Positions 1-64,000 of a stretch of DNA of 64,000 nt are shown here, piece after piece. Every line of letters begins with the position of its first letter. The first letter of the stretch is position 1. A program made the translations under genes and the position numbers. The stretch covers positions 62,001 through 126,000 of the forward strand of contig CANLEH010000004.1 of the NCBI GenBank assembly GCA_947489665.1, given 5' to 3'. The notes under the pieces were generated by a model. It did no database searches and was not told the origin of the DNA. It worked only from the letters and a program-made list of their open reading frames with translations. Origin of the DNA: an uncultured Roseicyclus sp. (GTDB taxonomy: Bacteria; Pseudomonadota; Alphaproteobacteria; Rhodobacterales; Rhodobacteraceae).

Positions 1-2
1 CA

Positions 3-890
3 GGCTATTTCGAACCGTTGGATATTTTGCTCTATTCTGCCGCGCTCCCGCTCTCTTTTTGGGGAACAACTGGGCTTGCCCAAATTCAATATGATGCGAG
101 CTCCCGGCTTTCGCCCATCATCCCCATCCTTACCGCGTTCGCACGGGTTAGTGCTTGTTGCGGAGCGATAGCGCTCGGTTGGACGCCCGCGGTCAGCTTC
201 TTGGCCGCCGCGCTGGCTTGGTATGTAGTCCCGGCTGCCGGACAAAGACTTCTGCGGCAGCGGGTTCAGGTGTCGGTGCGTGAAATGCGCAATAGTCATC
301 CCACCTCGGCTCGTGATTGGGTGCCAGTACTCTTTTTTGTTGGGGTTGGCAGTCTGTCCTTTCAATGGGATCGATTGCTCTACTCGCAAATCCCTGCACC
401 CGAACTCATTGCGACAACTGGTGCGTTGATGACATGGGCGCTCTCGCCGGTTTCCACCTTTTTCGCCACGATCTTCCGCGCCGACGCGCGAGACATCTTT
501 TCCAACCCGAACCGCCATCAGACAGCATTCGATACAAGAGGCTATCTACGACGTGTCATGATCTTTGCTGGCGGAGCTGCGCTTTATGCCGCATGCGTAG
601 GTGCCTTTTGGATCCCGCTGAATGCTTTAGCGTTCCCGTTTCTCGAGGCGCCAGTATGGTGGTTTTGGCTTCTTGTAACTGCAATCGTCCTTGACCGCGC
701 CGGACACATGCTTGTCTATACCTGCAACGCATCGCACGTTTATCGACGCGCTGCTTTGGTCAAGGTTACCTTGATTACTGCGGCAGTCTTTGCGTACTTG
801 CATTCCGGAAACGACGGTATTGCTTTAGCCTACAGCCTCTATACAGCTGTGGCCGGAGCGTATCTGGTGATACTCCTAAGATGGAGATAG
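3..890 (+). CDS. Wzx-like polysaccharide flippase, 3' part (cut by window edge)
   Basis: The reading frame is open to the left edge, so this is the C-terminal part of a longer protein; the TTG at 18 is internal, not a start. The visible ~295 residues are dominated by hydrophobic helices separated by short basic loops, the pattern of oligosaccharide or lipid-linked repeat-unit flippases of the MATE/MOP fold. The assignment rests on this topology and on the neighbouring polymerase-like and Wzc-like genes, not on a diagnostic motif. It ends four bases before the next gene, so the two are probably cotranscribed. It would move undecaprenyl-linked sugar units across the inner membrane. Confidence 0.55.
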   Translation, partial: GYFEPLDILLYSAALPLSFWGTTGLAQIQYDASSRLSPIIPILTAFARVSACCGAIALGWTPAVSFLAAALAWYVVPAAGQRLLRQRVQVSVREMRNSHPTSARDWVPVLFFVGVGSLSFQWDRLLYSQIPAPELIATTGALMTWALSPVSTFFATIFRADARDIFSNPNRHQTAFDTRGYLRRVMIFAGGAALYAACVGAFWIPLNALAFPFLEAPVWWFWLLVTAIVLDRAGHMLVYTCNASHVYRRAALVKVTLITAAVFAYLHSGNDGIALAYSLYTAVAGAYLVILLRWR

Positions 891-894
891 ACCA

Positions 895-2178
895 GTGAAC
901 GTAGCTCGAGTGAAATTTCCTTTGCTAAGAAGGTCTTCCCGCGTTGTCTCGCCGCTGGTCATATTGATTTTTGCCGCGACCGCATTCGAGCTGATGGTAC
1001 GGCTACCCTACGTAGCGTACGTAATGAATTCTGCGACAACTGGGAACGCAGTGCGGGTTCATTTTTTTTCCGTCTATGACCCGGTGGACGTCATCTTTAT
1101 TGGGCTCAGCCTACTGGCGTGTGCTGTTATGCTCATGGCCCTAATCGTGCTCGTCATGCGCCCGGTTTACAGTGTTCCGTCTGTCGGCTTTGACCTGCCG
1201 CGTATTTCTGCCGGGATATACGTCATAGCTGCTGCAGTATTCCTGGCCTCTTTCGCGGCTGTGCTGATGGTGGGAAGCCAAGCACTGCTTGAAGCCTTCT
1301 CGTCAAAACGGTCGGAACTGGGGGAGAGGGGGCTCTTATGGGCGCTTCTGAAGGTCGCGGTCTTCATGCACCTGGTGTGCTGCCTGCTTTATATTCGTGC
1401 AGTCCAGACAGGACGGACATTTGACAAAGTGCTTTTTTGGGCCAGCCTGGTAACCCTCTGTTCGACGACGTTGGTTTTTTCCCAGCGCGCTATTTTGATT
1501 AGCTTCGTAATTGAGATGATCTACATTCAGCTACTGTTGGGGACATTTCGTCTACGGCGAATTTTCCTTATTGGACTGCTCGTTGCCGCAGTCCTTGTGG
1601 CAGTCTCGGCGTTGCGCCCCGGGGTCCAGTTCGCCAGTATTTGGGAGGGTCTGCTCTTCGGCGCCGAGCGGATAGTGTATTCGCGCTATTTCTTCGACTT
1701 CGCCAAACTCGGGACGGTGTTTCTCTGGGACAGCGAGACGACTTGGCTCGGTCCGGTCTCAGTGGGCTTTCTGTTCGAGCCGTTCCTCGGCGATCGGGTG
1801 ATCTTTTACAAAGAAATCGGTCCGATTATCGCGTCGGAAGCCTATCTCTACCGCACTGAGAATGGCATTACGCCTGGCGCGTATCTCGAGGCAATTCTGT
1901 CTTTCGGTGTAGTGGGCGGAGTCCTCTTTCTCAGCCTTGCGATTGCTAGTTTTCTGGCGCTGGAGAAGAGGATTATCACCGGCTGTTTCCAATCGATAGG
2001 AAAGCTCCTTTTCTTGCTGCTGATAGTCTCAAAATTCAGCTTATTCTTGAATTCCTCATTCGGAGCGTTCGCTTTCCAACTCACACTGGAAACTGTACTT
2101 TTGTGTCTTTGTTTGCCTTTATTGGCGCGTTGGAGTCCCAAACGAGTCCGGGGTGTTGCGCCTATACAATCGACTTGA
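895..2178 (+). CDS. Wzy-like O-antigen/exopolysaccharide polymerase
   Basis: A 427-residue polytopic membrane protein with about ten hydrophobic segments and one larger loop near residues 245-330. The segment TPGAYLEAILSFGVVGG resembles the conserved loop-to-helix region of Wzy and O-antigen ligase/polymerase proteins, which are otherwise very divergent in sequence. It starts at GTG four bases after the flippase-like gene. The likely role is joining repeat units in the periplasm during exopolysaccharide synthesis. A ligase or an unrelated membrane protein is possible. There is no downstream gene on this strand, and about 660 bases without a clear gene follow. Confidence 0.5.
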   Translation: MNVARVKFPLLRRSSRVVSPLVILIFAATAFELMVRLPYVAYVMNSATTGNAVRVHFFSVYDPVDVIFIGLSLLACAVMLMALIVLVMRPVYSVPSVGFDLPRISAGIYVIAAAVFLASFAAVLMVGSQALLEAFSSKRSELGERGLLWALLKVAVFMHLVCCLLYIRAVQTGRTFDKVLFWASLVTLCSTTLVFSQRAILISFVIEMIYIQLLLGTFRLRRIFLIGLLVAAVLVAVSALRPGVQFASIWEGLLFGAERIVYSRYFFDFAKLGTVFLWDSETTWLGPVSVGFLFEPFLGDRVIFYKEIGPIIASEAYLYRTENGITPGAYLEAILSFGVVGGVLFLSLAIASFLALEKRIITGCFQSIGKLLFLLLIVSKFSLFLNSSFGAFAFQLTLETVLLCLCLPLLARWSPKRVRGVAPIQST

Positions 2179-2843
2179 TCGGCCTACCTGAGTGGCAAAG
2201 TTCGTCATCGAGCTCACTTTCGACATCACATGTCATGCGGTGAAAGGCCCAAAAAATCCTTCTTCGAAAGCTGAAGCCACTCTCAACCCTTTGAGGGCAA
2301 ACCGGTCAAAATATGTCCCACACCAGCGAACGCTCCAATTCGTTCTCGATCCTTCTGTTTTCACCTGAATAGTAGTTCCGATTGTCTGCGAAGTGCATGA
2401 CTAAAAAAGGCGATCTAAGTCGAAGCGGTAAAGTCGGGTGCGGGGCGTTTTCATTTCAGCTTCGACGCGCGATTACACAGAAAACCTCTCAAATACTTTG
2501 AGAAATATGAGCGTGTTCCTTGCAGTGCTCCTGTGCTTCACCGTACTGCAAGTGGGCTTCCCCCTGACTGATGCCGCTGACACAATCCGTAGGATCTCCC
2601 TACCGACGTTGTAGCAACCGCTCCAAACAAGGTGAGAACCGAAGAGCACAAGTCTTCGGACGACGAAATCTTCATGGCAACAGAAGAATACGAAGTCGGT
2701 ACAAACGCACAAAGCCCGCGATAGCCAGATGTAACTGGGTATACCAACACTCGATTGCACAATAGTGCTGTTGCTGTTCTTACGGTGCCTCGCAATTGAA
2801 AACTTTGGTTTCGTGAGGGCGGAAGCTGCGTTCGAAGATACCT
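2179..2843. other. Gene-poor interval between polymerase and wzc-like gene
   Basis: No convincing intact gene on either strand. It separates the convergent ends of the polymerase-like gene and the wzc-like gene. Short open frames here have no recognisable family character, except for a possible broken exported peptide at 2507-2724, listed separately. No strong T-tailed terminator hairpin was seen. Confidence 0.5.
2507..2724 (+). pseudogene. Possible frameshifted small exported protein
   Basis: An ATG at 2507 opens a 35-codon frame beginning MSVFLAVLLCFTVLQVGF, which looks like a signal peptide, and ends at TAG 2612-2614. Shifting one frame near 2593 gives a continuous acidic tail (…VATAPNKVRTEEHKSSDDE…) ending at TAG 2722. 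One indel would therefore join a signal peptide to a hydrophilic ~43-residue tail. This is a reading of the sequence only; no family was recognised, and the pattern could be chance. Confidence 0.22.
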
Positions 2844-4961
2844 TCAGCTTTCTGCGGAATAATAGCCCGACGAATACGCATCGTAGCCGTATTGCCCTGA
2901 ATAACCGTATTTGCGCATTTTCTTGGCATCTACCTGTGTCAGCACGAGGCCGTCGGCCGTGACGCCGATGCCATCCAACATTTCCAGACCCTGACGCAGC
3001 TGTGTGCGTGTCGTATAATTCCAGCGTACGGCGAACACAGTGATGTCCGAAAAGCGCGCCAAAACCCGAGCATCGGGCACCGCTAGCACCGGGGGGCTGT
3101 CAATGATGATGTAGTCATAGCGCTCACGCAGACGCGACATGAGATCCGCGAACCGGCGTGATTCAAACATGTCAGTAGCATTCATATTGCCACCGGAGCC
3201 CATCAGAACATCCACTCCGATTTCGGCATCCGAGAGGTCAACATCATCTAAATTTACTCGACCCAACATCACATCAATGAGTTGTACGCCATGGTTGCGA
3301 TCTTCATTAACATATGCGCGCAAAGTTTGACGCCGAACATCAGCCTCAACTAACAGAACCCGCTCTTGCTCCAACGAGCCGAAATAGCGACTGAGCGCGA
3401 TAGAAGCTGTGGTTTTACCTTCCGCCGGAATTGAAGAGGTGACCAGGATCACCTTCGTCTCGCGATCCATATTTGTCATCAAAATGGAGGTGCGCAGGTT
3501 GCGCACTGCCTCGGCAAAGATAGAGTTTGGATTGTTGATCAGGTTAGCCAGAACTTCTCTACGGCCGCGTTTTTTCAACGAAGGGAGCGTTCCGAGGACT
3601 GGAACACTGACCAGGTTCCGCAGATCGTCAACGGTACGGAAGCTCGCAAACCGCAGTTCCCGAATAACCACAAACGCCACTCCTGCCATTGCCCCGAGAA
3701 GGCAACCCAACATTGCGAGTAGCGCTGTTCGAGGACTGGAGGCGTCGCGAGGCACTGCAAGGGTTATGATACGGCTATTGGCATCCTCTAGTCCTTGCTG
3801 AACGCTTGCCTCTTGCAGCCGCGTCAAGAAGGATTGGTAGAGAAGGCGAGCGGTTTCGACCTCTCGCTCCATCTGCTGAAGTACGATCAGCTCGTTTGAT
3901 TGTTCGTTAATTTGCTCGACCAGCGCTTCAGCGGACCGTTCGAGGGTCATGAGTTGGGTCGTGGCGCGGCGAATACCCTCGTCCAGATCTTCGACCAAAG
4001 CCTGAAATGCAAGTATGGCACCATCTTCGCTCAATTGACCCGCGCGGAGCCTGCGAAGGACACTGGTGAATCGGCCATCGCCTGAAGCCTCAGCCAGATC
4101 TGCAAGCGTTTCCGAATCTTCTGCGCTCTGAAGTTGCGCGAGCAACACCTGATCGTCGATCAAGCGGGTTCGTTGCTCTTCAACGCGTTCCCGCAAGTCG
4201 CGCAGCTGCAAGTTCTGGGCCTGCAACACCTCGGCATTCACGACGTTCGACTCCTCGGTCTGCCGTGCCAGGTCTTGCTCCATCATCTCCAAATTCGCTT
4301 CCAACTCGGTCGTTCGTTCGGAAAGGAACTCAATTGCGCGCGTCGCTTCGTCTAGTCGGCGGCGTATCTGGCTTTCTGTGTAGAGCTCGGCCCACCGGTT
4401 CACGATGAGCGCCGACTTTGCTGCGGATTCTGTCTCGATCGACAATCTGAACACGAACGATTGCCGAACGTTCGTAACGCGCAGTCTACTGGTCAGTGTG
4501 TCTATCGTGTGATTGCGACGCTGTTCGGGCGAGGGTTCAACTGACTCAGGCGACGAAAAATAGCTGACCAGCAGTCCAATGAGCGAGCTCTCACGACCTA
4601 ACCCATTGAATTCGGGATCTTCCACTAGGTTCAACTCATCAACAAGCTCACCCACCAGCGTTCCAGAAAGGAAGACCTCTATTTCAGTGTTTATTGCAGT
4701 AGTGTCGGTGCCTCCAGCAGCGAAGATACTATCAATGTCACCGATGACTTGTTGTTCTTGATCCTCCAGAACAACAGTTGCCTGCGCGGGAAACAGCGGT
4801 GTCGCAAAGAAGATAGCGTATGTTGCCAAGCACAAAGCACCCAGGAGGCTCAGGCCCGTGATCCACCACTTTCCTCGCCACAAAATGGCCAAAATGGCCA
4901 AAGTACCCAAGTCAGCATCGACTTCAGCCTTGGGCAAACCCTGTTGCAGCGCTGAGTTCAT
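2844..4961 (-). CDS. Wzc-type polysaccharide chain-length regulator / tyrosine autokinase
   Basis: A 705-residue inner-membrane protein with the two-part layout of proteobacterial BY-kinases. The N-terminal Wzz domain has one membrane helix near residues 33-53 and a long periplasmic coiled coil around 200-400. A second helix lies near 420-445, followed by a cytoplasmic kinase domain. Visible motifs are Walker A (SSIPAEGKTTAS, ~506), Walker A' (VLLVEADVRR) and Walker B (YDYIIIDSPP, ~614). The tail KYGYSGQYGYDAYSSGYY is the tyrosine cluster that such kinases autophosphorylate. It would control polymerisation and export of the exopolysaccharide made by the adjacent Wzx/Wzy-like proteins, although it is transcribed towards them from its own upstream region. 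Confidence 0.88.
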   Translation of the reverse strand: MNSALQQGLPKAEVDADLGTLAILAILWRGKWWITGLSLLGALCLATYAIFFATPLFPAQATVVLEDQEQQVIGDIDSIFAAGGTDTTAINTEIEVFLSGTLVGELVDELNLVEDPEFNGLGRESSLIGLLVSYFSSPESVEPSPEQRRNHTIDTLTSRLRVTNVRQSFVFRLSIETESAAKSALIVNRWAELYTESQIRRRLDEATRAIEFLSERTTELEANLEMMEQDLARQTEESNVVNAEVLQAQNLQLRDLRERVEEQRTRLIDDQVLLAQLQSAEDSETLADLAEASGDGRFTSVLRRLRAGQLSEDGAILAFQALVEDLDEGIRRATTQLMTLERSAEALVEQINEQSNELIVLQQMEREVETARLLYQSFLTRLQEASVQQGLEDANSRIITLAVPRDASSPRTALLAMLGCLLGAMAGVAFVVIRELRFASFRTVDDLRNLVSVPVLGTLPSLKKRGRREVLANLINNPNSIFAEAVRNLRTSILMTNMDRETKVILVTSSIPAEGKTTASIALSRYFGSLEQERVLLVEADVRRQTLRAYVNEDRNHGVQLIDVMLGRVNLDDVDLSDAEIGVDVLMGSGGNMNATDMFESRRFADLMSRLRERYDYIIIDSPPVLAVPDARVLARFSDITVFAVRWNYTTRTQLRQGLEMLDGIGVTADGLVLTQVDAKKMRKYGYSGQYGYDAYSSGYYSAES

Positions 4962-6708
4962 TTATCTCTTTCACTCCGGCAGCGACAGGTTCTTGCACAA
5001 AGGGACATGCAGAAACAAGCTACAGCAGGCCGCGTTCTAGCAGCAATTTAACTGCTCGAAGGTGTATTCTCGAAGTCGCACCCTGGCAAGCACTAGGCAT
5101 GCCAGGGTAGCGGAACGCTGTCCGGAAACTTCTGGCTCCTGCAGAAAGCGAAGGTGAAATGCTTCCTTGCCGGTCCTTCATTCATGTCGCGAGTTTGAAG
5201 GCTGGCTGTGGATTTTCAGGTCCTCCGACCGGCGCAAATCGCCGAATACTCCCCCCCAAGTATCTTCTGAATCGCCCGGAATGTTTACGGGCTTTCATGG
5301 TTCCCCTTCGCGGGCCGCAGCTTGACCGCGCTTTCGCATCCCCCGTCGCGTGATTGCACTTTGAGCCTCCCACAAGGTTTAGATGTTACCGTCACGGAAT
5401 GGTTCGACGTGGATCAGGGCGTTGAACTTTGCGCAGTATCCGTTTTTCCGAGGCTTTGGTGGCTTAATTCAGGCTGCCCAGACTTCGATTTTCTGAAACG
5501 TGGATATTCAATGTGTCAACCACCTGACGGATTGAGAGCGGCTCTCGGGCGGGCATCGACAGACTGGTTAGCCCAGAACGACGATGGCTCGTTCAGCATG
5601 AAACGCGCTCGCGGCAGCTCTGATATTCTGCCGTCGCGTTTTGCATCTCTCGCATATGGCGATGCCGAGTGTAGATCCCCGCAGCCCCGCTGACAGCTCC
5701 GGCCCTCTAGTAAAGAAGTCTCTCAATTACATGCGTCGGTGTTCCCATTTTTGCATGTAAGGCAGGTCGAGAACATAAAAATTTAGCAAGAAAAAGGTGG
5801 TGGCGACTGTGACATTCTGAACTAAATCGCTCATCGGAAATAATACGTTGGTTTGAATGTTGGGTGTGAATGTTCTAGAAAAGCTCGCTGCGTCTATTCT
5901 GCTTTATTCATGATTTTGACCGATAAAATCTTCTTTGAGGCGAACATATATCATTCGCCAAATCAGAGTGAAATTATACAGCTTAACTCTATGAATTCCG
6001 TCAGTTCGAGCTTCCTTGATGCTAACTTCTTTGATTTCAATCTCCACTTCGTTCACCTTACAGTCTCACGATTTATCCATTTTCTTGCTTGTGAATCTTA
6101 TCTTGGCTTTTCAAGCCAGAATACGGTTACTACGACTTGCCTGCGGCAATGCCAAAATTGCCGAAAAATTTGTCCTAAATGAGTGAATCTGCTCCGAATC
6201 GCATACTAGTTGGTCTAGAATTTGTGGGACGATCAGATGTACCAAGTTATGCACGTAATCGTTCTCTAGGTAGTCATGCAGATTACGATGTAGCCCATAG
6301 CTCAAAGAGTTCGCTATAGCAGAATCGAAGGTAAGTCATCCGTAACATGTGCTCAGAATAGGCGAGATACGTACGCGTAACTACGCAACTCGCGCAAGTC
6401 ATGCAATTCTAACCGCACGCCAACGTATTTGCCCGGCGTCGTTATGTTACTAATCCATTCTTCTGTGCATGGGGTTATTTTCAGTTCCTTCGGTTGCGAG
6501 AGCTCTCTTAGTGTATACACACAAATTGATCTGATGATGTACGCATTCGTTCAACATTTGTATTGTAGGCAGATTCATGCGTCATCTCGTATAAATCAAA
6601 AGCGAATCTGGAACGATGATTTATCCAAAAACTAGGGTTGACCGTTTCCTAATGATCTATGCCAAGCTGTATTCCTAAAAAGTCCTCCAAATCAAATCGT
6701 ATTCTCCG
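4962..6708. other. Long gene-poor interval, partly AT-rich
   Basis: About 1.7 kb with no gene that can be defended. The part from roughly 5740 to 6700 is visibly richer in A+T than the rest of the window. The frames at 5322-5693 and 5853-6182 show no signal peptide, domain motif or codon pattern like neighbouring genes. Together with the pseudogene that follows, this looks like a decaying segment of the exopolysaccharide locus or an old insertion. No transposase or terminal repeat was recognised. Confidence 0.5.
5080..5108. promoter_or_regulatory. Inverted repeat upstream of wzc-like gene
   Basis: Perfect 9-base arms ACCCTGGCA (5080-5088) and TGCCAGGGT (5100-5108) are separated by 11 bases. 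The repeat lies about 120 bases upstream of the wzc-like start codon, where an operator for exopolysaccharide control could sit. No T-run follows, so a terminator is less likely. The function is inferred from position only. Confidence 0.35.
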
Positions 6709-7687
6709 GTGATCCTTTGCGACGGATTGGGAGGTCGGCTTTGAGCTGTTACGCGGTAGTATATACCCAAGAATTTCAGCGAACTTTCTGGCTAAAGCTC
6801 TCTTTGAGTGGCCTCCGCTCGATTGTGAGTAATGGTTTCGGTTCACATGCCATCGTCACCGCGTTCGATTTCGGTTCTTTTCTCCGGAGCAATTGGATAT
6901 GAATGAGGCGCCGCGCGGTTCGATTTCTTGTTGGAGCAATCACAGAAAAACATCGCGGCTGCAATTTGCGCGGCGGCTCTGTCCCTTGAAGCGCCAAGCG
7001 GGTCGCCCCTGATGCTTGTGACCGATAGCGATCATCTGATTCGTGAGGCCGCCCTATTCCGTGCTGTTGTCGAAATAGAAATTCCTGCGACGGAGACCGG
7101 TTTTTTTGCCCTTGGAATCCGACCGGATCGGCCCAATTACGTCAATGGTTTGCTTGAACTAGAGAAGCTGTATGGAAAGGAAATTGCAGTTGAAACCGCT
7201 TCCTTGAACGGTGGTGTTGAAAACCTCGAGGCCGGTACCGCAAATCACCTTCTGCAAAATTTGCGCCATCTTTGAATTTCGAGCGTCTTCTTGTCCTCAA
7301 CCAAAACACTTCTCGCCCAACTCGACCGGCATGCACCTGAGACGTCGTGAAAGATGGGTGCGTCCTTCGGGAAGGTTTGAAACGCTAAGCGTCGACAATC
7401 GGCTCTAGGCCAAGCAGATCCTTATAGAACCTGGTGCAGCACTATCTCTGCAAAGCCACGCATAGAGGGTTGTGCACTGAACCGTCGTGGAGGGCACCGC
7501 CAAGGTCACTGTTGCTGATGATGTTCATCCAGAATCCGAAAGCCAATCGGTTTACGTCCCGTTCTCGACGGCGCACCGTCGGGAAAACATTGGTAAGGAG
7601 CCGTTTCGTTTCGTCTAGGTGCACACCGGTGGATACCTCGGTGAGTATGACATTGTCCGCTGTTAGGACGTCTATTCCCGCGAATAG
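6709..7687 (+). pseudogene. Decayed mannose-1-phosphate guanylyltransferase/mannose-6-phosphate isomerase
   Basis: Joining three frames recovers the family in order. VILCDGLGGRL-stop at 6709 matches the nucleotidyltransferase signature (I)LCGGSGTRLWP, followed by YIPKNF for YPKQF. LLEQSQKNIAAAICAAAL at ~6928 matches LLEP..RNTAAAI. Then come a core piece (LVTDSDHLIREAALFRAVVE), ISSVFLSSTKTLLAQLDRHA for the NSGIFLF region after a stop at ~7275, and the C-terminal cupin piece ESQSVYVPFSTAHR (~7535) to GGYLGEYDIVRC and DVYSRE with stop 7685-7687. At least five in-frame stops and several frameshifts are visible. The total is about 980 bases against roughly 1.4 kb for the intact gene, so an internal deletion before the cupin part is likely. 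The intact enzyme would make GDP-mannose for polysaccharide synthesis. Confidence 0.85.
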
Positions 7688-7827
7688 ACAACCCGGCGAC
7701 CAGTGGCGTCACTGCTTTGCATCTGCATGGAGCGAAACTGCCGATCCGGGGATTGCCGCCACACGAGCAATGCGGCTATTCCTTAGCTCTGATTGAGTGA
7801 CCTCGGAGATCGCTCAGAATCAACTCG

Positions 7828-10020
7828 GTGGGGCTAAACTTGCGACGCAATGGCAAACTGCGGTTCTCGGTTGCAGCCCTATCCGTCGGCCTCGGATGCG
7901 TTTTCTCAGCTCCAGCTGTCGCGGACGACACTTCCGACATCTTCCGATCCGCAACTGTAAATACTTATGGCCTCCCGGGCCTGATCGACATGCCGACAGC
8001 CAACACGTTTCCCGATGGCGAACTGTCATTCACGGTCTCGCATTCTAGGGTTGGGACACGTGGCACGTTGGCCTTCCAGGTTTTGCCAAATGTCACCGCG
8101 TCTTTCCGCTACAGTGCTGTGGATTTTGCCAACGTTGCCAACGGTAGGGACCTCCTTTTCGACCGCAGCTTTGATTTGCATTGGCAGATACTTGAAGAGC
8201 GCGGGTGGGTTCCGGGCATTGCAGTGGGGGTTCGCGATATTGCGGGAACTGGCCTGTACAGCGGTGAATACATCGTCGCGACACGGCATTTCGGCGAGTA
8301 TGATCAGCTCTCAGTGACAGGGGGCATCGGGTGGGGGCGCCTCGGTGGGCGCAATAGCTTCGACAACCCTCTTGGCGTTCTCGATGACCGGTTCGAGACA
8401 CGGCCACCCAGGTCTTCGGCTGGGCAAGGCGGAACACTGAACCTCAATCAGTTCTTCCGAGGTGATGCAGCGGTTTTCGGCGGGATCGAATGGCAGGCTT
8501 CAGATCGCCTGCGCCTACAAGTTGAATACTCTTCAGAAATCTATTCGCGTGAGGCTGCGGATGGACTCGTCGACGCGTCATCGCCTTTCAACATTGGTGC
8601 CACCTACGCTTTTTCGGACTCGTTCATTGGCAGCGCGTACGTGATCGGTGGCGACACGTTCGGCCTCAGCCTTCAATTGGCGCTCAACCCCAACAACCCA
8701 CCCGTGCCAGCCAGCGCGGGCGATCCTGCGCCCCGGCCTGTGGCCGCTCGGGCACCTTCCGCTGCGCCTTACACAACGGATTGGGTGGAGCAGCCCGGCG
8801 GAGGCCCGATCCTTCGGGACAACTTCGAACAATTGTTCGAAGATCAGGGGCTCCACCTTGAACGGCTTACACTGGACGCCCACCGTGCCACCGTTCGCGT
8901 CCGCAACACACGCTACAACCACGAAAGCCAGGCACTTGGCCGTGTTCTGCGTGCGATGAGTGCCGCTTTGCCGCCCTCGGTTGAGGTGTTCGAAGTCATT
9001 TTCGTGGTCGAAGGCCTCGATACCAGCCGCGTCCGCATTGCACGCAGTGATCTAGAGCTCCTGGAATTTGATCCCGGTGGCGCCGAGGTTGCACTTGCGG
9101 TTGCCGAGATCGAGGATGCCCGGACGACCCCGGATCCGACTGGTTTGGACGTCGCGGTGGAACGCCCCAGGTTCACGTGGGGTATCGGCCCTTATGTCAA
9201 CACATCCGTTTTTGACCCAGACAATCCGTTTCTCTTCGACCTTGGTGTCGAATTCTCCGCGCAATATCGCTTCGGAAACGGATTTGTAGCCGAGGGCTTG
9301 GTGCGTGCACCAATTGTGGGCACGCTGGATCAGGCGGCAATCACGAACGAAATACCTCCGCCAAATCCGCCGCCAGTCGTACGCTCCGACGGCGCGCTCT
9401 ATCATCAGGAAAGCCACGTCTACATCGACCGCCTGACGTTTAGCCACTACGGGCGACCCGGAGAAAACCTCTATAGCCGCGTCAGCATCGGATATCTGGA
9501 GCGTATGTTTGCAGGCGTATCCGGCGAGTTGCTTTGGCAGCCCGCGCATTCGCGCCTTGGCCTTGGGGTTGAGTTGAACCATGTCTGGCAGCGTGAATAT
9601 GACGGCTTGTTCGGATTGCGGGACTATGACGTCACCTCCGGCCATGTCTCAGCCTATTACCGCTTGAATGACGGCTTTGACCTGCAAGTTGATGCGGGCC
9701 GTTACCTTGCGGGCGATTGGGGCACGACCATTGCGTTGGAACGCAGTTTCGACAACGGCTGGCGCGTTGGTGCCTTCGCCACCTTCACAGATGTCTCGTT
9801 CGAGAGTTTTGGCGAGGGGTCCTTTGACAAGGGTCTGACCATCGAAATCCCGCTTGCCTGGTTCACTGGAACCTCAACGCGCGACAGCCGCAGCGGTTTG
9901 ATCCGCCCTGTCCTGCGCGACGGGGGCGCACGTCTGGATGTTGAAGGGCGGCTCCATGATATGGTCATCGACTATACCCGACCGTCCTTTGAAGAGACGG
10001 AGGCGATGATATGGCGCTGA
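7828..10020 (+). CDS. yjbH: YjbH/GfcD-family exopolysaccharide outer-membrane protein
   Basis: A 730-residue protein with an N-terminal signal sequence (hydrophobic stretch and Ala-rich cleavage region near residue 32, after which the text reads DDTSDIF). The mature start contains NTYGLPGLIDMPTANTFPDG, the entry characteristic of YjbH (DUF940) proteins. Many short aromatic-flanked alternating segments in both halves suggest two beta-barrel parts separated by a soluble region around residues 300-440. It starts at GTG 7828 without a strong ribosome site. Its end overlaps the yjbF-like start by 10 bases, the usual gene pair. The family acts in export or assembly of exopolysaccharide and group 4-like capsule. 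Confidence 0.85.
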   Translation: MGLNLRRNGKLRFSVAALSVGLGCVFSAPAVADDTSDIFRSATVNTYGLPGLIDMPTANTFPDGELSFTVSHSRVGTRGTLAFQVLPNVTASFRYSAVDFANVANGRDLLFDRSFDLHWQILEERGWVPGIAVGVRDIAGTGLYSGEYIVATRHFGEYDQLSVTGGIGWGRLGGRNSFDNPLGVLDDRFETRPPRSSAGQGGTLNLNQFFRGDAAVFGGIEWQASDRLRLQVEYSSEIYSREAADGLVDASSPFNIGATYAFSDSFIGSAYVIGGDTFGLSLQLALNPNNPPVPASAGDPAPRPVAARAPSAAPYTTDWVEQPGGGPILRDNFEQLFEDQGLHLERLTLDAHRATVRVRNTRYNHESQALGRVLRAMSAALPPSVEVFEVIFVVEGLDTSRVRIARSDLELLEFDPGGAEVALAVAEIEDARTTPDPTGLDVAVERPRFTWGIGPYVNTSVFDPDNPFLFDLGVEFSAQYRFGNGFVAEGLVRAPIVGTLDQAAITNEIPPPNPPPVVRSDGALYHQESHVYIDRLTFSHYGRPGENLYSRVSIGYLERMFAGVSGELLWQPAHSRLGLGVELNHVWQREYDGLFGLRDYDVTSGHVSAYYRLNDGFDLQVDAGRYLAGDWGTTIALERSFDNGWRVGAFATFTDVSFESFGEGSFDKGLTIEIPLAWFTGTSTRDSRSGLIRPVLRDGGARLDVEGRLHDMVIDYTRPSFEETEAMIWR

Positions 10021-10700
10021 AGTCCGTCATTGCCGCATTTGTTGGATTGGCCGTTCTTGCAGGCTGCGGAAGCCGTGCGAATGATCCGCTTTTGGGCGTG
10101 GCACGCGAACTTGGATCAGGCCTTCTGAACCGGGATGTTCCAGTTGCCGCACCTGTCGATCCGCGCGCGGTGCTGACCCGCGATGTGATCGACAGAGCCG
10201 GTGTTCCGTTGATCCTTCTGGAAAGCCAGTCCCTTGGAACGGCGTCGACGCTGACGCGCATCGCGACCAACGGGGCAAACGAGACCTGGCAGGGCGATGA
10301 CGATGTCACCGTCACGCTTAGCCGCGAAGGTGTCTTGCGCGCCACGCGCGGATACCTGTTCGACCTCTATTCTGCAGACATTTCGGCGATCCGGCAGGCC
10401 TTGGTCCAGCGAAGCGGCGGGCTTGCTCCGCGTGTGCACACGCGCGTCGTCGGGGACCTGGAGACGCAAATTTCGGCCTATGGTTGTGAGGTCGGTTTTG
10501 TCGGCGCGGAACAGGTAAACATTTTCGGCCGCGTCCAGACGCTCACCCGCGTTGTAGAGCGGTGTACCGCGCAGCCGGGGTCCGATTTGGCTGATTTTGA
10601 GAACCGCTACTGGATTGATGGCAACGGTTTCGCCTGGGCTTCCGAGCAATACGCTGGCCCCGATCTTGGGCACTTGCGGATCGAACGCCTACATCGATGA
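10011..10700 (+). CDS. yjbF: YjbF/GfcB-family exopolysaccharide lipoprotein
   Basis: A 229-residue protein with a lipoprotein signal and lipobox VLAGC at about residues 15-19, so it is expected to be lipidated and periplasm-facing. Its length and the C-terminal pattern (ENRYWID.NG.AWASEQY.GP) fit the YjbF family (DUF2886), which accompanies YjbH in exopolysaccharide and group 4 capsule loci. The ATG overlaps the yjbH stop (ATGGCGCTGA), indicating translational coupling. yjbE and yjbG are not found next to it, so this is a reduced version of the four-gene operon known from enterobacteria. Confidence 0.85.
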   Translation: MALKSVIAAFVGLAVLAGCGSRANDPLLGVARELGSGLLNRDVPVAAPVDPRAVLTRDVIDRAGVPLILLESQSLGTASTLTRIATNGANETWQGDDDVTVTLSREGVLRATRGYLFDLYSADISAIRQALVQRSGGLAPRVHTRVVGDLETQISAYGCEVGFVGAEQVNIFGRVQTLTRVVERCTAQPGSDLADFENRYWIDGNGFAWASEQYAGPDLGHLRIERLHR

Positions 10701-10701
10701 A

Positions 10702-10742
10702 GCGTTACTCGGGCGTGCAAGAGACGCTTTCCTGAGTAACGC
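10702..10742. promoter_or_regulatory. Inverted repeat upstream of thiolase gene
   Basis: Perfect 9-base arms GCGTTACTC (10702-10710) and GAGTAACGC (10734-10742) lie between yjbF and the thiolase start at 10797. There is no T-run, so an operator for the thiolase gene is favoured over a terminator for yjbF. The right arm belongs to a 10-base word, GTAACGCATT (10736-10745), that recurs exactly at 17878-17887 upstream of paaA, and with one mismatch at the paaZ start. This supports a shared aromatic-catabolism regulator. Confidence 0.45.
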
Positions 10743-10796
10743 ATTCCCTCCGCTCCCTTGGCCTGCTAGCTTGCCCCAAACGAACGGGAGGCTGCT

Positions 10797-11993
10797 ATGC
10801 CCGAGGCATTCATCTGCGACTATATCCGCACGCCCATTGGACGGTTCGGGGGCGCGCTCGCGTCTGTCCGAGCGGACGATTTGGGGGCCGTTCCACTGCG
10901 TGCGTTGATGGCGCGCAATGCTCAGCTTGATTGGGACGCCGTTGAAGATGTTTGGTTCGGTTGCGCCAATCAGGCGGGCGAAGACAACCGCAATGTGGCG
11001 CGCATGTCGGCGCTTCTTGCCGGTTTGCCAGAGGCGGTTCCCGGCACAACAATCAACCGACTTTGTGGATCGGGTATGGACGCCGTGATTGCAGCCGCGC
11101 GGGCGGTCAAGGCTGGCGAGGCTGAATTGATGATCGCGGGTGGCGTGGAGTCGATGTCGCGCGCGCCGTTCGTGATGCCCAAGGCCGATACCGCCTTCTC
11201 GCGGAAGGCGGAGATCTATGACACGACGATTGGCTGGCGCTTTGTGAACCCGGTGATGAAGGCACAGTACGGGATCGATTCCATGCCTGAAACGGCTGAG
11301 AATGTGGCTGAGGATTACCAGGTTTCGCGGGCGGATCAGGATGCGTTCGCGCTACGCTCGCAACAGAAGGCGGCTGCGGCGGCGGGTCGGTTGGCGGCGG
11401 AGATCGCACCGGTCGCGATCCCGCAGCGGAAGCGAGAGGATGTGATTGTCTCGACCGACGAACATCCGCGCGCGACGACGTTGGACAAGCTCACCGCCTT
11501 ACGCGCCCCGTTTCGGGAGGGCGGATCGGTGACGGCCGGCAACGCATCGGGCGTGAATGACGGGGCCGCTGCATTGATCATCGCGTCAGAGGCGGCAGCG
11601 GCGAAACACGGGCTGACGCCGATCGCACGGGTCTTGGGCGGGGCCGTTGCGGGCGTGCCGCCGAGGGTAATGGGGATCGGGCCAGTCCCAGCGTCGCAAA
11701 AGCTGATGACGCGTCTGGGTCTGACTATCTCGGACTTTGATGTCATCGAGCTGAACGAGGCCTTCGCGGCCCAGGGCTTGGCGGTTCTGCGGGAGCTTGG
11801 CGTGGCGGATGACGATCCGCGCGTGAACCCAAATGGGGGTGCGATTGCTTTGGGTCATCCGCTGGGGATGAGCGGCGCGCGGATCACCGGGACGGCCGCG
11901 TTGGAGATGAAGCTGAACGGCGGGAAGCGGGCGCTGGCGACGATGTGTATCGGGGTCGGACAAGGCATCGCGGTGGCATTGGAGGCGGTTTGA
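10797..11993 (+). CDS. pcaF: 3-oxoadipyl-CoA thiolase
   Basis: A 398-residue thiolase. The acylation cysteine lies in NRLCGSGMDA (~residue 90), and the C-terminal catalytic elements are NEAFAAQG, NPNGGAIALGHPLG and CIGVGQGIA. The start MPEAFICDYIRTPIGRFGGAL and the overall length match the PcaF/PaaJ subgroup. It cleaves 3-oxoadipyl-CoA with CoA to succinyl-CoA and acetyl-CoA, the last step for phenylacetate (paa), benzoyl-CoA (box) and beta-ketoadipate routes. The location next to paa genes supports this over a plain acetoacetyl-CoA thiolase, but close paralogues cannot be excluded. The symbol paaJ would be equally reasonable. Confidence 0.85.
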   Translation: MPEAFICDYIRTPIGRFGGALASVRADDLGAVPLRALMARNAQLDWDAVEDVWFGCANQAGEDNRNVARMSALLAGLPEAVPGTTINRLCGSGMDAVIAAARAVKAGEAELMIAGGVESMSRAPFVMPKADTAFSRKAEIYDTTIGWRFVNPVMKAQYGIDSMPETAENVAEDYQVSRADQDAFALRSQQKAAAAAGRLAAEIAPVAIPQRKREDVIVSTDEHPRATTLDKLTALRAPFREGGSVTAGNASGVNDGAAALIIASEAAAAKHGLTPIARVLGGAVAGVPPRVMGIGPVPASQKLMTRLGLTISDFDVIELNEAFAAQGLAVLRELGVADDDPRVNPNGGAIALGHPLGMSGARITGTAALEMKLNGGKRALATMCIGVGQGIAVALEAV

Positions 11994-12076
11994 AGGGCAG
12001 GGGAGCACGCGTGAGCAAGGTTGATCTGGAGCCCGTTTCCGCAAAAAAAGCCATGAAAGCAAAAGCTTAGAATTTC

Positions 12077-12106
12077 AAACATTTCTATGAATCTAGAAAT
12101 GTTTTT
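12077..12106. terminator. Bidirectional-type terminator hairpin
   Basis: Perfect 11-base arms AAACATTTCTA (12077-12087) and TAGAAATGTTT (12094-12104) surround a six-base loop and are followed by more T residues on the plus strand. It lies between the convergent thiolase and LysR genes. The stem is AT-rich, which weakens it, but the position and T-tail fit a shared terminator. Confidence 0.6.
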
Positions 12107-13067
12107 CAGTGTTTTCGATTCCATTCGGGAAGTAGAGCTTCATATCCGCCGAGGCGGCTTCAAACACTTTGGCCCCTTCGCGAACTGCGTCCAGAAACCA
12201 TTGATATTCGGGCGTGGCCTGCATCCCGTCGCGGCACACCAGCCAAAACCGAGAAAACGGCGCAATCGCGGTGTCGAACGGGGCCACGAGCGCCCCCGAT
12301 TCCAACTGCGCACTGGCCAGAAAGGAGCCGCCGATGGCCACATGCCCAGTCGCAATCGCCGTTTCCACAGCGCTCGCCGTATCGGTGCAACTCACGGCGT
12401 AGGAGGTGGGCGGTTGCAGCCCGTTGACGCGATGCCAAGCGTTCCATGTCGTGTCATCGCTGTCGGCATCGGTCGCGAATTCCACATCAATGAATCCAAG
12501 CTTCTTCATATCGGCGGGCTTGCGGACAAACCGGGCCACGTCTGGACGCATGATCGGTGTGAACCATGTGCGCAGCAAAGGCGCCCAAATGAGATCGCCC
12601 GCGCCCCCGGGGTCAGGTTCCTGCGCCCAGCGAATTGCCATATCGAATTCGGACGTCAGCAAATCCCTGTTCTGTTTGCTCAGATCCCATGACACCTTGA
12701 TATCGGGCCGCTGCGCCCTTGCGCTGGCAAGCGACGGCATTACCCAGGAATGCACCGCTTTGGCCGGACCGCTGATCTTGAGCACGGTTTCATGGAGCGG
12801 TTCGTGCGCTTCGTCCCAGGCCGCCTGAATGGTTTCGAACACTTGCCCAAGGCTTTTGCGCAGGATCTGGCCCTTGTCGGTCAATTCGATGGCGCGGTGC
12901 TTGCGCGTGAACAACGCGCCGCCAAGCTCTTGTTCCAATTGTTTGACCTGGAAGCCGACCGCCGCAGGCGTGACAAAGAGTTCGTCGGCCGCCTTGGCAA
13001 AACTGAGGTTGCGGGCAGCGGCCTCGAATGTGCGCAGCGACGTCAGCGAAGGAAGGCGCTTGTTCAT
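12093..13067 (-). CDS. LysR-family transcriptional regulator (GcvA-like)
   Basis: A 324-residue protein with an N-terminal winged helix-turn-helix (residues ~1-65). The segment PSLTSLRTFEAAARNLSFAKAA followed by TPAAVGFQVKQLEQELG is typical of the GcvA/AmpR branch of LysR. A type 2 periplasmic-binding-like effector domain follows (~95-300). It lies convergent to the thiolase gene and divergent from a small secreted-protein gene. The target and effector are unknown; control of the divergent gene is the default guess for LysR proteins. Confidence 0.85.
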   Translation of the reverse strand: MNKRLPSLTSLRTFEAAARNLSFAKAADELFVTPAAVGFQVKQLEQELGGALFTRKHRAIELTDKGQILRKSLGQVFETIQAAWDEAHEPLHETVLKISGPAKAVHSWVMPSLASARAQRPDIKVSWDLSKQNRDLLTSEFDMAIRWAQEPDPGGAGDLIWAPLLRTWFTPIMRPDVARFVRKPADMKKLGFIDVEFATDADSDDTTWNAWHRVNGLQPPTSYAVSCTDTASAVETAIATGHVAIGGSFLASAQLESGALVAPFDTAIAPFSRFWLVCRDGMQATPEYQWFLDAVREGAKVFEAASADMKLYFPNGIENTEKHF

Positions 13068-13106
13068 TCACGCAAGAATAACTTGCCCAAGCGGGAAAGC
13101 AATCTC

Positions 13107-13161
13107 GTTTGTCGGAGGGGGCGTGACGAATGCAGTTTCTCTTCATCGCTAACCGACAAAC
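13107..13161. promoter_or_regulatory. Inverted repeat between LysR gene and divergent gene
   Basis: Arms GTTTGTCGG (13107-13115) and CCGACAAAC (13153-13161) are perfect inverted copies spaced 37 bases apart. They lie in the short divergent promoter region. They could be distant half-sites of a regulator, possibly the adjacent LysR protein, although they lack the usual T-N11-A layout. The evidence is positional only. Confidence 0.3.
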
Positions 13162-13177
13162 ATGACAGGAGACCCCG

Positions 13178-13531
13178 ATGAAACGTTCCATGATCCCCAC
13201 AGCCCTCCTTGCCACCATGCTTGCCCTTCCCGCGGCAGCCGACCAATTCGCCGTTCAAATTGACGATGCTTATGACGGTGCAGACCTGAGGCTGATGGAC
13301 ACGCTTCGGGTGTCCGTGATCGAGAGCTTTGCAGAGGGCGACGCGCATTACGTCATACTGGACGCCCCGGGCATCGCCTACGTCGAGGCCTTCATTCTTG
13401 CGATCAACCGCGACGCCCTTGAATTGAATGCGCTGGACGCGGATTGGACGAACCCGACGATGCAGCACCTTTCCCCGGCGCAGCGCCTTGGGTTCCTGCG
13501 CGCCATTGACTGCGAATTTTGCGTCAGCTGA
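13178..13531 (+). CDS. Small secreted protein of unknown function
   Basis: A 117-residue protein with a clear signal peptide (MKRSMIPTALLATMLALPAAA, cleavage near residue 21). The mature part is acidic and carries two cysteines close to the C-terminus (CEFC), which could form a disulfide in the periplasm. A ribosome site AGGAGA precedes the ATG. No domain was recognised. It is divergent from the LysR regulator, which may control it. Confidence 0.65.
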   Translation: MKRSMIPTALLATMLALPAAADQFAVQIDDAYDGADLRLMDTLRVSVIESFAEGDAHYVILDAPGIAYVEAFILAINRDALELNALDADWTNPTMQHLSPAQRLGFLRAIDCEFCVS

Positions 13532-13631
13532 GCCAGAAACGGGAATTTCGGTTGCGCCGATAGGGCGACGACCCGGCGGTTGTGACCTCTTCCAACCGGG
13601 CTTTGGCCTAAGAGCCTTCCGAAATGCGGAG

Positions 13632-13657
13632 CGCCGCCCTGTAACAGGGTGGCGTTT
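13632..13657. terminator. Hairpin terminator between convergent genes
   Basis: Stem CGCCGCCCTG / CAGGGTGGCG with one G-T pair and a TAA loop, followed by TTTCG on the plus strand. It lies between the small secreted-protein gene and the end of paaE. The T-run is short, so termination strength is uncertain. Confidence 0.5.
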
Positions 13658-13680
13658 CGTGCGTCAGATGCTCCGGGACG

Positions 13681-14742
13681 TTAGTGATCGAGATATTCCA
13701 CCGTGATCTCATCGCCCGTGGGTACTGCCTGGCAGGATAGCACCACGCCGCGCGCAACCTCGTAGTCTTCCAGAGCGTGGTTGGTCAGCATTTCAGCTGC
13801 CCCTTCGCGGACCGTGCACATGCAGGTTGAGCACACCCCGGCCTTGCACGCATAAGGCGCATCAAGGCCCGCGCGCAGGGCGGCGTCGAGGACGGTTTCG
13901 CCAGCCGCCATGTCGATGGCCTGCGCAGTTCCGTCGAGGATGATGGTGGCCTTGGTGCCGGTGGCCTTGTCGTCAGCGATGGCGCGCTGCGGGAGTTGGC
14001 CGGGTTGGGCGCTTGCGAAAAGCTCATATTTGATTGCGTCTTTCGGCATCCCGTGGGCTTGCAGGCGTTCGGCAATAACCTCCATCGCCGGTTCCGGCCC
14101 GCAGATGAAGGCAGCATCGGCCGAGCGCACCGGCACCCAGATCTTGAACATCTGGTCGAGTTTTTCAGCGTCGATGCGGCCCGTGAACAGGTCGATGCCC
14201 TGCGGGTCATTCTTGAGGATGTGGACGATGTTGAGCCGAGTGAGGTGTTCGTTCTTCAGATCTTCAAGTTCCTCGCGGAACATCACGTCGCGCGCGGCGC
14301 GGTTGGCGTAGATCAGCGTGAAGCGCGAGTGCGGCTCCACTGCAAGGACGGACCGCAGGATCGACAGGATGGGCGTGATGCCGGAGCCGATGGCGAAGCC
14401 CAGGTAATGCTTGGCGCGGTCGGGTGAGAGGGGCGTGTGGAAAGCGCCCATGGGCGACAGCGCCTCGATCATGTCGCCAGGTTTGAGGTTGTCGTGCGCC
14501 CAGTTGGAGAAGGCGCCGCCCTTGACGCGTTTGATGCCAACTTCGAGCGTCTGGTCAGTGACGCCCGCGCTGATGGAATAGGCGCGGCGGATTTCGGTGC
14601 CGTCGATTTCTGTGCGAAAAGTCAGGTATTGGCCCTGCGTAAAGGGCAGGGTGGACCCGTCGACGGGTTTGAGGCGAACAGCGATGGCGTCCGCCGTGGT
14701 GCGGTGGATGTCGGTGACGATGAGGGGAATGAATTTAGCCAA
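13681..14742 (-). CDS. paaE: Phenylacetyl-CoA epoxidase reductase subunit PaaE
   Basis: An oxidoreductase of the FNR type with a C-terminal plant-type ferredoxin domain. It passes electrons from NADPH through FAD and a 2Fe-2S cluster to the diiron oxygenase PaaA. The FAD-binding pattern is RRAYSIS and the nucleotide site is IGSGITPILSILRS. The 2Fe-2S ligands lie in CKAGVCSTCMC and a later LSCQA. I place the start at TTG 14742 (MAKFIPL), which aligns with the usual MxxFxxL start of PaaE. The frame also opens at GTG 14766, overlapping the paaD stop. It is the last gene of the paaA-E run. Confidence 0.9.
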   Translation of the reverse strand: MAKFIPLIVTDIHRTTADAIAVRLKPVDGSTLPFTQGQYLTFRTEIDGTEIRRAYSISAGVTDQTLEVGIKRVKGGAFSNWAHDNLKPGDMIEALSPMGAFHTPLSPDRAKHYLGFAIGSGITPILSILRSVLAVEPHSRFTLIYANRAARDVMFREELEDLKNEHLTRLNIVHILKNDPQGIDLFTGRIDAEKLDQMFKIWVPVRSADAAFICGPEPAMEVIAERLQAHGMPKDAIKYELFASAQPGQLPQRAIADDKATGTKATIILDGTAQAIDMAAGETVLDAALRAGLDAPYACKAGVCSTCMCTVREGAAEMLTNHALEDYEVARGVVLSCQAVPTGDEITVEYLDH

Positions 14743-14756
14743 AGGAGAGCGTGTCC

Positions 14757-15218
14757 TCAGATGCACTTGAAATAGTCGAACGGCTCAAGACAGTCGGTGC
14801 AGCGCCATTGGGCTTTGCAGGGCGTGGAGCCGAATTGGCTGATCCGTTCGACATTTTGCGACTGGCAGCGGGGGCATTCGGACGGGCCGCCTGCCGGGTT
14901 GGGTGGAGCGATGCCGTATTCGGTGAGCTTGGTGCGGCCCTTGTCGGATAGCCAATCGGTTGTCCAGGGCGGTGCGATCTGGCGTTTGAGGCGCGTGTTT
15001 GTGAGCCCGTGTTGCGCAAGAGCGCTGGTGATCGACAGCTCGATTACGGCAGTCGCGGGACAGCCGGAATAAGTGGGTGTGACAGAGACCTCAAGCGTGT
15101 CGCCTTGCCATGAGATGTCCCGGACGATGCCGAGATCGACGATGGAAATCACCGGGATTTCGGGGTCGGGGACGGAATCGAGCCAGTCCCAAATCTGGTC
15201 GGTGTCGGGTTTCACCAT
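14757..15218 (-). CDS. paaD: Phenylacetyl-CoA epoxidase assembly protein PaaD
   Basis: A 153-residue protein with an N-terminal DUF59/MIP18-like Fe-S assembly domain (PDPEIPVISIVDLGIVRDI and a CPAT motif, TPTYSGCPATAV). The C-terminal zinc-ribbon-like segment has CPRC, CKAQWRCTDC and a final KC. PaaD is needed for a functional PaaABCE enzyme and probably acts in metal centre assembly. The ATG at 15218 overlaps the paaC stop (ATGGTGA). The same frame continues upstream only as a shadow of paaC. Confidence 0.9.
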   Translation of the reverse strand: MVKPDTDQIWDWLDSVPDPEIPVISIVDLGIVRDISWQGDTLEVSVTPTYSGCPATAVIELSITSALAQHGLTNTRLKRQIAPPWTTDWLSDKGRTKLTEYGIAPPNPAGGPSECPRCQSQNVERISQFGSTPCKAQWRCTDCLEPFDYFKCI

Positions 15219-16048
15219 GTGGCGTCGGGGTGGCTGCGCGGCAGGCTTTGCATCACCGCCAGCAGATGACCCAAATGCTCGGTGTGTCGCCGGCCATCGC
15301 GGCCGCCTGATTGGAAATGCGACAGGTCGGGCGGTGTGAGGGTCGCGGCCTTGAGGACCTTGGTCACTTCGTGCTCCCAGATCGGCGTCAGCCCACCCGG
15401 GTCGCCGATCAGCCGCGCCTCGGCCGCCGCGACGCGGACCGGATCGCGGTCGGTCAATTCGCGGGTAAAGGGCCACAGCGCGTCCAGTGTGGCCTGCATC
15501 CGGCGATGGCTTTCCTCGGACCCGTCGCCGAGCCTGATCACCAGATCGGCGGAGCGTTCCTGTTGGTAGGTCACTTCCTTCTCTGCCTTCGCTGCAATTT
15601 CGGCGATACGCGGATCGGCGGAGGGGAAGCTGCGATGGGCCACAAGCCCCTTGCCGGTGGCCAGCATCCGCAGGAGCGCGAGGTGGTAGGTGTCGAACAG
15701 AAACTGCCGCATGATCGTCTGGCCGAAATCGCCATTGGGTTGCTGGACCAAAAGACAGCACCGAAAATCATAGGGATCGCGGAAAAAGGCGAGCCTGTCG
15801 GCACTGCGCCCGGCCCCTTCGAGTTCTGCCGCATAACCAAGCCACATCTGTGCGTGTCCGATGAGATCGAGCGCAGTGTTGGCAAGCGCGATATCTTCTT
15901 CCAGCACCGGAGCTTTGCCGCACCATTCGCTGAGCCGGTGGCCGAGGATGAGGGCGTCATCACCCAGTTGCAGAAGGAATTCGACATGGACCTGCGGATC
16001 GATGTCCAAGGGCGCGGTTGCGTCTTGTGCAGTGGGCGCGGCGCTCAT
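15212..16048 (-). CDS. paaC: Phenylacetyl-CoA epoxidase structural subunit PaaC
   Basis: A 278-residue ferritin-like helical protein, the catalytically inactive partner of PaaA in the 1,2-epoxidase complex. Family features include LGDDALILGHRLSEWCGKAP near the N-terminus and the E/H-rich helices AEKEVTYQQERSADLVIRLG. The ATG at 16048 gives a TGATG overlap with the paaB stop; a GTG one codon earlier is also possible. Length and order (B-C-D) are standard. Confidence 0.92.
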   Translation of the reverse strand: MSAAPTAQDATAPLDIDPQVHVEFLLQLGDDALILGHRLSEWCGKAPVLEEDIALANTALDLIGHAQMWLGYAAELEGAGRSADRLAFFRDPYDFRCCLLVQQPNGDFGQTIMRQFLFDTYHLALLRMLATGKGLVAHRSFPSADPRIAEIAAKAEKEVTYQQERSADLVIRLGDGSEESHRRMQATLDALWPFTRELTDRDPVRVAAAEARLIGDPGGLTPIWEHEVTKVLKAATLTPPDLSHFQSGGRDGRRHTEHLGHLLAVMQSLPRSHPDATW

Positions 16049-16332
16049 CACATGGGTCCCACGTCTTTGGGGATGTCGAAAAAGGTCGGGTGGCGATATG
16101 TCTTATCGTCCGCCGGGTCGTACATCGGCCCCTTCTTGGAGGGACTGGAGGCGGCGATCGCCGACGAGGGCACGGCCCAGATGCTGACGCCCTCTTTGCG
16201 GCGGGTATAGACGTCGCGCGCGTGTTTGATCGCCATCTCGGCATCGGGCGCGTGGAGGCTTCCGACATGCCGGTGGGATGCACCGTGCTGGCCGCGGATG
16301 AAGATTTCCCACAGGGGCCATTCGCCACTCAT
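16048..16332 (-). CDS. paaB: Phenylacetyl-CoA epoxidase subunit PaaB
   Basis: A 94-residue protein matching PaaB in length and in the start WPLWEIFIRG and the middle H.GSLHAPDAEMAI..ARD.YTRR. PaaB bridges PaaAC heterodimers in the ring-epoxidising complex. It is coupled to paaC by TGATG. It is separated from paaA by an inserted VOC-domain gene, which is an unusual order for the operon. Confidence 0.93.
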   Translation of the reverse strand: MSGEWPLWEIFIRGQHGASHRHVGSLHAPDAEMAIKHARDVYTRRKEGVSIWAVPSSAIAASSPSKKGPMYDPADDKTYRHPTFFDIPKDVGPM

Positions 16333-16359
16333 CTTTTCGGGCTCCCAATCTCGATTTTT

Positions 16360-16704
16360 TCAGAAGGCATAGGCTTCAACCCGGTTGCCGTCGGGATCGA
16401 ATACCTGAACCCGTGTGGGCCCGGTCGGCTGAAATTCTGCCTCTTCAACCTGGTCTCGGGCGAATGCTTCCCGCAATTCCAGAACCTCGGCTGAACTTGA
16501 GGCTTGGAAGCCGAAATGGTTGGTGCGCGGCAAATCACCGGGCACGTCCCCCTCGCTCAAAGCCAAAAGCCCGCCGCCCTCTCCGGACAGGATGAGAAGG
16601 TGATCATCCTCGTGCAAACGTTGGTCCAATCCGAAGTATCGGCTGTAGAACGCCGCCGAAATTTCGCGGTCCGATACGGTCAATGCGACGTGATCCAGGC
16701 GCAT
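16360..16704 (-). CDS. VOC-family (glyoxalase/dioxygenase fold) protein inside the paa operon
   Basis: A 114-residue single-domain vicinal-oxygen-chelate protein: MRLDHVALTVSD at the N-terminus, an NHFGF strand in the middle and QVFDPDGNRVEAYAF at the end, the usual betaalphabetabetabeta repeats. It lies between paaA and paaB, nine bases from the paaA stop, and is clearly in the same transcript. The role is unknown. Detoxification or rearrangement of a reactive epoxide- or oxepin-derived by-product of the pathway is an inference from location only. Confidence 0.8.
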   Translation of the reverse strand: MRLDHVALTVSDREISAAFYSRYFGLDQRLHEDDHLLILSGEGGGLLALSEGDVPGDLPRTNHFGFQASSSAEVLELREAFARDQVEEAEFQPTGPTRVQVFDPDGNRVEAYAF

Positions 16705-16713
16705 GATTTCACC

Positions 16714-17691
16714 TTATTCCGCGGCCATTTGCGACGCGCGTTTCTTGGCAGCATGGGCCATCAGCCCTTCCCGAACCCAAGCCCCGTCGTCCCACGCCTT
16801 TTGGCGGGTCGCGATGCGCTCGGCGGAGCAGGGGCCGTTGCCTTTGAGGACCTCGAAGAATTCGTCCCAATCGGGCTCGGCGAAATCGTAGCCACCTTTT
16901 TCCTCGTTCCACGCCAGCGTTTCATCCGGGACGGTAAGGCCTAGATATTCGGCTTGTGGAACGGTCTGGTCGACAAATTTCTGGCGCAGCTCGTCATTGG
17001 AATTCATCTTGATCTTCCACGCCATGCTTTGCGCGGAGTGTTTGGACTCCGCGTCCGACGGGCCGAACATCATCAGCGCCGGGAACCAGAAGCGGTTGAG
17101 GGCGTCTTGGGCCATGCGTTTTTGCGCAGGTGTGCCGGCGCACATCTTCATCATGATGTCGAAGCCCTGCCGTTGGTGGAAGGATTCCTCCTTGCAAATC
17201 CGTATCATAGCGCGCGCATAGGGGCCGAAGGATGTGCGTTGGAGCGGTACCTGGTTCATGATCGCGGCGCCATCAACAAGCCAGCCGACTGCGCCCATAT
17301 CGGCCCATGTGAGCGTTGGATAGGCGAAGATGGAGGAGTATTTCATGCGGCCATCCAGCAGCATTTCCGTCATCTCATCGCGGGAAACGCCAAGGGTTTC
17401 GGCGGCGCAATAGAGATACAAACCATGCCCGGCCTCATCCTGCACCTTGGCCAAAAGGATCGCCTTGCGCTCCAGCGTGGGGGCGCGGGTGATCCAGTTT
17501 CCTTCGGGCAGTTGGCCGACAATCTCGGAATGGGCGTGTTGGCCGATCTGGCGGATCAGAGTCTTGCGGTAGCCTTCGGGCATCCAATCCTTGGGCTCGA
17601 TCTTTTCGCCTGCGTCGATGCGGGCCTGGAAGGCGGCGAGCTTTTCAGGATCGTCCTGCGTCGCTTCGGATTTGACCATTTGTGCGTACAT
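16714..17691 (-). CDS. paaA: Phenylacetyl-CoA epoxidase catalytic subunit PaaA
   Basis: A 325-residue diiron monooxygenase subunit that epoxidises the aromatic ring of phenylacetyl-CoA. Ferritin-like iron-ligand motifs are visible: [29 protein letters not shown] and [11 protein letters not shown]. The N-terminal substrate-site region [20 protein letters not shown] is characteristic. It is the first gene of the paaA-VOC-B-C-D-E operon. The ribosome site AGGTGA overlaps the first copy of an operator array (17699-17710), so repressor binding would directly cover the 5' end of the transcript. Confidence 0.95.
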
Positions 17692-17698
17692 GAGATGC

Positions 17699-17810
17699 GT
17701 TCACCTGAGCAAAACTGCGTTCATCTGAGCGGGTATTTTGAGAAAACTGCGTTCAGTTGAGCAGATTTCGACCCGTTCATGCGAACGCATCGTTATCCGT
17801 TCACGTGAAC
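17699..17810. promoter_or_regulatory. Array of five palindromic operator copies upstream of paaA
   Basis: Five 12-base sites share GTTCA-N2-TGAxC or a close form: GTTCACCTGAGC (17699-17710), GTTCATCTGAGC (17719-17730), GTTCAGTTGAGC (17751-17762), GTTCATGCGAAC (17775-17786) and GTTCACGTGAAC (17799-17810). The last is a perfect palindrome. Start-to-start spacings are 20, 32, 24 and 24 bases. The copy nearest paaA contains its Shine-Dalgarno sequence. The arrangement implies cooperative binding by a dimeric regulator. Candidates in the window are the PaaX-family and MarR proteins; which one binds is not shown by the sequence. Confidence 0.75.
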
Positions 17811-17846
17811 GCTTTTAGCAGATCGGCGTGGGTCGGTCCATTGAAA

Positions 17847-17887
17847 TGTTACACAGAAACGTGCGCGAGGAAATTCTGTAACGCATT
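17847..17887. promoter_or_regulatory. Second paa-associated inverted repeat
   Basis: TGTTACA (17847-17853) and TGTAACG (17877-17883) form a widely spaced dyad between the five-site array and the end of paaK. The right arm extends to GTAACGCATT (17878-17887), identical to a word upstream of the thiolase gene. It could be a distal operator for the paaA promoter. Confidence 0.4.
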
Positions 17888-17905
17888 GAGCGCGGCGCGC
17901 GGACC

Positions 17906-19210
17906 TTAGGCGCGATTGTCCACCACGCGACGTGCCTTGCCCTGGCTCCGTTCAACCGCGCCGGGTTCGGCGACGATTACTTCGACGGAGATCCCGACGA
18001 CCTCTTTGATGCGATGGCTGAGTGTGGCGGCTTGCACGGCGCGGGCCTCTCCATCCGCTGCGCCGGGCAGGCTTTCGACATGGACCGTCATCGCATCCAT
18101 GTGGCCGTCCTTGAGCAGTTCGATTTGGTAGTAGGGGGCGAGGCCGTCGACTGTCAGGACTTGTTCCTCGATCTGGGTGGGGAAGACATTAACGCCGCGC
18201 AGGATGATCATGTCGTCGGAGCGGCCGGTGATCTTCTCCATCCGCCGCATAGACCGTGCCGTGCCGGGCAGAAGCCGGGTCAGGTCGCGGGTGCGGTAGC
18301 GGATGATCGGCAGGCCCTCTTTGGTGAGGGTGGTGAAGACGAGTTCGCCCATTTCGCCGTCTGGCAGGACTTCGCCGGTCTGTGGGTCGATGATCTCGGG
18401 GTAGAAATGGTCTTCCCAGATGTGCAGACCGTCTTTCGTCTCGACGCATTCGTTGGCAACGCCGGGGCCCATGACTTCGGAGAGGCCGTAAATGTCGACG
18501 GCGTGCATGTCGAAGGCGCTTTCGACCTCGGCGCGCATCTTGTTGGTCCAGGGTTCGGCGCCGAAGATGCCGACCTCCAAGCTGGAGGAGCGTGGGTCGA
18601 GGCCCTGGCGGTGATACTCTTCGAGGATGTTGAGCATGTAGGAGGGCGTGACCATGATCGTGGTCGGCCGAAAATCTTCTATAAGAGTGACCTGCCGCGC
18701 CGTCATGCCGCCGGAGACGGGGACGACCGTGCAGCCGAGCGCTTCGGCCCCGTAGTGTGCGCCTAGGCCGCCAGTGAAGAGGCCGTAGCCATAGGCGATG
18801 TGGACCATATCGCCGGGGGCGGTGCCGGAAGCGCGCATGGAGCGGGCGACCATGTTGCCCCACATCTCAACGTCGCCCTTGGTGTAGCCGACAACGGTGG
18901 GTTTGCCGGTTGTGCCCGAAGAGGCATGGATGCGGGCGATTTGATCGCGGGGGACGGCGAAGAGGCCGAAGGGGTAATTGTCGCGGAGATCGGATTTAAC
19001 GGTGAAGGGGAACTTGGCGAGATCGGCGAGGCTCTGCAGATCGTCGGGATGGACGCCCTTTGCGTCGAACTGGGCGCGGTAGAAAGGGACGTTTTCGTAG
19101 GCGTGGGTGAGGGACCATTTCATCCGCTCAAGCTGGAGGCTTGCGATTTCATCGCGGGAGGCGATCTCAATGGGATCGAGCATGTCGCGGGGTGGGGTGA
19201 GGTCTCTCAT
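17906..19210 (-). CDS. paaK: Phenylacetate-CoA ligase
   Basis: A 434-residue AMP-forming ligase that activates phenylacetate to phenylacetyl-CoA. Motifs: the ATP-binding loop ASSGTTGKPTVVGYT (~95-109), the YGLSEVMGPG region, RTRDLTR and GRSDDMIILRGVNVFP near the hinge. Length and these motifs are typical of PaaK rather than of benzoate-CoA ligases. The start ATG overlaps the paaI stop (ATGA). It is followed by about 215 bases of regulatory DNA before paaA, which probably has its own promoter. Confidence 0.95.
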   Translation of the reverse strand: MRDLTPPRDMLDPIEIASRDEIASLQLERMKWSLTHAYENVPFYRAQFDAKGVHPDDLQSLADLAKFPFTVKSDLRDNYPFGLFAVPRDQIARIHASSGTTGKPTVVGYTKGDVEMWGNMVARSMRASGTAPGDMVHIAYGYGLFTGGLGAHYGAEALGCTVVPVSGGMTARQVTLIEDFRPTTIMVTPSYMLNILEEYHRQGLDPRSSSLEVGIFGAEPWTNKMRAEVESAFDMHAVDIYGLSEVMGPGVANECVETKDGLHIWEDHFYPEIIDPQTGEVLPDGEMGELVFTTLTKEGLPIIRYRTRDLTRLLPGTARSMRRMEKITGRSDDMIILRGVNVFPTQIEEQVLTVDGLAPYYQIELLKDGHMDAMTVHVESLPGAADGEARAVQAATLSHRIKEVVGISVEVIVAEPGAVERSQGKARRVVDNRA

Positions 19211-19644
19211 GTCTTTTCCTCAAACAGTTGCCCGCCGATGGCGCGGGATGCACCGCGGAATTCTGCGACGATGACGCCGTCCTGATTGGTGACGGTGACA
19301 TCGGTTATGCCGGAGCGCCCGGCTTGCGTGATCTCGCGGGCGTCGGCGGTCAGCGTATCGCCGAGCCGGACGGGCGCAAGAAAGCTGATCGTGTTGTGCT
19401 GGGCGACCGTGGCGACGTTGCGGGAGTTGCAGGCGAAGGCGAAGGCGCTGTCGGCCAGCATGAAGGTGACGCCGCCGTGGCCGATGCCGTGTCCGTTGCA
19501 GTGATCTTCGCGGATCTTGAGGGTCAGGGTGGCGCGGCCTTCGTCGGTGTCTGCGATTTCCATGCCGACCCAAGCGGAGGCGCGGTCGCCTTTCCACATG
19601 GCGGCGGCGCTTTTTTCGGCGCGCTCTTTTGGCGTGATTGGCAT
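19207..19644 (-). CDS. paaI: Hydroxyphenylacetyl-CoA thioesterase PaaI
   Basis: A 145-residue hotdog-fold thioesterase. The core has NGHGIGHGGVTFMLADSAFAFA, with the glycine-rich turn and catalytic Asp/Ser region of PaaI, and FLAPVRLGDTLTADARE. PaaI releases CoA from ring-hydroxylated or dead-end acyl-CoA esters and rescues the CoA pool. It starts at ATG 19644, where the homologous N-terminus begins; the longer open frame upstream is a shadow of paaZ. It is first in the paaI-paaK unit and is divergent from paaZ. Confidence 0.92.
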   Translation of the reverse strand: MPITPKERAEKSAAAMWKGDRASAWVGMEIADTDEGRATLTLKIREDHCNGHGIGHGGVTFMLADSAFAFACNSRNVATVAQHNTISFLAPVRLGDTLTADAREITQAGRSGITDVTVTNQDGVIVAEFRGASRAIGGQLFEEKT

Positions 19645-19716
19645 CGCGAACTCTCCCCTTGCGTCAGCCTGCCGCATCTCGCAAAGTGTTACAAGATTTT
19701 TCGGGAGGGGAAAATC

Positions 19717-21714
19717 ATGCAACGCATTGGAAGCTTCGCAAAAGGCGTCTGGGTTGAGGCCGGGCCAGGAGCGCGACCCATTGCGGATGCGGCAACGGGC
19801 GAGGTGATTGCCGAGGCGGGCAATGACACGCTCGATGTGGCGGGCATGGTGTCCTATGCGCGAGAGGTCGGCGGGCCGGCGCTCAGGGCGATGGATTTCC
19901 ACGACCGGGCGCGGATGCTGAAAGCTTTGGCGCTGCATCTGAATGCGAACAAGCAGAAGCTGTATGATCTGTCGTTTACGACCGGGGCCACGCAGGCGGA
20001 CCATGGGTTCGACGTGGATGGTGGGATCGGAACGCTGTTTGTGTTCGCCTCCAAGGGGCGGCGGGAGATGCCGGAGGGGCATGTTCTGGTCGATGGTGCA
20101 TGGGAGCCGCTGGGCAAAACCGGAGCCTTTGGTGGGCAGCATATTTATACGCCGCGGCTGGGCGTGGCGTTCCACATCAATGCGTTCAACTTCCCGGTCT
20201 GGGGGATGCTGGAAAAGATCGCGCCTGCCTTTCTGGCAGGAGTGCCGAGTATCGTGAAACCTGCGACCGCGACGGCCCATGTGACGGAGCTGTGTGTGCG
20301 GCTGATGCTGGAGGCGGGCGTGTTGCCGGACGGGGCATTGCAGTTGGTGACGGGTGGTGTTGGCGAGGGCTTGGGCGTGCTGGGGCCGCAGGATGCGGTG
20401 ACGTTTACCGGGTCGGCCGCGACGGCTGGTGTGGTGCAAAGCGGGTTGCCGAGAGGCGTGCCGTTCACCGCGGAGCAGGATTCGCTGAATGCGAGTATTC
20501 TGGGGCCGGATGTGACGGTGGAGAGCCCGGAATTCGACATCGCGGTTAAGGAAATCGCCCGCGAGATGACGACGAAAGCCGGGCAGAAATGCACGGCGAT
20601 CCGGCGGGTGATGGTGCCGCAGCCGCTCCTCCAGCCGCTCGTTGATCGGCTATCCTCGCAGTTGTCGAAGGTCGTGGTAGGCGATCCGAGGGAGGCCGAG
20701 ACGCGGATGGGGCCGGTTGTTTCCTTAAGCCAGCGGCGGGATGTGTTTGACAAGGTTGCGGTGATCGCCGGAGAGGCGGAGCGGGTATTTGAGGGTGAGG
20801 TGAATGGCCCGGAAAAGGGCGCGTTTGTGGCGCCGCACCTGTTCGTTTGCAGTGATCCTGATGCAGCTGAAAAGGTTCATGAGACGGAGGCGTTCGGGCC
20901 GGTTTCGACCCTGATGCCCTATCGCGATCTGAGTCATGCCTGCGTGTTGGCGAACCGGGGGGAGGGGTCGTTGGTGGCCTCGCTGATTACCCATTCGGGC
21001 GATGTCGCGCGGGAGGTCGTGCAGGGCATCGGGGCGTGGCATGGGCGGGTTTACGTCAACAACCGGGACTCGGCGAAAGAGGCGACGGGGCATGGTGCGC
21101 CGATGCCGCATCTGACCCATGGCGGACCGGGGCGCGCGGGCGGCGGAGAGGAGTTGGGCGGTATCCGGGCGGTGAAGCATTACATGCAGCGGGTCGCTGT
21201 GCAGGGCTCGCCGGATATCTTGACCGCCGTGACGGGGCGCTATGTGCCGGGCGGGTCGAAGCGTTCCGCCGACGTGCATCCGTTTCAGGTGCGCTTTGGC
21301 GATCTGGAGGTTGGGCGGACTCTGGAGACTGATGCCCGCGAGATCACGCTGGAGGATATCGAGACCTTCGCGCATTTCACGGGCGATACGTTTTACGCGC
21401 ACATGGATGAGGAAGCCGCCAAGCGGAACCCGTTCTTCCCGGGGCGGGTGGCGCATGGCTATCTGATCCTGAGCTTTGCGGCGGGGCTGTTTGTGGAGCC
21501 GAATGAAGGGCCGGTTCTGGCCAATACCGGGCTGGACAGCTTGCGGTTTCTCAAGCCCGTCAGCCCGGGCGACAGCATCCGGGTTCATCTGACGGCGATG
21601 GATAAGAAGTCGCGGAATGAGGACTACGGCGAGGTGCGTTGGCATGCGGATGTGCGCAATCAGGATGATGAGCCGGTTGCGGAATATGAGTTGCTGACGA
21701 TGGTGGCGAAATGA
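19717..21714 (+). CDS. paaZ: Bifunctional oxepin-CoA hydrolase / semialdehyde dehydrogenase PaaZ
   Basis: A 665-residue fusion. Residues ~1-520 form an aldehyde dehydrogenase (NAD-site FTGSAATAG, catalytic cysteine in [11 protein letters not shown], general-base region [11 protein letters not shown]). Residues ~530-665 form an R-specific MaoC-like hydratase ([29 protein letters not shown]). It opens the oxepin ring and oxidises the resulting semialdehyde. The ATG at 19717 follows GGGAGGGG, so the open frame upstream is not used. It overlaps the PaaX-family gene by ATGA. An ALDH partner for the box pathway (BoxD) is absent here; PaaZ helping there is only a thought. Confidence 0.94.
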
Positions 21715-22499
21715 ACGTGATCCCCCTGCAGTCCGACGACCCGGTTCTTGCCCTCGCCAATGCCCTGTCAGAGGCGAGCCCGCTGAAATTGTGGTCTGTG
21801 ATCGTGTCGTGCCTCGGCGATTGCGCGCAGGCGGGGCGGGGCGAGGTCTCTGGCCTGGTCTTGTCGACCCTGGTGGAACGGATCGGGTTGCAGCCGCAGG
21901 CAATGCGGGTGGCGTTGCACCGGTTGAAGCGCGATGGCTGGGTCGATAGCCGACGCGAGGGCCGTGTGGGATTTCATCGGCTGACCGACAGCGCGAAGGC
22001 GCAGACGCGGGCTGTGGCGGACAGGGTCTATGGGGCGCAGGTGGACCTTGCGCCGTGCCGCCTTGTGGGGTTCCCGCCGGACGCGCCGGACGCGCTGGCG
22101 CTCCTGCCAGAAGCCGTTTCGGCTGTGCCGATCTCTCGCAGTTTTGCTTTGGTCTGTGGGCTGGATGTGGATTTGCCGGAGGATTGGCTCGTCGCCGCGC
22201 CCGAGCGCGGCAATTGGCCCGGCTGGGTCCGTGAGGCTCTGGATGAAGCCGCGTGTGAGGCAGAATTTGCGGCACTGGCCAGCGCACTGCCCGCCGTGGC
22301 GGCAGTGCCAGACGATCCGCTTGACCGGTTCGCGTTGCGCGTGCTGGTTCTGCACGGCTGGCGCCGCTTGGTGTTGCGGTCGAACCCGGCGGCAGAAGCC
22401 GCTTTGGGGCTAGACCGCGCTGAGGTGATGTGCCGGACGCGGGTTGCGGAATTGCTGGACGCGCTCGGCCCGGCGCAACCCGATCAGGTTGCGTCTTGA
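21711..22499 (+). CDS. PaaX-family transcriptional regulator
   Basis: A 262-residue protein with an N-terminal winged-helix part (MRVALHRLKRDGWVDSRREGRVGFHRLT at ~65-90) and a C-terminal PaaX-like domain (DRFALRVLVLHGWRRLVLR). PaaX proteins repress phenylacetate genes and are released by phenylacetyl-CoA. It is translationally coupled to paaZ by ATGA, so it would be autoregulated with it. It is the most direct candidate to bind the five-site array before paaA. Its end overlaps the convergent MarR gene by 16 bases. Confidence 0.85.
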   Translation: MNVIPLQSDDPVLALANALSEASPLKLWSVIVSCLGDCAQAGRGEVSGLVLSTLVERIGLQPQAMRVALHRLKRDGWVDSRREGRVGFHRLTDSAKAQTRAVADRVYGAQVDLAPCRLVGFPPDAPDALALLPEAVSAVPISRSFALVCGLDVDLPEDWLVAAPERGNWPGWVREALDEAACEAEFAALASALPAVAAVPDDPLDRFALRVLVLHGWRRLVLRSNPAAEAALGLDRAEVMCRTRVAELLDALGPAQPDQVAS

Positions 22500-22963
22500 G
22501 CGTCCGGGGGCAGAACCATCGGCGCCCGGGCGGCGTCATTGCCGATCTTGGCGACCTTCGCGGCAAGGCGGACGAATTCGCGACGCTCCGCCTCGGACAG
22601 GCCCGGAAGGATATCGTCTTGCAGGGCGCGCACTTCAGGGACGAGGCTCTCGAGCAGCGCGGCGCCTGTGTTGGTCAGGTCGAGGACCATGGCGCGGCGG
22701 TCTTTTTCGTTCCGGCGACGGGTGAGCAGGCCCTTGGCCTCCAACCGTTCCACCACGCCGCCGATGGTCGGGCGGTCATGGGCGATCAAACCGGCCAGCG
22801 TCGCCTGATCAATTCCGGGCGATTTCGACAGGACCGCAAGCGTCGCGAATTGCGGCGCGGTCAGATCATGGCCGAGCGATTTCATCCGGTCTGCAAAGAC
22901 GCTGATCGAGATTTGTTGCAAACGCCGTATCAGATGGCCGGGCATCGTGTAGATTTCAGACAT
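22484..22963 (-). CDS. MarR-family transcriptional regulator
   Basis: A 159-residue winged-helix protein. The recognition region is LTAPQFATLAVL..SPGIDQATLA and the wing is GLLTRRRNEKDRRAMVLDLT, both typical of MarR. It is transcribed away from the TRAP transporter operon, and an imperfect palindrome at 23081-23101 sits between them. It may control uptake of the aromatic substrate. Relatives such as BadR and CouR act in aromatic degradation, but the specific subfamily cannot be assigned here. Confidence 0.85.
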   Translation of the reverse strand: MSEIYTMPGHLIRRLQQISISVFADRMKSLGHDLTAPQFATLAVLSKSPGIDQATLAGLIAHDRPTIGGVVERLEAKGLLTRRRNEKDRRAMVLDLTNTGAALLESLVPEVRALQDDILPGLSEAERREFVRLAAKVAKIGNDAARAPMVLPPDAQDAT

Positions 22964-23080
22964 GGGGTGATTCTACCGCCCCTGGCTGTGTTGGCCAAGG
23001 CAGATGATAAGCGCGCTTCCTTTTTTGGGCGAAGGCGCAAAAGGATAGGGCAGAGCAATCGAATATGGTGACAGACGCTA

Positions 23081-23101
23081 ATAGTTATGCATCATATCTA
23101 T
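23081..23101. promoter_or_regulatory. Imperfect palindrome between MarR gene and TRAP operon
   Basis: A 21-base dyad beginning ATAGTTATGCAT and ending ATATCTAT; outer parts ATAG/CTAT and TATG/CATA are symmetric. It contains the 12-base word TTATGCATCATA (23085-23096), which recurs exactly at 33726-33737 before boxC. It is a likely operator for a catabolic regulator. Confidence 0.5.
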
Positions 23102-23110
23102 CTAATGGGG

Positions 23111-23153
23111 GCCGGATGTGACCGGCGCCAATACAGACGCGGGAAAACCCGCG
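23111..23153 (+). other. Two leader hairpins before dctP
   Basis: GCCGG-ATGTGA-CCGGC (23111-23126) and CGCGGG-AAAA-CCCGCG (23138-23153) lie in the presumed 5' leader of the TRAP binding-protein gene, just upstream of its ribosome site GGGAGGAAG. They could stabilise the transcript. No regulatory switch can be inferred. Confidence 0.35.
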
Positions 23154-23182
23154 CCACACCGAGTTTTTAGGGAGGAAGATAC

Positions 23183-24220
23183 ATGAAAACCAAAACCCTT
23201 ATGACGGCGCTTGGCACCGTTGCGGTGGGGGCGATGGCCGCCACTGGTGCCTTTGCGCAGGCAGAGGTCACGCTGAAGCTGCACCAGTTTCTGCCCGCAC
23301 AGGCCAACGTTCCGGCGCTGGTTCTGGATGTCTGGGCCGATCAGGTCGAGGAGGCCTCGGGCGGGCGCATCGAGATCGAGCGCTATCCGTCCATGCAGCT
23401 GGGCGGTGCCCCGCCAGAGCTGATGGACCAGGCGATTGACGGCGTGGCCGATATTGTCTGGACCGTGGTGGGCTATACGCCGGGCCGTTTCCCATCGACG
23501 GAAGTGTTCGAGCTGCCGTTCATGGTGGCCGATGCGCGCGCCGCGTCGTGTGCCTATTGGACGATGTATGAAGAGGGCATGCAGGAAGAGTTCTCGGACG
23601 TTCACCTGCTGGGCACCTGGGTCCATGGCCCCGGCATGTTCCACACGGCTGATCCGGTCGAGACGCCAGAGGATTTGCAGGGTATGCAGATCCGCGGTGG
23701 CTCTCGCCTTGTGAACCAGTTGCTGGAATTGACCGGTGCAACGCCTGTCGGCATGCCTGTGCCTGCGGTGCCGGAAGGTCTGTCGCGTGGCACAATCGAC
23801 GGCACCACGATCCCGTGGGAAGTTACCGCAGCGCTGCGCGTGCCTGAACTCGTCGAGAACCATACCGGGTTTGAGGGCAACGGGCTTTACACGCTGACCT
23901 TCGTGCTGGCGATGAACAACGATGCCTACAACAACATGCCGGAAGATCTTCAGCAGATCCTGGATGAGAATTCGGGGCTTGAGTTCTCCATCTTCGCGGG
24001 TGGCACGCAGGCCGATGCCGATGGACCGGCGCGTGAGCTGGCCGTGGAAGCGGGCAACAACATCATCATGATTGATGAGGCGACCGCCCAAGAGGTGTGG
24101 ATGCCGGTTGTGCAGCCGATCTACCAGAGCTGGATCGACGATGTGGCCGGCAGCGGGTTGGACGGCCAGGCGCTGATCGATCGCGCGCAAGAGCTGATGG
24201 CAGGCGACTGCGCTCAATAA
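23183..24220 (+). CDS. dctP: TRAP transporter substrate-binding protein (DctP family)
   Basis: A 345-residue periplasmic protein with a signal peptide ending near AFA-QA (residue 26). It has the DctP fold signatures YPSMQLGGAPPELMDQAIDG, PGRFPSTEVFELPFM and DLQGMQIRGGSR, the last carrying the conserved arginine that binds substrate carboxylate. A good ribosome site (GGGAGGAAG) precedes the ATG. It is followed by a hairpin terminator and then the two permease genes. Its place at the head of the benzoyl-CoA gene run suggests an aromatic carboxylate ligand such as benzoate or a phenylpropenoate, which is inference. Confidence 0.9.
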   Translation: MKTKTLMTALGTVAVGAMAATGAFAQAEVTLKLHQFLPAQANVPALVLDVWADQVEEASGGRIEIERYPSMQLGGAPPELMDQAIDGVADIVWTVVGYTPGRFPSTEVFELPFMVADARAASCAYWTMYEEGMQEEFSDVHLLGTWVHGPGMFHTADPVETPEDLQGMQIRGGSRLVNQLLELTGATPVGMPVPAVPEGLSRGTIDGTTIPWEVTAALRVPELVENHTGFEGNGLYTLTFVLAMNNDAYNNMPEDLQQILDENSGLEFSIFAGGTQADADGPARELAVEAGNNIIMIDEATAQEVWMPVVQPIYQSWIDDVAGSGLDGQALIDRAQELMAGDCAQ

Positions 24221-24229
24221 GCCAAGTGA

Positions 24230-24263
24230 GGGGGTCGCGGCACACGCGGCCCCTTTCTTCTTT
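24230..24263 (+). terminator. Intercistronic terminator/attenuator after dctP
   Basis: Stem GGGGTCGC / GCGGCCCC (24231-24238 and 24246-24253, one G-T pair) is followed by TTTCTTCTTT. It lies between dctP and the permease genes of the same operon. Partial termination here would give more binding protein than permease, a familiar logic for such operons. Confidence 0.65.
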
Positions 24264-24274
24264 CGGGGACATTC

Positions 24275-24859
24275 ATGCATCGCGCGCTCCTGTTTTTGTC
24301 GCGCCTGATGGCGATCCTGGGTGGGATCATGCTGTCGGTGCTTATTCTTCTGACGGTCTTCAACATCGTGATGCGGCTGCTGGATCGGCTGTTTCACTGG
24401 ATGGTTGAGGACGGCGTCCTTGCTGGCCTGGGCCAATGGATGATCGACGCGGGCGTGGGGCCGATCCTTGGCACGTTTGAGCTGATCGAGGCGGGCGTGG
24501 CGTTTGTGATCTTCGCATTTCTGCCGATCTGTCAGATCACTGGAGGCCATGCGACGGTGGATATTTTCACCTCGGCCATGTCCGAGCGCACCAATCGCTG
24601 GTTGCGCGGTGTGACGGAGGTGCTGTTCGGCGCGGTGATGGTGCTGATTGCGGTGCAGTTGTTCGGCGGGCTGATGACGAAGTTCAACTCTGGCCAGACC
24701 ACCTTGGAGCTGCAATTGCCAGTCTGGTATTCCTACGCGATTGGCTTTGTCGGCGCAGCCTTGGCGGCTGTGGTGGCCGTCTATCTGGGCGTGGTTCGGT
24801 TCATCGAGATGGTGTCGGGCCGCACGGTCCTGCCCCCTGATTTGGGGGCGGAGCATTGA
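24275..24859 (+). CDS. dctQ: TRAP transporter small permease (DctQ family)
   Basis: A 194-residue protein with four hydrophobic segments. The first helix region is LMAILGGIMLSVLILLTVFN, and the conserved cytoplasmic part QITGGHATVDIFTSAM fits DctQ. It pairs with the large permease, which starts at TTG overlapping its stop (TTGA). There is a ~30-residue extra loop after the first helix (HWMVEDGVLAGLGQWMIDAG), so it is slightly longer than the usual ~160 residues. Confidence 0.85.
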   Translation: MHRALLFLSRLMAILGGIMLSVLILLTVFNIVMRLLDRLFHWMVEDGVLAGLGQWMIDAGVGPILGTFELIEAGVAFVIFAFLPICQITGGHATVDIFTSAMSERTNRWLRGVTEVLFGAVMVLIAVQLFGGLMTKFNSGQTTLELQLPVWYSYAIGFVGAALAAVVAVYLGVVRFIEMVSGRTVLPPDLGAEH

Positions 24860-26457
24860 GCGACCAGCTGATCGGCATTCTGTCGTTTCCCTTCCTTCTG
24901 ACGCTGATCTTCCTGCGGGTGCCGATTGGCCTGTCGATGTTTTTCACCGGGCTTGTTGGCCTGATCATGGTGACGGGCGATACGCAGGTGCCGTTCGGCC
25001 GGTTGAAGTCAGAGACCTTTACGACCTTTTCCAGCTATTCGCTGACGATCATCCCGATGTTCCTGTTGATGGGGCATTTCGCGACGTTGGGCGGCATGTC
25101 TCAGGCGCTGTTCAAGGCGGCGGAGGGGTTTCTGGGCCACCGCAAAGGCGGCGTGGCGATGGCGGCCGTAGGGGCGTGCGCGGGGTTCGGGGCGATCTGC
25201 GGCTCGTCTTTGGCGACGGCGGCCACGATGGGGCGTGTCGCGCTGCCGGAGTTGCGGCGGTACGGCTATGACGGTGGGTTTTCGACGGCGGCGCTGGCGG
25301 CGGGGGGCACGCTTGGCATCCTGATCCCGCCGTCCATCGTGCTGGTGATCTACGCGATCCTGACCGAGCAGAATATCGCCAAGCTGTTCCTTGCGGCCTT
25401 CATTCCGGGGATCATTGCGGCCCTTGGCTACATCATCGCGATCCGTGTCTATGTGGCCTTGAACCCCGAAAGCGCGGGCGTTGGGCCGCGCATGCCGTAT
25501 TCGGAACGTTTTGCCGCTTTGGCGAAGATCTGGCCTGTTTTGCTGGTGTTCGGCGCTGTTGTGGGCGGCATCTACGCAGGTTGGTTCACACCGACAGAGG
25601 GCGCGGCGGTGGGCGCGCTTGGGACAGGGCTGATTGCCTATTTCAACGGCGGGCTGAACCGGGCGTCGCTGGTCGACAGCTTCATGGTGACTGCACGGTC
25701 CACGGCGATGATCTTTTTCATCATCCTTGGCGCGGCCTTCTACAACGGGTTCCTCGCGCTGACCCAAGTGCCGCAGGGCATCGCGGAATGGGTGACGACA
25801 TCCGGGTTCAGCCCCTACACGATCCTGATCCTGATCCTGATTTTCTACCTGATCCTTGGGTGTTTCATGGACTCTCTCTCCATGATCCTGCTGACAATCC
25901 CGATCTTCTGGCCGGTGATGCAGGGCCTCGATTTCGGCTTTGTCTCGATGGCCGAGCTGCACGCCGCGCGGGGGATGGAGGCGTTGCTGTCGGTGCCGGA
26001 CATGACGCGGGACAGCATCGATGCGTTGCTTACGACCTACCGTGAGGGGGCGCAATTGAGCCTTGCGCAGACGGTGCAGTTCGACACGATCATGGCCCAT
26101 TTCGAGGCGGATATCGTGCCGCTGGACGAGGCGCTGCGGGCGCTGGCCATGGGGGAGGAACTGACCCGAGACCAGACGCGCGCGTTGGAATTGCGGCGGG
26201 TGAACCAAGGCGCGCTGAACCGGATCAACTCCGAACAGGTGGCGATCTGGTTCGGGATCCTCGTGCTGATCGTGGTTGAGGTGGGCCTGATCACACCGCC
26301 GGTGGGCATGAACCTGTTCATCATCAACGCGATGGAGAAGACGACGAAGATGACCGCGACATACCGCGCGGTTCTCTACTTCATCGCGTCGGATCTGCTG
26401 CGCGTGGTGCTGTTGGTGGCGTTCCCGGTGATCACGCTGGTCTTCATCACGTGGTAG
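24856..26457 (+). CDS. dctM: TRAP transporter large permease (DctM family) with an extra cytoplasmic or periplasmic insert
   Basis: A 533-residue polytopic protein of the DctM family: GSSLATAATMGRVALPELRRYGY, AAGGTLGILIPPSIVLVIYAI and GLITPPVGMNLFIINAM are all family signatures. DctM proteins are usually ~430 residues. Here about 95 hydrophilic, helix-forming residues (~362-456, from SMAELHAARG to NRINSEQ) are inserted just before the WFGI…GLITPPVG helix. The TTG start overlaps dctQ. The operon context suggests uptake of an aromatic acid driven by a sodium gradient. Confidence 0.88.
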   Translation: MSDQLIGILSFPFLLTLIFLRVPIGLSMFFTGLVGLIMVTGDTQVPFGRLKSETFTTFSSYSLTIIPMFLLMGHFATLGGMSQALFKAAEGFLGHRKGGVAMAAVGACAGFGAICGSSLATAATMGRVALPELRRYGYDGGFSTAALAAGGTLGILIPPSIVLVIYAILTEQNIAKLFLAAFIPGIIAALGYIIAIRVYVALNPESAGVGPRMPYSERFAALAKIWPVLLVFGAVVGGIYAGWFTPTEGAAVGALGTGLIAYFNGGLNRASLVDSFMVTARSTAMIFFIILGAAFYNGFLALTQVPQGIAEWVTTSGFSPYTILILILIFYLILGCFMDSLSMILLTIPIFWPVMQGLDFGFVSMAELHAARGMEALLSVPDMTRDSIDALLTTYREGAQLSLAQTVQFDTIMAHFEADIVPLDEALRALAMGEELTRDQTRALELRRVNQGALNRINSEQVAIWFGILVLIVVEVGLITPPVGMNLFIINAMEKTTKMTATYRAVLYFIASDLLRVVLLVAFPVITLVFITW

Positions 26458-26478
26458 ATGATTATGTGATATAACTAT
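26458..26478. promoter_or_regulatory. Operator-like AT-rich element after dctM
   Basis: In reverse orientation this 21-base stretch starts ATAGTTAT and matches the 23081 element at 14 of 21 positions. It lies in the only sizeable gap between dctM and the SDR gene. It may be a second site for the same regulator and mark a promoter for the downstream genes. Confidence 0.35.
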
Positions 26479-26548
26479 CCGGGAATCGGATGCTGACGGG
26501 CGCTCAAGTAGCCGAAGGCGGTAGCGCAAAGAAAGAACGGGAGGCCGG

Positions 26549-27313
26549 ATGCAACTCGACGGACAAGTCGCCATCGTCACGGGTGGCGCGAGTGGGCTGG
26601 GGGAGGCCACGGCCCGCTACCTGGCGGACAAGGGCGCAGATGTTGCCGTTCTGGATATGGACGGCGACCGCGCGCGGGAGGTGGCGGCCGAGATCGGCGG
26701 CTATTCCCAGCAATGCGATGTGACAGACGCGGAGCATGCCGCGACCGCCGTGACCTCGACCATGGCGCGGTTTGGGCAGGCGGCGCGTATCTGCGTGAAC
26801 TGCGCGGGCATCGGCCATGCGGCGCGGATCGTGGGGCGGGAGGGGAAGACCTCGCTCGACCTGTTCCGGCGCGTGATCGAGGTGAACCTGATCGGCACGT
26901 ACAACGTCATGACCTACGCGGTGCAGGCGATGATGGACCTGCCGCCGCTGGATACCGGCGAGCGGGGCGTCGTGATCAACACGGCAAGTGCGGCGTATCA
27001 GGACGGGCAGGTGGGGCAATCGGCCTATGCAGCGTCGAAAGGGGCGATTGCGAGCATGTGCCTGCCGCTGGCCCGCGAACTGGCCAAGCCCGGCATTCGT
27101 GTGAACGCGATTGCGCCGGGGCTGTTCAACACGCCGATGATGGAGAGCCTGCCGGAGGAAACGGTGCAGGCGATTGTGGCCAATGTGCCTTTTCCGCACC
27201 GCCTCGGCGCGCCATCGGAATTCGGCCAGCTGGTCGCCGATATCGTGCAGAACCCTTACCTGAACGGCGAAGTCATCCGCCTGGACGGCGCAACAAGACT
27301 GCCTCCGCGGTGA
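26549..27313 (+). CDS. SDR-family dehydrogenase (type II 3-hydroxyacyl-CoA dehydrogenase-like)
   Basis: A 254-residue classical short-chain dehydrogenase. It has the cofactor loop TGGASGLG (~11-18) with an Asp after beta2 (VLDMD), suggesting NAD, the NCAG motif, and the catalytic S and YAASK. Its sequence style, with PHRLGAPSEFGQLV near the end, is like the HSD10 / 3-hydroxyacyl-CoA dehydrogenase type II group. It overlaps the enoyl-CoA hydratase by GTGA. The context suggests oxidation of a 3-hydroxy-3-arylpropionyl-CoA in a side-chain beta-oxidation, which is inference. Confidence 0.8.
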   Translation: MQLDGQVAIVTGGASGLGEATARYLADKGADVAVLDMDGDRAREVAAEIGGYSQQCDVTDAEHAATAVTSTMARFGQAARICVNCAGIGHAARIVGREGKTSLDLFRRVIEVNLIGTYNVMTYAVQAMMDLPPLDTGERGVVINTASAAYQDGQVGQSAYAASKGAIASMCLPLARELAKPGIRVNAIAPGLFNTPMMESLPEETVQAIVANVPFPHRLGAPSEFGQLVADIVQNPYLNGEVIRLDGATRLPPR

Positions 27314-28062
27314 GTTTGCTTGTCGACATAGATGGCCCTATCGCCACGCTGACGCTGAACCGGCCCGAAAAGCGCAACGCGATGAACGACGCGCTGATTG
27401 CGGAACTGGCGGGGTTTTGTGCCGCGCCGCCCGAGGGTGTGCGGGTTGGCATTCTGACTGGTGAGGGGGACCATTTCTGCGCGGGCCTTGATCTGGCCGA
27501 GCAGGTCGAGCGTTCAACGGATGAGGCGATGGCGCATTCGCGGATGTGGCATGCGCATCTTGATAAGGTCCAGTTTGGCGGTCTGCCGATGGTTTCGGCC
27601 ATGCGGGGTGCGGTGATCGGGGGCGGGCTGGAAGTGGCCTCGGCCTGTCATGTGCGTGTGGCCGCGCCGGACGTGCAGTTTCAACTGCCCGAAGGGAAGC
27701 GCGGCTTCTTTGTGGGCGGTGGTGCGACGGTGCGTGTAGGGCGGATCATTGGGCCGGATCGGCTGACCGAGATGATGCTGACCGGTCGGAGCTATGGCGC
27801 CGACGAGGGCGCGTTGTTGGGCCTGTGCCATTACGTGGCCGACGACCCGATGGAGACTGCGCGGGAACTGGCAGAACAGATCGCCGCGAATGCGCGGTTG
27901 TCGAATTATTTCGCGATCCACGGGGTCGCGCGGATCAATGCGATGGCGCCGGAGGAGGGGTTCTTTACCGAGGCATTGTGCACCGCACTCGCCCAGACCT
28001 CACCTGACGCGGAAGAAGGCTTCCGCGCCTTCCTTGAGAAGCGGGCGCCGAAATTCGAATGA
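27310..28062 (+). CDS. Enoyl-CoA hydratase/isomerase family protein
   Basis: A 250-residue crotonase-fold protein. It shows TLNRPEKRNAMND at the N-terminus, the oxyanion-hole segments HFCAGLDL and MRGAVIGGGLEVASACHVRVA, and PEGKRGFFVGGGATVRV where the catalytic glutamates normally lie. It starts at GTG 27310 overlapping the SDR stop. The longer open frame upstream is a shadow. With the SDR, the ligase and the thiolase it makes a complete beta-oxidation set. Its probable substrate is an aryl-enoyl-CoA. Confidence 0.82.
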   Translation: MSLLVDIDGPIATLTLNRPEKRNAMNDALIAELAGFCAAPPEGVRVGILTGEGDHFCAGLDLAEQVERSTDEAMAHSRMWHAHLDKVQFGGLPMVSAMRGAVIGGGLEVASACHVRVAAPDVQFQLPEGKRGFFVGGGATVRVGRIIGPDRLTEMMLTGRSYGADEGALLGLCHYVADDPMETARELAEQIAANARLSNYFAIHGVARINAMAPEEGFFTEALCTALAQTSPDAEEGFRAFLEKRAPKFE

Positions 28063-28532
28063 GTAGTGACGCCGACCTCCGCCGCCTTGTCGGCTATAAC
28101 ATCCAGCGCGCGTCGAGTGCTGTGATGGGGGCGGTGAATAGGGTTTTGAAGCCGTTCGGCCTGCGCCGTGCCTCCTATTCGGTGCTGTCGGTCGTGGTGG
28201 AAACGCCGGGTTTGCGGCAGGCGGATGTGTCGGATGTGCTTGCGATCGAGCGGCCCAATCTGGTGCAGATCATTGATGCTTTGGAGCAGGCCGGTTGGAT
28301 CAGTCGCCGGCAGGCCGAGGGGGATCGCCGCGCTTATGAGCTGCACCCGACATTGGCTGGGCGCGCACACTATACCGAGGCGCGGGGCGCGTTGATGGCG
28401 TTTGACGCCAAGCTGACATCGGCCCTGGATCAGCCCGCGATCTGGGCGTTGATTGACGGTTTGAATGCGGTGGAGGAAGCGGGGCCGGAGGCAGAAGAGG
28501 GGGAGGCGCGCCGTGGCGTTCAAGCCCCATGA
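28059..28532 (+). CDS. MarR-family transcriptional regulator (CouR/BadR-like position)
   Basis: A 157-residue MarR protein. It has LRRASYSVLSVVVETPGLRQADVSDVL in the helix-turn-helix and ISRRQAEGDRRAYELHPT in the wing. It is coupled by ATGA to the enoyl-CoA hydratase and overlaps the ligase gene by 20 bases, so it sits inside a hydroxycinnamate-type catabolic set. CouR, the MarR repressor of p-coumarate genes that responds to p-coumaroyl-CoA, is a plausible functional analogue. This rests on context, not on specific residues. Confidence 0.82.
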   Translation: MSSDADLRRLVGYNIQRASSAVMGAVNRVLKPFGLRRASYSVLSVVVETPGLRQADVSDVLAIERPNLVQIIDALEQAGWISRRQAEGDRRAYELHPTLAGRAHYTEARGALMAFDAKLTSALDQPAIWALIDGLNAVEEAGPEAEEGEARRGVQAP

Positions 28533-30267
28533 TGTGATCCGGGAAGATCGGCCGGATGCCACGATCTTGCTGCGCGCGCGGGACCCGCTGGGTGAGGTGG
28601 CTGCGCGCACGACCGATTGGTTGGATCATTGGGCCGATGTGACGCCGGAGGCTATGTTCCTGGCGGAACGATCAGGCGATGGCTGGCGCGAGGTGAGCTA
28701 TGGGGTGGCTCGCGATCAGGCCCGCGCGATTGCAGCGGGTTTGCTGGGCCTTGGCCTTGGTGCGGAACGCCCCCTGATGATCCTGACGGGCAATTCGGTG
28801 GCCCATGGCCTGCTGGTCTTGGCCGCGCAATATGCGGGCGTGCCGTTTTGCCCGGTGGCCGAGCAATATGCGGCAATCCCGGCGGCGCGCGCGCGGCTTG
28901 ATGAGATCGCGGCGCTTATCCGGCCTGCGGCGGTCTTCGTCGAGGATGGCTTTGCACTGGCCGAGGTGTTGGAGCGCGACGTGTTTGCGGATGCGCGGCC
29001 GATCATGGCGCATGGGCCCGGGCTGACATTGGATGATCTGGCAAGGGCTGGTGGCGCGTTGGATGTTACCGTGACGCCGGACTCTGTCGCCAAGATCCTG
29101 ATGACGTCGGGCAGCACGTCCGCCCCGAAAGGGGTGCTGACCACGCACAGGATGCTGACCACCAATCAGGCGCAGATTGCAGCCTGCTTGCCGTTTCTAC
29201 GCGACCGTCCGCCCGTGCTTGTGGATTGGCTGCCGTGGAACCACGTCTTTGGAGGGTCGCACAATTTCAACCTTGTGCTGGCCAATGGCGGCAGCCTTTA
29301 TATCGATGGTGGCAAGCCGATCCCGGCGCTGATCGGCAAAACGATCGAGAACAACCGGATCAAGCAGGGCACGATCAGTTTCAACGTGCCGGTGGGCTTT
29401 GCCGCGTTGCGCGACGCGATGCGCGACGATCCGGGCTTTGCGCGGGCGTTCTTCGAAGATCTCGACATGCTGTTTTATGCGGGCGCGTCGCTGCCGCAGG
29501 ATGTCTGGGCCGATCTGTGGGCGATGGCGGAAGAGGCCGGGACGCAGCCCTTCTTCACTTCGAGTTGGGGTTTGACGGAGACGGCCCCTGCAGCGCTTTT
29601 GCAGCATGAGCCGACGGAGCGGTCGGGCGTGGTCGGCGTGCCGCTGCCCGGGGTCGATGTGAAACTGGTGCCGGTCGAGGACCGGCTGGAGGTGCGGGTA
29701 AAAGGCCCGTCGATCTTCACCAGCTATCTAAGTGCGCCGGAGAAGACGGCGGAGGCTTTTGACGACGAAGGCTTTTTCATCACGGGCGACGCGATGCGGT
29801 TTGTCGATCCGTCTGACCCGAACCAGGGCCTCGCCTTTGATGGGCGCATCTCGGAAGACTTCAAACTCAGCACCGGCATCTGGGTGCGGGCAGCGACGCT
29901 TAGGTTGGAGGTTTTGGTGGCACTCAAAGGGCTGGCCCAGGACGTGATCGTGACCGGGGAGGGGCGTGATCAGTTGGGGCTGTTGATTGTGCCGACGCAA
30001 GCCCTGCGGGATCAGGCGGAAGAAGATGGCGGGGCGCTGCTGGCCGACGCGCTGCCGATCCGGGCCAGGCTTTCGGGCTTCACCGGTGGTTCGGCCCAAA
30101 CGATTGCGCGCGCGCTTATCCTGTCTGTGCCGCCGTCCATCGCGGACGGAGAGATTACGGCCAAGGGCAATCTGAACTTCGCAAGGATCAAGGCCCTGCG
30201 GGCGGCGTTAATCGCGCGGCTTTATGACGACGCGGACCCGGCCACCATCACGATTGGAGCTGGATGA
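28513..30267 (+). CDS. Feruloyl-CoA synthase-like acyl-CoA ligase
   Basis: A 584-residue AMP-forming ligase. The A3 motif is MTSGSTSAPKGVLTTHRML and the A5 region is TSSWGLTETAPAAL. The unusual C-terminal style (FDGRISEDFKLSTGIWV, then AKGNLNFARI) is typical of the feruloyl-CoA synthase group, in which the GKI(Q/P)R lysine motif is altered. I choose GTG 28513 (MAFKPHD) because GGGGGAGG lies seven bases upstream; the open frame from 28465 adds only an Arg-rich leader. It would activate a phenylpropenoate such as cinnamate, coumarate or ferulate. Confidence 0.82.
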   Translation: MAFKPHDVIREDRPDATILLRARDPLGEVAARTTDWLDHWADVTPEAMFLAERSGDGWREVSYGVARDQARAIAAGLLGLGLGAERPLMILTGNSVAHGLLVLAAQYAGVPFCPVAEQYAAIPAARARLDEIAALIRPAAVFVEDGFALAEVLERDVFADARPIMAHGPGLTLDDLARAGGALDVTVTPDSVAKILMTSGSTSAPKGVLTTHRMLTTNQAQIAACLPFLRDRPPVLVDWLPWNHVFGGSHNFNLVLANGGSLYIDGGKPIPALIGKTIENNRIKQGTISFNVPVGFAALRDAMRDDPGFARAFFEDLDMLFYAGASLPQDVWADLWAMAEEAGTQPFFTSSWGLTETAPAALLQHEPTERSGVVGVPLPGVDVKLVPVEDRLEVRVKGPSIFTSYLSAPEKTAEAFDDEGFFITGDAMRFVDPSDPNQGLAFDGRISEDFKLSTGIWVRAATLRLEVLVALKGLAQDVIVTGEGRDQLGLLIVPTQALRDQAEEDGGALLADALPIRARLSGFTGGSAQTIARALILSVPPSIADGEITAKGNLNFARIKALRAALIARLYDDADPATITIGAG

Positions 30268-31454
30268 TGGCTTACATTCCCTATGGTGCCTATTGGTCGA
30301 CGCCGTTTGCCAGATGGCAGGGCAGCCTTGCGCACCTGAACTCGGTTGAATTTGCGGCCCATCTCGCCAGGACGCAGATCGCGCGGATGGATCTGCCCCC
30401 CGGCAGCTTCGATTTTGCCGCTTTCGGGCAGACCGTGATCCAGAAGGGCAGCTTTTACGGTGGGCCGTGGTTCACCGCGATGCTGGGGGCAGACGGTTTG
30501 GCCGCGCCGATGGTGAGCCAAGCCTGCGCCACGGGCGCGCGGTTGTTGGCGACTGCCGTGGGCGAGACGTTGCAGGGGGCCGAACAGGCGCTGATCGTAT
30601 CCGGTGACCGAACATCGAACGGCCCGCACGTCTACTTTCCGGCACCCCATGGACCGGGAGGGACCGGGGCGTCGGAAGATATCGTCATGGACAATTTCGG
30701 CCATGACCCCTGGGCCTGCAACGCGATGATCGAGACGGGTGAAAACGTGGCCCGGCGCGAGGGGATCACCACCGAAGAACAGCATGAGCTGGCCTTGCAT
30801 CGCCGCGCCCAATACGACGCTGCTTTGGCCGATGATTGCGCCTTTCAGCGGCGGTATATGCCGGTGCTTGACGTGCCGGATGCGCGCTTTCGCAAGACCG
30901 TTGCGCGGCTGGAAAGTGATGAAGGCGTGGAGCCCGCAAACGCCGATAAGATCGCCGGGCTGCGGCCCGTGGTGCCGGGGGGCACGATCACGTTTGCCAG
31001 CCAGACGCATCCGGCGGACGGCAATGCGGGCATGGTTGTTGTGGCCGATAAAGCCCGCGCGCGGGACATCGGTGGCGTGGATCATCCGCTGGTCGAGGTG
31101 ATTGCGATTGCCCAGGCGCGCGAAGAGAAGGGGTTCATGCCTGCGGCGCCGATCAAGGCGAGTATTGCCGCGTTGGACCGGGCGCGGCTTTTGATCAATC
31201 AGGTCGATGTGATCAAGTCGCACAATCCATTCGCCGTAAACGACATCGCCTTCGCGCGCGCCTTTGGCATCGACTGGCGCTCAATGAACAACTTTGGCAG
31301 CTCGCTGATCTGGGGGCATCCGCAGGGGCCAACAGGGCTGCGTGCGATGATTGAACTTATAGAAGAACTTACCATGCGCGGCGGGGGGACAGGCCTGTTT
31401 CAAGGCTGTGCTGCTGGGGACTCGGCCATGGCCGTGATCCTGAAGGTGCATTGA
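30264..31454 (+). CDS. Divergent thiolase-family protein
   Basis: A 396-residue thiolase-fold protein. The nucleophile loop is SQACATGARLL (Cys ~90) and the C-terminal cysteine loop is GLFQGCAAGDSAM. The usual NEAFA is replaced by HNPFAVND, and the GGAIALGHP segment by NNFGSSLIWGHPQGP, so it is far from standard acetyl-CoA acetyltransferases while keeping both Cys and the GHP His. It is coupled to the ligase by ATGA. I infer thiolytic cleavage of a 3-oxo-3-arylpropionyl-CoA to (hydroxy)benzoyl-CoA and acetyl-CoA. Confidence 0.78.
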   Translation: MMAYIPYGAYWSTPFARWQGSLAHLNSVEFAAHLARTQIARMDLPPGSFDFAAFGQTVIQKGSFYGGPWFTAMLGADGLAAPMVSQACATGARLLATAVGETLQGAEQALIVSGDRTSNGPHVYFPAPHGPGGTGASEDIVMDNFGHDPWACNAMIETGENVARREGITTEEQHELALHRRAQYDAALADDCAFQRRYMPVLDVPDARFRKTVARLESDEGVEPANADKIAGLRPVVPGGTITFASQTHPADGNAGMVVVADKARARDIGGVDHPLVEVIAIAQAREEKGFMPAAPIKASIAALDRARLLINQVDVIKSHNPFAVNDIAFARAFGIDWRSMNNFGSSLIWGHPQGPTGLRAMIELIEELTMRGGGTGLFQGCAAGDSAMAVILKVH

Positions 31455-31466
31455 GGAGGACCAGAG

Positions 31467-32978
31467 ATGACAAATGCAGCACGCTTTTTCGTGGACCGTC
31501 ATCTGGACGAGGGGCGGGGCGACAAGACCGCCTTCATCGAGGCTGACGGACGCCAGCGGACACTGACTTACCAAGAGCTGCACGACCATTGCGCGCGCTT
31601 TGCCGGAGCACTCTACCGGCATGGCGTGCGGCGGGAAGAACGCATCGCGATGATCGTGCGGGACCAGATCGAGTTTCCCGTGGTCTTTTGGGGCGCGATG
31701 AAGGCCGGGGCCATCCCCGTGCCGCTGAACACGCTGCTGAGTGCTGATGTCTATGAGACGATCCTGTCGGATAGCCGGGCCTCGATCCTCGTCGTGTCCG
31801 AGGAAATGTGGGATGTTGTGGAGCCTGCGACGCGCGACAACCGGTATCTGCGCGCCATCCTCGTGATCGGTGATGCGCCGGAAATGACCGAAAGCTATCG
31901 CGATTTCATCGACGGGGCAGAGCCGGTTGAAACGGTCGAAGCCCATGAGGATGAGCTGGCCTTCTGGCTTTATTCCAGCGGGTCCACGGGCCAGCCCAAG
32001 GGCGTGCGCCATGTGCATGGCTCGTTGAAGGCGACATGCGACACGTTTGGTGATCAGGTTCTGGGCATCCGTGAAGACGATAGGGTCTATTCGGTGGCAA
32101 AGCTGTTCTTTGCCTATGGGTTGGGGAATGGCATGTCCTTCCCGATGTCGGCCGGGGCCACAACCATTCTGTTCGGTGGGCGGCCAACGCCGGATGCGGT
32201 TTATGGCATCATGGCGGACTTCAAGCCGACGATCCTGTGTGCGGTGCCGACGCTGTTTGCGGCGATGGTGCAGGCCGCGCCCGCTGCGCCGGCCCATGCA
32301 TTGCGGCTGTGCACCTCAGCCGGAGAGGCCTTGCCACGCGAGGTCGGCGAAGGCTGGCAGCGGTTGACGGGAACGGAAATCGTAGATGGCGTCGGATCGA
32401 CCGAGATGTTGCACATCTTCCTGTCCAACCGCCCCGGTGATTGCGTGTATGGCACCAGCGGCACAGCCGTGCCGGGATATGAGGTGCGGCTGGTCGATGA
32501 GCATGACGAGGATGTCGCCGATGGGGATGTCGGCGAGTTGCTCGTCCGTGGCCCATCGAGCGCGGAGGGGTATTGGAACCGGCGCAGCAAGTCGCAGGAG
32601 ACTTTTGAAGGCGCCTGGACGCGTACCGGGGACAAGTACGAATTCCACAATGGGCGGTATGTCTACTGCGGGCGCACGGATGACATGTTCAAGGTCTCTG
32701 GCATTTGGGTCAGCCCGTTCGAGGTGGAAAGCGCGCTGATTGACCATCCTGCGGTGTTGGAGGCTGCGGTTGTGGCCCGCGCGGATGAGGCGGGGCTGGA
32801 TAAGCCTGCGGCTTATGTGGTGCTGAAGGATGGCGCGGAGGCGCCGGAGGCGGAGGCGCTGAAGGACTTCGTGAAGGACAAGATCGGCATGTGGAAATAC
32901 CCGCGCTGGGTCGAATATGTGGACGATCTGCCGAAGACGGCGACCGGCAAGATCCAACGCTTCAAGCTGCGCGGCTGA
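31467..32978 (+). CDS. bclA: Benzoate-CoA ligase
   Basis: A 503-residue member of the benzoate-CoA ligase family. It has the adenylation loop YSSGSTGQPKGVRHVHGS, AKLFFAYGLGNGMSFPM as in BclA/BadA, and GVGSTEMLHIFLSN. The hinge is CGRTDDMFKVSGIWVSPFEVE, with the late catalytic Lys in KTATGKIQRFKL. It converts benzoate to benzoyl-CoA with ATP and CoA, feeding BoxB. A ribosome site GAGGA precedes the ATG. It sits directly between the side-chain module and the ring-opening genes. Confidence 0.9.
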   Translation: MTNAARFFVDRHLDEGRGDKTAFIEADGRQRTLTYQELHDHCARFAGALYRHGVRREERIAMIVRDQIEFPVVFWGAMKAGAIPVPLNTLLSADVYETILSDSRASILVVSEEMWDVVEPATRDNRYLRAILVIGDAPEMTESYRDFIDGAEPVETVEAHEDELAFWLYSSGSTGQPKGVRHVHGSLKATCDTFGDQVLGIREDDRVYSVAKLFFAYGLGNGMSFPMSAGATTILFGGRPTPDAVYGIMADFKPTILCAVPTLFAAMVQAAPAAPAHALRLCTSAGEALPREVGEGWQRLTGTEIVDGVGSTEMLHIFLSNRPGDCVYGTSGTAVPGYEVRLVDEHDEDVADGDVGELLVRGPSSAEGYWNRRSKSQETFEGAWTRTGDKYEFHNGRYVYCGRTDDMFKVSGIWVSPFEVESALIDHPAVLEAAVVARADEAGLDKPAAYVVLKDGAEAPEAEALKDFVKDKIGMWKYPRWVEYVDDLPKTATGKIQRFKLRG

Positions 32979-33751
32979 TGTGGGGCGACGGCTTCGTTTC
33001 GGTCGGTGGCAAGCGGCTGGAATATCGCTGTTGGGGGCCTGAGCCAAGCGACGGACGGGCCATTGTGCTGATGCATGAGGGGCTGGGATGCGTCGCGTTA
33101 TGGCGCGATTTTCCCCAGCGGTTGCAGGAGGCCACGGGACTGCCGGTGATGGCCTATTCGCGTGCGGGTCACGGCCAGTCGGACGCCGCAGATCTGCCGC
33201 GTGATCTGGATTGGATGACGCATGAGGCTGTCGCGATCGTCCCGAAGGTCCTTGCCCCGTTTGGGATCACGCGCCCGATTTACCTCGGCCATTCTGATGG
33301 CGCGTCGATTGCGGCGATTTGTGCAAGCGTTCATGCGCACACGGAAGCCGCCATCCTGGTCGCCCCGCATTTCTTCACCGAGGAGGAAGGCATTGCGGAG
33401 ATCGCAAGGGTCAACGCCCAGTTTGACGACAGCGATATGGCCGCGCGCATGGCAAAATATCACAGTGACCCGGTGGCCATGTTCCGGGGGTGGGCCGATG
33501 TCTGGCTGCATCCGCAGTTTCGCGCGTGGCAGATCGAATCCGTGCTCCCGCAGGTCGGCTGCCCCCTGTTGGCCATGCAGGGGCGGCAGGACCAGTACGG
33601 GACGCTCGCGCAGATGGAGGCCGTTCGCCGACAGGTGGCCCATGCGCAGGTGGAGGTGTTGGAGGATTGCCAGCATGTCCCGCATCTTGAGCAGCCGGCG
33701 GCGACATTGGCTCTTGTTCTCCAATTTATGCATCATAATGCATTTATGTAA
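32978..33751 (+). CDS. Alpha/beta hydrolase associated with the box cluster
   Basis: A 257-residue alpha/beta hydrolase. It has an oxyanion region LMHEGLGCVALWRDFP, a nucleophile elbow GHSDGASIA (Ser ~102), an acid near GRQDQYG and a catalytic His in CQHVPHLEQP. ATG 32978 overlaps the ligase stop (TGATG). Such hydrolases recur beside benzoyl-CoA genes and may hydrolyse dead-end CoA esters or a lactone. The exact substrate is unknown. Confidence 0.8.
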   Translation: MWGDGFVSVGGKRLEYRCWGPEPSDGRAIVLMHEGLGCVALWRDFPQRLQEATGLPVMAYSRAGHGQSDAADLPRDLDWMTHEAVAIVPKVLAPFGITRPIYLGHSDGASIAAICASVHAHTEAAILVAPHFFTEEEGIAEIARVNAQFDDSDMAARMAKYHSDPVAMFRGWADVWLHPQFRAWQIESVLPQVGCPLLAMQGRQDQYGTLAQMEAVRRQVAHAQVEVLEDCQHVPHLEQPAATLALVLQFMHHNAFM

Positions 33752-33821
33752 GTTATTGGGCCAGTTTTCGGCATCTTAATGCTTGAAGGCTGGCAAAGTG
33801 GCGCTATCCTGCATCTGTGCA
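33729..33821. promoter_or_regulatory. TGCA-repeat operator region before boxC
   Basis: Four TGCA tetranucleotides occur at 33729-33732, 33739-33742, 33810-33813 and 33818-33821. The first two form TGCA-N6-TGCA inside a longer dyad that begins TTATGCATCATA. As I recall, BzdR/BoxR regulators recognise repeated TGCA sequences with this sort of spacing, and a boxR gene lies downstream. The first pair overlaps the end of the hydrolase gene. Confidence 0.55.
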
Positions 33822-33834
33822 ACAGGAGATTCCC

Positions 33835-35493
33835 ATGTCCAAGGTCATCGATTTTCAGACCGACCCCTCCAAATACCGCCACTGGCGGGTGGATTATGAC
33901 GGCTCGGTTGCGACCCTGACGATGGATGTGGACGAGACCGGCGGCCTGTTCGAGGGCTATGAGCTGAAGCTGAATTCCTACGATCTGGGCGTTGATATCG
34001 AGCTGAATGACATCGTGCAGCGGATGCGGTTCGAGCATCCGGAGGTGAAGGTCGTGGTGATGCAGTCGGGCAAGGACAAGGTGTTCTGCGCAGGGGCGAA
34101 TATCCGCATGCTTGGTGGCGCGGCCCATTCGCACAAGGTGAATTTCTGCAAGTTCACGAACGAGACGCGCAACAGCTACGAAGCCGCGGAGGCGGAATCC
34201 GGGCAGAAGTACATCGCGGCCATCAAAGGCGCGTGCGCGGGCGGCGGGTATGAACTGGCGCTGGCGTGCAACCACCTGATGCTGGTGGACGATGCGACGT
34301 CTTCCGTCTCGCTGCCGGAGGTGCCGCTGCTTGCCGTGTTGCCCGGCACCGGCGGCCTGACCCGGGTGACTGACAAGCGCAAGGTGCGGCGCGATTTGGC
34401 GGACGTTTTCTGTGCGACGGAAGAGGGCGTTAAGGGCAAGCGGGCCGTTGACTGGCGGCTGGTGGATGAGGCCGTGCCGAACAGTCGGTTTGATGAGGTT
34501 GTGGCTGAACGTGCTGCGGAGTTTGCGGCGGCGAGCGACAAGGCGGACGCCACTGGAATTGAGCTTGGCCCGCTTGCGAAGACCGTGGCCGACGATGGCT
34601 CGCTTTCTTACACGCTGGTCGAAGTGCAAGTGGATCGCGCGGCCCGCACCGCCACGATCACATTGAGCGGGCCGGAGGGTGAGGCCCCGGCCGACATGGA
34701 TGCGGTGCAGGCGCAGGGCGATCAGGGATACATGCTGCGCCTCGCACGTGAGTTCGAGGATGCGATCCTGCACTTGCGCTTGAATGAGATGGAATGTGGG
34801 TTGTGGACCTTGCGAACGCAGGGCGACCCGGAAGCGGTTGCAGCCCATGAGGCGCTTTTGCGGGATAATGCGGATCACTGGCTGGCCAATGAAATCCGGC
34901 ACTATTGGAAGCGGGTCCTGAAGCGCCTTGATGTGACGTCGCGCAGTCTGGTGACGCTGGTCGAACACGGCTCCTGCTTTGCGGGTGTGCTGGCCGAGCT
35001 GATCTGGGCCGCGGACCGCAGCTACATGATGGAAGACGAGTTTGAGGGCGACAATCGCCCGATGGCCACGATCACACTGACGCCTGACAATTTCGGCACC
35101 TATCCGATGGGCAATGACCTGACGCGCCTGCAAACGCGGTTCTTGGCGACACCGGATGCGGTCGAGGCCATGCGGGATGAAATCGGCAACCCGCTGGAGG
35201 CCGAAGAGGCCGAAGAGCATGGCCTTGTGACGATGATCATGGACGATATCGACTGGGAGGACGAGATCAGGATCATCCTGGAAGAACGTGCGAGCTTCTC
35301 GCCCGACGCAATGACGGGGATGGAGGCGAACCTGCGGTTTGCGGGACCCGAGACGATGGAGACACGCATCTTCGGGCGCCTGACCGCGTGGCAAAACTGG
35401 ATTTTCAACCGACCTAACGCGGTTGGCGAAAACGGCGCACTACAGCGCTACGGCTCGGGCATCCGGGGCGACTACAACATGGAACGGGTGTAA
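33835..35493 (+). CDS. boxC: 2,3-epoxybenzoyl-CoA dihydrolase BoxC
   Basis: A 552-residue protein built from two crotonase-like halves. The N-terminal half shows KVFCAGANIRMLGGAAHSHKVNFCKFTNETR and GACAGGGYELALACNHLML. BoxC cleaves the epoxide ring of 2,3-epoxybenzoyl-CoA with two waters, giving 3,4-dehydroadipyl-CoA semialdehyde and formate. I choose ATG 33835 (MSKVIDF) because AGGAGA lies six bases upstream; the upstream GTG at 33817 lacks this. It precedes boxB, from which it is separated by two hairpin-forming sequences. Confidence 0.94.
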   Translation: MSKVIDFQTDPSKYRHWRVDYDGSVATLTMDVDETGGLFEGYELKLNSYDLGVDIELNDIVQRMRFEHPEVKVVVMQSGKDKVFCAGANIRMLGGAAHSHKVNFCKFTNETRNSYEAAEAESGQKYIAAIKGACAGGGYELALACNHLMLVDDATSSVSLPEVPLLAVLPGTGGLTRVTDKRKVRRDLADVFCATEEGVKGKRAVDWRLVDEAVPNSRFDEVVAERAAEFAAASDKADATGIELGPLAKTVADDGSLSYTLVEVQVDRAARTATITLSGPEGEAPADMDAVQAQGDQGYMLRLAREFEDAILHLRLNEMECGLWTLRTQGDPEAVAAHEALLRDNADHWLANEIRHYWKRVLKRLDVTSRSLVTLVEHGSCFAGVLAELIWAADRSYMMEDEFEGDNRPMATITLTPDNFGTYPMGNDLTRLQTRFLATPDAVEAMRDEIGNPLEAEEAEEHGLVTMIMDDIDWEDEIRIILEERASFSPDAMTGMEANLRFAGPETMETRIFGRLTAWQNWIFNRPNAVGENGALQRYGSGIRGDYNMERV

Positions 35494-35541
35494 CCGAGGC
35501 CTCTTAGAGGCTCGGCCTGTTCAAATCTTCTAGAAGATTTG
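35494..35541 (+). other. Two intercistronic dyads between boxC and boxB
   Basis: Immediately after the boxC stop, CCGAGGCCTCT / AGAGGCTCGG (35494-35515) can form a hairpin. It is followed by the perfect 20-base palindrome CAAATCTTCTAGAAGATTTG (35522-35541), which directly abuts the boxB ribosome site GGGAGC. Possible roles are RNA processing or stabilisation, or an operator. There is no T-run, so simple termination is unlikely. Confidence 0.5.
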
Positions 35542-35551
35542 GGAGCAAGAC

Positions 35552-37000
35552 ATGACCGCACAAGACATTTCCTATGATACGAAGATCCCCAACAATGTGG
35601 GCCTGTCCAGTGACCGCAAGGTCCTGAAGGCGCTGGAGAAATGGCACCCGGGATATCTGGATTGGTGGAACCGCCTGATCCCGCAGAATTTCCAGGAAAG
35701 CATGGTCTATCTGCGGACAGCTGTGTCGGTCGACCCCAAGGGGTGGGCGAAATTCGACTACGTGAAAATGCCGGAATATCGCTGGGGTGTTCTGCTGGCC
35801 CCCGCTGTCGAAGGCCGCACGATCCCGATGGGGGAACATGCCGGTCAGCCGGCCTGGCAGGAAGTGCCGGGCGAATACCGGAATATGCTCAAGCGTCTGA
35901 TCGTGATCCAGGGTGACACGGAGCCGGGCTCGGTCGAACAGCAGCGTTTCCTCGGCCTGACAGCGCCATCGCTTTACGACATGCGCAACCTTTTCCAGGT
36001 AAATGTGGAAGAGGGTCGGCATCTTTGGGCGATGGTCTACCTGCTGCAAAAGTATTTCGGGAAGGATGGCCGGGAGGAGGCGGATGATCTGCTGCGCCGG
36101 TCGTCTGGCTCGGATGAGGCGCCCAGGATGCTCGGTGCGTTCAACGAGGAGACGCCGGATTGGCTGTCGTTCTTCATGTTCACCTATTTCACGGACCGTG
36201 ACGGCAAGATGCAGCTTGAGTCGTTGGCGCAGTCGGGGTTTGACCCGCTCAGCCGCACCTGCCGCTTCATGCTGACCGAGGAAGCGCACCACATGTTTGT
36301 GGGTGAGACGGGCGTCAGTCGCATCGTGCAGCGCACCTGTGAGGCGATGAAAGAGGCCGGAATCACCGACCCCTATGAAATCGGCAGGGTGCGTGATCTG
36401 GGTGTGATCGACCTGCCGACGATCCAGAAGAAGCTGAACCTGCACTATTCCCTGTCGCTCGATCTGTTCGGGCAAGAGGTTTCGACCAACGCGGCCAATG
36501 CATTCAACGCGGGCATCAAGGGTCGCTATATGGAGCAGCGGATCGATGATGATCACAAGCTGACCGACGCGACCTACGTGGTGAAGGTGCTGGAGGACGG
36601 CAAGATTTTCGATAAGGAAGTGCCCGCGTTGACGGCGATCAACATGCGCCTGCGGGATGACTACATCCGCGACGCCTCGGGTGGTTTGCGGCGCTGGAAC
36701 AAGACGATCCAGAAGACCGGCGTTGAGTTTGAGCTGAAGCTGCCGGATCAGGCGTTCCACCGCCAGATCGGCGTGTTCTCCGCCATCAAGGCAAACCCCG
36801 AGGGCGCGTTGATCTCCAACGAGGAATGGGCCGCCAACGTCGACAAATGGCTGCCCACGAAAGAGGACGGCGCCTATATCCAGTCGCTGATGGTACCGTG
36901 CTACCAGCCCGGTGAATTTGCTGGCTGGATTGCGCCGCCCAAACAGGGAATCGACAACAAGCCTGGCGATTTCGAATACGTCAAATTGCATATGGCCTGA
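35552..37000 (+). CDS. boxB: Benzoyl-CoA 2,3-epoxidase subunit BoxB
   Basis: A 482-residue class I diiron oxygenase that epoxidises benzoyl-CoA. The two ExxH-type ligand helices are visible as NVEEGRHLWAM (~150) and LTEEAHHMFVG (~242). Start, length and conserved segments (PNNVGLSSDRKVLKALEKWHPGY, QGDTEPGSVEQQRFLG) are as in known BoxB. It normally receives electrons from the NADPH reductase BoxA. No boxA is seen, and a flavodoxin gene follows instead. Confidence 0.95.
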   Translation: MTAQDISYDTKIPNNVGLSSDRKVLKALEKWHPGYLDWWNRLIPQNFQESMVYLRTAVSVDPKGWAKFDYVKMPEYRWGVLLAPAVEGRTIPMGEHAGQPAWQEVPGEYRNMLKRLIVIQGDTEPGSVEQQRFLGLTAPSLYDMRNLFQVNVEEGRHLWAMVYLLQKYFGKDGREEADDLLRRSSGSDEAPRMLGAFNEETPDWLSFFMFTYFTDRDGKMQLESLAQSGFDPLSRTCRFMLTEEAHHMFVGETGVSRIVQRTCEAMKEAGITDPYEIGRVRDLGVIDLPTIQKKLNLHYSLSLDLFGQEVSTNAANAFNAGIKGRYMEQRIDDDHKLTDATYVVKVLEDGKIFDKEVPALTAINMRLRDDYIRDASGGLRRWNKTIQKTGVEFELKLPDQAFHRQIGVFSAIKANPEGALISNEEWAANVDKWLPTKEDGAYIQSLMVPCYQPGEFAGWIAPPKQGIDNKPGDFEYVKLHMA

Positions 37001-37009
37001 GGGCCTACG

Positions 37010-37031
37010 GGACGCGCCTCCGGGCGCGTCC
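37010..37031 (+). other. Perfect intercistronic hairpin between boxB and flavodoxin gene
   Basis: GGACGCGCC-TCCG-GGCGCGTCC is a perfect 9-bp stem with a TCCG loop ten bases after the boxB stop, without a T-run. It may protect the 3' end of the boxB message or set the boxB to flavodoxin ratio. Confidence 0.5.
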
Positions 37032-37049
37032 GACAAAAGGAAAAGCGCG

Positions 37050-37508
37050 ATGAATATCCACTTTCTCTACGGTACCGAAACCAGCACGGCCGAGATCCTG
37101 TGCGAGGATATCGAGGCCGATCTGGGCGACGGGTTCGACTGCACCATCACGTCGCTGGGTGACATTGATCCTGCCGATCTGGACGGGGAGACGTTCTACT
37201 TCGTCGTCACCTCGACCTACGGCAACGGCGACCTGCCCATGGCGGCACAGCCGTTTTACGACAAGCTGGAGGCGGAGAAGCCTGATCTGTCCCACGTCAA
37301 ATTCGCGATTTTCGGATTGGGTGACATGGTCTTTTCCGAAACCTTTGCGTTCGGCTCAAAGATCATGATGGAGAAGCTGGTGGACTGCGGGGCCAAGATG
37401 GTGGGCGAACGCGGCATCCATGACGCCTCCTCCCCCGATCTGCCGGAAGACATCGCTGTGCCATGGGCGCAGGAGATCATGGGGCTCGCCAAGGCTGAGG
37501 CCGCTTAA
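37050..37508 (+). CDS. Flavodoxin-domain protein next to boxB
   Basis: A 152-residue flavodoxin-like protein. The FMN phosphate loop is FLYGTETSTAEILCED (~4-19), with VTSTYGNGDLP and FAIFGLGDMVFSETFAFG for the isoalloxazine loops. It is like the FMN domain of diflavin reductases or short-chain flavodoxins rather than BoxA, which has ferredoxin-type cysteines; no cysteine cluster is present here. The position right after boxB suggests it delivers electrons to BoxB. Starts at ATG 37050 after AAAAGG; the long upstream frame is a boxB shadow. Confidence 0.85.
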   Translation: MNIHFLYGTETSTAEILCEDIEADLGDGFDCTITSLGDIDPADLDGETFYFVVTSTYGNGDLPMAAQPFYDKLEAEKPDLSHVKFAIFGLGDMVFSETFAFGSKIMMEKLVDCGAKMVGERGIHDASSPDLPEDIAVPWAQEIMGLAKAEAA

Positions 37509-37940
37509 ATGCAACCCCGCCCCGAGACGGCCCTCGTGCATGACATCCGTGTTACTTGGGGTGATTGTGACCCGGCGCGCATCGCCTACACTGCGCGGCT
37601 ACCGTGGTTCGCGCTGGATGCGATCAACGCCTGGTGGGCGACGCATTATGCCGATGCGGGTTGGTTCGAGATGGAACTCGACAAAAATGTCGGCACGCCT
37701 TTCGTGCGGATGGAGATGGATTTCAAAAGCCCCGTTACCCCGCGCCATATCCTGCACTGCCACACCTGGCCGTCAGCCCTTGGCACCAAGTCGATCACCT
37801 TTCGCGTCGACGGCGTTCAGGATGGAACCACTTGTTTCGAGGGCACATTCACCTGCGTCTTCATCATTGCCGATCAGTTCAAGTCGCGCCCCGCGCCCGA
37901 CGATATCCGCACCCTTGTTGAGGCTCATATTCCGACATGA
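37509..37940 (+). CDS. Hotdog-fold acyl-CoA thioesterase (4HBT family)
   Basis: A 143-residue thioesterase with RVTWGDCDPARIAYTARLPWF, the Asp-containing catalytic motif of the 4-hydroxybenzoyl-CoA thioesterase (4HBT) family. It immediately follows the flavodoxin gene and overlaps boxR (ATGA). Known box clusters often contain such an enzyme, thought to hydrolyse excess or dead-end aromatic CoA esters. The true substrate could be benzoyl-CoA, epoxybenzoyl-CoA or hydroxybenzoyl-CoA. Confidence 0.85.
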   Translation: MQPRPETALVHDIRVTWGDCDPARIAYTARLPWFALDAINAWWATHYADAGWFEMELDKNVGTPFVRMEMDFKSPVTPRHILHCHTWPSALGTKSITFRVDGVQDGTTCFEGTFTCVFIIADQFKSRPAPDDIRTLVEAHIPT

Positions 37941-38830
37941 CAGACCAATCCGGCCATCCGCCCGTTGCCAGCGATAGCGCTGTAACCGCCCTGCAAGCGC
38001 AGGTCGGGGATCGCGTGCGCGCGGCGCGTGCGGCCAAAGGCATGTCTCGCCGTGTGTTGTCGGAAGCCTCGGGCGTCTCGCCCCGCTACCTGGCGCAGCT
38101 TGAAAGCGGGGAAGGCAATATCTCCATCGGTTTGTTGCTGCGCGTGGCCTCCGCGCTTGATTTGCCCATCGAGGCTCTCGTGGCGCGGCAGACGCTGAGC
38201 CCGGATTGCGCGCGGATCGCGGCCGCCTTTGCCCGCGCGGATACGGACACGCAGGCGCGTGTGCAGGCGCTGCTGCACCAGGCGGATGCCGAAAAGGCCA
38301 ACCGCATCTGCCTGATCGGCCTGCGCGGGGCCGGCAAGTCGACCCTTGGCGCCGCTCTGGCACAGGCACGTGGCGTGCCTTTCATCGAACTCAACAAGCA
38401 GATTGAGGCCGCAGGTGGCATGCCCGTGGCTGAGATCATGGCGCTTTATGGCGCGGACGGTTATCGCCAGCTTGAGGCCGACGCCCTTGATGCCATCGTG
38501 GCCGAGCAGGACCGTGCCATCGTTGCGGTGGGCGGCGGAATCGTAGATGAGGCGCGGACGTTTACCGCCCTTCTGTCGCGGTTTCACACGATCTGGGTCA
38601 AAGCCACGCCGGAGGAGCATATGGCACGAGTCCGGGCCCAAGGTGACACGCGCCCCATGGACGGCAACCCACAGGCCATGGCGCAGCTGCGCCTGATCCT
38701 GACCGGGCGCGAGGCGGAATATGGTCGTGCCGATGCCGTGCTCGACACCTCCGGCGCGTCGTTGGACTCGTCTGTGACCGATCTGCTTGCCCTTGTTGAC
38801 CAACACGCATTCCTGCCCCTGGAGCCATGA
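37937..38830 (+). CDS. boxR: BoxR/BzdR-type regulator (XRE domain fused to shikimate-kinase-like domain)
   Basis: A 297-residue fusion. Residues ~20-80 form an XRE helix-turn-helix (VRAARAAKGMSRRVLSEASG, SPRYLAQLESGEGNIS). Residues ~120-295 form a shikimate-kinase-like domain with a P-loop GLRGAGKST (~128-136) and VAVGGGIV. This architecture is diagnostic for BzdR/BoxR, where the kinase-like domain senses benzoyl-CoA rather than acting as an enzyme. It would repress box genes until benzoyl-CoA accumulates. It is coupled at both ends by ATGA overlaps. Confidence 0.93.
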   Translation: MTDQSGHPPVASDSAVTALQAQVGDRVRAARAAKGMSRRVLSEASGVSPRYLAQLESGEGNISIGLLLRVASALDLPIEALVARQTLSPDCARIAAAFARADTDTQARVQALLHQADAEKANRICLIGLRGAGKSTLGAALAQARGVPFIELNKQIEAAGGMPVAEIMALYGADGYRQLEADALDAIVAEQDRAIVAVGGGIVDEARTFTALLSRFHTIWVKATPEEHMARVRAQGDTRPMDGNPQAMAQLRLILTGREAEYGRADAVLDTSGASLDSSVTDLLALVDQHAFLPLEP

Positions 38831-40890
38831 TGAGCCTTTCTATGCGCGCCGACGGCCTGACCGGCTTCGTCACTCTCGATAATCCGCCCGTCAACGCGAT
38901 CGACAAGGCGATGCGCGACGGGCTGATGGAAGCCGTGACCTGGGCCGAGCGCGAGAATTTCGACCGGGTGATCGTGACTGGCGCGGGCCGCGCCTTCGCC
39001 GCAGGTGCCGACGCAAAGGAATTCGACGGTGCGGCGTTGGAGCCGTATCTGCCGGATGTCTGCGATGCCATCGAACGCAGCTTTGTGCCTTGGATCGCCG
39101 CGATCAACGGCGTCGCCCTGGGCGGAGGTGCCGAAATCGCGCTGGCGTGCCGGATGCGCATCGCCGGGCCAAGGGCGCAGATCGGCCTGCCGGAAGTCAC
39201 TCTTGGGGTAATCCCCGGCGCAGGCGGTACCCAGCGCGCCATGCGGCTGTGCGGTTTGGATAAAGCACTCGACATGATCGCGTTCGGGCGGCCCTTGCGC
39301 GCCGTCGATGCGCTCAAGGCTGGGCTTATCCATGCGGTCGAAGATGATCCGGTCGAGGCCGCCGACATGATCAACACCGAGGAACTGCAGTGCGTGGTGC
39401 CCACGTGGGAGTTGCCCGCGCCTGCCCATGACGATGCGGCGTTTGCAGCGATCCGCGAAAGGCTCGCCCAACGCTCCCCTGGTCAAATTGCGCCGCTGCG
39501 CGCGGTTGAGGTGATCGAACAGGGGCTTTCGCTGCCCTTTGCCGAGGCGATGAAGCAGGAACGCGCCGCGTTCATGGACCTCAAGCAAGGGGACCAATCC
39601 CGCGCACTTCGCCATATGTTTTTCGCTGAGCGGGCCGCGAAGCCGCCGAAGAATTTGCCCGCCGCGCCAGAGCTGACGGAAATCGCTGTGGTTGGCGGCG
39701 GAACGATGGGGGCGGGCATCGCCTATGCATGCCTGTCGATCGGGCTTCCGGTGACGTTGTTGGAAACGGATCAGGACGGCGTTGACCGGGCCGAGGCGAA
39801 TATCGGCAAGTTGATCCAGTCCGGCATGGACCGCGGGCGCCTGTCTGCGGATGGCGCGCAAGCGCTGCGCGACCGGCTCACCGCAACGACTGACTATGGC
39901 AAGGCCGCCAATGCGCCGCTCGCCATCGAGGCCGCGTTTGAGGATATGGAGGTCAAGAAGGCCATCTTCGCCCAACTCGACGCGGCCCTGTCACCTGGGG
40001 CGGTTTTGGCCACCAACACGTCTTACCTTGATGTAGACGAGATTGCGGCCTCCACACGGGATCCGTCCCGTGTTCTTGGCCTCCACTTCTTCGCGCCTGC
40101 CCATATCATGCGCCTGCTGGAGATTGTGAAGGGCGCGCAGACATCGGACCATGCGCTGGCGACTGGCTATGCGCTCGGCAAATTGCTCAAGAAGGTGCCG
40201 GTTTTGGCGGGTGTCTGTGACGGGTTCATCGGCAACCGCATCTATTCGCGCTATCGCGAGGCGGCGGATACCGTCTTCATGGATGGCTCGACTCCATGGG
40301 AAGTCGATGAGGCGATGGAGAATTTCGGCTATGCCATGGGCCCCTATGAGGTCGCCGACCTCTCCGGCCTCGACATCGGCTATGCCGCGCGGCGCAGACA
40401 AGATGCGACCCGAGACCCCAACAGGCGCTACATCCCCATTGCGGATCGCATGGTGGAGCTTGGCAAGCTTGGCAAAAAAGTCGGGGCCGGCTGGTATCGT
40501 TACCCCGGGGGCGGTGGCAAGGTCGAAGATCCGATCGTGGCCGATCTGGCGCTGGAAGAGGCGCATTTTGCGGGCATCGAACGGACCGAATATGACGAAG
40601 CGCAGATTATTGAGCGTTTAACGTTGGCCATGATCAACGAGGCGGCGGATGTGCTGGCCGAGGGCATCGCGCAGTCCGCGGCCGGCATCGATCTGGTCAC
40701 AGTTTTCGGCTACGGCTTCCCGCGCTGGCGCGGTGGTTTGATGCACTATGCCGACACCATTGGCGTGCCGCATATCGTGGAGCGGATCACAGCATTGCAG
40801 GCTGAGGATCCTGTGGCATGGAAGCTATCGCCCGTCCTCGCCGACTGTGCGGAACGTGGTTTGAACCTCGCGCAATGGACGCAGGGCTAG
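38827..40890 (+). CDS. Bifunctional enoyl-CoA hydratase / 3-hydroxyacyl-CoA dehydrogenase (FadB/FadJ-like)
   Basis: A 687-residue fusion. An N-terminal crotonase domain (GRAFAAGADAKEF, NGVALGGGAEIALACRMRIAG, PEVTLGVIPGAGGTQR) is followed by NAD-binding (VVGGGTMGAGIAYA, ~289) and C-terminal 3-hydroxyacyl-CoA dehydrogenase domains (HFFAPAHIMRLLEIV, GFIGNRI). It is last in the box run and overlaps boxR by ATGA. It could convert 2,3-dehydroadipyl-CoA, common to the paa and box routes, via 3-hydroxyadipyl-CoA to 3-oxoadipyl-CoA for the thiolase at 10.8 kb. Confidence 0.9.
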   Translation: MMSLSMRADGLTGFVTLDNPPVNAIDKAMRDGLMEAVTWAERENFDRVIVTGAGRAFAAGADAKEFDGAALEPYLPDVCDAIERSFVPWIAAINGVALGGGAEIALACRMRIAGPRAQIGLPEVTLGVIPGAGGTQRAMRLCGLDKALDMIAFGRPLRAVDALKAGLIHAVEDDPVEAADMINTEELQCVVPTWELPAPAHDDAAFAAIRERLAQRSPGQIAPLRAVEVIEQGLSLPFAEAMKQERAAFMDLKQGDQSRALRHMFFAERAAKPPKNLPAAPELTEIAVVGGGTMGAGIAYACLSIGLPVTLLETDQDGVDRAEANIGKLIQSGMDRGRLSADGAQALRDRLTATTDYGKAANAPLAIEAAFEDMEVKKAIFAQLDAALSPGAVLATNTSYLDVDEIAASTRDPSRVLGLHFFAPAHIMRLLEIVKGAQTSDHALATGYALGKLLKKVPVLAGVCDGFIGNRIYSRYREAADTVFMDGSTPWEVDEAMENFGYAMGPYEVADLSGLDIGYAARRRQDATRDPNRRYIPIADRMVELGKLGKKVGAGWYRYPGGGGKVEDPIVADLALEEAHFAGIERTEYDEAQIIERLTLAMINEAADVLAEGIAQSAAGIDLVTVFGYGFPRWRGGLMHYADTIGVPHIVERITALQAEDPVAWKLSPVLADCAERGLNLAQWTQG

Positions 40891-41047
40891 GTGGGGTCTG
40901 CCCATCTTTGTTCCATGAAAATGCCCGCCGGAGGCGTCCCAAACGTTCCGATTGTGCTGCGGTTCCAGGGGATGTGCGGCGCTCCGAAACACGCCGCGTC
41001 AATCGTTAATGCTCGTTGAAACTGGTTTTGAATCAGCTGCTTAAGCC

Positions 41048-41069
41048 CGCTTATCAACCTTGATAAGCG
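41048..41069. other. Dyad between convergent genes after the box run
   Basis: CGCTTATCAA-CC-TTGATAAGCG is a perfect 10-base inverted repeat with a two-base centre. It lies between the end of the FadB-like gene and the end of the P450 gene. There is no T-tract on either strand, so it could be a weak bidirectional terminator, a processing signal or a protein-binding site. Confidence 0.4.
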
Positions 41070-41072
41070 CCC

Positions 41073-42281
41073 TCAACTTACCCGGATTGGTAGGGACGTG
41101 TAGCCCCTGAACCGAGCCAGCCCCAGACGCTCTCGCGGGCCGGTGGCGGCCAGGTTCGGGAACCGTTCGATGAACCGCCCCAATGCAATCTTCCCTTCCA
41201 TCCGCGCTAGGCTCGCGCCGAGGCAGACATGGATGCCAGTGATGAAGGCGATGTGCGGGTTCGGTTTGCGCGCGATGTCGAAGGTGTCGGGGTCCTCAAA
41301 GACCTCGGGATCCCGGTTCGCCGCTGCAATCGACGTGTGGATATAGGTGCCCTTCGGAACCATGTGCCCCGATGGCAGAGCAATGTTCTCAGCCGCCAAG
41401 CGGTTACCGATCTGGAGCGGACTTTCGACGCGCAAGCATTCCTCCACGGCAGATCCGATCAGGGCTGGATCGTCCAGAAGGCGTCGATGCTGATCGGGGT
41501 GATCGAGGAACAGGCCAATGGAGTTTCCGACAAGAGACGTGGTCGTCTCGTGCCCGGCATTCAGCAGGAAGATGCAATTCTGGACGAGTTCTTCTTGTGT
41601 CAGACGCCGGCCATCATGTTCGCCAAAGATCAGCGCTTCCAGCACCTCACCTTCGCCCGCGCTATCCGGGTTTGCGCGTCGATGATCAATCAGCTCCGAC
41701 AGGATTGCGCCGAAATCCTCCACCGCCTTGTTGCCCGCTGCCATCCGCTCTGGCGGAACCACCGGGTCCAACGCGCCCAGGATCGCTATGGAATAGCCCC
41801 GTAACTCGGCGCGATAGTCGTCGGGCACGCCCAACATGAAGCTGATGATCTCGGTGGGCAGCATCATCGCGAAATCCGCAATCAGATCGAGTTCGCCGAG
41901 ATCTTCAACGCGGTCCAGAAGGCGATCGACGATGCCCTCAATCAAGCGCTCCATCTCGGCCAGTTTGCGTGGCGTGAACGCCCCGGCAATCAGCTTGCGG
42001 ACCGTGGTGTGATAGGGCGGATCGTTGAAAATCAGGCTCGTCGTGTGATGGACCTTGAGCGGGCATTCCCCGAACTTTGCACCAAACGCTTCGGTTTTGT
42101 CGGAGAGCATGTCGCGCGAGCGATAGGTCGCAAGGCAATCGTCATGGCGCGTCAGAAAAACGGATCCATCTGCATTGTGGTGAACCGGATCGTCACGGCG
42201 CAATTGCGCAAGCGTGGGGTAGGGGTATTCGATGAACGCGGCATCAATCGCATTCAAATCGAAGCCGGAAATGTCGAGCAT
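41073..42281 (-). CDS. Cytochrome P450
   Basis: A 402-residue bacterial P450. It has the I-helix oxygen-activation motif NAGHETTTS, the K-helix ExxR in VEECLRVESP, and the heme-thiolate loop FITGIHVCLGASLARMEG, where Cys is the axial ligand. The first glycine of the usual FGxGxHxCxG is Ile here. I use ATG 42281 (MLDISGF) because GGAGG lies eight bases upstream. No ferredoxin or reductase is adjacent, so the electron donor is elsewhere. The substrate is unknown. It is divergent from a cobalamin-binding regulator. Confidence 0.9.
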   Translation of the reverse strand: MLDISGFDLNAIDAAFIEYPYPTLAQLRRDDPVHHNADGSVFLTRHDDCLATYRSRDMLSDKTEAFGAKFGECPLKVHHTTSLIFNDPPYHTTVRKLIAGAFTPRKLAEMERLIEGIVDRLLDRVEDLGELDLIADFAMMLPTEIISFMLGVPDDYRAELRGYSIAILGALDPVVPPERMAAGNKAVEDFGAILSELIDHRRANPDSAGEGEVLEALIFGEHDGRRLTQEELVQNCIFLLNAGHETTTSLVGNSIGLFLDHPDQHRRLLDDPALIGSAVEECLRVESPLQIGNRLAAENIALPSGHMVPKGTYIHTSIAAANRDPEVFEDPDTFDIARKPNPHIAFITGIHVCLGASLARMEGKIALGRFIERFPNLAATGPRERLGLARFRGYTSLPIRVS

Positions 42282-42381
42282 GGTGGCGCCTCCGTTCTGG
42301 AAATATTGCAGCAAAAGCCGTGGGATAACAAGGAGAAGACGTGCATCACGCAGTGCGGCTGTCCACCTGCGAAAAGCAAGA

Positions 42382-42399
42382 TGTAAACAAAAGTTGACA
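42382..42399. promoter_or_regulatory. PpsR/CrtJ-type TGT-N12-ACA palindrome
   Basis: TGTAAACAAAAGTTGACA fits TGT-N12-ACA exactly, with symmetric TGTxAAC/GTTxACA arms. Its right arm contains a TTGACA -35-like hexamer (42394-42399), with TATAC-like sequence 19 bases further on. It lies between the P450 gene and the cobalamin-binding-protein gene, so it may control either or both. Confidence 0.5.
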
Positions 42400-42493
42400 C
42401 ATTAAGTGGATACCGTGGTATACATATGGGGAGCGTGAGGGGAAGCCTCCGGATCGGCTGATTCCCTCCTCCGCTCAGGTGGAGAGACCTGAC

Positions 42494-43342
42494 GTGACGA
42501 CCCATTTCGATGAGACCCGCAGCAGACGCGGCAAGGTGACTTCGCATGATCCTGAGGCCCTGGCGGACCAGGACGGGATCAGCGACCTAGCAGCGCTCGC
42601 TTTGGCAAAACTTGCAGCGGGACCAAGGGAGGCCGAACTTTCGGCAGACGCTATGGCTGCTCTTCCAAATCCGAGTGTGAGTGCAATGGCACGCCTTTTG
42701 GCTGATGCCGAAAGCGACGATGCGGAGGTCATGGTTGATGACCTGATGAACGCAGGACTGACGGTGCGTGATCTTTGCCTGTCCTATTTTGCGCCTGCCG
42801 CGCGGGAACTTGGGCGGCTTTGGGATTGCGACAAGCTGCCTTTCACCGAAGTTGCGATGGCGAGCGCGCGCATGCATGCGATTTTGCGAAACTTGCCGGG
42901 TGGTGAGGCTCCGCGGCTGACGGGTAATGTGCAGGAAGCCCTGTTCGTTGCGACGCCAGGAGAAACCCATACGTTGGGTGTGCTTATGGCCGCTGATCAT
43001 TTTCGCCGTCTGGGGTGGGATGTGAGTGCATTGGTTGGGTTGGACCATGACACCCTGGTGCGGCAGATCCTGTCCGATGACAGACCGGTGCTGGGTATCA
43101 GCTGCGCAGGATCGTTGACGATGGATGCGTTGAACCGGCTTATCGCCGACGTGCACGCACGCCGGCCGGCGCTGGCCATTGTTGTTGCGGGCGCGGTCAC
43201 TCAAGACCCATTGGCCTTGGCGCAAATACCCTTCTACGATGGTGTTATTGACGGATTGGAGACGGCGGTGTCCGATCTGGACGCGGCGCTTGATTGCGCA
43301 AAAGCGCGCTACCAAGAGCGCGCGATGTCAAACGCGACTTAA
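42494..43342 (+). CDS. Cobalamin-binding-domain regulator, PpaA/AerR-like
   Basis: A 282-residue protein. A helical region (~70-145) precedes a B12-binding Rossmann-like domain. ETHTLGVLMAADHFRRLGWD carries the (D/E)xHxxG motif whose His ligates cobalt, and LVGLDHDTL and GISCAGSLTMDALNRLI follow. No enzyme domain is attached. The layout resembles PpaA/AerR light-responsive antirepressors of PpsR/CrtJ. GTG 42494 has GGAGAG seven bases upstream; GTG 42479 is an alternative. The TGT-N12-ACA site upstream strengthens the idea of a PpsR-linked regulator. Confidence 0.7.
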   Translation: MTTHFDETRSRRGKVTSHDPEALADQDGISDLAALALAKLAAGPREAELSADAMAALPNPSVSAMARLLADAESDDAEVMVDDLMNAGLTVRDLCLSYFAPAARELGRLWDCDKLPFTEVAMASARMHAILRNLPGGEAPRLTGNVQEALFVATPGETHTLGVLMAADHFRRLGWDVSALVGLDHDTLVRQILSDDRPVLGISCAGSLTMDALNRLIADVHARRPALAIVVAGAVTQDPLALAQIPFYDGVIDGLETAVSDLDAALDCAKARYQERAMSNAT

Positions 43343-44040
43343 CCGCCGTCAAGCGGACGACCTCTGAACTCTTCACTTTCGTAGAATGCGTCCAGGGTCT
43401 GACTGGCCTCGGGCACGTAAGGGCCAAGTGCGGTTGCCGTTTGAATCCGGTCCAGTCGGAACATCCTGAAGTCTTTGCGCAATTCGCACCATGCAACCAA
43501 TGTCCAAACAGCGCCCCAAAACCACAGGCCGAGGGGGCGGATCGGGCGTTCGGTGCGGGCACCTTTTTCGTCGGCATAATCGAGCATGACCCGCTCTGGC
43601 GCGCGAATTGCGGCTTCCACCGTGTCGATTGTGATGCGGGTCTGGGCGTCCATCGGTCGGCTGGCCCATGCCTTGAATTGCAACCTGTCAGCCTTGTCGC
43701 GCGTCGCCTCTGGGATGACCCCGGTGATCTTTTCCAGCGCTTGTTGCGCCCCGCGGGCCATGCTTGTCCCGCCCCAGGTTTGCACCATGCGGGCGCCCAC
43801 GCTGAGGGCGATGATTTCCTCTTCAGTAAACATGAGTGGCGGAAGGTCGTAGCCATCGCGCATCATGTAACCCAAGCCTGCCTCACCCTCGACCGGAACG
43901 CCAGAGCCCTGAAGGTGGGCTATGTCGCGGTAGATTGTGCGTTCGGAGACTTCCATGGCCTCGGCCAATTCTCGTGCCGTGGTCAGTTTGCCGGGGCGAA
44001 GGCGATCAATCAGACGGAAGAGGCGGTCAGCGCGGCGCAT
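43339..44040 (-). CDS. YafY-type HTH/WYL-domain transcriptional regulator
   Basis: A 233-residue protein with an N-terminal HTH_11 domain (MRRADRLFRLIDRLRPGKLTTARELAEAMEVSERTIYRDI in two parts, residues ~1-40) and a C-terminal WYL-like domain (~135-225, PIRPLGLWFWGAVWTLVAWCELR). The stop overlaps the cobalamin-binding gene end by four bases, convergently. It lies downstream of a VOC gene on the same strand and may regulate it. The ligand is unknown. Confidence 0.85.
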   Translation of the reverse strand: MRRADRLFRLIDRLRPGKLTTARELAEAMEVSERTIYRDIAHLQGSGVPVEGEAGLGYMMRDGYDLPPLMFTEEEIIALSVGARMVQTWGGTSMARGAQQALEKITGVIPEATRDKADRLQFKAWASRPMDAQTRITIDTVEAAIRAPERVMLDYADEKGARTERPIRPLGLWFWGAVWTLVAWCELRKDFRMFRLDRIQTATALGPYVPEASQTLDAFYESEEFRGRPLDGG

Positions 44041-44120
44041 GGGGCGTTTCTACCTTGGGTTGAAGCTGTGCGATAGGGATACGGGCGTGCGGGCCGCACT
44101 CTCGCGACCCGCCAGGAGTG

Positions 44121-44513
44121 CTAGGCTGCCTGTTGCTTGGCGTTGAAATTGAAAAAGCCGATGGAATTTCCGTCCGGGTCACGCGCGTAGAAGAACGCGC
44201 CGGACGGGATCGGGATGTCGGGGCTTTCAACTGTGCCGCCCGCCGCCGTGATCCTTTCGCGCATGGCGTCGAGGTCCGGTGGGGCCATGAGATGAATGGT
44301 ATTCCCGTCACGGGACGGTGCGCCCGGGTAAAGGTGGCCGCCGATGCCGGGATCTTCGTCATTGTGGGGGAAGAAGACGACGGGGTTCGGGCCCATGTCG
44401 TCGGTAATGGCAAGCTCGGTTTGCAGGACAGCGGAGTAGAATTTGCGCGCCGCTTCAAGGTCTGAGACTGCGATTTCGAACCAGCAGCCAGGGTTCATGC
44501 AAGTATGTGACAT
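44121..44513 (-). CDS. VOC-family protein
   Basis: A 130-residue vicinal-oxygen-chelate protein: NPGCWFEIAVSDLEAARKFY at the N-terminus and FFYARDPDGNSIGFFNFN at the C-terminus, typical of glyoxalase/bleomycin-resistance folds. The spacing of the two halves suggests one betaalphabetabetabeta pair. It is followed 80 bases later by the YafY-type regulator in the same direction. Its substrate cannot be inferred. Confidence 0.82.
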   Translation of the reverse strand: MSHTCMNPGCWFEIAVSDLEAARKFYSAVLQTELAITDDMGPNPVVFFPHNDEDPGIGGHLYPGAPSRDGNTIHLMAPPDLDAMRERITAAGGTVESPDIPIPSGAFFYARDPDGNSIGFFNFNAKQQAA

Positions 44514-44560
44514 GTGTATCGCTCCATCTGAGGTTGTGATGAAGCGGGTCTAGCACCCCC

Positions 44561-44584
44561 CTCCTGACAGGGTTGTGTCAGGAG
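44561..44584. other. Perfect hairpin between DUF1285 gene and VOC gene
   Basis: CTCCTGACA-GGGTTG-TGTCAGGAG is a perfect 9-base inverted repeat. It lies 3' of the DUF1285 gene and 5' of the VOC gene, both on the minus strand. It could end the first transcript, though without a U-tract, or be an operator for the second. Confidence 0.45.
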
Positions 44585-44618
44585 CGTGTCGGAGGGTTCT
44601 GCTTTCTAGGAAGTTCGC

Positions 44619-45200
44619 TCAGGCGTCGCTCAGATCCAGCTCTGCCACGGGGATGATCGGGAAGAACGTACCGTCCGACCAGACGCCAAACATCTCGGTC
44701 CCGTCTACTTCATGTGCCTCGCCCATATCGACCAGGCGATAAAAGCTTTTGCGGTCTATCAGCGCCTCCAGCCCCGCACGAACATGGACGTACGGCGAGG
44801 GCTCACCCGCCTCGTCGCGATCAACGCGAATGACATGGTCTTGTCCCGCTACCACCGTGTCGCCGACATTCGTGGTGAAGGAGATGGACTGCCCGGGGCC
44901 TTCTCCCATTGCTTCGATGTCGACCGCCACAAAGGGGGCATCTTCCACGCGGATGCCGACCTTTTCGACGGGGGTGACGAGGAAATACTTGCCGTCTTCC
45001 AGCTTTAGGATCGTGGAGAACAGACGCACCAGCGGCTTTCGGCCAATCGGCGTGCCTTCGTAGAACCAAGTGCCGTCGCGTTTGATCTCCATATCCAGAT
45101 CACCGCAAAAGTCGGGGTTCCACAGGTGAACCGGGGGCAATTTGCCCTGTTTCTGGGCATCCTGCGCCGCTTTGAGCAGTTGATCTGTTGCCGGGTTCAT
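44619..45200 (-). CDS. DUF1285-family protein
   Basis: A 193-residue soluble protein. Segments such as HLWNPDFCGDLDMEIKRDGTW, GTPIGRKPLVRLFSTIL and KYFLVTPVEKVGIRVEDAPF are characteristic of the DUF1285 family, conserved in proteobacteria. No catalytic motif is evident. It is divergent from the MoxR operon, with 125 bases between starts. The function is unknown. Confidence 0.82.
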   Translation of the reverse strand: MNPATDQLLKAAQDAQKQGKLPPVHLWNPDFCGDLDMEIKRDGTWFYEGTPIGRKPLVRLFSTILKLEDGKYFLVTPVEKVGIRVEDAPFVAVDIEAMGEGPGQSISFTTNVGDTVVAGQDHVIRVDRDEAGEPSPYVHVRAGLEALIDRKSFYRLVDMGEAHEVDGTEMFGVWSDGTFFPIIPVAELDLSDA

Positions 45201-45325
45201 CGCGGCCCTCCCTTACGCACGCGCTTTCACGATCATTTGTCCGCCTTTGGCTTTTGCCATTTGTGGTCGGCGGCATAGGTCTCTACCTATTACATGCATA
45301 TTTAACGTCCCAGCGGAGCATTGCC

Positions 45326-46345
45326 ATGACCCCCCCTGAACTTCCCGGCCCGCAGCTGATCGCCGATATCGAATCCCTGGGGGCCAAATTGGGGGAGGCG
45401 AAGGCCTCGATCGGGCAACGGATCATCGGGCAGGAAAGTGTCGTGGAGCTGTCGCTGGCAGCGATGCTGTCGGGCGGCCATGCGCTGTTGATGGGGTTGC
45501 CGGGCCTTGGGAAGACGCTGCTGGTGGACACGCTTTCGACGGTCATGGGGCTGTCGGCCAACCGAGTTCAATTCACACCCGACCTGATGCCGGCGGATAT
45601 CCTCGGCTCGGAAGTGCTTGAAACAGCGGATGATGGATCGCGCAATTTCCGGTTTCTTGAGGGGCCGATCTTTTGCCAGCTGTTGATGGCCGATGAGATC
45701 AACCGCGCCTCGCCGCGGACGCAGTCGGCGCTCTTGCAAGCGATGCAGGAACGGGAAGTGACGATTGCTGGCGAGCACAGGCCACTGCCTGCGCCGTTTC
45801 ATGTTCTGGCAACGCAGAACCCAATTGAGCAAGAAGGGACCTATCCGCTGCCCGAAGCGCAGTTGGACCGATTCCTTGTGAAAATCGATGTGCCGTACCC
45901 CGATCGGGAGACGGAGCGCGGTATTTTGATCGCAACGACCGGCACGGAAGAAGCCGTTTCACGCGAGGTGTTCAGTGGCGAAGAGCTGATCAGGGCGCAA
46001 CAGGTTGTGCGCCAGATGCCGGTGGGCGAAGCGGTTGTTGAGCTGATCCTTGATCTTGTGCGGGCCTGTCGCCCGGATGAGGCGGATGCACCGGACGTTG
46101 TGAAGAATGCCGTGGCCTGGGGGCCGGGCCCCCGCGCGGCACAGGCATTGATGCTGACGTCGCGGGCGCGCGCGCTTTTAGACGGGCGGCTTTCCCCATC
46201 GGCGGACGATGTGGCAGCGCTTGCTCGTCCTGTTCTGTCACATCGCATGGCGCTGACCTTCGCGGCCCGTGCAGAGGGTGCGGTCCTGGAGCAGGTCATT
46301 GACGAAGTGACAGCGCGCGTGACCCGGATCGAGGCCGCCGCTTGA
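45326..46345 (+). CDS. MoxR-family AAA+ ATPase
   Basis: A 339-residue AAA+ ATPase of the MoxR group. Walker A is GLPGLGKT (~57-64), Walker B is LLMADEINRASPRTQSALL (~119), and sensor 1 lies near LATQNPIEQEGTYPLPEAQLDRF. MoxR proteins act as chaperones that mature metal-containing or multiprotein complexes, normally with VWA-domain partners encoded nearby. I use ATG 45326; the upstream frame is not conserved. It overlaps the DUF58 gene (TTGA), starting a four-gene operon. Confidence 0.9.
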   Translation: MTPPELPGPQLIADIESLGAKLGEAKASIGQRIIGQESVVELSLAAMLSGGHALLMGLPGLGKTLLVDTLSTVMGLSANRVQFTPDLMPADILGSEVLETADDGSRNFRFLEGPIFCQLLMADEINRASPRTQSALLQAMQEREVTIAGEHRPLPAPFHVLATQNPIEQEGTYPLPEAQLDRFLVKIDVPYPDRETERGILIATTGTEEAVSREVFSGEELIRAQQVVRQMPVGEAVVELILDLVRACRPDEADAPDVVKNAVAWGPGPRAAQALMLTSRARALLDGRLSPSADDVAALARPVLSHRMALTFAARAEGAVLEQVIDEVTARVTRIEAAA

Positions 46346-47229
46346 GCGAACTTTCCCTTCATACTCCGGACACGCTGCGATCCCGATCAGAGGCGGTTGC
46401 AGCCTCCATGCCGGCCCTCTTGGCCGATGCGCAGCATCTGGCGGCGTCGGTTCTGTTGGGGGTTCACGGCCGCAAACGTGCGGGGACGGGGGATGAATTC
46501 TGGCAATATCGCCCGGCAGAAGCGGGTGACAGTTACCGCGCGATAGATTGGCGACGATCAGCACGCTCTGACGGGCATTTCCTGCGGCAGACGGAATGGC
46601 AAGCGGCACAAGCCGTTATGATTGGCGTCGATGATGCAGCCTCCATGACCTATTCTGGTGCCAAATCTCGGCCATCGAAACTGCGGCGTGCGCAAACGCT
46701 TGCGATGGCGTTGGCCGTGATTGCCGTGCGGGGCGGAGAGCGCGTGGGGCTGACCCATCTGGCAGAGCCGCCACGCGGCGGGCAAGCGCAGCTGATGCGA
46801 ATGGCAGCGGCGCTGATGGATGGCGAAGACCGACCGGAATATGGCGCGCCCAAGCCGCAAATGATGCCAAGCGGCGCGCGCGCGGTCTTCTTCAGTGATT
46901 TCCTGGGTGAGCCCGGTGCGATAGAAGAGGTGCTTGGCCGGTCCGCAGATCGCGGGGTCAAAGGCGCGTTGGTGATGGTTCTGGACCCGGACGAGGAAGC
47001 CTTTCCATTTGACGGGCGGACCCTGTTTGAATCGATGTCTGGCGCCATCCGGTTTGAGACGTTGAAGGCAAAATCCCTGCGTGAGGAATATCTGGCGCGG
47101 TTGGCCGCGCGGAAGGATGCACTGCGCGCGATGGCGCGGCGCACGGGTTGGCAGTTCCATGTACATCACACGGATGGCCCGGCTGAGCCTGCGCTGCTGT
47201 GGCTTTATCAAGTGTTGGAGCGGCAATGA
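46342..47229 (+). CDS. DUF58-family protein
   Basis: A 295-residue protein with the DUF58 signature GTGDEFWQYRPAEAGDSYR followed by AIDWRRSARSD. A VWA-like core follows (VMIGVDDAASMTY carries a DxxxS-type metal site in altered form). DUF58 proteins are the usual partners of MoxR ATPases. It starts at TTG 46342 overlapping the MoxR stop and overlaps the next gene by ATGA. It has no membrane segment and is probably cytoplasmic. Confidence 0.88.
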   Translation: MSELSLHTPDTLRSRSEAVAASMPALLADAQHLAASVLLGVHGRKRAGTGDEFWQYRPAEAGDSYRAIDWRRSARSDGHFLRQTEWQAAQAVMIGVDDAASMTYSGAKSRPSKLRRAQTLAMALAVIAVRGGERVGLTHLAEPPRGGQAQLMRMAAALMDGEDRPEYGAPKPQMMPSGARAVFFSDFLGEPGAIEEVLGRSADRGVKGALVMVLDPDEEAFPFDGRTLFESMSGAIRFETLKAKSLREEYLARLAARKDALRAMARRTGWQFHVHHTDGPAEPALLWLYQVLERQ

Positions 47230-49985
47230 TCGGATCGCTCGCCTTCGCCACGCCATTGCTGTTGCTGGCGCTGATCGCTTTGCCGGTTTTGTGGTGGCTG
47301 TTGCGCGCGGTGCCACCCGCGCCGATCCGGCGGCGGTTTCCCGGCATCGCGCTGCTGCTTGGGTTGAAGGACGATGAAAGCCAGACGGACAAAACGCCGT
47401 GGTGGTTGCTACTGCTGCGCATGTTGGCGGTTGCTGCTGCCATCATCGGCTTTGCTGGCCCGGTGCTGAACCCGCAAGTCGACCGGGCGGCGGGCGACGG
47501 GCCGTTGCTGATTGTGATGGATGGATCCTGGGCATCGGCCCGTGACTGGCAATCGCGGTTGGACCGGGCGGGCCTGCTTTTGGATGATGCCGGGCGCGCC
47601 GGGCGTGAAGTGGCCGTTGTTCAGCTGACCGATTTGCCCGCTGGCGAGCTGGCCTTTCAGACGGCGGGCGCTTGGGCGCCGCGCGTGCCTACGTTCGAGC
47701 CCGCGCCTTTCGCCCCCGACATGGCGGCAGCCACAACATGGGCCGAGGCGCTGGAGGGCCCGATCGAGGTGTTCTGGTTCTCGGACGGCGTGGCCCATGA
47801 TGGGCGTGCTGAGCTGACGGCGGCTTTCGAAAGTCTTGGCTCTTTGTCGGTGTTCCAGGGCGACCGGGATCTGATTGCCCTTGCGCCGCCAAGGTTCGAG
47901 GATGGCGCGGTCCGAGCGGATTTGTCCCGGATCGGATCGGACACGCCGCGCGATGTCGCGGTTGTGGCGTATGGGCTGGACCCTTCCGGTTTGCCCCGCG
48001 ACCTGGCGCAGGCAAGCGCCACCTTCGAACCGGGTGCGATGGTCGCTCAGGTCGAGTTCGACCTACCGCCGGAATTGCGCAACCGCATCACCCGTTTTGA
48101 GCTGAGCTCTGAGCGCCATGCGGGCGCCGTGGCGCTGACCGACGATGCATTGCAGCGTCGTCAGGTGGCCCTGATTTCCGGCGGGGCGGAGGATGAACAG
48201 CAAGCGCTTCTTTCGCCGCTGCACTATCTGCGCGAAGCGTTGGAGCCGACCGCCGACCTCATGGAAGGCGCTCTGTCGGATATCCTCGTGGCGTCGCCTG
48301 ACGTGATCATGCTGGCGGACGTCGCCACCTTTGCGTCCGAGGAAGAACAAGCCCTGATTGAATGGGTCGAAGGCGGCGGATTGTTGGTACGGTTTGCGGG
48401 AACACGTCTGGCAGGATCCGATGTCGCACGGGATGAAGCCGGACCGTTGATGCCGGTGCGGTTGCGCATCGGCGGGCGAACGGTTGGTGGTGCAATGTCT
48501 TGGGGGGAGCCCAAATCGCTAGAGCCCTTCGCTGAGGGATCGCCCTTTTTCGGCCTATCGATTCCGGATGATGTTGAGGTCACCAGCCAGGTTGTGGCGC
48601 AGCCTGACCCAACGCTTAGCGAACGCACGATTGCCAGCCTTTCGGACGGCACGCCCCTTGTGACCCGCGCGTCCTTGGGCCAGGGCAGTGTCGTTTTGTT
48701 TCATGTAACGGCGAATGCTGAGTGGTCGACTCTGCCGTTGTCGGGTCTTTTCGTGCAGATGCTTGAACGGTTGGCCGTGTCGACCCGCCCGGTTGCGCCC
48801 GAGGTCGAGGATTTGGAAGGCACCGTCTGGACACCGGAAGAGGCGTTGGATGGCTACGGCGTCCTACGCGACGCCGGGACGCGGCCCGGTGTGCTGGGTG
48901 AGGATTTGGCGACGGCGCCGCTATCGGCGGAGTTGCTGCCAGGGCTTTATTCCGGTGAAGATCGGCGGCTGGCGCGCAACGTGATGGCGCAAGGAATGGC
49001 CCTTGCCGCGGCGCAATGGCCCGCGAGTGTTCCGGTGGAAGGAATGGTTGTTGTGGAGCCCACCGACCTGATGGCGGCGTTTCTGACCGGTGCTTTGGTC
49101 CTGTTGCTGATCGATGCAATTGCGGCGCTTTGGCTAGCTGGTCGGCTGGGTGGATTGACTCGCGCGGCAATGGTATTGGCCGCGTTGTCGCTTCCGCAGG
49201 GCGCGGATGCGCAGGGCCTTTCGGTGGAAGAGGAGCTTGCGCTGTTGGCCACTTCCGAGGCGACCCTCGCCTACGTCTTAACGGGCGATGCCGATGTTGA
49301 TGAGACCTCGCGCGCTGGTTTGCAGGGGCTTTCCAACACGCTTTATCAACGCACCAGTGTAGAGCCCGCCCCGCCGCTCGGCATTGATCTGGAGTTGGAT
49401 GAACTGGCCTTTTTCCCAATGATCTACTGGCCGATCACGCCGAACCAGGACATCCCATCGGCGGCTGCCTACCGTCGTTTGAACGATTATCTGCGCGGAG
49501 GTGGGATGATCGTGTTCGACACGCGCGATGCCCATGTCGGGCGGTTCGGGTCAGGCACGCCAGAGGGGCGGCGGCTACAGTTGATCGCCGCGCCGCTTGA
49601 TATTCCGCCGCTGGAGCCGATCCCGGATGATCATGTTCTGACGCGCACTTTCTACTTGCTGCAGGACTTTCCCGGCCGTCACATCAGCCGCGATGTTTGG
49701 GTTGAGGCCGCACCTGCCGATGCGGAGCAAATCGAGGGCATGCCCTTCCGCAATCTCAACGACGGGGTCACGCCGGTTTTGATCGGCGGGAATGATTGGG
49801 CTGCGGCCTGGGCGCAGGATGAAAGCGGGCGGCCGATGTTCCCGGTGGGCCGCGGTCAGACCGGCGAACGCCAGCGCGAGATTGCCCTGCGCTTCGGTGT
49901 GAACCTTGTGATGCACGTCCTGTCTGGGAACTACAAAAGCGACCAAGTGCATGTGCCCGCACTTTTGGATCGGTTGGGGCAATAA
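47226..49985 (+). CDS. Large membrane protein with BatA-like N-terminus and C-terminal DUF4159
   Basis: A 919-residue protein. The N-terminus has a BatA-type double helix (ATPLLLLALIALPVLWWLLR, then a second helix ~60-80). A VWA-like domain follows, then a glutamine-amidotransferase-like periplasmic part. Further helices lie near residues 610-660 and a C-terminal DUF4159 domain covers ~700-915 (FFPMIYWPITPNQ, DYLRGGGMIVFDTRDAH, GVNLVMHVLSGNYKSDQVH). It is coupled to the DUF58 gene and followed two bases later by another membrane protein. It is probably part of a MoxR-dependent envelope complex. Confidence 0.82.
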   Translation: MIGSLAFATPLLLLALIALPVLWWLLRAVPPAPIRRRFPGIALLLGLKDDESQTDKTPWWLLLLRMLAVAAAIIGFAGPVLNPQVDRAAGDGPLLIVMDGSWASARDWQSRLDRAGLLLDDAGRAGREVAVVQLTDLPAGELAFQTAGAWAPRVPTFEPAPFAPDMAAATTWAEALEGPIEVFWFSDGVAHDGRAELTAAFESLGSLSVFQGDRDLIALAPPRFEDGAVRADLSRIGSDTPRDVAVVAYGLDPSGLPRDLAQASATFEPGAMVAQVEFDLPPELRNRITRFELSSERHAGAVALTDDALQRRQVALISGGAEDEQQALLSPLHYLREALEPTADLMEGALSDILVASPDVIMLADVATFASEEEQALIEWVEGGGLLVRFAGTRLAGSDVARDEAGPLMPVRLRIGGRTVGGAMSWGEPKSLEPFAEGSPFFGLSIPDDVEVTSQVVAQPDPTLSERTIASLSDGTPLVTRASLGQGSVVLFHVTANAEWSTLPLSGLFVQMLERLAVSTRPVAPEVEDLEGTVWTPEEALDGYGVLRDAGTRPGVLGEDLATAPLSAELLPGLYSGEDRRLARNVMAQGMALAAAQWPASVPVEGMVVVEPTDLMAAFLTGALVLLLIDAIAALWLAGRLGGLTRAAMVLAALSLPQGADAQGLSVEEELALLATSEATLAYVLTGDADVDETSRAGLQGLSNTLYQRTSVEPAPPLGIDLELDELAFFPMIYWPITPNQDIPSAAAYRRLNDYLRGGGMIVFDTRDAHVGRFGSGTPEGRRLQLIAAPLDIPPLEPIPDDHVLTRTFYLLQDFPGRHISRDVWVEAAPADAEQIEGMPFRNLNDGVTPVLIGGNDWAAAWAQDESGRPMFPVGRGQTGERQREIALRFGVNLVMHVLSGNYKSDQVHVPALLDRLGQ

Positions 49986-49987
49986 CC

Positions 49988-52057
49988 ATGGAAAACCAGA
50001 TCCTGTTTGACCCTTTGCTGCAATGGACCGTGATCTACGGGTTGGGGATCGCATTGGTGCTGATGACAGCGCTTGGCATCTGGCGTGGATTGTCCGGTTG
50101 GCCCTATCGCCTGCTGGCGGGCGCCGCCCTTTTGGCGGCTTTGATCAACCCGTCGCTGCAAAACGAAGAGCGTGATCCGCTGACGGATATTGTTCTTGTC
50201 GTTGTTGATGAAAGTGCATCCCAGCGTATCAGTGACAGGCCAGAGCAGACCGCGGAGGCGTTGGAGGCGCTGGAAGCGGAGATTGAAGACCTTGGCATGG
50301 AGGCGCGGATTGCCCGCGTGCGCGATGCCGAAGAAAACTCCGGCACGCTACTAATGGCGGAGCTGCAGCGGATGATGGCGGAGGAGCCGCGTGCCCGTGT
50401 GGCTGGCGCCTTGCTGGTCACGGATGGTCGGTTGCATGATGCGGAGCTTGTTCCAGACATGCCTGCCCCGATCCATGCCTTGATCACCGGCCGTGAAACG
50501 GATTGGGATCGGCGCTTGGTGATCGAGACGGCACCAGCCTTTGGGATCATCGGGGAAGAACTGACGCTCACCTTGCGGATCGAGGACCAGGGTGCGCTGC
50601 CACCGGCGGTGATTGGCGGTCGGTCTGATATCGTGATCTCGGTCGATGGCGGCCCACCGCAAACCTATACGGTTCCCGTTGGCGAAAGCCTTGAATTGCC
50701 GCTGACACTTGAACATGCGGGTCAAAATGTCATCCAGTTCACGGTCCCCGAAGCGGCGGATGAACTGACGACACGCAACAATGCCGCTGTCGTGCAGATC
50801 AACGGAATCCGGGACCGCCTGCGCGTGTTGCTGGTGAGTGGTGAGCCGCACCCGGGCCAGCGCACCTGGCGGAATCTTTTGAAATCCGACCCGTCCGTCG
50901 ATCTTGTACACTTCACGATCCTTCGTCCACCTGATCGGCAGGACGGCGTGCCGGTCTCCGAACTCTCACTGATCGCGTTCCCAACGCGCGAGTTGTTCAT
51001 GGAAGCGGTGGACGAATTCGACCTGATCATTTTTGACCGCTATCAGCGTCGCGGCATTCTGCCGATGCTCTACCTCGACAATATCCGCCGCTATGTCGAA
51101 GACGGCGGGGCGCTTTTGCTGGCGGCGGGGCCTGACTTTGCGGGTGCCTCGTCGCTGTTCCGTACGCCCTTGGCCGATATCCTGCCCGGGCGCCCCACAG
51201 CGCGCGTTCTGGAAGAACCTTATTTGCCGACCATCAGTGAGTTGGGCGCGCGCCACCCCGTGACCACCGGCCTTGAGATGGAACATACGCCGTTGCCCAC
51301 AAGTGATGACCCTTGGGGGCGCTGGTTCCGCCAGATCGAATTGACCGAACAGGGCGGGCAAACGGTGATGGAAGGCGTGAACGGTGCACCGCTCTTGATG
51401 CTGGACCGCGTGGGTGAGGGGCGCGTGGCGCTTCTGGCGTCGGACCATGCCTGGCTGTGGGATCGCGGGTATGAGGGCGGCGGTCCCCAACTGGAATTGC
51501 TGCGCCGGCTTGCCCATTGGATGATGGGCGAGCCTGACCTTGAGGAAGAGGCGCTGATTGCCGAGGTTGAAGGCCAAACGATCCTGATCACGCGCCGCAC
51601 CCTTTCCGATAGTACCGGTGCCGTGTCTGTGACCACACCAGATGGCGAAGAGATTGAGGTTCTTTTGGAAGAGACCGCGCCCGGCGCATTCACCGCTGAG
51701 ATCGAGGGGGCCGAGCAAGGGCTGTACCGGTTGGTCGAAGGGGATCTGGAACGTGTCATCGCACTGGGGCCCGCAGCTCCCCGCGAATTTGAGGTGACGA
51801 TTGCCGGTGCTGATCAAATCGACCCGTTGGCGGAGGCCACGGGCGGGCGGACGTTCCGTTTGGAGGATGGCCTGCCAGATATTCGCCGTGTTGGAGAGGG
51901 CCGGGTGGCCCATGGGCGCGGTTGGTTGGGGCTGACGACCCGCGAAGCCTATGTCACGACAGATGTGGCGGTCACGCCCTTGGTGTCAGCGTGGCTGTTC
52001 CTGATCATCGCGGCAGGCTTGATGTTGGCGGGATGGTTGCGCGAAGGACGGGCGTAG
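49988..52057 (+). CDS. MoxR-operon membrane protein with VWA/amidotransferase-like periplasmic domain
   Basis: A 689-residue protein with two N-terminal helices (~12-55), a VWA-like opening (IVLVVVDESASQRIS) and a large periplasmic region. That region includes a class I amidotransferase-like fold (LRVLLVSGEPHPGQRTWRN, YVEDGGALLLAAGPDF), and there is one C-terminal helix (~665-682). Proteins of this build regularly end MoxR-DUF58-DUF4159 operons in alphaproteobacteria. No enzyme triad is evident, so the domain may be structural. The function is unknown. Confidence 0.75.
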   Translation: MENQILFDPLLQWTVIYGLGIALVLMTALGIWRGLSGWPYRLLAGAALLAALINPSLQNEERDPLTDIVLVVVDESASQRISDRPEQTAEALEALEAEIEDLGMEARIARVRDAEENSGTLLMAELQRMMAEEPRARVAGALLVTDGRLHDAELVPDMPAPIHALITGRETDWDRRLVIETAPAFGIIGEELTLTLRIEDQGALPPAVIGGRSDIVISVDGGPPQTYTVPVGESLELPLTLEHAGQNVIQFTVPEAADELTTRNNAAVVQINGIRDRLRVLLVSGEPHPGQRTWRNLLKSDPSVDLVHFTILRPPDRQDGVPVSELSLIAFPTRELFMEAVDEFDLIIFDRYQRRGILPMLYLDNIRRYVEDGGALLLAAGPDFAGASSLFRTPLADILPGRPTARVLEEPYLPTISELGARHPVTTGLEMEHTPLPTSDDPWGRWFRQIELTEQGGQTVMEGVNGAPLLMLDRVGEGRVALLASDHAWLWDRGYEGGGPQLELLRRLAHWMMGEPDLEEEALIAEVEGQTILITRRTLSDSTGAVSVTTPDGEEIEVLLEETAPGAFTAEIEGAEQGLYRLVEGDLERVIALGPAAPREFEVTIAGADQIDPLAEATGGRTFRLEDGLPDIRRVGEGRVAHGRGWLGLTTREAYVTTDVAVTPLVSAWLFLIIAAGLMLAGWLREGRA

Positions 52058-52064
52058 TGCGGCC

Positions 52065-53033
52065 ATGATCATCGAGCTGCCTACTGCGACTGTCGAGGAT
52101 CTGGAAAACCTCAAACATGATTTGCAGCGAGACGATGCGCCGATCGCCACGTTGCAGTGCCTGTCCGACCAATTCGCAACGGTGCCCCGTGACGTGCTTG
52201 AGGCGCTGAACGCAGTTTATGCCGTAGCTCCCAAATTGCGCTTGCGGCTTTATGCGTCGCTGGACCGTTTCGCGACGGTTGATCTGGATGGGTTGAACGC
52301 GCTGCCAGATGTGCAACACCTCCAGCTTCACTACGGGGTTCCGGCCATTGCCGACGCGGCGCCACTTGCGTCCTTGCGCAATTTGAAATCCGCCGAGCTG
52401 GAGATCCGCGCCGCATACCCTTTGGGCGAAATCCTGGGCGGATGGTCAGAACTGGAAGGCCTGTCTCTCATTCGGGAAGGCAAGGCCTCCAAGGCGGTCG
52501 ATCTATCGGGTCTGGCGGGGCTGGATCGGCTCAAGACGCTCTATGTCATGGGTTATTCGAAAGGGATTTCCGCTCTGAAGGACTGCAATGCACTGGCTGA
52601 GTTACGCCTACAAAGCCTGACATTGCCCGATTGGGATTGCTTGCCAAGCCACAGAATGGAGCGTCTTTGGTTGAACGCAGTGAAAGGCCCTGACCCCACA
52701 CCATTTGCAACACTTGCTGCACGTGCAGAACGGCTCGAACTGATCCGGATGGACAAGCACTTGCCGTTTGACCGAAAGCGCGCGGTTTCCAACGTCGCAC
52801 GCTCTGGCAGTTTCACTGTCAACATCGACTATTTGAACGGGTTCCACGATCCTGAATGGTCGGGCCATGATTGGGCGGAAAAACTAAACTCGGTTTGCGC
52901 TTTACCCGATGGCGTGCAGTTTGATCCGGAGGCGGGCTCGCTTTCCGTGTACGGCGGCAGGAATGCCTTGGCGCAGTTCCAGTCGAGCCTGATCCCGGCA
53001 ATTGCTGCATTGCTTGGTGCGCAGGGCGCCTAA
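52065..53033 (+). CDS. Leucine-rich-repeat-like protein of unknown function
   Basis: A 322-residue protein with irregular leucine-rich repeats between ~70 and 210, for example LPDVQHLQLHYG, LRNLKSAELEIR, LSELEGLSLI-type strands and LAGLDRLKTLYVMGYS. It has no signal peptide or membrane helix, so it is predicted cytoplasmic. It starts seven bases after the MoxR-operon membrane gene and is probably cotranscribed. LRR scaffolds usually bind proteins; a partner within the MoxR complex is only an inference. Confidence 0.7.
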   Translation: MIIELPTATVEDLENLKHDLQRDDAPIATLQCLSDQFATVPRDVLEALNAVYAVAPKLRLRLYASLDRFATVDLDGLNALPDVQHLQLHYGVPAIADAAPLASLRNLKSAELEIRAAYPLGEILGGWSELEGLSLIREGKASKAVDLSGLAGLDRLKTLYVMGYSKGISALKDCNALAELRLQSLTLPDWDCLPSHRMERLWLNAVKGPDPTPFATLAARAERLELIRMDKHLPFDRKRAVSNVARSGSFTVNIDYLNGFHDPEWSGHDWAEKLNSVCALPDGVQFDPEAGSLSVYGGRNALAQFQSSLIPAIAALLGAQGA

Positions 53034-53051
53034 CCGCCCGCGCCTGCCGCC

Positions 53052-53288
53052 TCAGATGAACAGAGCACCGTTGCACGTCGTGCAGCGCATCTGTCTGCGG
53101 CCTGAGCAGCCCTGGCACGTCCGGAATGATGGGCGCCCGGCCCGGTCTGCACCAGCGAAAATCTTGCCCGAGCCACCGCAGGTCCGGCACGGACACATCC
53201 CGCTCGACCGGCAACGGTGACAACGGCGCGTCGCGACCGCGGCCTTGGGTTTGCGAGATGCATGGTGCGGTTTGTAGGTGTCGAGCAT
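53052..53288 (-). CDS. Small DnaJ-type zinc-finger protein without J domain
   Basis: A 78-residue basic protein with four Cys pairs arranged like the central cysteine-rich domain of DnaJ: CHRC, CRTCGGSGK, CQGCSGRR and CTTCNGA. This predicts two zinc sites. There is no J domain or substrate-binding domain, so it is an orphan zinc-finger protein, possibly binding partly folded proteins or nucleic acid. It converges on the LRR gene. The conserved cysteine spacing argues that the short frame is a real gene. Confidence 0.65.
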   Translation of the reverse strand: MLDTYKPHHASRKPKAAVATRRCHRCRSSGMCPCRTCGGSGKIFAGADRAGRPSFRTCQGCSGRRQMRCTTCNGALFI

Positions 53289-53374
53289 GGGACTGCCTCC
53301 GTTTCTTGTGGACTATGGATGCAGGCATATCGCGGCGATTTCGGGAACGAGTTGCGGCGCAGTTAAGGCGATTT

Positions 53375-53725
53375 TCAGCGTGGAAGCGCGAACGGGGTCG
53401 TATCGTCAGCCCATCCATCCACGTTCGTGCGCGCCCGAATGTACACTTGTGTGACGTCCTCTGGGATCACGACGCCAGAGGTTGACCGTGTGAAGGGTTG
53501 TTCGTTCACATGCGGATGCGCGAGCGGGCGTTCGCCAATTACAGTCCCATCTTCGAGTTCAACCCGCCATCCATCGGCGTAATCGTCCCAGCCAGTATCG
53601 CCATGGGCAAGTGTCACGGAAAAGCGCCATCCCTCCGCTGCAGGCTGCGCTTCGATGCCCACGACTTCAGCCGGGTCGGCCTGGGCTGGCAAGGCGAGCA
53701 GAAGGAGGGGAATGATGTACTTCAT
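53375..53725 (-). CDS. Small secreted protein of unknown function
   Basis: A 116-residue protein starting MKYIIPLLLLALPAQADP, a short signal peptide with cleavage near residue 15. The mature part contains WRFSVTLAHGDTGWDDYADGW and reads as a small beta-rich domain. The frame also opens 11 codons upstream (ATG 53758). I prefer ATG 53725 because it gives a clean signal peptide, although GAGGGG directly abuts it. No family was recognised. Confidence 0.6.
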   Translation of the reverse strand: MKYIIPLLLLALPAQADPAEVVGIEAQPAAEGWRFSVTLAHGDTGWDDYADGWRVELEDGTVIGERPLAHPHVNEQPFTRSTSGVVIPEDVTQVYIRARTNVDGWADDTTPFALPR

Positions 53726-53789
53726 CCCCTCACGATACACGGCAGCGTTCAGGTTCAAAGCAACAAAGGTGTGAAGCGCGATTGGCCGC

Positions 53790-54203
53790 CTAGCCCCAAG
53801 GTTTGTAGACGACGAGGATCAGAACACCGATGGCCCCCAGAACGCTGATTTCATTGTAGACGCGCAGCCAGCGATCACTCTCGGTGAAGATGCCGTTCTT
53901 CGCGCGCAGAACGAGCCGACCGGTCCAGCCGTAATGGGCGGCCAGGGCGGCGACCACAGCGATCTTGGCATGGCTCCAGGTCGGCCAGCCCCAAAGGTGG
54001 GCAAGGTAAAGGCCAGAGAGAATCGCAATGAACCCAAGGCCCAGGGAAAAGCGGTAAATGCGGATCGTCAGGTCGCCCGTGGGGCCGAAAGAACCGGTCG
54101 CCGCATATTCGCGCTTCCAGAAAATGATGGCGCGGGGCGCGGCAAAGATGCCGGTCATCCACCCCAGAACGCACAACAGATGCAAGACCTTGACCCATTC
54201 CAT
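53790..54203 (-). CDS. HemJ-like / CopD-superfamily membrane protein
   Basis: A 137-residue protein with four membrane helices. It begins MEWVKVLHLLCVLGWMTGIF and ends YNEISVLGAIGVLILVVYKPW, close to the start and end of HemJ (coproporphyrinogen or protoporphyrinogen oxidase). The heme-associated His (LH) in helix 1 and the HAKI segment in helix 3 are kept. It differs in the middle from true HemJ, so a related CopD-superfamily protein is possible. ATG 54203 matches the HemJ N-terminus; ATG 54230 is an alternative. Confidence 0.6.
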   Translation of the reverse strand: MEWVKVLHLLCVLGWMTGIFAAPRAIIFWKREYAATGSFGPTGDLTIRIYRFSLGLGFIAILSGLYLAHLWGWPTWSHAKIAVVAALAAHYGWTGRLVLRAKNGIFTESDRWLRVYNEISVLGAIGVLILVVYKPWG

Positions 54204-54272
54204 GGCTCTGGGTTCTGAGGTCAATTCCATGCGCCTGCAAGGTGAGACGTGGCCGATAGATGAAAACCTTTG

Positions 54273-54307
54273 CCAATTTTCCAGATTGGTTATATATTTT
54301 TACCAAT
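54273..54307. promoter_or_regulatory. CCAAT/ATTGG half-site cluster upstream of glcD
   Basis: CCAAT (54273-54277), ATTGG (54285-54289) and CCAAT (54303-54307) alternate in orientation. ATTGGT and ACCAAT flank an 11-base AT tract (54285-54307), 25 bases before glcD. TGGT/ACCA half-sites are a feature of GntR/FadR-type operators, which govern glycolate and lactate genes in other bacteria. No such regulator is in the window. Confidence 0.45.
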
Positions 54308-54331
54308 TCGATTGCCTGAGGAGAGACGCCG

Positions 54332-55777
54332 ATGGAAATGCCCAAGCCCGATGCCAGTGTTCTGGCGCGTAAATCCCGCATTGTTGAGCGGCTCCAGAAG
54401 GTGCTTCCGAAGTCGGCTGTGATCCATGATGAGGCTGAGACGCTCGCCTATGAATGCGACGCCCTGACAGCGTACAAATGCCCACCGCTTGCGGCGATCC
54501 TGCCAAGCAGCACAGAAGAAGTCGCCGCAGCGCTGAAGATTTGCCACGAGGAAGGGGTACCCGTCGTGCCGCGCGGGTCTGGCACGTCGCTTGCCGGCGG
54601 GGCGCTCCCGACTGCCGACTCGGTAATTCTCGGCGTGGCCCGCATGAACCGGGTGCTGGAAACGGACTACGATAACCGCATTATTCGCGTGCAGACGGGG
54701 CGGACAAACCTGTCGGTCACCGGCGCGGTGGAGGCCGAAGACTTCTTCTATGCGCCGGATCCGTCTTCGCAGCTTGCCTGCGCGATTGCCGGCAATATCG
54801 CGATGAATTCCGGCGGCGCTCACTGCCTGAAATATGGTGTGACGACCAACAACCTTCTGGGCGTGACGATGGTCACGATGGAAGGTGAGGTGATCGAGAT
54901 CGGTGGCGCGCATCTGGATTCTGGCGGGTACGATTTGCTTGGCCTGATTTGCGGCAGCGAGGGACAGTTGGGCGTTGTGACCGAAGCCACCCTACGCATC
55001 TTGCGCAAACCGGAAGGTGCGCGCCCGGTTTTGATCGCGTTCGACTCGAACGAAGTGGCCGGGGCCTGTGTCAGTGATATCATCAAGGCGGGGGTTTTGC
55101 CCGTCGCGATTGAGTTCATGGACCGCCCTATCCTTGAAATCACCGAACGGCACGCGAAAGCGGGCTACCCGGACTGCGAAGCGCTGTTGATCGTCGAGGT
55201 CGAGGGCAGCGAGGCCGAAATTGACACGCAGCTTGGTCTGATCAAGCAGATTGCGCGGTCCCACAACCCCGTAGAATTGCGCGAAGCAGAAACGGCAGAG
55301 GAGGCTGGTCGCATCTGGCTTGGCCGCAAAAGCGCGTTTGGCGCCGTCGGGCAGGTTGCGGACTATATGTGCCTGGACGGGACCATCCCGGTCAGCGAAC
55401 TGCCGCGTGTGTTGAAGGGGATCGAGGAGATTTCCGCGAAATACGGGCTGAATGTGGGCAACGTGTTCCATGCTGGCGACGGGAATATGCATCCCCTGAT
55501 CATGTTTGACGCCAACAAGCCCGGAGACCTTGAGCTTTGCGAGCAGTGTGGAGCGGATATCCTGCGGCTTTGCGTTGAGGTGGGCGGATGCCTGACAGGT
55601 GAGCATGGTGTCGGGATCGAAAAGCGCGATCTGATGGGCGCGCAGTTCACGGACGCGGATATGGAGGCGCAGATGCGGGTGAAGGATGTCTTTGACCCGG
55701 CCTGGTTGCTGAACCCCGCCAAGGTCTTTCCGCTGGACGTGTCGCAAGCGCGCCGAGAGAAGGATTTCGCCGCCTGA
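54332..55777 (+). CDS. glcD: Glycolate oxidase FAD subunit GlcD
   Basis: A 481-residue FAD-linked oxidase. The PCMH FAD-binding part has VVPRGSGTSLAGGALP and YAPDPSSQLACAIAGNIAMNSGG, and the C-terminal catalytic domain has NVFHAGDGNMHPLI and GCLTGEHGVGIEKRD. It oxidises glycolate to glyoxylate at the membrane together with GlcE and GlcF. AGGAG lies seven bases before the ATG. The order D-E-F is standard, and in marine bacteria this allows growth on phytoplankton glycolate. Confidence 0.93.
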   Translation: MEMPKPDASVLARKSRIVERLQKVLPKSAVIHDEAETLAYECDALTAYKCPPLAAILPSSTEEVAAALKICHEEGVPVVPRGSGTSLAGGALPTADSVILGVARMNRVLETDYDNRIIRVQTGRTNLSVTGAVEAEDFFYAPDPSSQLACAIAGNIAMNSGGAHCLKYGVTTNNLLGVTMVTMEGEVIEIGGAHLDSGGYDLLGLICGSEGQLGVVTEATLRILRKPEGARPVLIAFDSNEVAGACVSDIIKAGVLPVAIEFMDRPILEITERHAKAGYPDCEALLIVEVEGSEAEIDTQLGLIKQIARSHNPVELREAETAEEAGRIWLGRKSAFGAVGQVADYMCLDGTIPVSELPRVLKGIEEISAKYGLNVGNVFHAGDGNMHPLIMFDANKPGDLELCEQCGADILRLCVEVGGCLTGEHGVGIEKRDLMGAQFTDADMEAQMRVKDVFDPAWLLNPAKVFPLDVSQARREKDFAA

Positions 55778-55791
55778 CGGCGTCGACCAAT

Positions 55792-55850
55792 GCGAGGGGG
55801 TTTCACCCCCTCGCGCTCCCCCAGCATATTTCTGGAACAAAGAAGGACGG
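55792..55850 (+). repeat. Rhodobacterales-type intergenic hairpin element between glcD and glcE
   Basis: A perfect hairpin GCGAGGGGG-TTTCA-CCCCCTCGC (55792-55814) is followed by CTCCCCCAGCATATTTCTGG and AACAAAGAAGGACGG just before glcE. A G-rich stem with a TTTCA loop followed by an xATATTT(C/T)TGGAA.AAAGAAG tail is, as I remember, a recurrent intergenic element of roseobacters. It carries the glcE ribosome site. Only one copy was noticed in this window. Confidence 0.5.
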
Positions 55851-55852
55851 GC

Positions 55853-57052
55853 ATGATGTTGAGCCCCGCGAATGAGGCCGAACTGGCCAATATGGTGGCG
55901 GATGCCAAAGGCCCGCTTCGCGTGGTGGGCGGTGGGACGCGATCCATCGGGACTGCCGCCCCGGGAGAAGTCTTGTCCATGGCCGGTATGGCGGGCGTTG
56001 AGCTGTACGAGCCTGGTGCGTTGACGCTGGTTGCGCGCGCCGGGACGCCACTGGCTGAGATCGAGGCGCTGCTGGCGGGTGAAGGACAGATGCTGCCGTT
56101 TGAGCCGCCGCATATAGGTGCTCTTTTGGGGCGCGATGGGACCTCGACCATTGGCGGCGTTGTGGCGGCCAATGCATCCGGCCCTCGGCGGCTACAGGCG
56201 GGGGCGTGTCGCGACTCGCTCATTGGGGTGCGGTTCGTGGATGGCGCAGGCGCCGTGATCAAGAACGGTGGGCGCGTGATGAAGAACGTCACAGGCTACG
56301 ATCTGGTGAAGCTGATGGCGGGCTCCTGGGGCACCTTGGGTGTGATGAGCGAGGTTGCCTTCAAAGTGTTGCCGAAGCTGAACGGGGCGACGATTGCGGT
56401 TGAGGTGAATTCCGCCTCTGCCGCGCTCGATGTGATGACGAAGGCCATGACCTCTCCGTTCGATGTGAACGGGGCGGCCTATGTGCCGGGCGAAGCTGCG
56501 TACATCCGGGTTGAGGGACTGGAAGGATCAGTCGACTACCGCGTGAAGCAACTCACAGCTCTGATCGGCGGTGATACCACAGTGATTGATGACCCCGAAG
56601 CCTCCGCCGCGCTGTGGGCGCGCCTGCGCGATGTGACGGACTTTGCCGAGGGGTCTGCCGCGGTTTGGCGCATTTCGATGAAGGCGTCGGACATGGTTGA
56701 GACATTTCTGGCGGGTGCCAGCCAGTCAGTTCGCTTTGACTATCGGCTCGACTGGGCCGGGGGGCTGGCCTGGGTGAACCTGACCCACGACGGAGCCGTT
56801 GAAGCCGCGCAGGCGTTGGCGACAGGTGAGAGGAGCGCAGAGGCTGGCATCATCGCGTTCCACAATTCGCTTCAACAAATGTGCAGCACGATGACCGGTG
56901 GCCATGCGAGCTTGTTCAAGGCGCCCGATGCCGTTCTGAGCCAAGTCAACGCGTTCCAACCGGAGGCCCCAGGTGTCGCCCGATTGTCGGCGGGGCTGCG
57001 GGCGAAGTTCGATCCACGCGGCATACTGAATACTGGATTGATGGGGGGCTGA
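55853..57052 (+). CDS. glcE: Glycolate oxidase FAD-binding subunit GlcE
   Basis: A 399-residue FAD-binding protein. LRVVGGGTRSIG and FEPPHIGALLGRDGTSTIGGVVAANASGPRR form the PCMH flavin site, and MKNVTGYDLVKLMAGSWGTLG is typical of GlcE. The start ATG 55853 (a second ATG follows at once) has AGAAGGACGG upstream; the frame before it belongs to the hairpin element. It lies four bases before glcF. It works with GlcD and GlcF in the membrane glycolate oxidase. Confidence 0.9.
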   Translation: MMLSPANEAELANMVADAKGPLRVVGGGTRSIGTAAPGEVLSMAGMAGVELYEPGALTLVARAGTPLAEIEALLAGEGQMLPFEPPHIGALLGRDGTSTIGGVVAANASGPRRLQAGACRDSLIGVRFVDGAGAVIKNGGRVMKNVTGYDLVKLMAGSWGTLGVMSEVAFKVLPKLNGATIAVEVNSASAALDVMTKAMTSPFDVNGAAYVPGEAAYIRVEGLEGSVDYRVKQLTALIGGDTTVIDDPEASAALWARLRDVTDFAEGSAAVWRISMKASDMVETFLAGASQSVRFDYRLDWAGGLAWVNLTHDGAVEAAQALATGERSAEAGIIAFHNSLQQMCSTMTGGHASLFKAPDAVLSQVNAFQPEAPGVARLSAGLRAKFDPRGILNTGLMGG

Positions 57053-57056
57053 AACG

Positions 57057-58385
57057 ATGCAGACGACTTTCACACCGGAGCAGCTGAAAGATGCCGCTAC
57101 GGCGCGGTCCAATGAGATCCTCCGGACCTGCGTGCATTGCGGGTTCTGCACAGCCACTTGCCCGACCTATCAGGTTCTGGGCGATGAGTTGGACAGTCCG
57201 CGCGGGCGCATCTACCTGATCAAGGACATGCTGGAGAATGGGCGTCCGGCGGATGAGAAGACCGTCAAGCATATCGACCGATGCCTGTCGTGCCTCGCCT
57301 GTATGACAACCTGCCCGTCCGGCGTGCATTACATGCACCTCGTGGATCACGCGAGGGAGTATATCGAGCAGACCTACAAGCGGCCGTTCTTTGAGCGAGT
57401 CCTGCGTTGGACCCTAGCGCAAATCCTGCCTTACCCGACGCGGTTTCGTCTGGCGCTTCTGGGGGCGAAGATTGGCAAGCCGTTCGCCTGGATGATGCCG
57501 GACGCGCGGCTGCGCGCGATGCTTGAGATGGCGCCAAAATACATCCCGCCCGTCAGCCGGAACGACGACCCGCAGGTCTTTCCCGTGGCCGAGCGGAAAA
57601 TGCGCGTCGCCTTGATGACAGGGTGCGCTCAGAAAGCCCTGAATACCGACATCAATGATGCCACGATCCGCCTGTTGACCCGATTGGGCGCCGAGGTCGT
57701 TGTGGCCGAGGGCGCGGGGTGCTGTGGGGCGCTGACCCATCACATGGGAAAAACGCAGGAAAGCCACGCGACAGCTGCCAAGAACATCCGCGCCTGGGCG
57801 GATGAAATGAAAGGGCAGGGACTGGATGCAATTGTGATCAATACCTCCGGATGCGGCACGACCGTGAAGGATTACGGGCACATGTTCCGCGAAGATGCTG
57901 GCCTGGCAGAAGACGCGGCAGCGGTTGCGTCCATTGCGAAGGATGTCAGTGAAGTCTTGATGGAGTTGCTGCCCGAGAGCGCCGTTACGCAAAGCGGGGA
58001 AGGGGTTCGCGTCGCGTACCATGCGGCCTGTTCGCTGCAGCATGGCCAACAGATCAAGACGTTCCCAAAGGATCTGCTGAAGCGCGCCGGGTTTAAGGTT
58101 ATGGAGCCTGCCGACAGCCACCTGTGTTGTGGAAGTGCCGGCACTTACAATCTGATGCAGCCAGAAATCTCGAAACAGCTTCAGGCCCGCAAAGTTGAGA
58201 CGTTGGAGGCTACGAGGCCCGACATCATAGCTGCAGGGAATATCGGATGCATGATGCAGATTGGGTCTGCATCGGAGATCCCAATCGTCCATACGGTCGA
58301 ACTTTTGGATTGGGCCACCGGCGGTCCGCGGCCCGCAGCACTCGATCGTGGCCGGGAAGACCCTGCGGTTCCGATGTTGCGCTAG
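57057..58385 (+). CDS. glcF: Glycolate oxidase iron-sulfur subunit GlcF
   Basis: A 442-residue protein with two 4Fe-4S ferredoxin-type clusters, CVHCGFCTATCPTYQ (~22) and CLSCLACMTTCPSG (~80). Two CCG-type cysteine-rich domains follow (EGAGCCGALTHHMG and HLCCGSAGTYN). It passes electrons from GlcD/E to the respiratory chain. It ends the glcDEF operon; a monocistronic protease gene follows. Confidence 0.93.
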   Translation: MQTTFTPEQLKDAATARSNEILRTCVHCGFCTATCPTYQVLGDELDSPRGRIYLIKDMLENGRPADEKTVKHIDRCLSCLACMTTCPSGVHYMHLVDHAREYIEQTYKRPFFERVLRWTLAQILPYPTRFRLALLGAKIGKPFAWMMPDARLRAMLEMAPKYIPPVSRNDDPQVFPVAERKMRVALMTGCAQKALNTDINDATIRLLTRLGAEVVVAEGAGCCGALTHHMGKTQESHATAAKNIRAWADEMKGQGLDAIVINTSGCGTTVKDYGHMFREDAGLAEDAAAVASIAKDVSEVLMELLPESAVTQSGEGVRVAYHAACSLQHGQQIKTFPKDLLKRAGFKVMEPADSHLCCGSAGTYNLMQPEISKQLQARKVETLEATRPDIIAAGNIGCMMQIGSASEIPIVHTVELLDWATGGPRPAALDRGREDPAVPMLR

Positions 58386-58458
58386 CGCCTGGCGGCAGTC
58401 ATATTTTCGCCCCGGTTAACGGTTAGCTCCGGCCGAAGTGTTATTTCGGAGTTTGCCA

Positions 58459-59307
58459 ATGCACCGCGTGTACTTTGCCCTTGTCGCGTGTCTTCTAGCG
58501 ATCCCGCTTTCGGCGCAGGTTCTGCCGCAAGTGCGGCCAGGCGACGGGGAAAGTGGACTGCGTGACATGGCAAGTGCGACAGAGGCTCGCCAATGGCGCG
58601 CCGTTGGACGGCTCGATACCGGTGTCTCTTTCTGCTCGGCCACTCTGATTGCGCCGGATCTTGTTCTGACGGCGGCGCATTGCGTGTATCATCCCGAAAC
58701 GCACGCGCCGATTGATGCCGAAAATCTCACTTTCCTTGCCGGATTGAGGAATGGGCGCGCGGAATCCATCCGCCAGGTGCGCCGCACCGTTGTCATGCCC
58801 GGCTACCGCCATGAGCGTGGACCAGAACTCGAGATGATTGGGCGCGATCTGGCCCTGCTGGAATTGCGCCAGCCCATCTCACCGGCGACGATTCCACATA
58901 TCGGTGCCGCAGAAACGCGTGTCCCCGACGGAGCCGTGACCGTCGTGTCGTATGGCGAGGATCGCGCGGCTTACGCATCCATCGAGGAAGGGTGCGAGGT
59001 TTTGGCCCGGCAAGGTTCGGTGCGGTCGCTTAGTTGCGAGGTTGCGCAAGGAACGTCGGGTGCGCCCGTCCTTTACGTGAACCAAGGACGCGCACAAGTC
59101 ATTGCCGTCATGTCAGCGAGCGGACAGGCGGATGGGGAAGACATCTCCCTCGCCGTGATGCTGGACGGCCAGCTTGAAACTCTGATGGATCAGATGAACG
59201 CCGCCGGACCGGCGGCAACCTTCACAACATTTGGCGGATCGACCAGCTTTGTCTCACCCTCAAACGACACCCGCGACGGGATTGGCGCTCGTTTTGTGAG
59301 ACCGTAA
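58459..59307 (+). CDS. Secreted trypsin-like serine protease
   Basis: A 282-residue protein with a signal peptide (MHRVYFALVACLLAIPLSAQ) and an S1 chymotrypsin-fold domain. The triad is visible: His in LVLTAAHCV, Asp in GRDLALLEL, and Ser in EVAQGTSGAPVLY. Cys pairs around the His and Ser loops suggest disulfides. A C-terminal tail of ~50 residues follows the protease core. I use ATG 58459 with CGGAG seven bases upstream. It may be periplasmic or secreted; the substrate is unknown. Confidence 0.85.
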   Translation: MHRVYFALVACLLAIPLSAQVLPQVRPGDGESGLRDMASATEARQWRAVGRLDTGVSFCSATLIAPDLVLTAAHCVYHPETHAPIDAENLTFLAGLRNGRAESIRQVRRTVVMPGYRHERGPELEMIGRDLALLELRQPISPATIPHIGAAETRVPDGAVTVVSYGEDRAAYASIEEGCEVLARQGSVRSLSCEVAQGTSGAPVLYVNQGRAQVIAVMSASGQADGEDISLAVMLDGQLETLMDQMNAAGPAATFTTFGGSTSFVSPSNDTRDGIGARFVRP

Positions 59308-59315
59308 TTCGGGGG

Positions 59316-59344
59316 CTTGAAAGCCCCAAATTCGCTTCCCACAT
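59316..59344 (+). promoter_or_regulatory. Sigma-32 (RpoH)-like promoter before hsp20
   Basis: CTTGAA (59316-59321) and CCACAT (59339-59344) are spaced by 17 bases, close to the heat-shock consensus CTTGAA-N17-CCCCAT. It would start transcription about 100 bases before the Hsp20 gene. The -35 lies inside a GGGGCTT/AAGCCCC dyad (59312-59327) that follows the protease gene. Confidence 0.55.
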
Positions 59345-59425
59345 TTGCATAGTCGGTGCCGCTGAGCGGGCCGGCATTCATCGCAAACGGGCCTGCGCCT
59401 TAGAACAGGGCAGCCCATCCATATC

Positions 59426-59448
59426 GTTGTCGCTCAATGGAGGATAAC
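59426..59448 (+). promoter_or_regulatory. ROSE-like RNA thermometer hairpin covering the hsp20 ribosome site
   Basis: GUUGUC-(G)-CUC pairs with GAG-GAUAAC around an AAUG loop, nine pairs with a single bulged G at 59432. The 3' arm contains the Shine-Dalgarno GGAGG, and the 5' arm contains UCGCU, matching the U(U/C)GCU motif of ROSE elements, where a bulged G opposes the ribosome site. A second imperfect stem is possible upstream (GGGCCTGC … GCAGCCC). The AUG is three bases after the hairpin, at 59451. Confidence 0.7.
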
Positions 59449-59450
59449 CC

Positions 59451-59915
59451 ATGCGCACTTATGATTTTTCACCGCTTTACCGTGCAACCGTTGGCTTTGA
59501 TCGTGTCGCAGACATGCTCGACCGTGTGCTGACGCAGGATGCCGGAGGCAATTCCTACCCGCCGTACAACATCGAAAAGACCGATGAGAATGCGTATCGC
59601 ATCTCGGTTGCCGTTGCGGGATTTTCTGAGGCCGATCTGAGCGTCGAGCAGCGCGAGCATCAGCTTGTGATCGCCGCGAAAAAAGACAAAGACGAGGCCG
59701 AGCAGCGCACCTATCTGCACCGTGGCATTGCGACCCGCGCGTTTGAGAAGCGCTTCCAGCTTGCGGATCATGTCCGTGTGACAGGCGCTGTTGCGGACAA
59801 CGGCATGCTTCATATCGATCTGGTACGCGAGGTGCCTGAGGCCCTTAAGCCGCGCCGTATCGAGATTGGAACCAGCGGTGCCAAAGCAATCGAGGCTGAC
59901 ACCGTCGAAGCGTGA
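59451..59915 (+). CDS. Hsp20/alpha-crystallin family small heat-shock protein
   Basis: A 154-residue IbpA-like small heat-shock protein. It begins MRTYDFSPLYRATVGFDRV as in class A proteobacterial Hsp20s. The alpha-crystallin domain (~40-130) includes YRISVAVAGF and the late GVADNGMLHIDLVREVPE-like strand, followed by a short tail with P-E-A-L-K-P-R-R-I-E-I for the IxI-type anchor. It is an ATP-independent holdase. Control is by a probable RpoH promoter and a ROSE-like thermometer in the leader, and it ends in a strong terminator. Confidence 0.92.
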   Translation: MRTYDFSPLYRATVGFDRVADMLDRVLTQDAGGNSYPPYNIEKTDENAYRISVAVAGFSEADLSVEQREHQLVIAAKKDKDEAEQRTYLHRGIATRAFEKRFQLADHVRVTGAVADNGMLHIDLVREVPEALKPRRIEIGTSGAKAIEADTVEA

Positions 59916-59939
59916 TTGCTCCTGACATCGCTTTGCTTT

Positions 59940-59966
59940 GGGCGGCCCGCTTTGGGCCGCCCTTTT
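59940..59966. terminator. Strong rho-independent terminator
   Basis: GGGCGGCCC-GCTTT-GGGCCGCCC is a perfect 9-bp stem followed by TTTT on the plus strand. It ends the hsp20 transcript and sits just five bases past the convergent Hint-protein gene, so it may serve both. Confidence 0.85.
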
Positions 59967-59970
59967 CGTA

Positions 59971-60930
59971 TCATGCCCTGCGCAGCCGTCTAGGCCGCAC
60001 CCCTTTGTCTTCAATGCGTCGTGCGGGCTTCATGTTGCGACAGTGATCCATCAACCTGCGCGCAGCCGCCCCTTGCCGTTCGAGGCTGCGAGAGGTCACC
60101 AGCAAGGATTCGACCCAGCATCCCGCGGCCTGAATGATCGAGTGGCGTTCCATCACAATATTCAAGTAATGCGCCGACTTCTTGCCCCGCATCCGTCGAA
60201 TACCGTTGCGCCCAATGAGCTCTACGGCAGGGACGAGAACTTCGCGGCCCGTCTTTGGATAGACCTGCAGAATTCTTTGCTGTGGGGACGTAATAAGGTC
60301 GGTCTTTGGCATATCTCGACCCAATGCCCCCTTTGGGATCAGGATCGGTTTTGCCGGGTCATCGCGATGTTTGAATTTTATCCGCTCGAACGTAACGATC
60401 CGGATGGCCTGCCAGCCATGATCCTTGGTCCAGATAATGTCATCGGGCCGTAGCGCCTCGATCGTAATTTCTCCGCGTTCAGTCTGGATCAGCGTACCTT
60501 CCATCAGGCAGACGGGTCCTGCCGAATAGACAAAATCCGAACTTGAGAGCGACGCATTGGAAACGCCCTGCAAAGTGACGCTATCGCCGTTGTCAAACGT
60601 GATGACCGTGTTTCCACCATCTTCCGTCATGCGCGCCAACACGTCGGAGTATGAGGTCATCTCCGTCATAACGAAGGCGATATTGTTTTTGCCGGGCGCG
60701 AAATCAGCGATGACGTCTGTGCCATGGCCGTCGCGAATAACCACGGTGTCGTCTCCGTCGCCCTCACCACTTTCACCACCCCTCAGGGCCTCCGTGACCT
60801 CAGCAGCTTCGGCCGTATCGGCATCTTCACCGCCATCAACGGTGCTGTCCCCAGCGACAGCATCTAACTTGTCTTGATCTGCATCGCCGCGACGTGTGTC
60901 GTCGCCACCTGTGCCATTGATCGTGGCCAT
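59971..60930 (-). CDS. RTX-like protein with C-terminal Hint (hedgehog/intein-type) domain
   Basis: A 319-residue acidic protein. The N-terminal half (~1-140) resembles a degenerate RTX/calcium-binding segment (GTDVIADFAPGKNNIAFV, FDNGDSVTLQGVSNASLSSSDFVY). The C-terminal part (~144-300) is a Hint_2-type domain beginning VCLMEGTLIQTERGEITIEAL, with Cys as the expected splice-type nucleophile, and HSIIQAAGCWVESLL near its end. Such proteins are common in Rhodobacterales and are probably exported by type I secretion without a cleaved signal. Autoprocessing is possible but not shown. Confidence 0.82.
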   Translation of the reverse strand: MATINGTGGDDTRRGDADQDKLDAVAGDSTVDGGEDADTAEAAEVTEALRGGESGEGDGDDTVVIRDGHGTDVIADFAPGKNNIAFVMTEMTSYSDVLARMTEDGGNTVITFDNGDSVTLQGVSNASLSSSDFVYSAGPVCLMEGTLIQTERGEITIEALRPDDIIWTKDHGWQAIRIVTFERIKFKHRDDPAKPILIPKGALGRDMPKTDLITSPQQRILQVYPKTGREVLVPAVELIGRNGIRRMRGKKSAHYLNIVMERHSIIQAAGCWVESLLVTSRSLERQGAAARRLMDHCRNMKPARRIEDKGVRPRRLRRA

Positions 60931-61028
60931 GACGCAGCCTCTTCTCGCATTGGAAATACGAGCGGAAGCTCCCGCAATCTGAATAAATTGCGGTAAAGGA
61001 TGAAATCTAAAGTGCCCTTAATTTTAGT

Positions 61029-61907
61029 CTAAAACCACTGACCTGGCTCCATGAGCCCCAGCTCCATCAACTGCATCGACGACCAGTGGAATTGGGTCGA
61101 TTTATGCCAGCGGAAATCACTGATGTCGTGGCGCGATCCAGGGTTGGTCCGCAATGCCTTGGCGACCCGAAACGAACAGATCGACGCCGTGAGCGAATGG
61201 TGCCAGGGGCAGGCATAGGTGTTCATTTCTTCGTCGGACAGCGTATGGTTTTCACGTAGTTTCAGACCCGGTTTGGCCTGAAACAGACCGGTCCGATCAA
61301 TTTTGCGCTTTGGTTTTGCGACATGCTCTTCGAACCGCCAGCGCAGGCCGCCGTAAAAGTTGAGCTGCCGTTCCATGACATCGTCGCCATCCACACCACC
61401 CTTGCGCGTGTCTGCGTAGTAGCCCGAGCTGTCAAGAAGTGCGCCATCGAGGTCGACGGCGTTTGGATGGGCCGTCAGATCGCCTGCGTAAAGATCAATG
61501 ACGTAGGTCAGGACAGCTTCGCGACGTTCCTCCATGACCCATGTCACCAACTCGCCCACCGTCCGGTCTTCGCAGAAGGGGAAGAAAAGGTATTCGCCGT
61601 TGTAGCAATAATGGATCCACTGACCGGGCACCTTTTCGATGAGGGCGTTTACCACGTCTTCCGTTGCCCCCGGCTTGCGCGACGGGTGCCGGATCACATG
61701 TTGCATGCTTTTCGAGTCTGACGGGGCGTCGGGCACGGTAAGTTCGTCGGGCGCAACGATCAGGATTGCGCCAAAGCCGAGCGATTGCAGATGATCGAGT
61801 GAGCTCTGAAACTCCACCCGGTCTTCAACGATCAACACGGCATACGGACCCTTCCCCAGGGAAGAGGCCGCAGCACCCTTGAAGTCGTTCAGGCTCGAAA
61901 ATTCCAT
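61029..61907 (-). CDS. Conserved hypothetical protein, possible glycosyltransferase-like
   Basis: A 292-residue soluble protein. The segment QWIHYCYNGEYLFFPFCEDRT and the surrounding alpha/beta pattern (YAVLIVEDRVEFQSSLDHL at the N-terminus) are reminiscent of a nucleotide-diphospho-sugar fold. I do not see a clear DxD motif, so I assign no function. Its C-terminal part contains NTYACPWHHSLT and the end FHWSSMQLMEL. It is divergent from miaB with a 140-base gap. Confidence 0.6.
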   Translation of the reverse strand: MEFSSLNDFKGAAASSLGKGPYAVLIVEDRVEFQSSLDHLQSLGFGAILIVAPDELTVPDAPSDSKSMQHVIRHPSRKPGATEDVVNALIEKVPGQWIHYCYNGEYLFFPFCEDRTVGELVTWVMEERREAVLTYVIDLYAGDLTAHPNAVDLDGALLDSSGYYADTRKGGVDGDDVMERQLNFYGGLRWRFEEHVAKPKRKIDRTGLFQAKPGLKLRENHTLSDEEMNTYACPWHHSLTASICSFRVAKALRTNPGSRHDISDFRWHKSTQFHWSSMQLMELGLMEPGQWF

Positions 61908-62050
61908 TTGGTGTCTGCTCGCACTGTCTTTTCCTCAAAATGCCTGCCTCGTGCATCATTTGCAATTGAAGCGTTGGTTGATGCGGGGGCAGGCTCACGA
62001 TACATGGGCGCGATTGAGTTTTTCTTACACCTCGGGGTGGCGCACTGCTT

Positions 62051-63367
62051 ATGAAAAAGAAACTTTTCGTAAAGACCTATGGCTGCCAGATGAACGTCTA
62101 CGACAGCGAGCGTATGGCCGAAGCGTTGGGCGGCGAAGGATATGAGCAGGTCGATAGCCCCGATGGGGCGGACATGATCCTGCTTAACACTTGTCACATC
62201 CGCGAAAAGGCAGCGGAAAAGGTGTATTCCGAACTTGGGCGGTTCCGTCCCCTGCGCGAGGCAAATCCGGATCTGAAGATCGGGGTCGCGGGCTGCGTTG
62301 CGCAGGCAGAGGGCGAAGAGATTATGCGGCGTCAGCCCATGGTCGATTTGGTGGTCGGCCCGCAAACCTACCATCGCCTTCCCAAGATGATGGAAGCGCT
62401 CGACAAGGGCGAAAAGGCTTTGGACACCGATTTTCCGGAAGAAGACAAGTTTGCCCATCTTCCCAAGTTGCGCACAACACGTGGGCCCACGGCCTTTCTG
62501 ACGGTGCAGGAGGGGTGCGACAAGTTCTGTTCATTCTGCGTCGTTCCGTACACGCGCGGAGCTGAAGTTAGCCGCCCCGCTGCGCGCCTGTTGGGTGAGG
62601 CGCAGGCGCTGGTTGAGCGTGGCGTGCGCGAGATCACATTGCTTGGGCAGAACGTGAATGCATACCACGGCGAAGGGGCGGATGGTGCCGAATGGGGCCT
62701 TGCGCGGCTGATCCGTGAAATGGCTAAGATTGATGGGCTTGACCGTATTCGATTTACCACCAGCCATCCCAACGACATGGACGATGATCTGATCGCAGCC
62801 CACGCCGATAGCGAAAAACTGATGCCTTACCTGCATTTGCCGGTTCAGGCGGGCAGTGACAAAATCCTGAAGGCAATGAACCGCAAACACACACGCGATG
62901 ATTATATGCGTTTGATCGAGCGTATTCGCGCCGTGCGCCCCGATTTGCACCTGTCCGGCGATTTCATCGTGGGCTTCCCGGGTGAGACTGAGGCGGATTT
63001 CGAAGATACGCTCGATCTGGTGCGGCAGGTGGGCTATGGCACGGCCTATTCCTTCAGGTATTCGGCACGCCCCGGCACGCCTGCAATGGAGCGTGACGGC
63101 CAAGTGCCGGAGGTCGAGGCCAGCGCGCGATTGCAGCGGCTGCAAGAGTTGTTGGGTGAACAGCAAAAGGCCACTCAGGATGCCATGGTCGGGCGCGAGG
63201 TAAAGGTCTTGTTCGAGAAGTCAGGACGCGAGCCCGGGCAGATGGTTGGGAAATCCGAATACCTGCATGCGGTCCACGTTGATGGACCGTCTGACCTGCG
63301 TGGCAAGATCGCCCCTGTCGAGATTGTCGAGAGCCGCTCAAACTCCCTCCGCGGCCGCCTGGTGTAG
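62051..63367 (+). CDS. miaB: tRNA-2-methylthio-N6-dimethylallyladenosine synthase MiaB
   Basis: A 438-residue radical-SAM methylthiotransferase. The N-terminal UPF0004 domain binds the auxiliary 4Fe-4S cluster ([40 protein letters not shown]). The radical-SAM motif is [15 protein letters not shown] (~156-170), and a C-terminal TRAM domain lies at ~370-435. It converts i6A37 to ms2i6A37 in tRNAs. It is monocistronic here, and no ybeZ/ybeY genes follow in the window. Confidence 0.96.
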
Positions 63368-63407
63368 ACCAGGCGGGTATTCAAAGATCTAGGCCTGGGA
63401 CGGTGTT

Positions 63408-63734
63408 TTACCGACCCGGCGGGTTTTCAGCGATGATCTGGTACATGACCTGAACGGCCGCATCAGGCCGATCCACGGTTGATGGATCACGGCAGACCCG
63501 CTCACCAATGGCGTGGGCTTCTGGGAAGGTGTAGCCAGCGCTGACAAGACTGTCGATGAACACCGGGTTTGGCCGATCCCAAATGACCTCGGAGAATGGG
63601 CCACGGAAGCAACTGACTGTGACGTGGACGGTGTTAACCACCATGCGATATTCGTAGGTGGTGGCAGCGGCCGGCATGGATGCGCCAACCAGAAGTGCGC
63701 CGCAGATTGCGGCGGGTGCAAAGTTTTTGAACAT
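63408..63734 (-). CDS. Small secreted protein of unknown function
   Basis: A 108-residue protein with a signal peptide (MFKNFAPAAICGALLVGASMPAAA, cleavage near residue 24). The mature ~84 residues contain two cysteines (VSCFRG and ERVCRD) that could pair in the periplasm. ATG 63734 is preceded by GGGGGA at proper distance; the open frame six codons upstream is less likely. It converges with miaB. No domain was recognised. Confidence 0.65.
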   Translation of the reverse strand: MFKNFAPAAICGALLVGASMPAAATTYEYRMVVNTVHVTVSCFRGPFSEVIWDRPNPVFIDSLVSAGYTFPEAHAIGERVCRDPSTVDRPDAAVQVMYQIIAENPPGR

Positions 63735-64000
63735 ACCTGTTCCCCCAATCATACGGGCCGCGACGCTCAGGGCTAATTCCCTTTAGGCAGACGAAACATC
63801 ACGGCCAGAACGCGATCACGGTAGCATGGCAGCGAAGGAAACGCGCATCACATCTTACCAAAAGGTTAAGATTCGGCTGGTTGATCTACAGTTCGTCTCG
63901 ATTCGGTGAATTGTTTCCGAATTCAATACTGAAGGCGTGGCTCCAGACCTTGGTGTAACGCAAAAATCGGAACGTGCGTCGCTTGGCGCGAAAAAATGGC
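63735..64000. other. Intergenic region to window end
   Basis: About 265 bases with no supported gene start. The last 40 bases are A-rich (CGCAAAAATCGG, GCGAAAAAATGGC), and a gene could begin just beyond the edge. It holds the promoter region of the small secreted-protein gene on the minus strand. Confidence 0.4.

Follow-up and report, generated by a model that had tools for sequence, protein, structure and literature searches.

Some protein-binding palindromes occur in many copies over the replicons: parS, matS and SlmA sites are bound by dimers, are mostly single, and have a deeply conserved sequence. The operator of the regulator RutR, TTGACCANNTGGTCAA, has a core equal to the GACCA-NN-TGGTC core of one class of sites described below (class B). 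REP sequences are defined by a stem-loop that carries a GTAG (or CGTC) tag on one side (PMC3733652). For phenylacetate regulation, the published PaaX site is TGATTC(N27)GAATCA and the PaaR site ACCGACCGGTCGGTT (PMC9493321); both differ from the array sequence described here.

The window, a 64-kb stretch (64,000 nucleotides) of an uncultured Roseicyclus genome (G000), contains the paaA gene with a cluster of short palindromes upstream of it. The five 12-base sites reported in a first-pass annotation were confirmed (Table 1), with spacings of 20, 32, 24 and 24 bp between successive starts, and the proximal site contains AGGTGA just upstream of the paaA ATG (− strand), as had been stated. The gene order on the − strand is paaK, array and paaA; the upstream gene is presumably a member of the paaK-like ligase family. 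A small VOC/glyoxalase-like gene (16360–16704, − strand; weak NCBIfam matches) lies directly downstream of paaA, ahead of the other paa genes. The annotation had also described a graded change of the half-sites along the array. The sites do end differently, but this is mostly a trait of the whole family and not a gradient along the paaA array: in class A arrays, a G (TGAGC ending) is present at 24 of 39 copies of site 2 and 21 of 39 copies of site 3, and site 1 mostly ends in TGAAC (34/39). Site 1 at paaA, ending in TGAGC, is atypical for the family. In the sister species G006, a 24-bp unit at the site-4 end is missing and the array at paaA has four sites.

Table 1 Features of the paaA region and regulator genes in the window.
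Feature	Position	Strand	Remarks
paaA	16714..17691	-	TIGR02156, E 3e-157
80-bp array core, family register	17691..17770	.	Site 1, 8-bp spacer, site 2, 20-bp T/A-tract spacer, site 3
Site 1, GTTCACCTGAGC	17699..17710	.	Overlaps likely paaA Shine-Dalgarno (AGGTGA, - strand)
Site 2, GTTCATCTGAGC	17719..17730	.	
Spacer from site 2 to site 3, containing a T-tract and an A-tract (gggtattttgagaaaactgc)	17731..17750	.	Type conserved across family
Site 3, GTTCAGTTGAGC	17751..17762	.	
Site 4, GTTCATGCGAAC	17775..17786	.	1 mismatch to GTTCANNTGARC
Site 5, perfect palindrome GTTCACGTGAAC	17799..17810	.	
-10-like TGCTAAAA	17813..17820	-	DNA ahead of paaA compared across 12 readable Roseicyclus genomes; putative promoter role
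-35-like ATGGACC (most relatives TTGGAC)	17835..17841	-	Same 12-genome comparison; putative promoter role
Inverted repeat GTTAC-N25-GTAAC, candidate paa (PaaX-type) operator	17848..17882	-	12/12 readable paaA promoters
paaK-like phenylacetate-CoA ligase gene (presumed), upstream of array	17906..19210	-	ORF and translation
PaaX-like regulator	21711..22499	+	Only N-terminal part matches TIGR02277, under cut-off
MarR-family regulator	22484..22963	-	Matches below cut-offs of individual MarR models

The array at paaA belongs to a family of arrays that is restricted to this lineage and distributed over the whole genome. Within the window, 21 strand matches to the palindrome pattern (≤1 mismatch) were found against 6.45 expected, and none of 100 shuffles reached 21. 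In the whole genome, the exact pattern gave 43 + 40 strand matches and the reversed-pattern control 2 + 2. These two comparisons (83 versus 4 in the latter) exclude chance as the origin of the palindrome sites. The genome-wide matches fall into about 26 places by our own grouping, most of which share one design in register; a few single matches (e.g. L014, L017 and L018) occur without an array. In total, 44 arrays in G000 and 41 in G006 were examined. An array consists of three to five dyads of the form AAACT-N7-NN-N7'-AGTTT at fixed offsets, commonly 0, 20 and 52; additional dyads are frequent, either at offsets 76 and 100 or at around 91 or 101. Among 82 arrays, a further site (≤2 mismatches) was present at offset 100 in 23, at 76 in 14, at 91 in 8 and at 101 in 12. 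The T-tract/A-tract spacer between sites 2 and 3 is found family-wide. Arrays were picked by their match to class A, B or C, a selection that may miss other classes.

Thirty-nine copies from three species were aligned over 80 columns free of gaps, with variation in the two central bases of the dyads. Of the 13 Roseicyclus genomes, G000, G006 and G010 were shown by a covariance model to carry the family, and the remaining ten gave no match at E 0.01; 150 candidates were scored per genome, so the array counts are lower bounds. The 80-bp core at paaA (G000:C4:79691-79770), itself among the sequences used to build the model, scored 80.6 bits. Against 84,980 species genomes, the A/B-type pattern was found in two records only, both from uncultured Roseicyclus (29 and 1 stretches; G000 itself was possibly left out of this set). 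One class A array of G006 is tandemly duplicated at 101 bp (L038, 1710–1890), and G000 and G001 have a single array there. In a partial literature collection, no relevant description of repeats of this kind was found for Roseobacter, Rhodobacteraceae, alphaproteobacteria or Roseicyclus.

The arrays occupy non-coding DNA, mostly beside the 3' ends of genes. The 44 arrays of G000 lie in 19 convergent, 22 co-directional and 3 divergent gene gaps. Compared with 452 gaps (≥30 bp each) taken from 800 kb of G001 (convergent 14.6%, co-directional 58.4%, divergent 27.0%), convergent gaps were enriched for arrays (P 5e-6) and divergent gaps were depleted (P 0.002), with gene calls from a simple codon-score script and background gaps from G001. 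Convergent gaps make up 19% of the 31 gaps of the window itself. The three-species context count covers 82 arrays (44, 34 and 4), seven late-added G006 arrays being left out. Of 88 listed neighbours, 30 were compared with Pfam and 22 of these matched, e.g. a release-factor domain, SufE, a GapR-like protein, pseudouridine synthase, a tRNA synthetase and a helicase; no functional theme emerged. Hairpins resembling intrinsic terminators adjoin some of the arrays, as judged by eye. The excess in convergent gaps, the scarcity in divergent gaps and the lack of a theme among the neighbours indicate that the arrays are not ordinary promoter operators. Their distribution is not that of a promoter regulon, and the 22 co-directional arrays could still precede a gene.

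The substitution pattern within orthologous arrays indicates what is being conserved. In eight G000/G006 array pairs, changes were found at 7 of 240 half-site positions, 19 of 48 NN positions and 58 of 352 spacer positions. In 13 pairs of the same class, invariant half-site positions were changed at 4/234 and NN at 29/78 (0.37). In three genes compared between these two species, four-fold degenerate codon sites differ at 0.38. As the NN value nearly equals that of the four-fold sites, NN drifts neutrally. The half-sites are under strong purifying selection. The left and right halves do not covary: the score is 0.123 versus 0.124 for shuffled halves, and 285 of 500 shuffles equalled or exceeded it. 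This argues for a protein reading each half independently. Half-sites so nearly invariant, together with a neutral NN and the missing covariation, fit recognition by a dimeric DNA-binding protein and not RNA hairpins, and the arrays apparently serve as landing sites for such a protein.

Two recognition words, class A (GCGTTCA) and class B (GTGACCA or GCGTCCA), are present in both G000 and G006. The arrays are mostly coherent in class: when the class B half-sites among six were counted in the 44 arrays of G000, 16 arrays had ≤1, 23 had ≥5 and 5 were mixed, so that 39 of 44 fall at one end or the other. Of 41 G006 arrays, 30 had ≤1 class B half-site and 5 had ≥5; the share of class B is thus 23/44 in G000 versus 5/41 in G006. 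TGACCANNTGGTCA occurs 14 times in G000, 12 of them within arrays by position, and 0–3 times in the other 12 genomes. For 37 of the G000 arrays, an array is present at the same locus in G006, with the same orientation in all 37. At these loci, 17 pairs are of the same class (12 A and 5 B), 16 are switched and 4 are intermediate and left out of the comparison of same-class and switched pairs. Fifteen of the switched loci are B in G000 and A in G006, and one is the reverse.

Pairs of the same class share their spacer and NN sequence (difference 0.266 versus 0.426 for shuffled partners; 0 of 5000 as low). The 16 switched pairs barely do (0.421 versus 0.452, P 0.013), which indicates that array sequence was exchanged at a fixed address. 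In-place point mutation is rejected as the cause of the class switch, since the NN difference is 0.667 in switched pairs versus 0.37 in same-class pairs. A recent spread of class B from one master copy is likewise rejected (NN difference 0.58). Flanking DNA is slightly less alike at switched loci than at same-class loci (identity 0.827 versus 0.856, P 0.03, 15 and 13 pairs); arrays may therefore have been imported from an unsampled lineage through homologous recombination. A mechanism for the exchange of switched arrays is needed and was not found.

A third class was found in a third species, G001, which contains 14 CTCCCRNNYGGGAG sites against 0 for the control and 0–1 in the other genomes. 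These class C arrays have the word CCTCCCG, spacings of 20 and 43 (L172 deviates from them) and the consensus AAAnTCCTCCCG-NN-CGGGAGGAGTTT. A class C model (R2) detected 12 strong arrays in G001 and marginal matches only in G007 and G000. When these 12 arrays and L172 were checked by their flanks, each of the 13 fell at a locus where G000 or G006 has an A or B array. Their orientation was that of the A/B counterpart in 11 of 11 tested, with the left edge offset by 0–13 bp in ten and 21 bp in one. Twelve further A/B loci were located in 800 kb of G001: three had another motif, 11-bp direct repeats of CTGTAGTTnnn, and nine had no visible array (two of the nine align poorly and three show terminator-like hairpins by eye), suggesting that the array addresses are not essential. 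In the same 800 kb, these tandem repeats occur at four places (L236 ~17050, L242 8121, L246 14303 and L254 13555). Three of the places correspond to loci holding A or B arrays in G000/G006, and the fourth matched no fetched locus. A 16-bp palindrome, TGCTCACGCGTGAGCA, occurs at five places in this DNA (L238, L259, L262, L267 and L269) and is absent from loci L001–L112 and from the window. Searches for clumped 8-mers in the 800 kb of G001, and for other dyad pairs with the same half-site, gave no lead.

In a three-gene tree, G001, G000 and G006 form a group (support 1.0) and G010 joins G009. All four arrays examined in G010 are entirely or largely of class A and stand at shared loci. G010 has an intact class A array at L074 and its sister species G009, 91% identical over three genes, has none. 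The left flanks of these four G010 loci are at background identity (0.775–0.838; several of the right flanks align poorly), and a recent lateral transfer of the loci was rejected on this ground.

Our preferred reading, held with slightly better than even confidence, is that the phased arrays are bound by dimeric helix-turn-helix proteins and act as a block, roadblock or insulator at the ends of transcription units. Such a dimer would contact the outer AAACT and the inner, variable 7-mer, and successive dimers would assemble next to one another along the array; each recognition class would have its own protein or protein form. The bound array would then be a stable nucleoprotein block at the transcription-unit end, and a locus may be reassigned to another class by exchange of its whole array. 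The ordered occupancy proposed in the first-pass annotation survives in part: the phased multi-site layout and the strong half-site constraint are as expected of such a binder, but the link to phenylacetate did not hold.

RutR is an attractive type of binder because its operator core is that of class B. In 11 of 13 genomes, a site with this core (one copy of TGACCANNTGGTCA) is located within 1 kb of rutR; the words of classes A and C differ from it. At L090 (929–1549 and ~1680–1700) and at L037, a RutR-like TetR gene (PF08362) has TTGACCATTTGGTCAA close by, with the same core as class B sites, and an array separates the two. The RutR-like gene is present as a single copy in all 13 genomes, with or without arrays, and RutR copy number was rejected as an explanation of the arrays.

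Alternatively, the arrays might be non-autonomous mobile repeats of the REP or MITE kind, spread to targets at gene ends by a transposase or recombinase that binds the dyads, their conservation reflecting the need for mobilisation. We consider this possible but rather unlikely. Dozens of intergenic copies in four of 13 Roseicyclus genomes (three by the A/B model and one by the C model, with marginal matches in G007 and G000), array-less versions of the same loci in relatives, the exchange of whole arrays at the same loci and the tandem duplication in G006 are what such an element would leave. Against it, half-sites are frozen between orthologous copies that diverge elsewhere, and the NN of different copies is close to random (0.58–0.71 as mean pairwise difference), which argues against a recent burst from one master. 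Orientation, moreover, was kept at every shared G000/G006 locus and every tested class C locus. The A/B pattern had no match in the viral contig collections used, nor had the paaA array, the only query there, in the plasmid collections; within these collections and queries, a phage or plasmid origin was rejected. No match to RAYT (PF01797) was found in the array-bearing genomes G000, G001, G006 and G010; two of the 13 congeners have weak matches, one of them over the cut-off. By inspection, neither the GTAG nor the CGTC tag, as defined in the REP literature cited above, stands at the dyad ends of the 39-copy family consensus, and the same 39 copies show none of the covariation between dyad halves expected of a conserved stem-loop. 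By the tests made (RAYT, tag and stem covariation), identity with REPIN/RAYT elements is rejected. If the arrays are mobile nonetheless, they constitute a family of repeats set apart from REPINs by these three features.

A role of the palindromes as RNA, with hairpins for transcription termination or for the stability of mRNA 3' ends, is very improbable. It would account for the location at gene 3' ends, the A-tract before and the T-tract after the dyads, and one terminator-like match inside the paaA array (0.8 expected in shuffles). The lack of covariation noted above stands against it, as do the flanking pairs of sites 2 and 3, which are mostly broken (columns 27/42 and 59/74 are unpaired in 29 and 32 of the 39 copies, respectively), and the central NN, which would make a 2-nt loop. 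No Rfam family reached its gathering score, the best hits being 18.4 and 16.8 against gathering scores of 49 and 60. An RNA hairpin or terminator was thus rejected on the halves, on Rfam and on terminator-like matches at about shuffle level.

The DNA ahead of paaA was compared among 13 Roseicyclus genomes, of which 12 were readable and one had no located paaA. All 12 have GTTAC-N25/26-GTAAC (N31 in one) in the paaA upstream DNA, followed within a few bases by GGAC (mostly TTGGAC, here ATGGAC) and then by a -10-like TCTGnTA block; a consensus promoter scan of the paaA upstream region found no promoter. The array sits between the -10-like block and the start codon. The distance from GGAC to the ATG is 48–86 bases in the 10 array-less genomes, 144 here and 120 in G006, so the array is probably located in the transcribed leader of paaA. 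With protein bound to it, the array would hinder transcription or translation beyond the actual paa promoter. Since the 10 array-less congeners keep the GTTAC/GTAAC...GGAC block, the inverted repeat is the better candidate for the paa operator, and its layout resembles that of the published PaaX site (PMC9493321). The place upstream of paaA and the PaaX-like and MarR genes of the window had suggested an operator of a phenylacetate regulator (PaaX, MarR or some other) that grew by local duplication. This reading is hardly credible and largely refuted. At least 44 arrays exist genome-wide, 19 of them between convergent gene ends, and the neighbours scanned are unrelated. Ten of the 12 readable genomes keep the promoter block and lack the array, an absence of the kind that the first-pass annotation had set as a refutation. 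The PaaX and PaaR sites, finally, are different sequences (PMC9493321). A scan restricted to paaA would have misread the arrays as a local operator.

More broadly, we tentatively suggest, at well below even confidence, that fixed intergenic addresses carry phased multi-dyad arrays read by fast-evolving DNA-binding proteins, and that the arrays are swapped as units for others with a different word while their orientation is kept. Classes A and B would thereby have been assigned differently in two sister species (16 of 37 loci), and a third species would use class C, with yet another spacing, at these addresses. If the arrays are protein addresses at gene ends, they would constitute a site-array system that marks or insulates transcription units, whose recognition code is reassigned between close species while many positions stay. 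The co-evolution of DNA-binding proteins with dozens of target arrays could then be tested in close strains.

Several known systems share part of this organisation. Like parS, matS and SlmA sites, the arrays are dimer-type palindromes in many copies over the replicons and are not linked to promoters; those sites are mostly single and conserved, whereas here arrays are found whose word varies between close relatives. Operators of the RutR type have a dyad with a free 2-bp centre and a core matching class B, but the arrays avoid divergent promoters, the words of classes A and C differ, and RutR is single-copy in all 13 genomes. The PaaX and PaaR operators share with the paaA array its position upstream of paaA, and the sequences do not match. 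REP/REPIN-RAYT systems (PMC3733652) are likewise short palindromes in many intergenic copies, often downstream of genes, with several classes per genome and species-specific sequences. The arrays differ from them in their phased 26-bp dyads with a free central dinucleotide, in a DNA-type constraint that lacks stem covariation, in having no detected RAYT gene, and in the exchange of classes at fixed loci in the same orientation. Judged from these sequence comparisons, the arrays would be a variant of genome-wide intergenic binding repeats, the unusual part of which is the change of class of a whole array at a conserved address.
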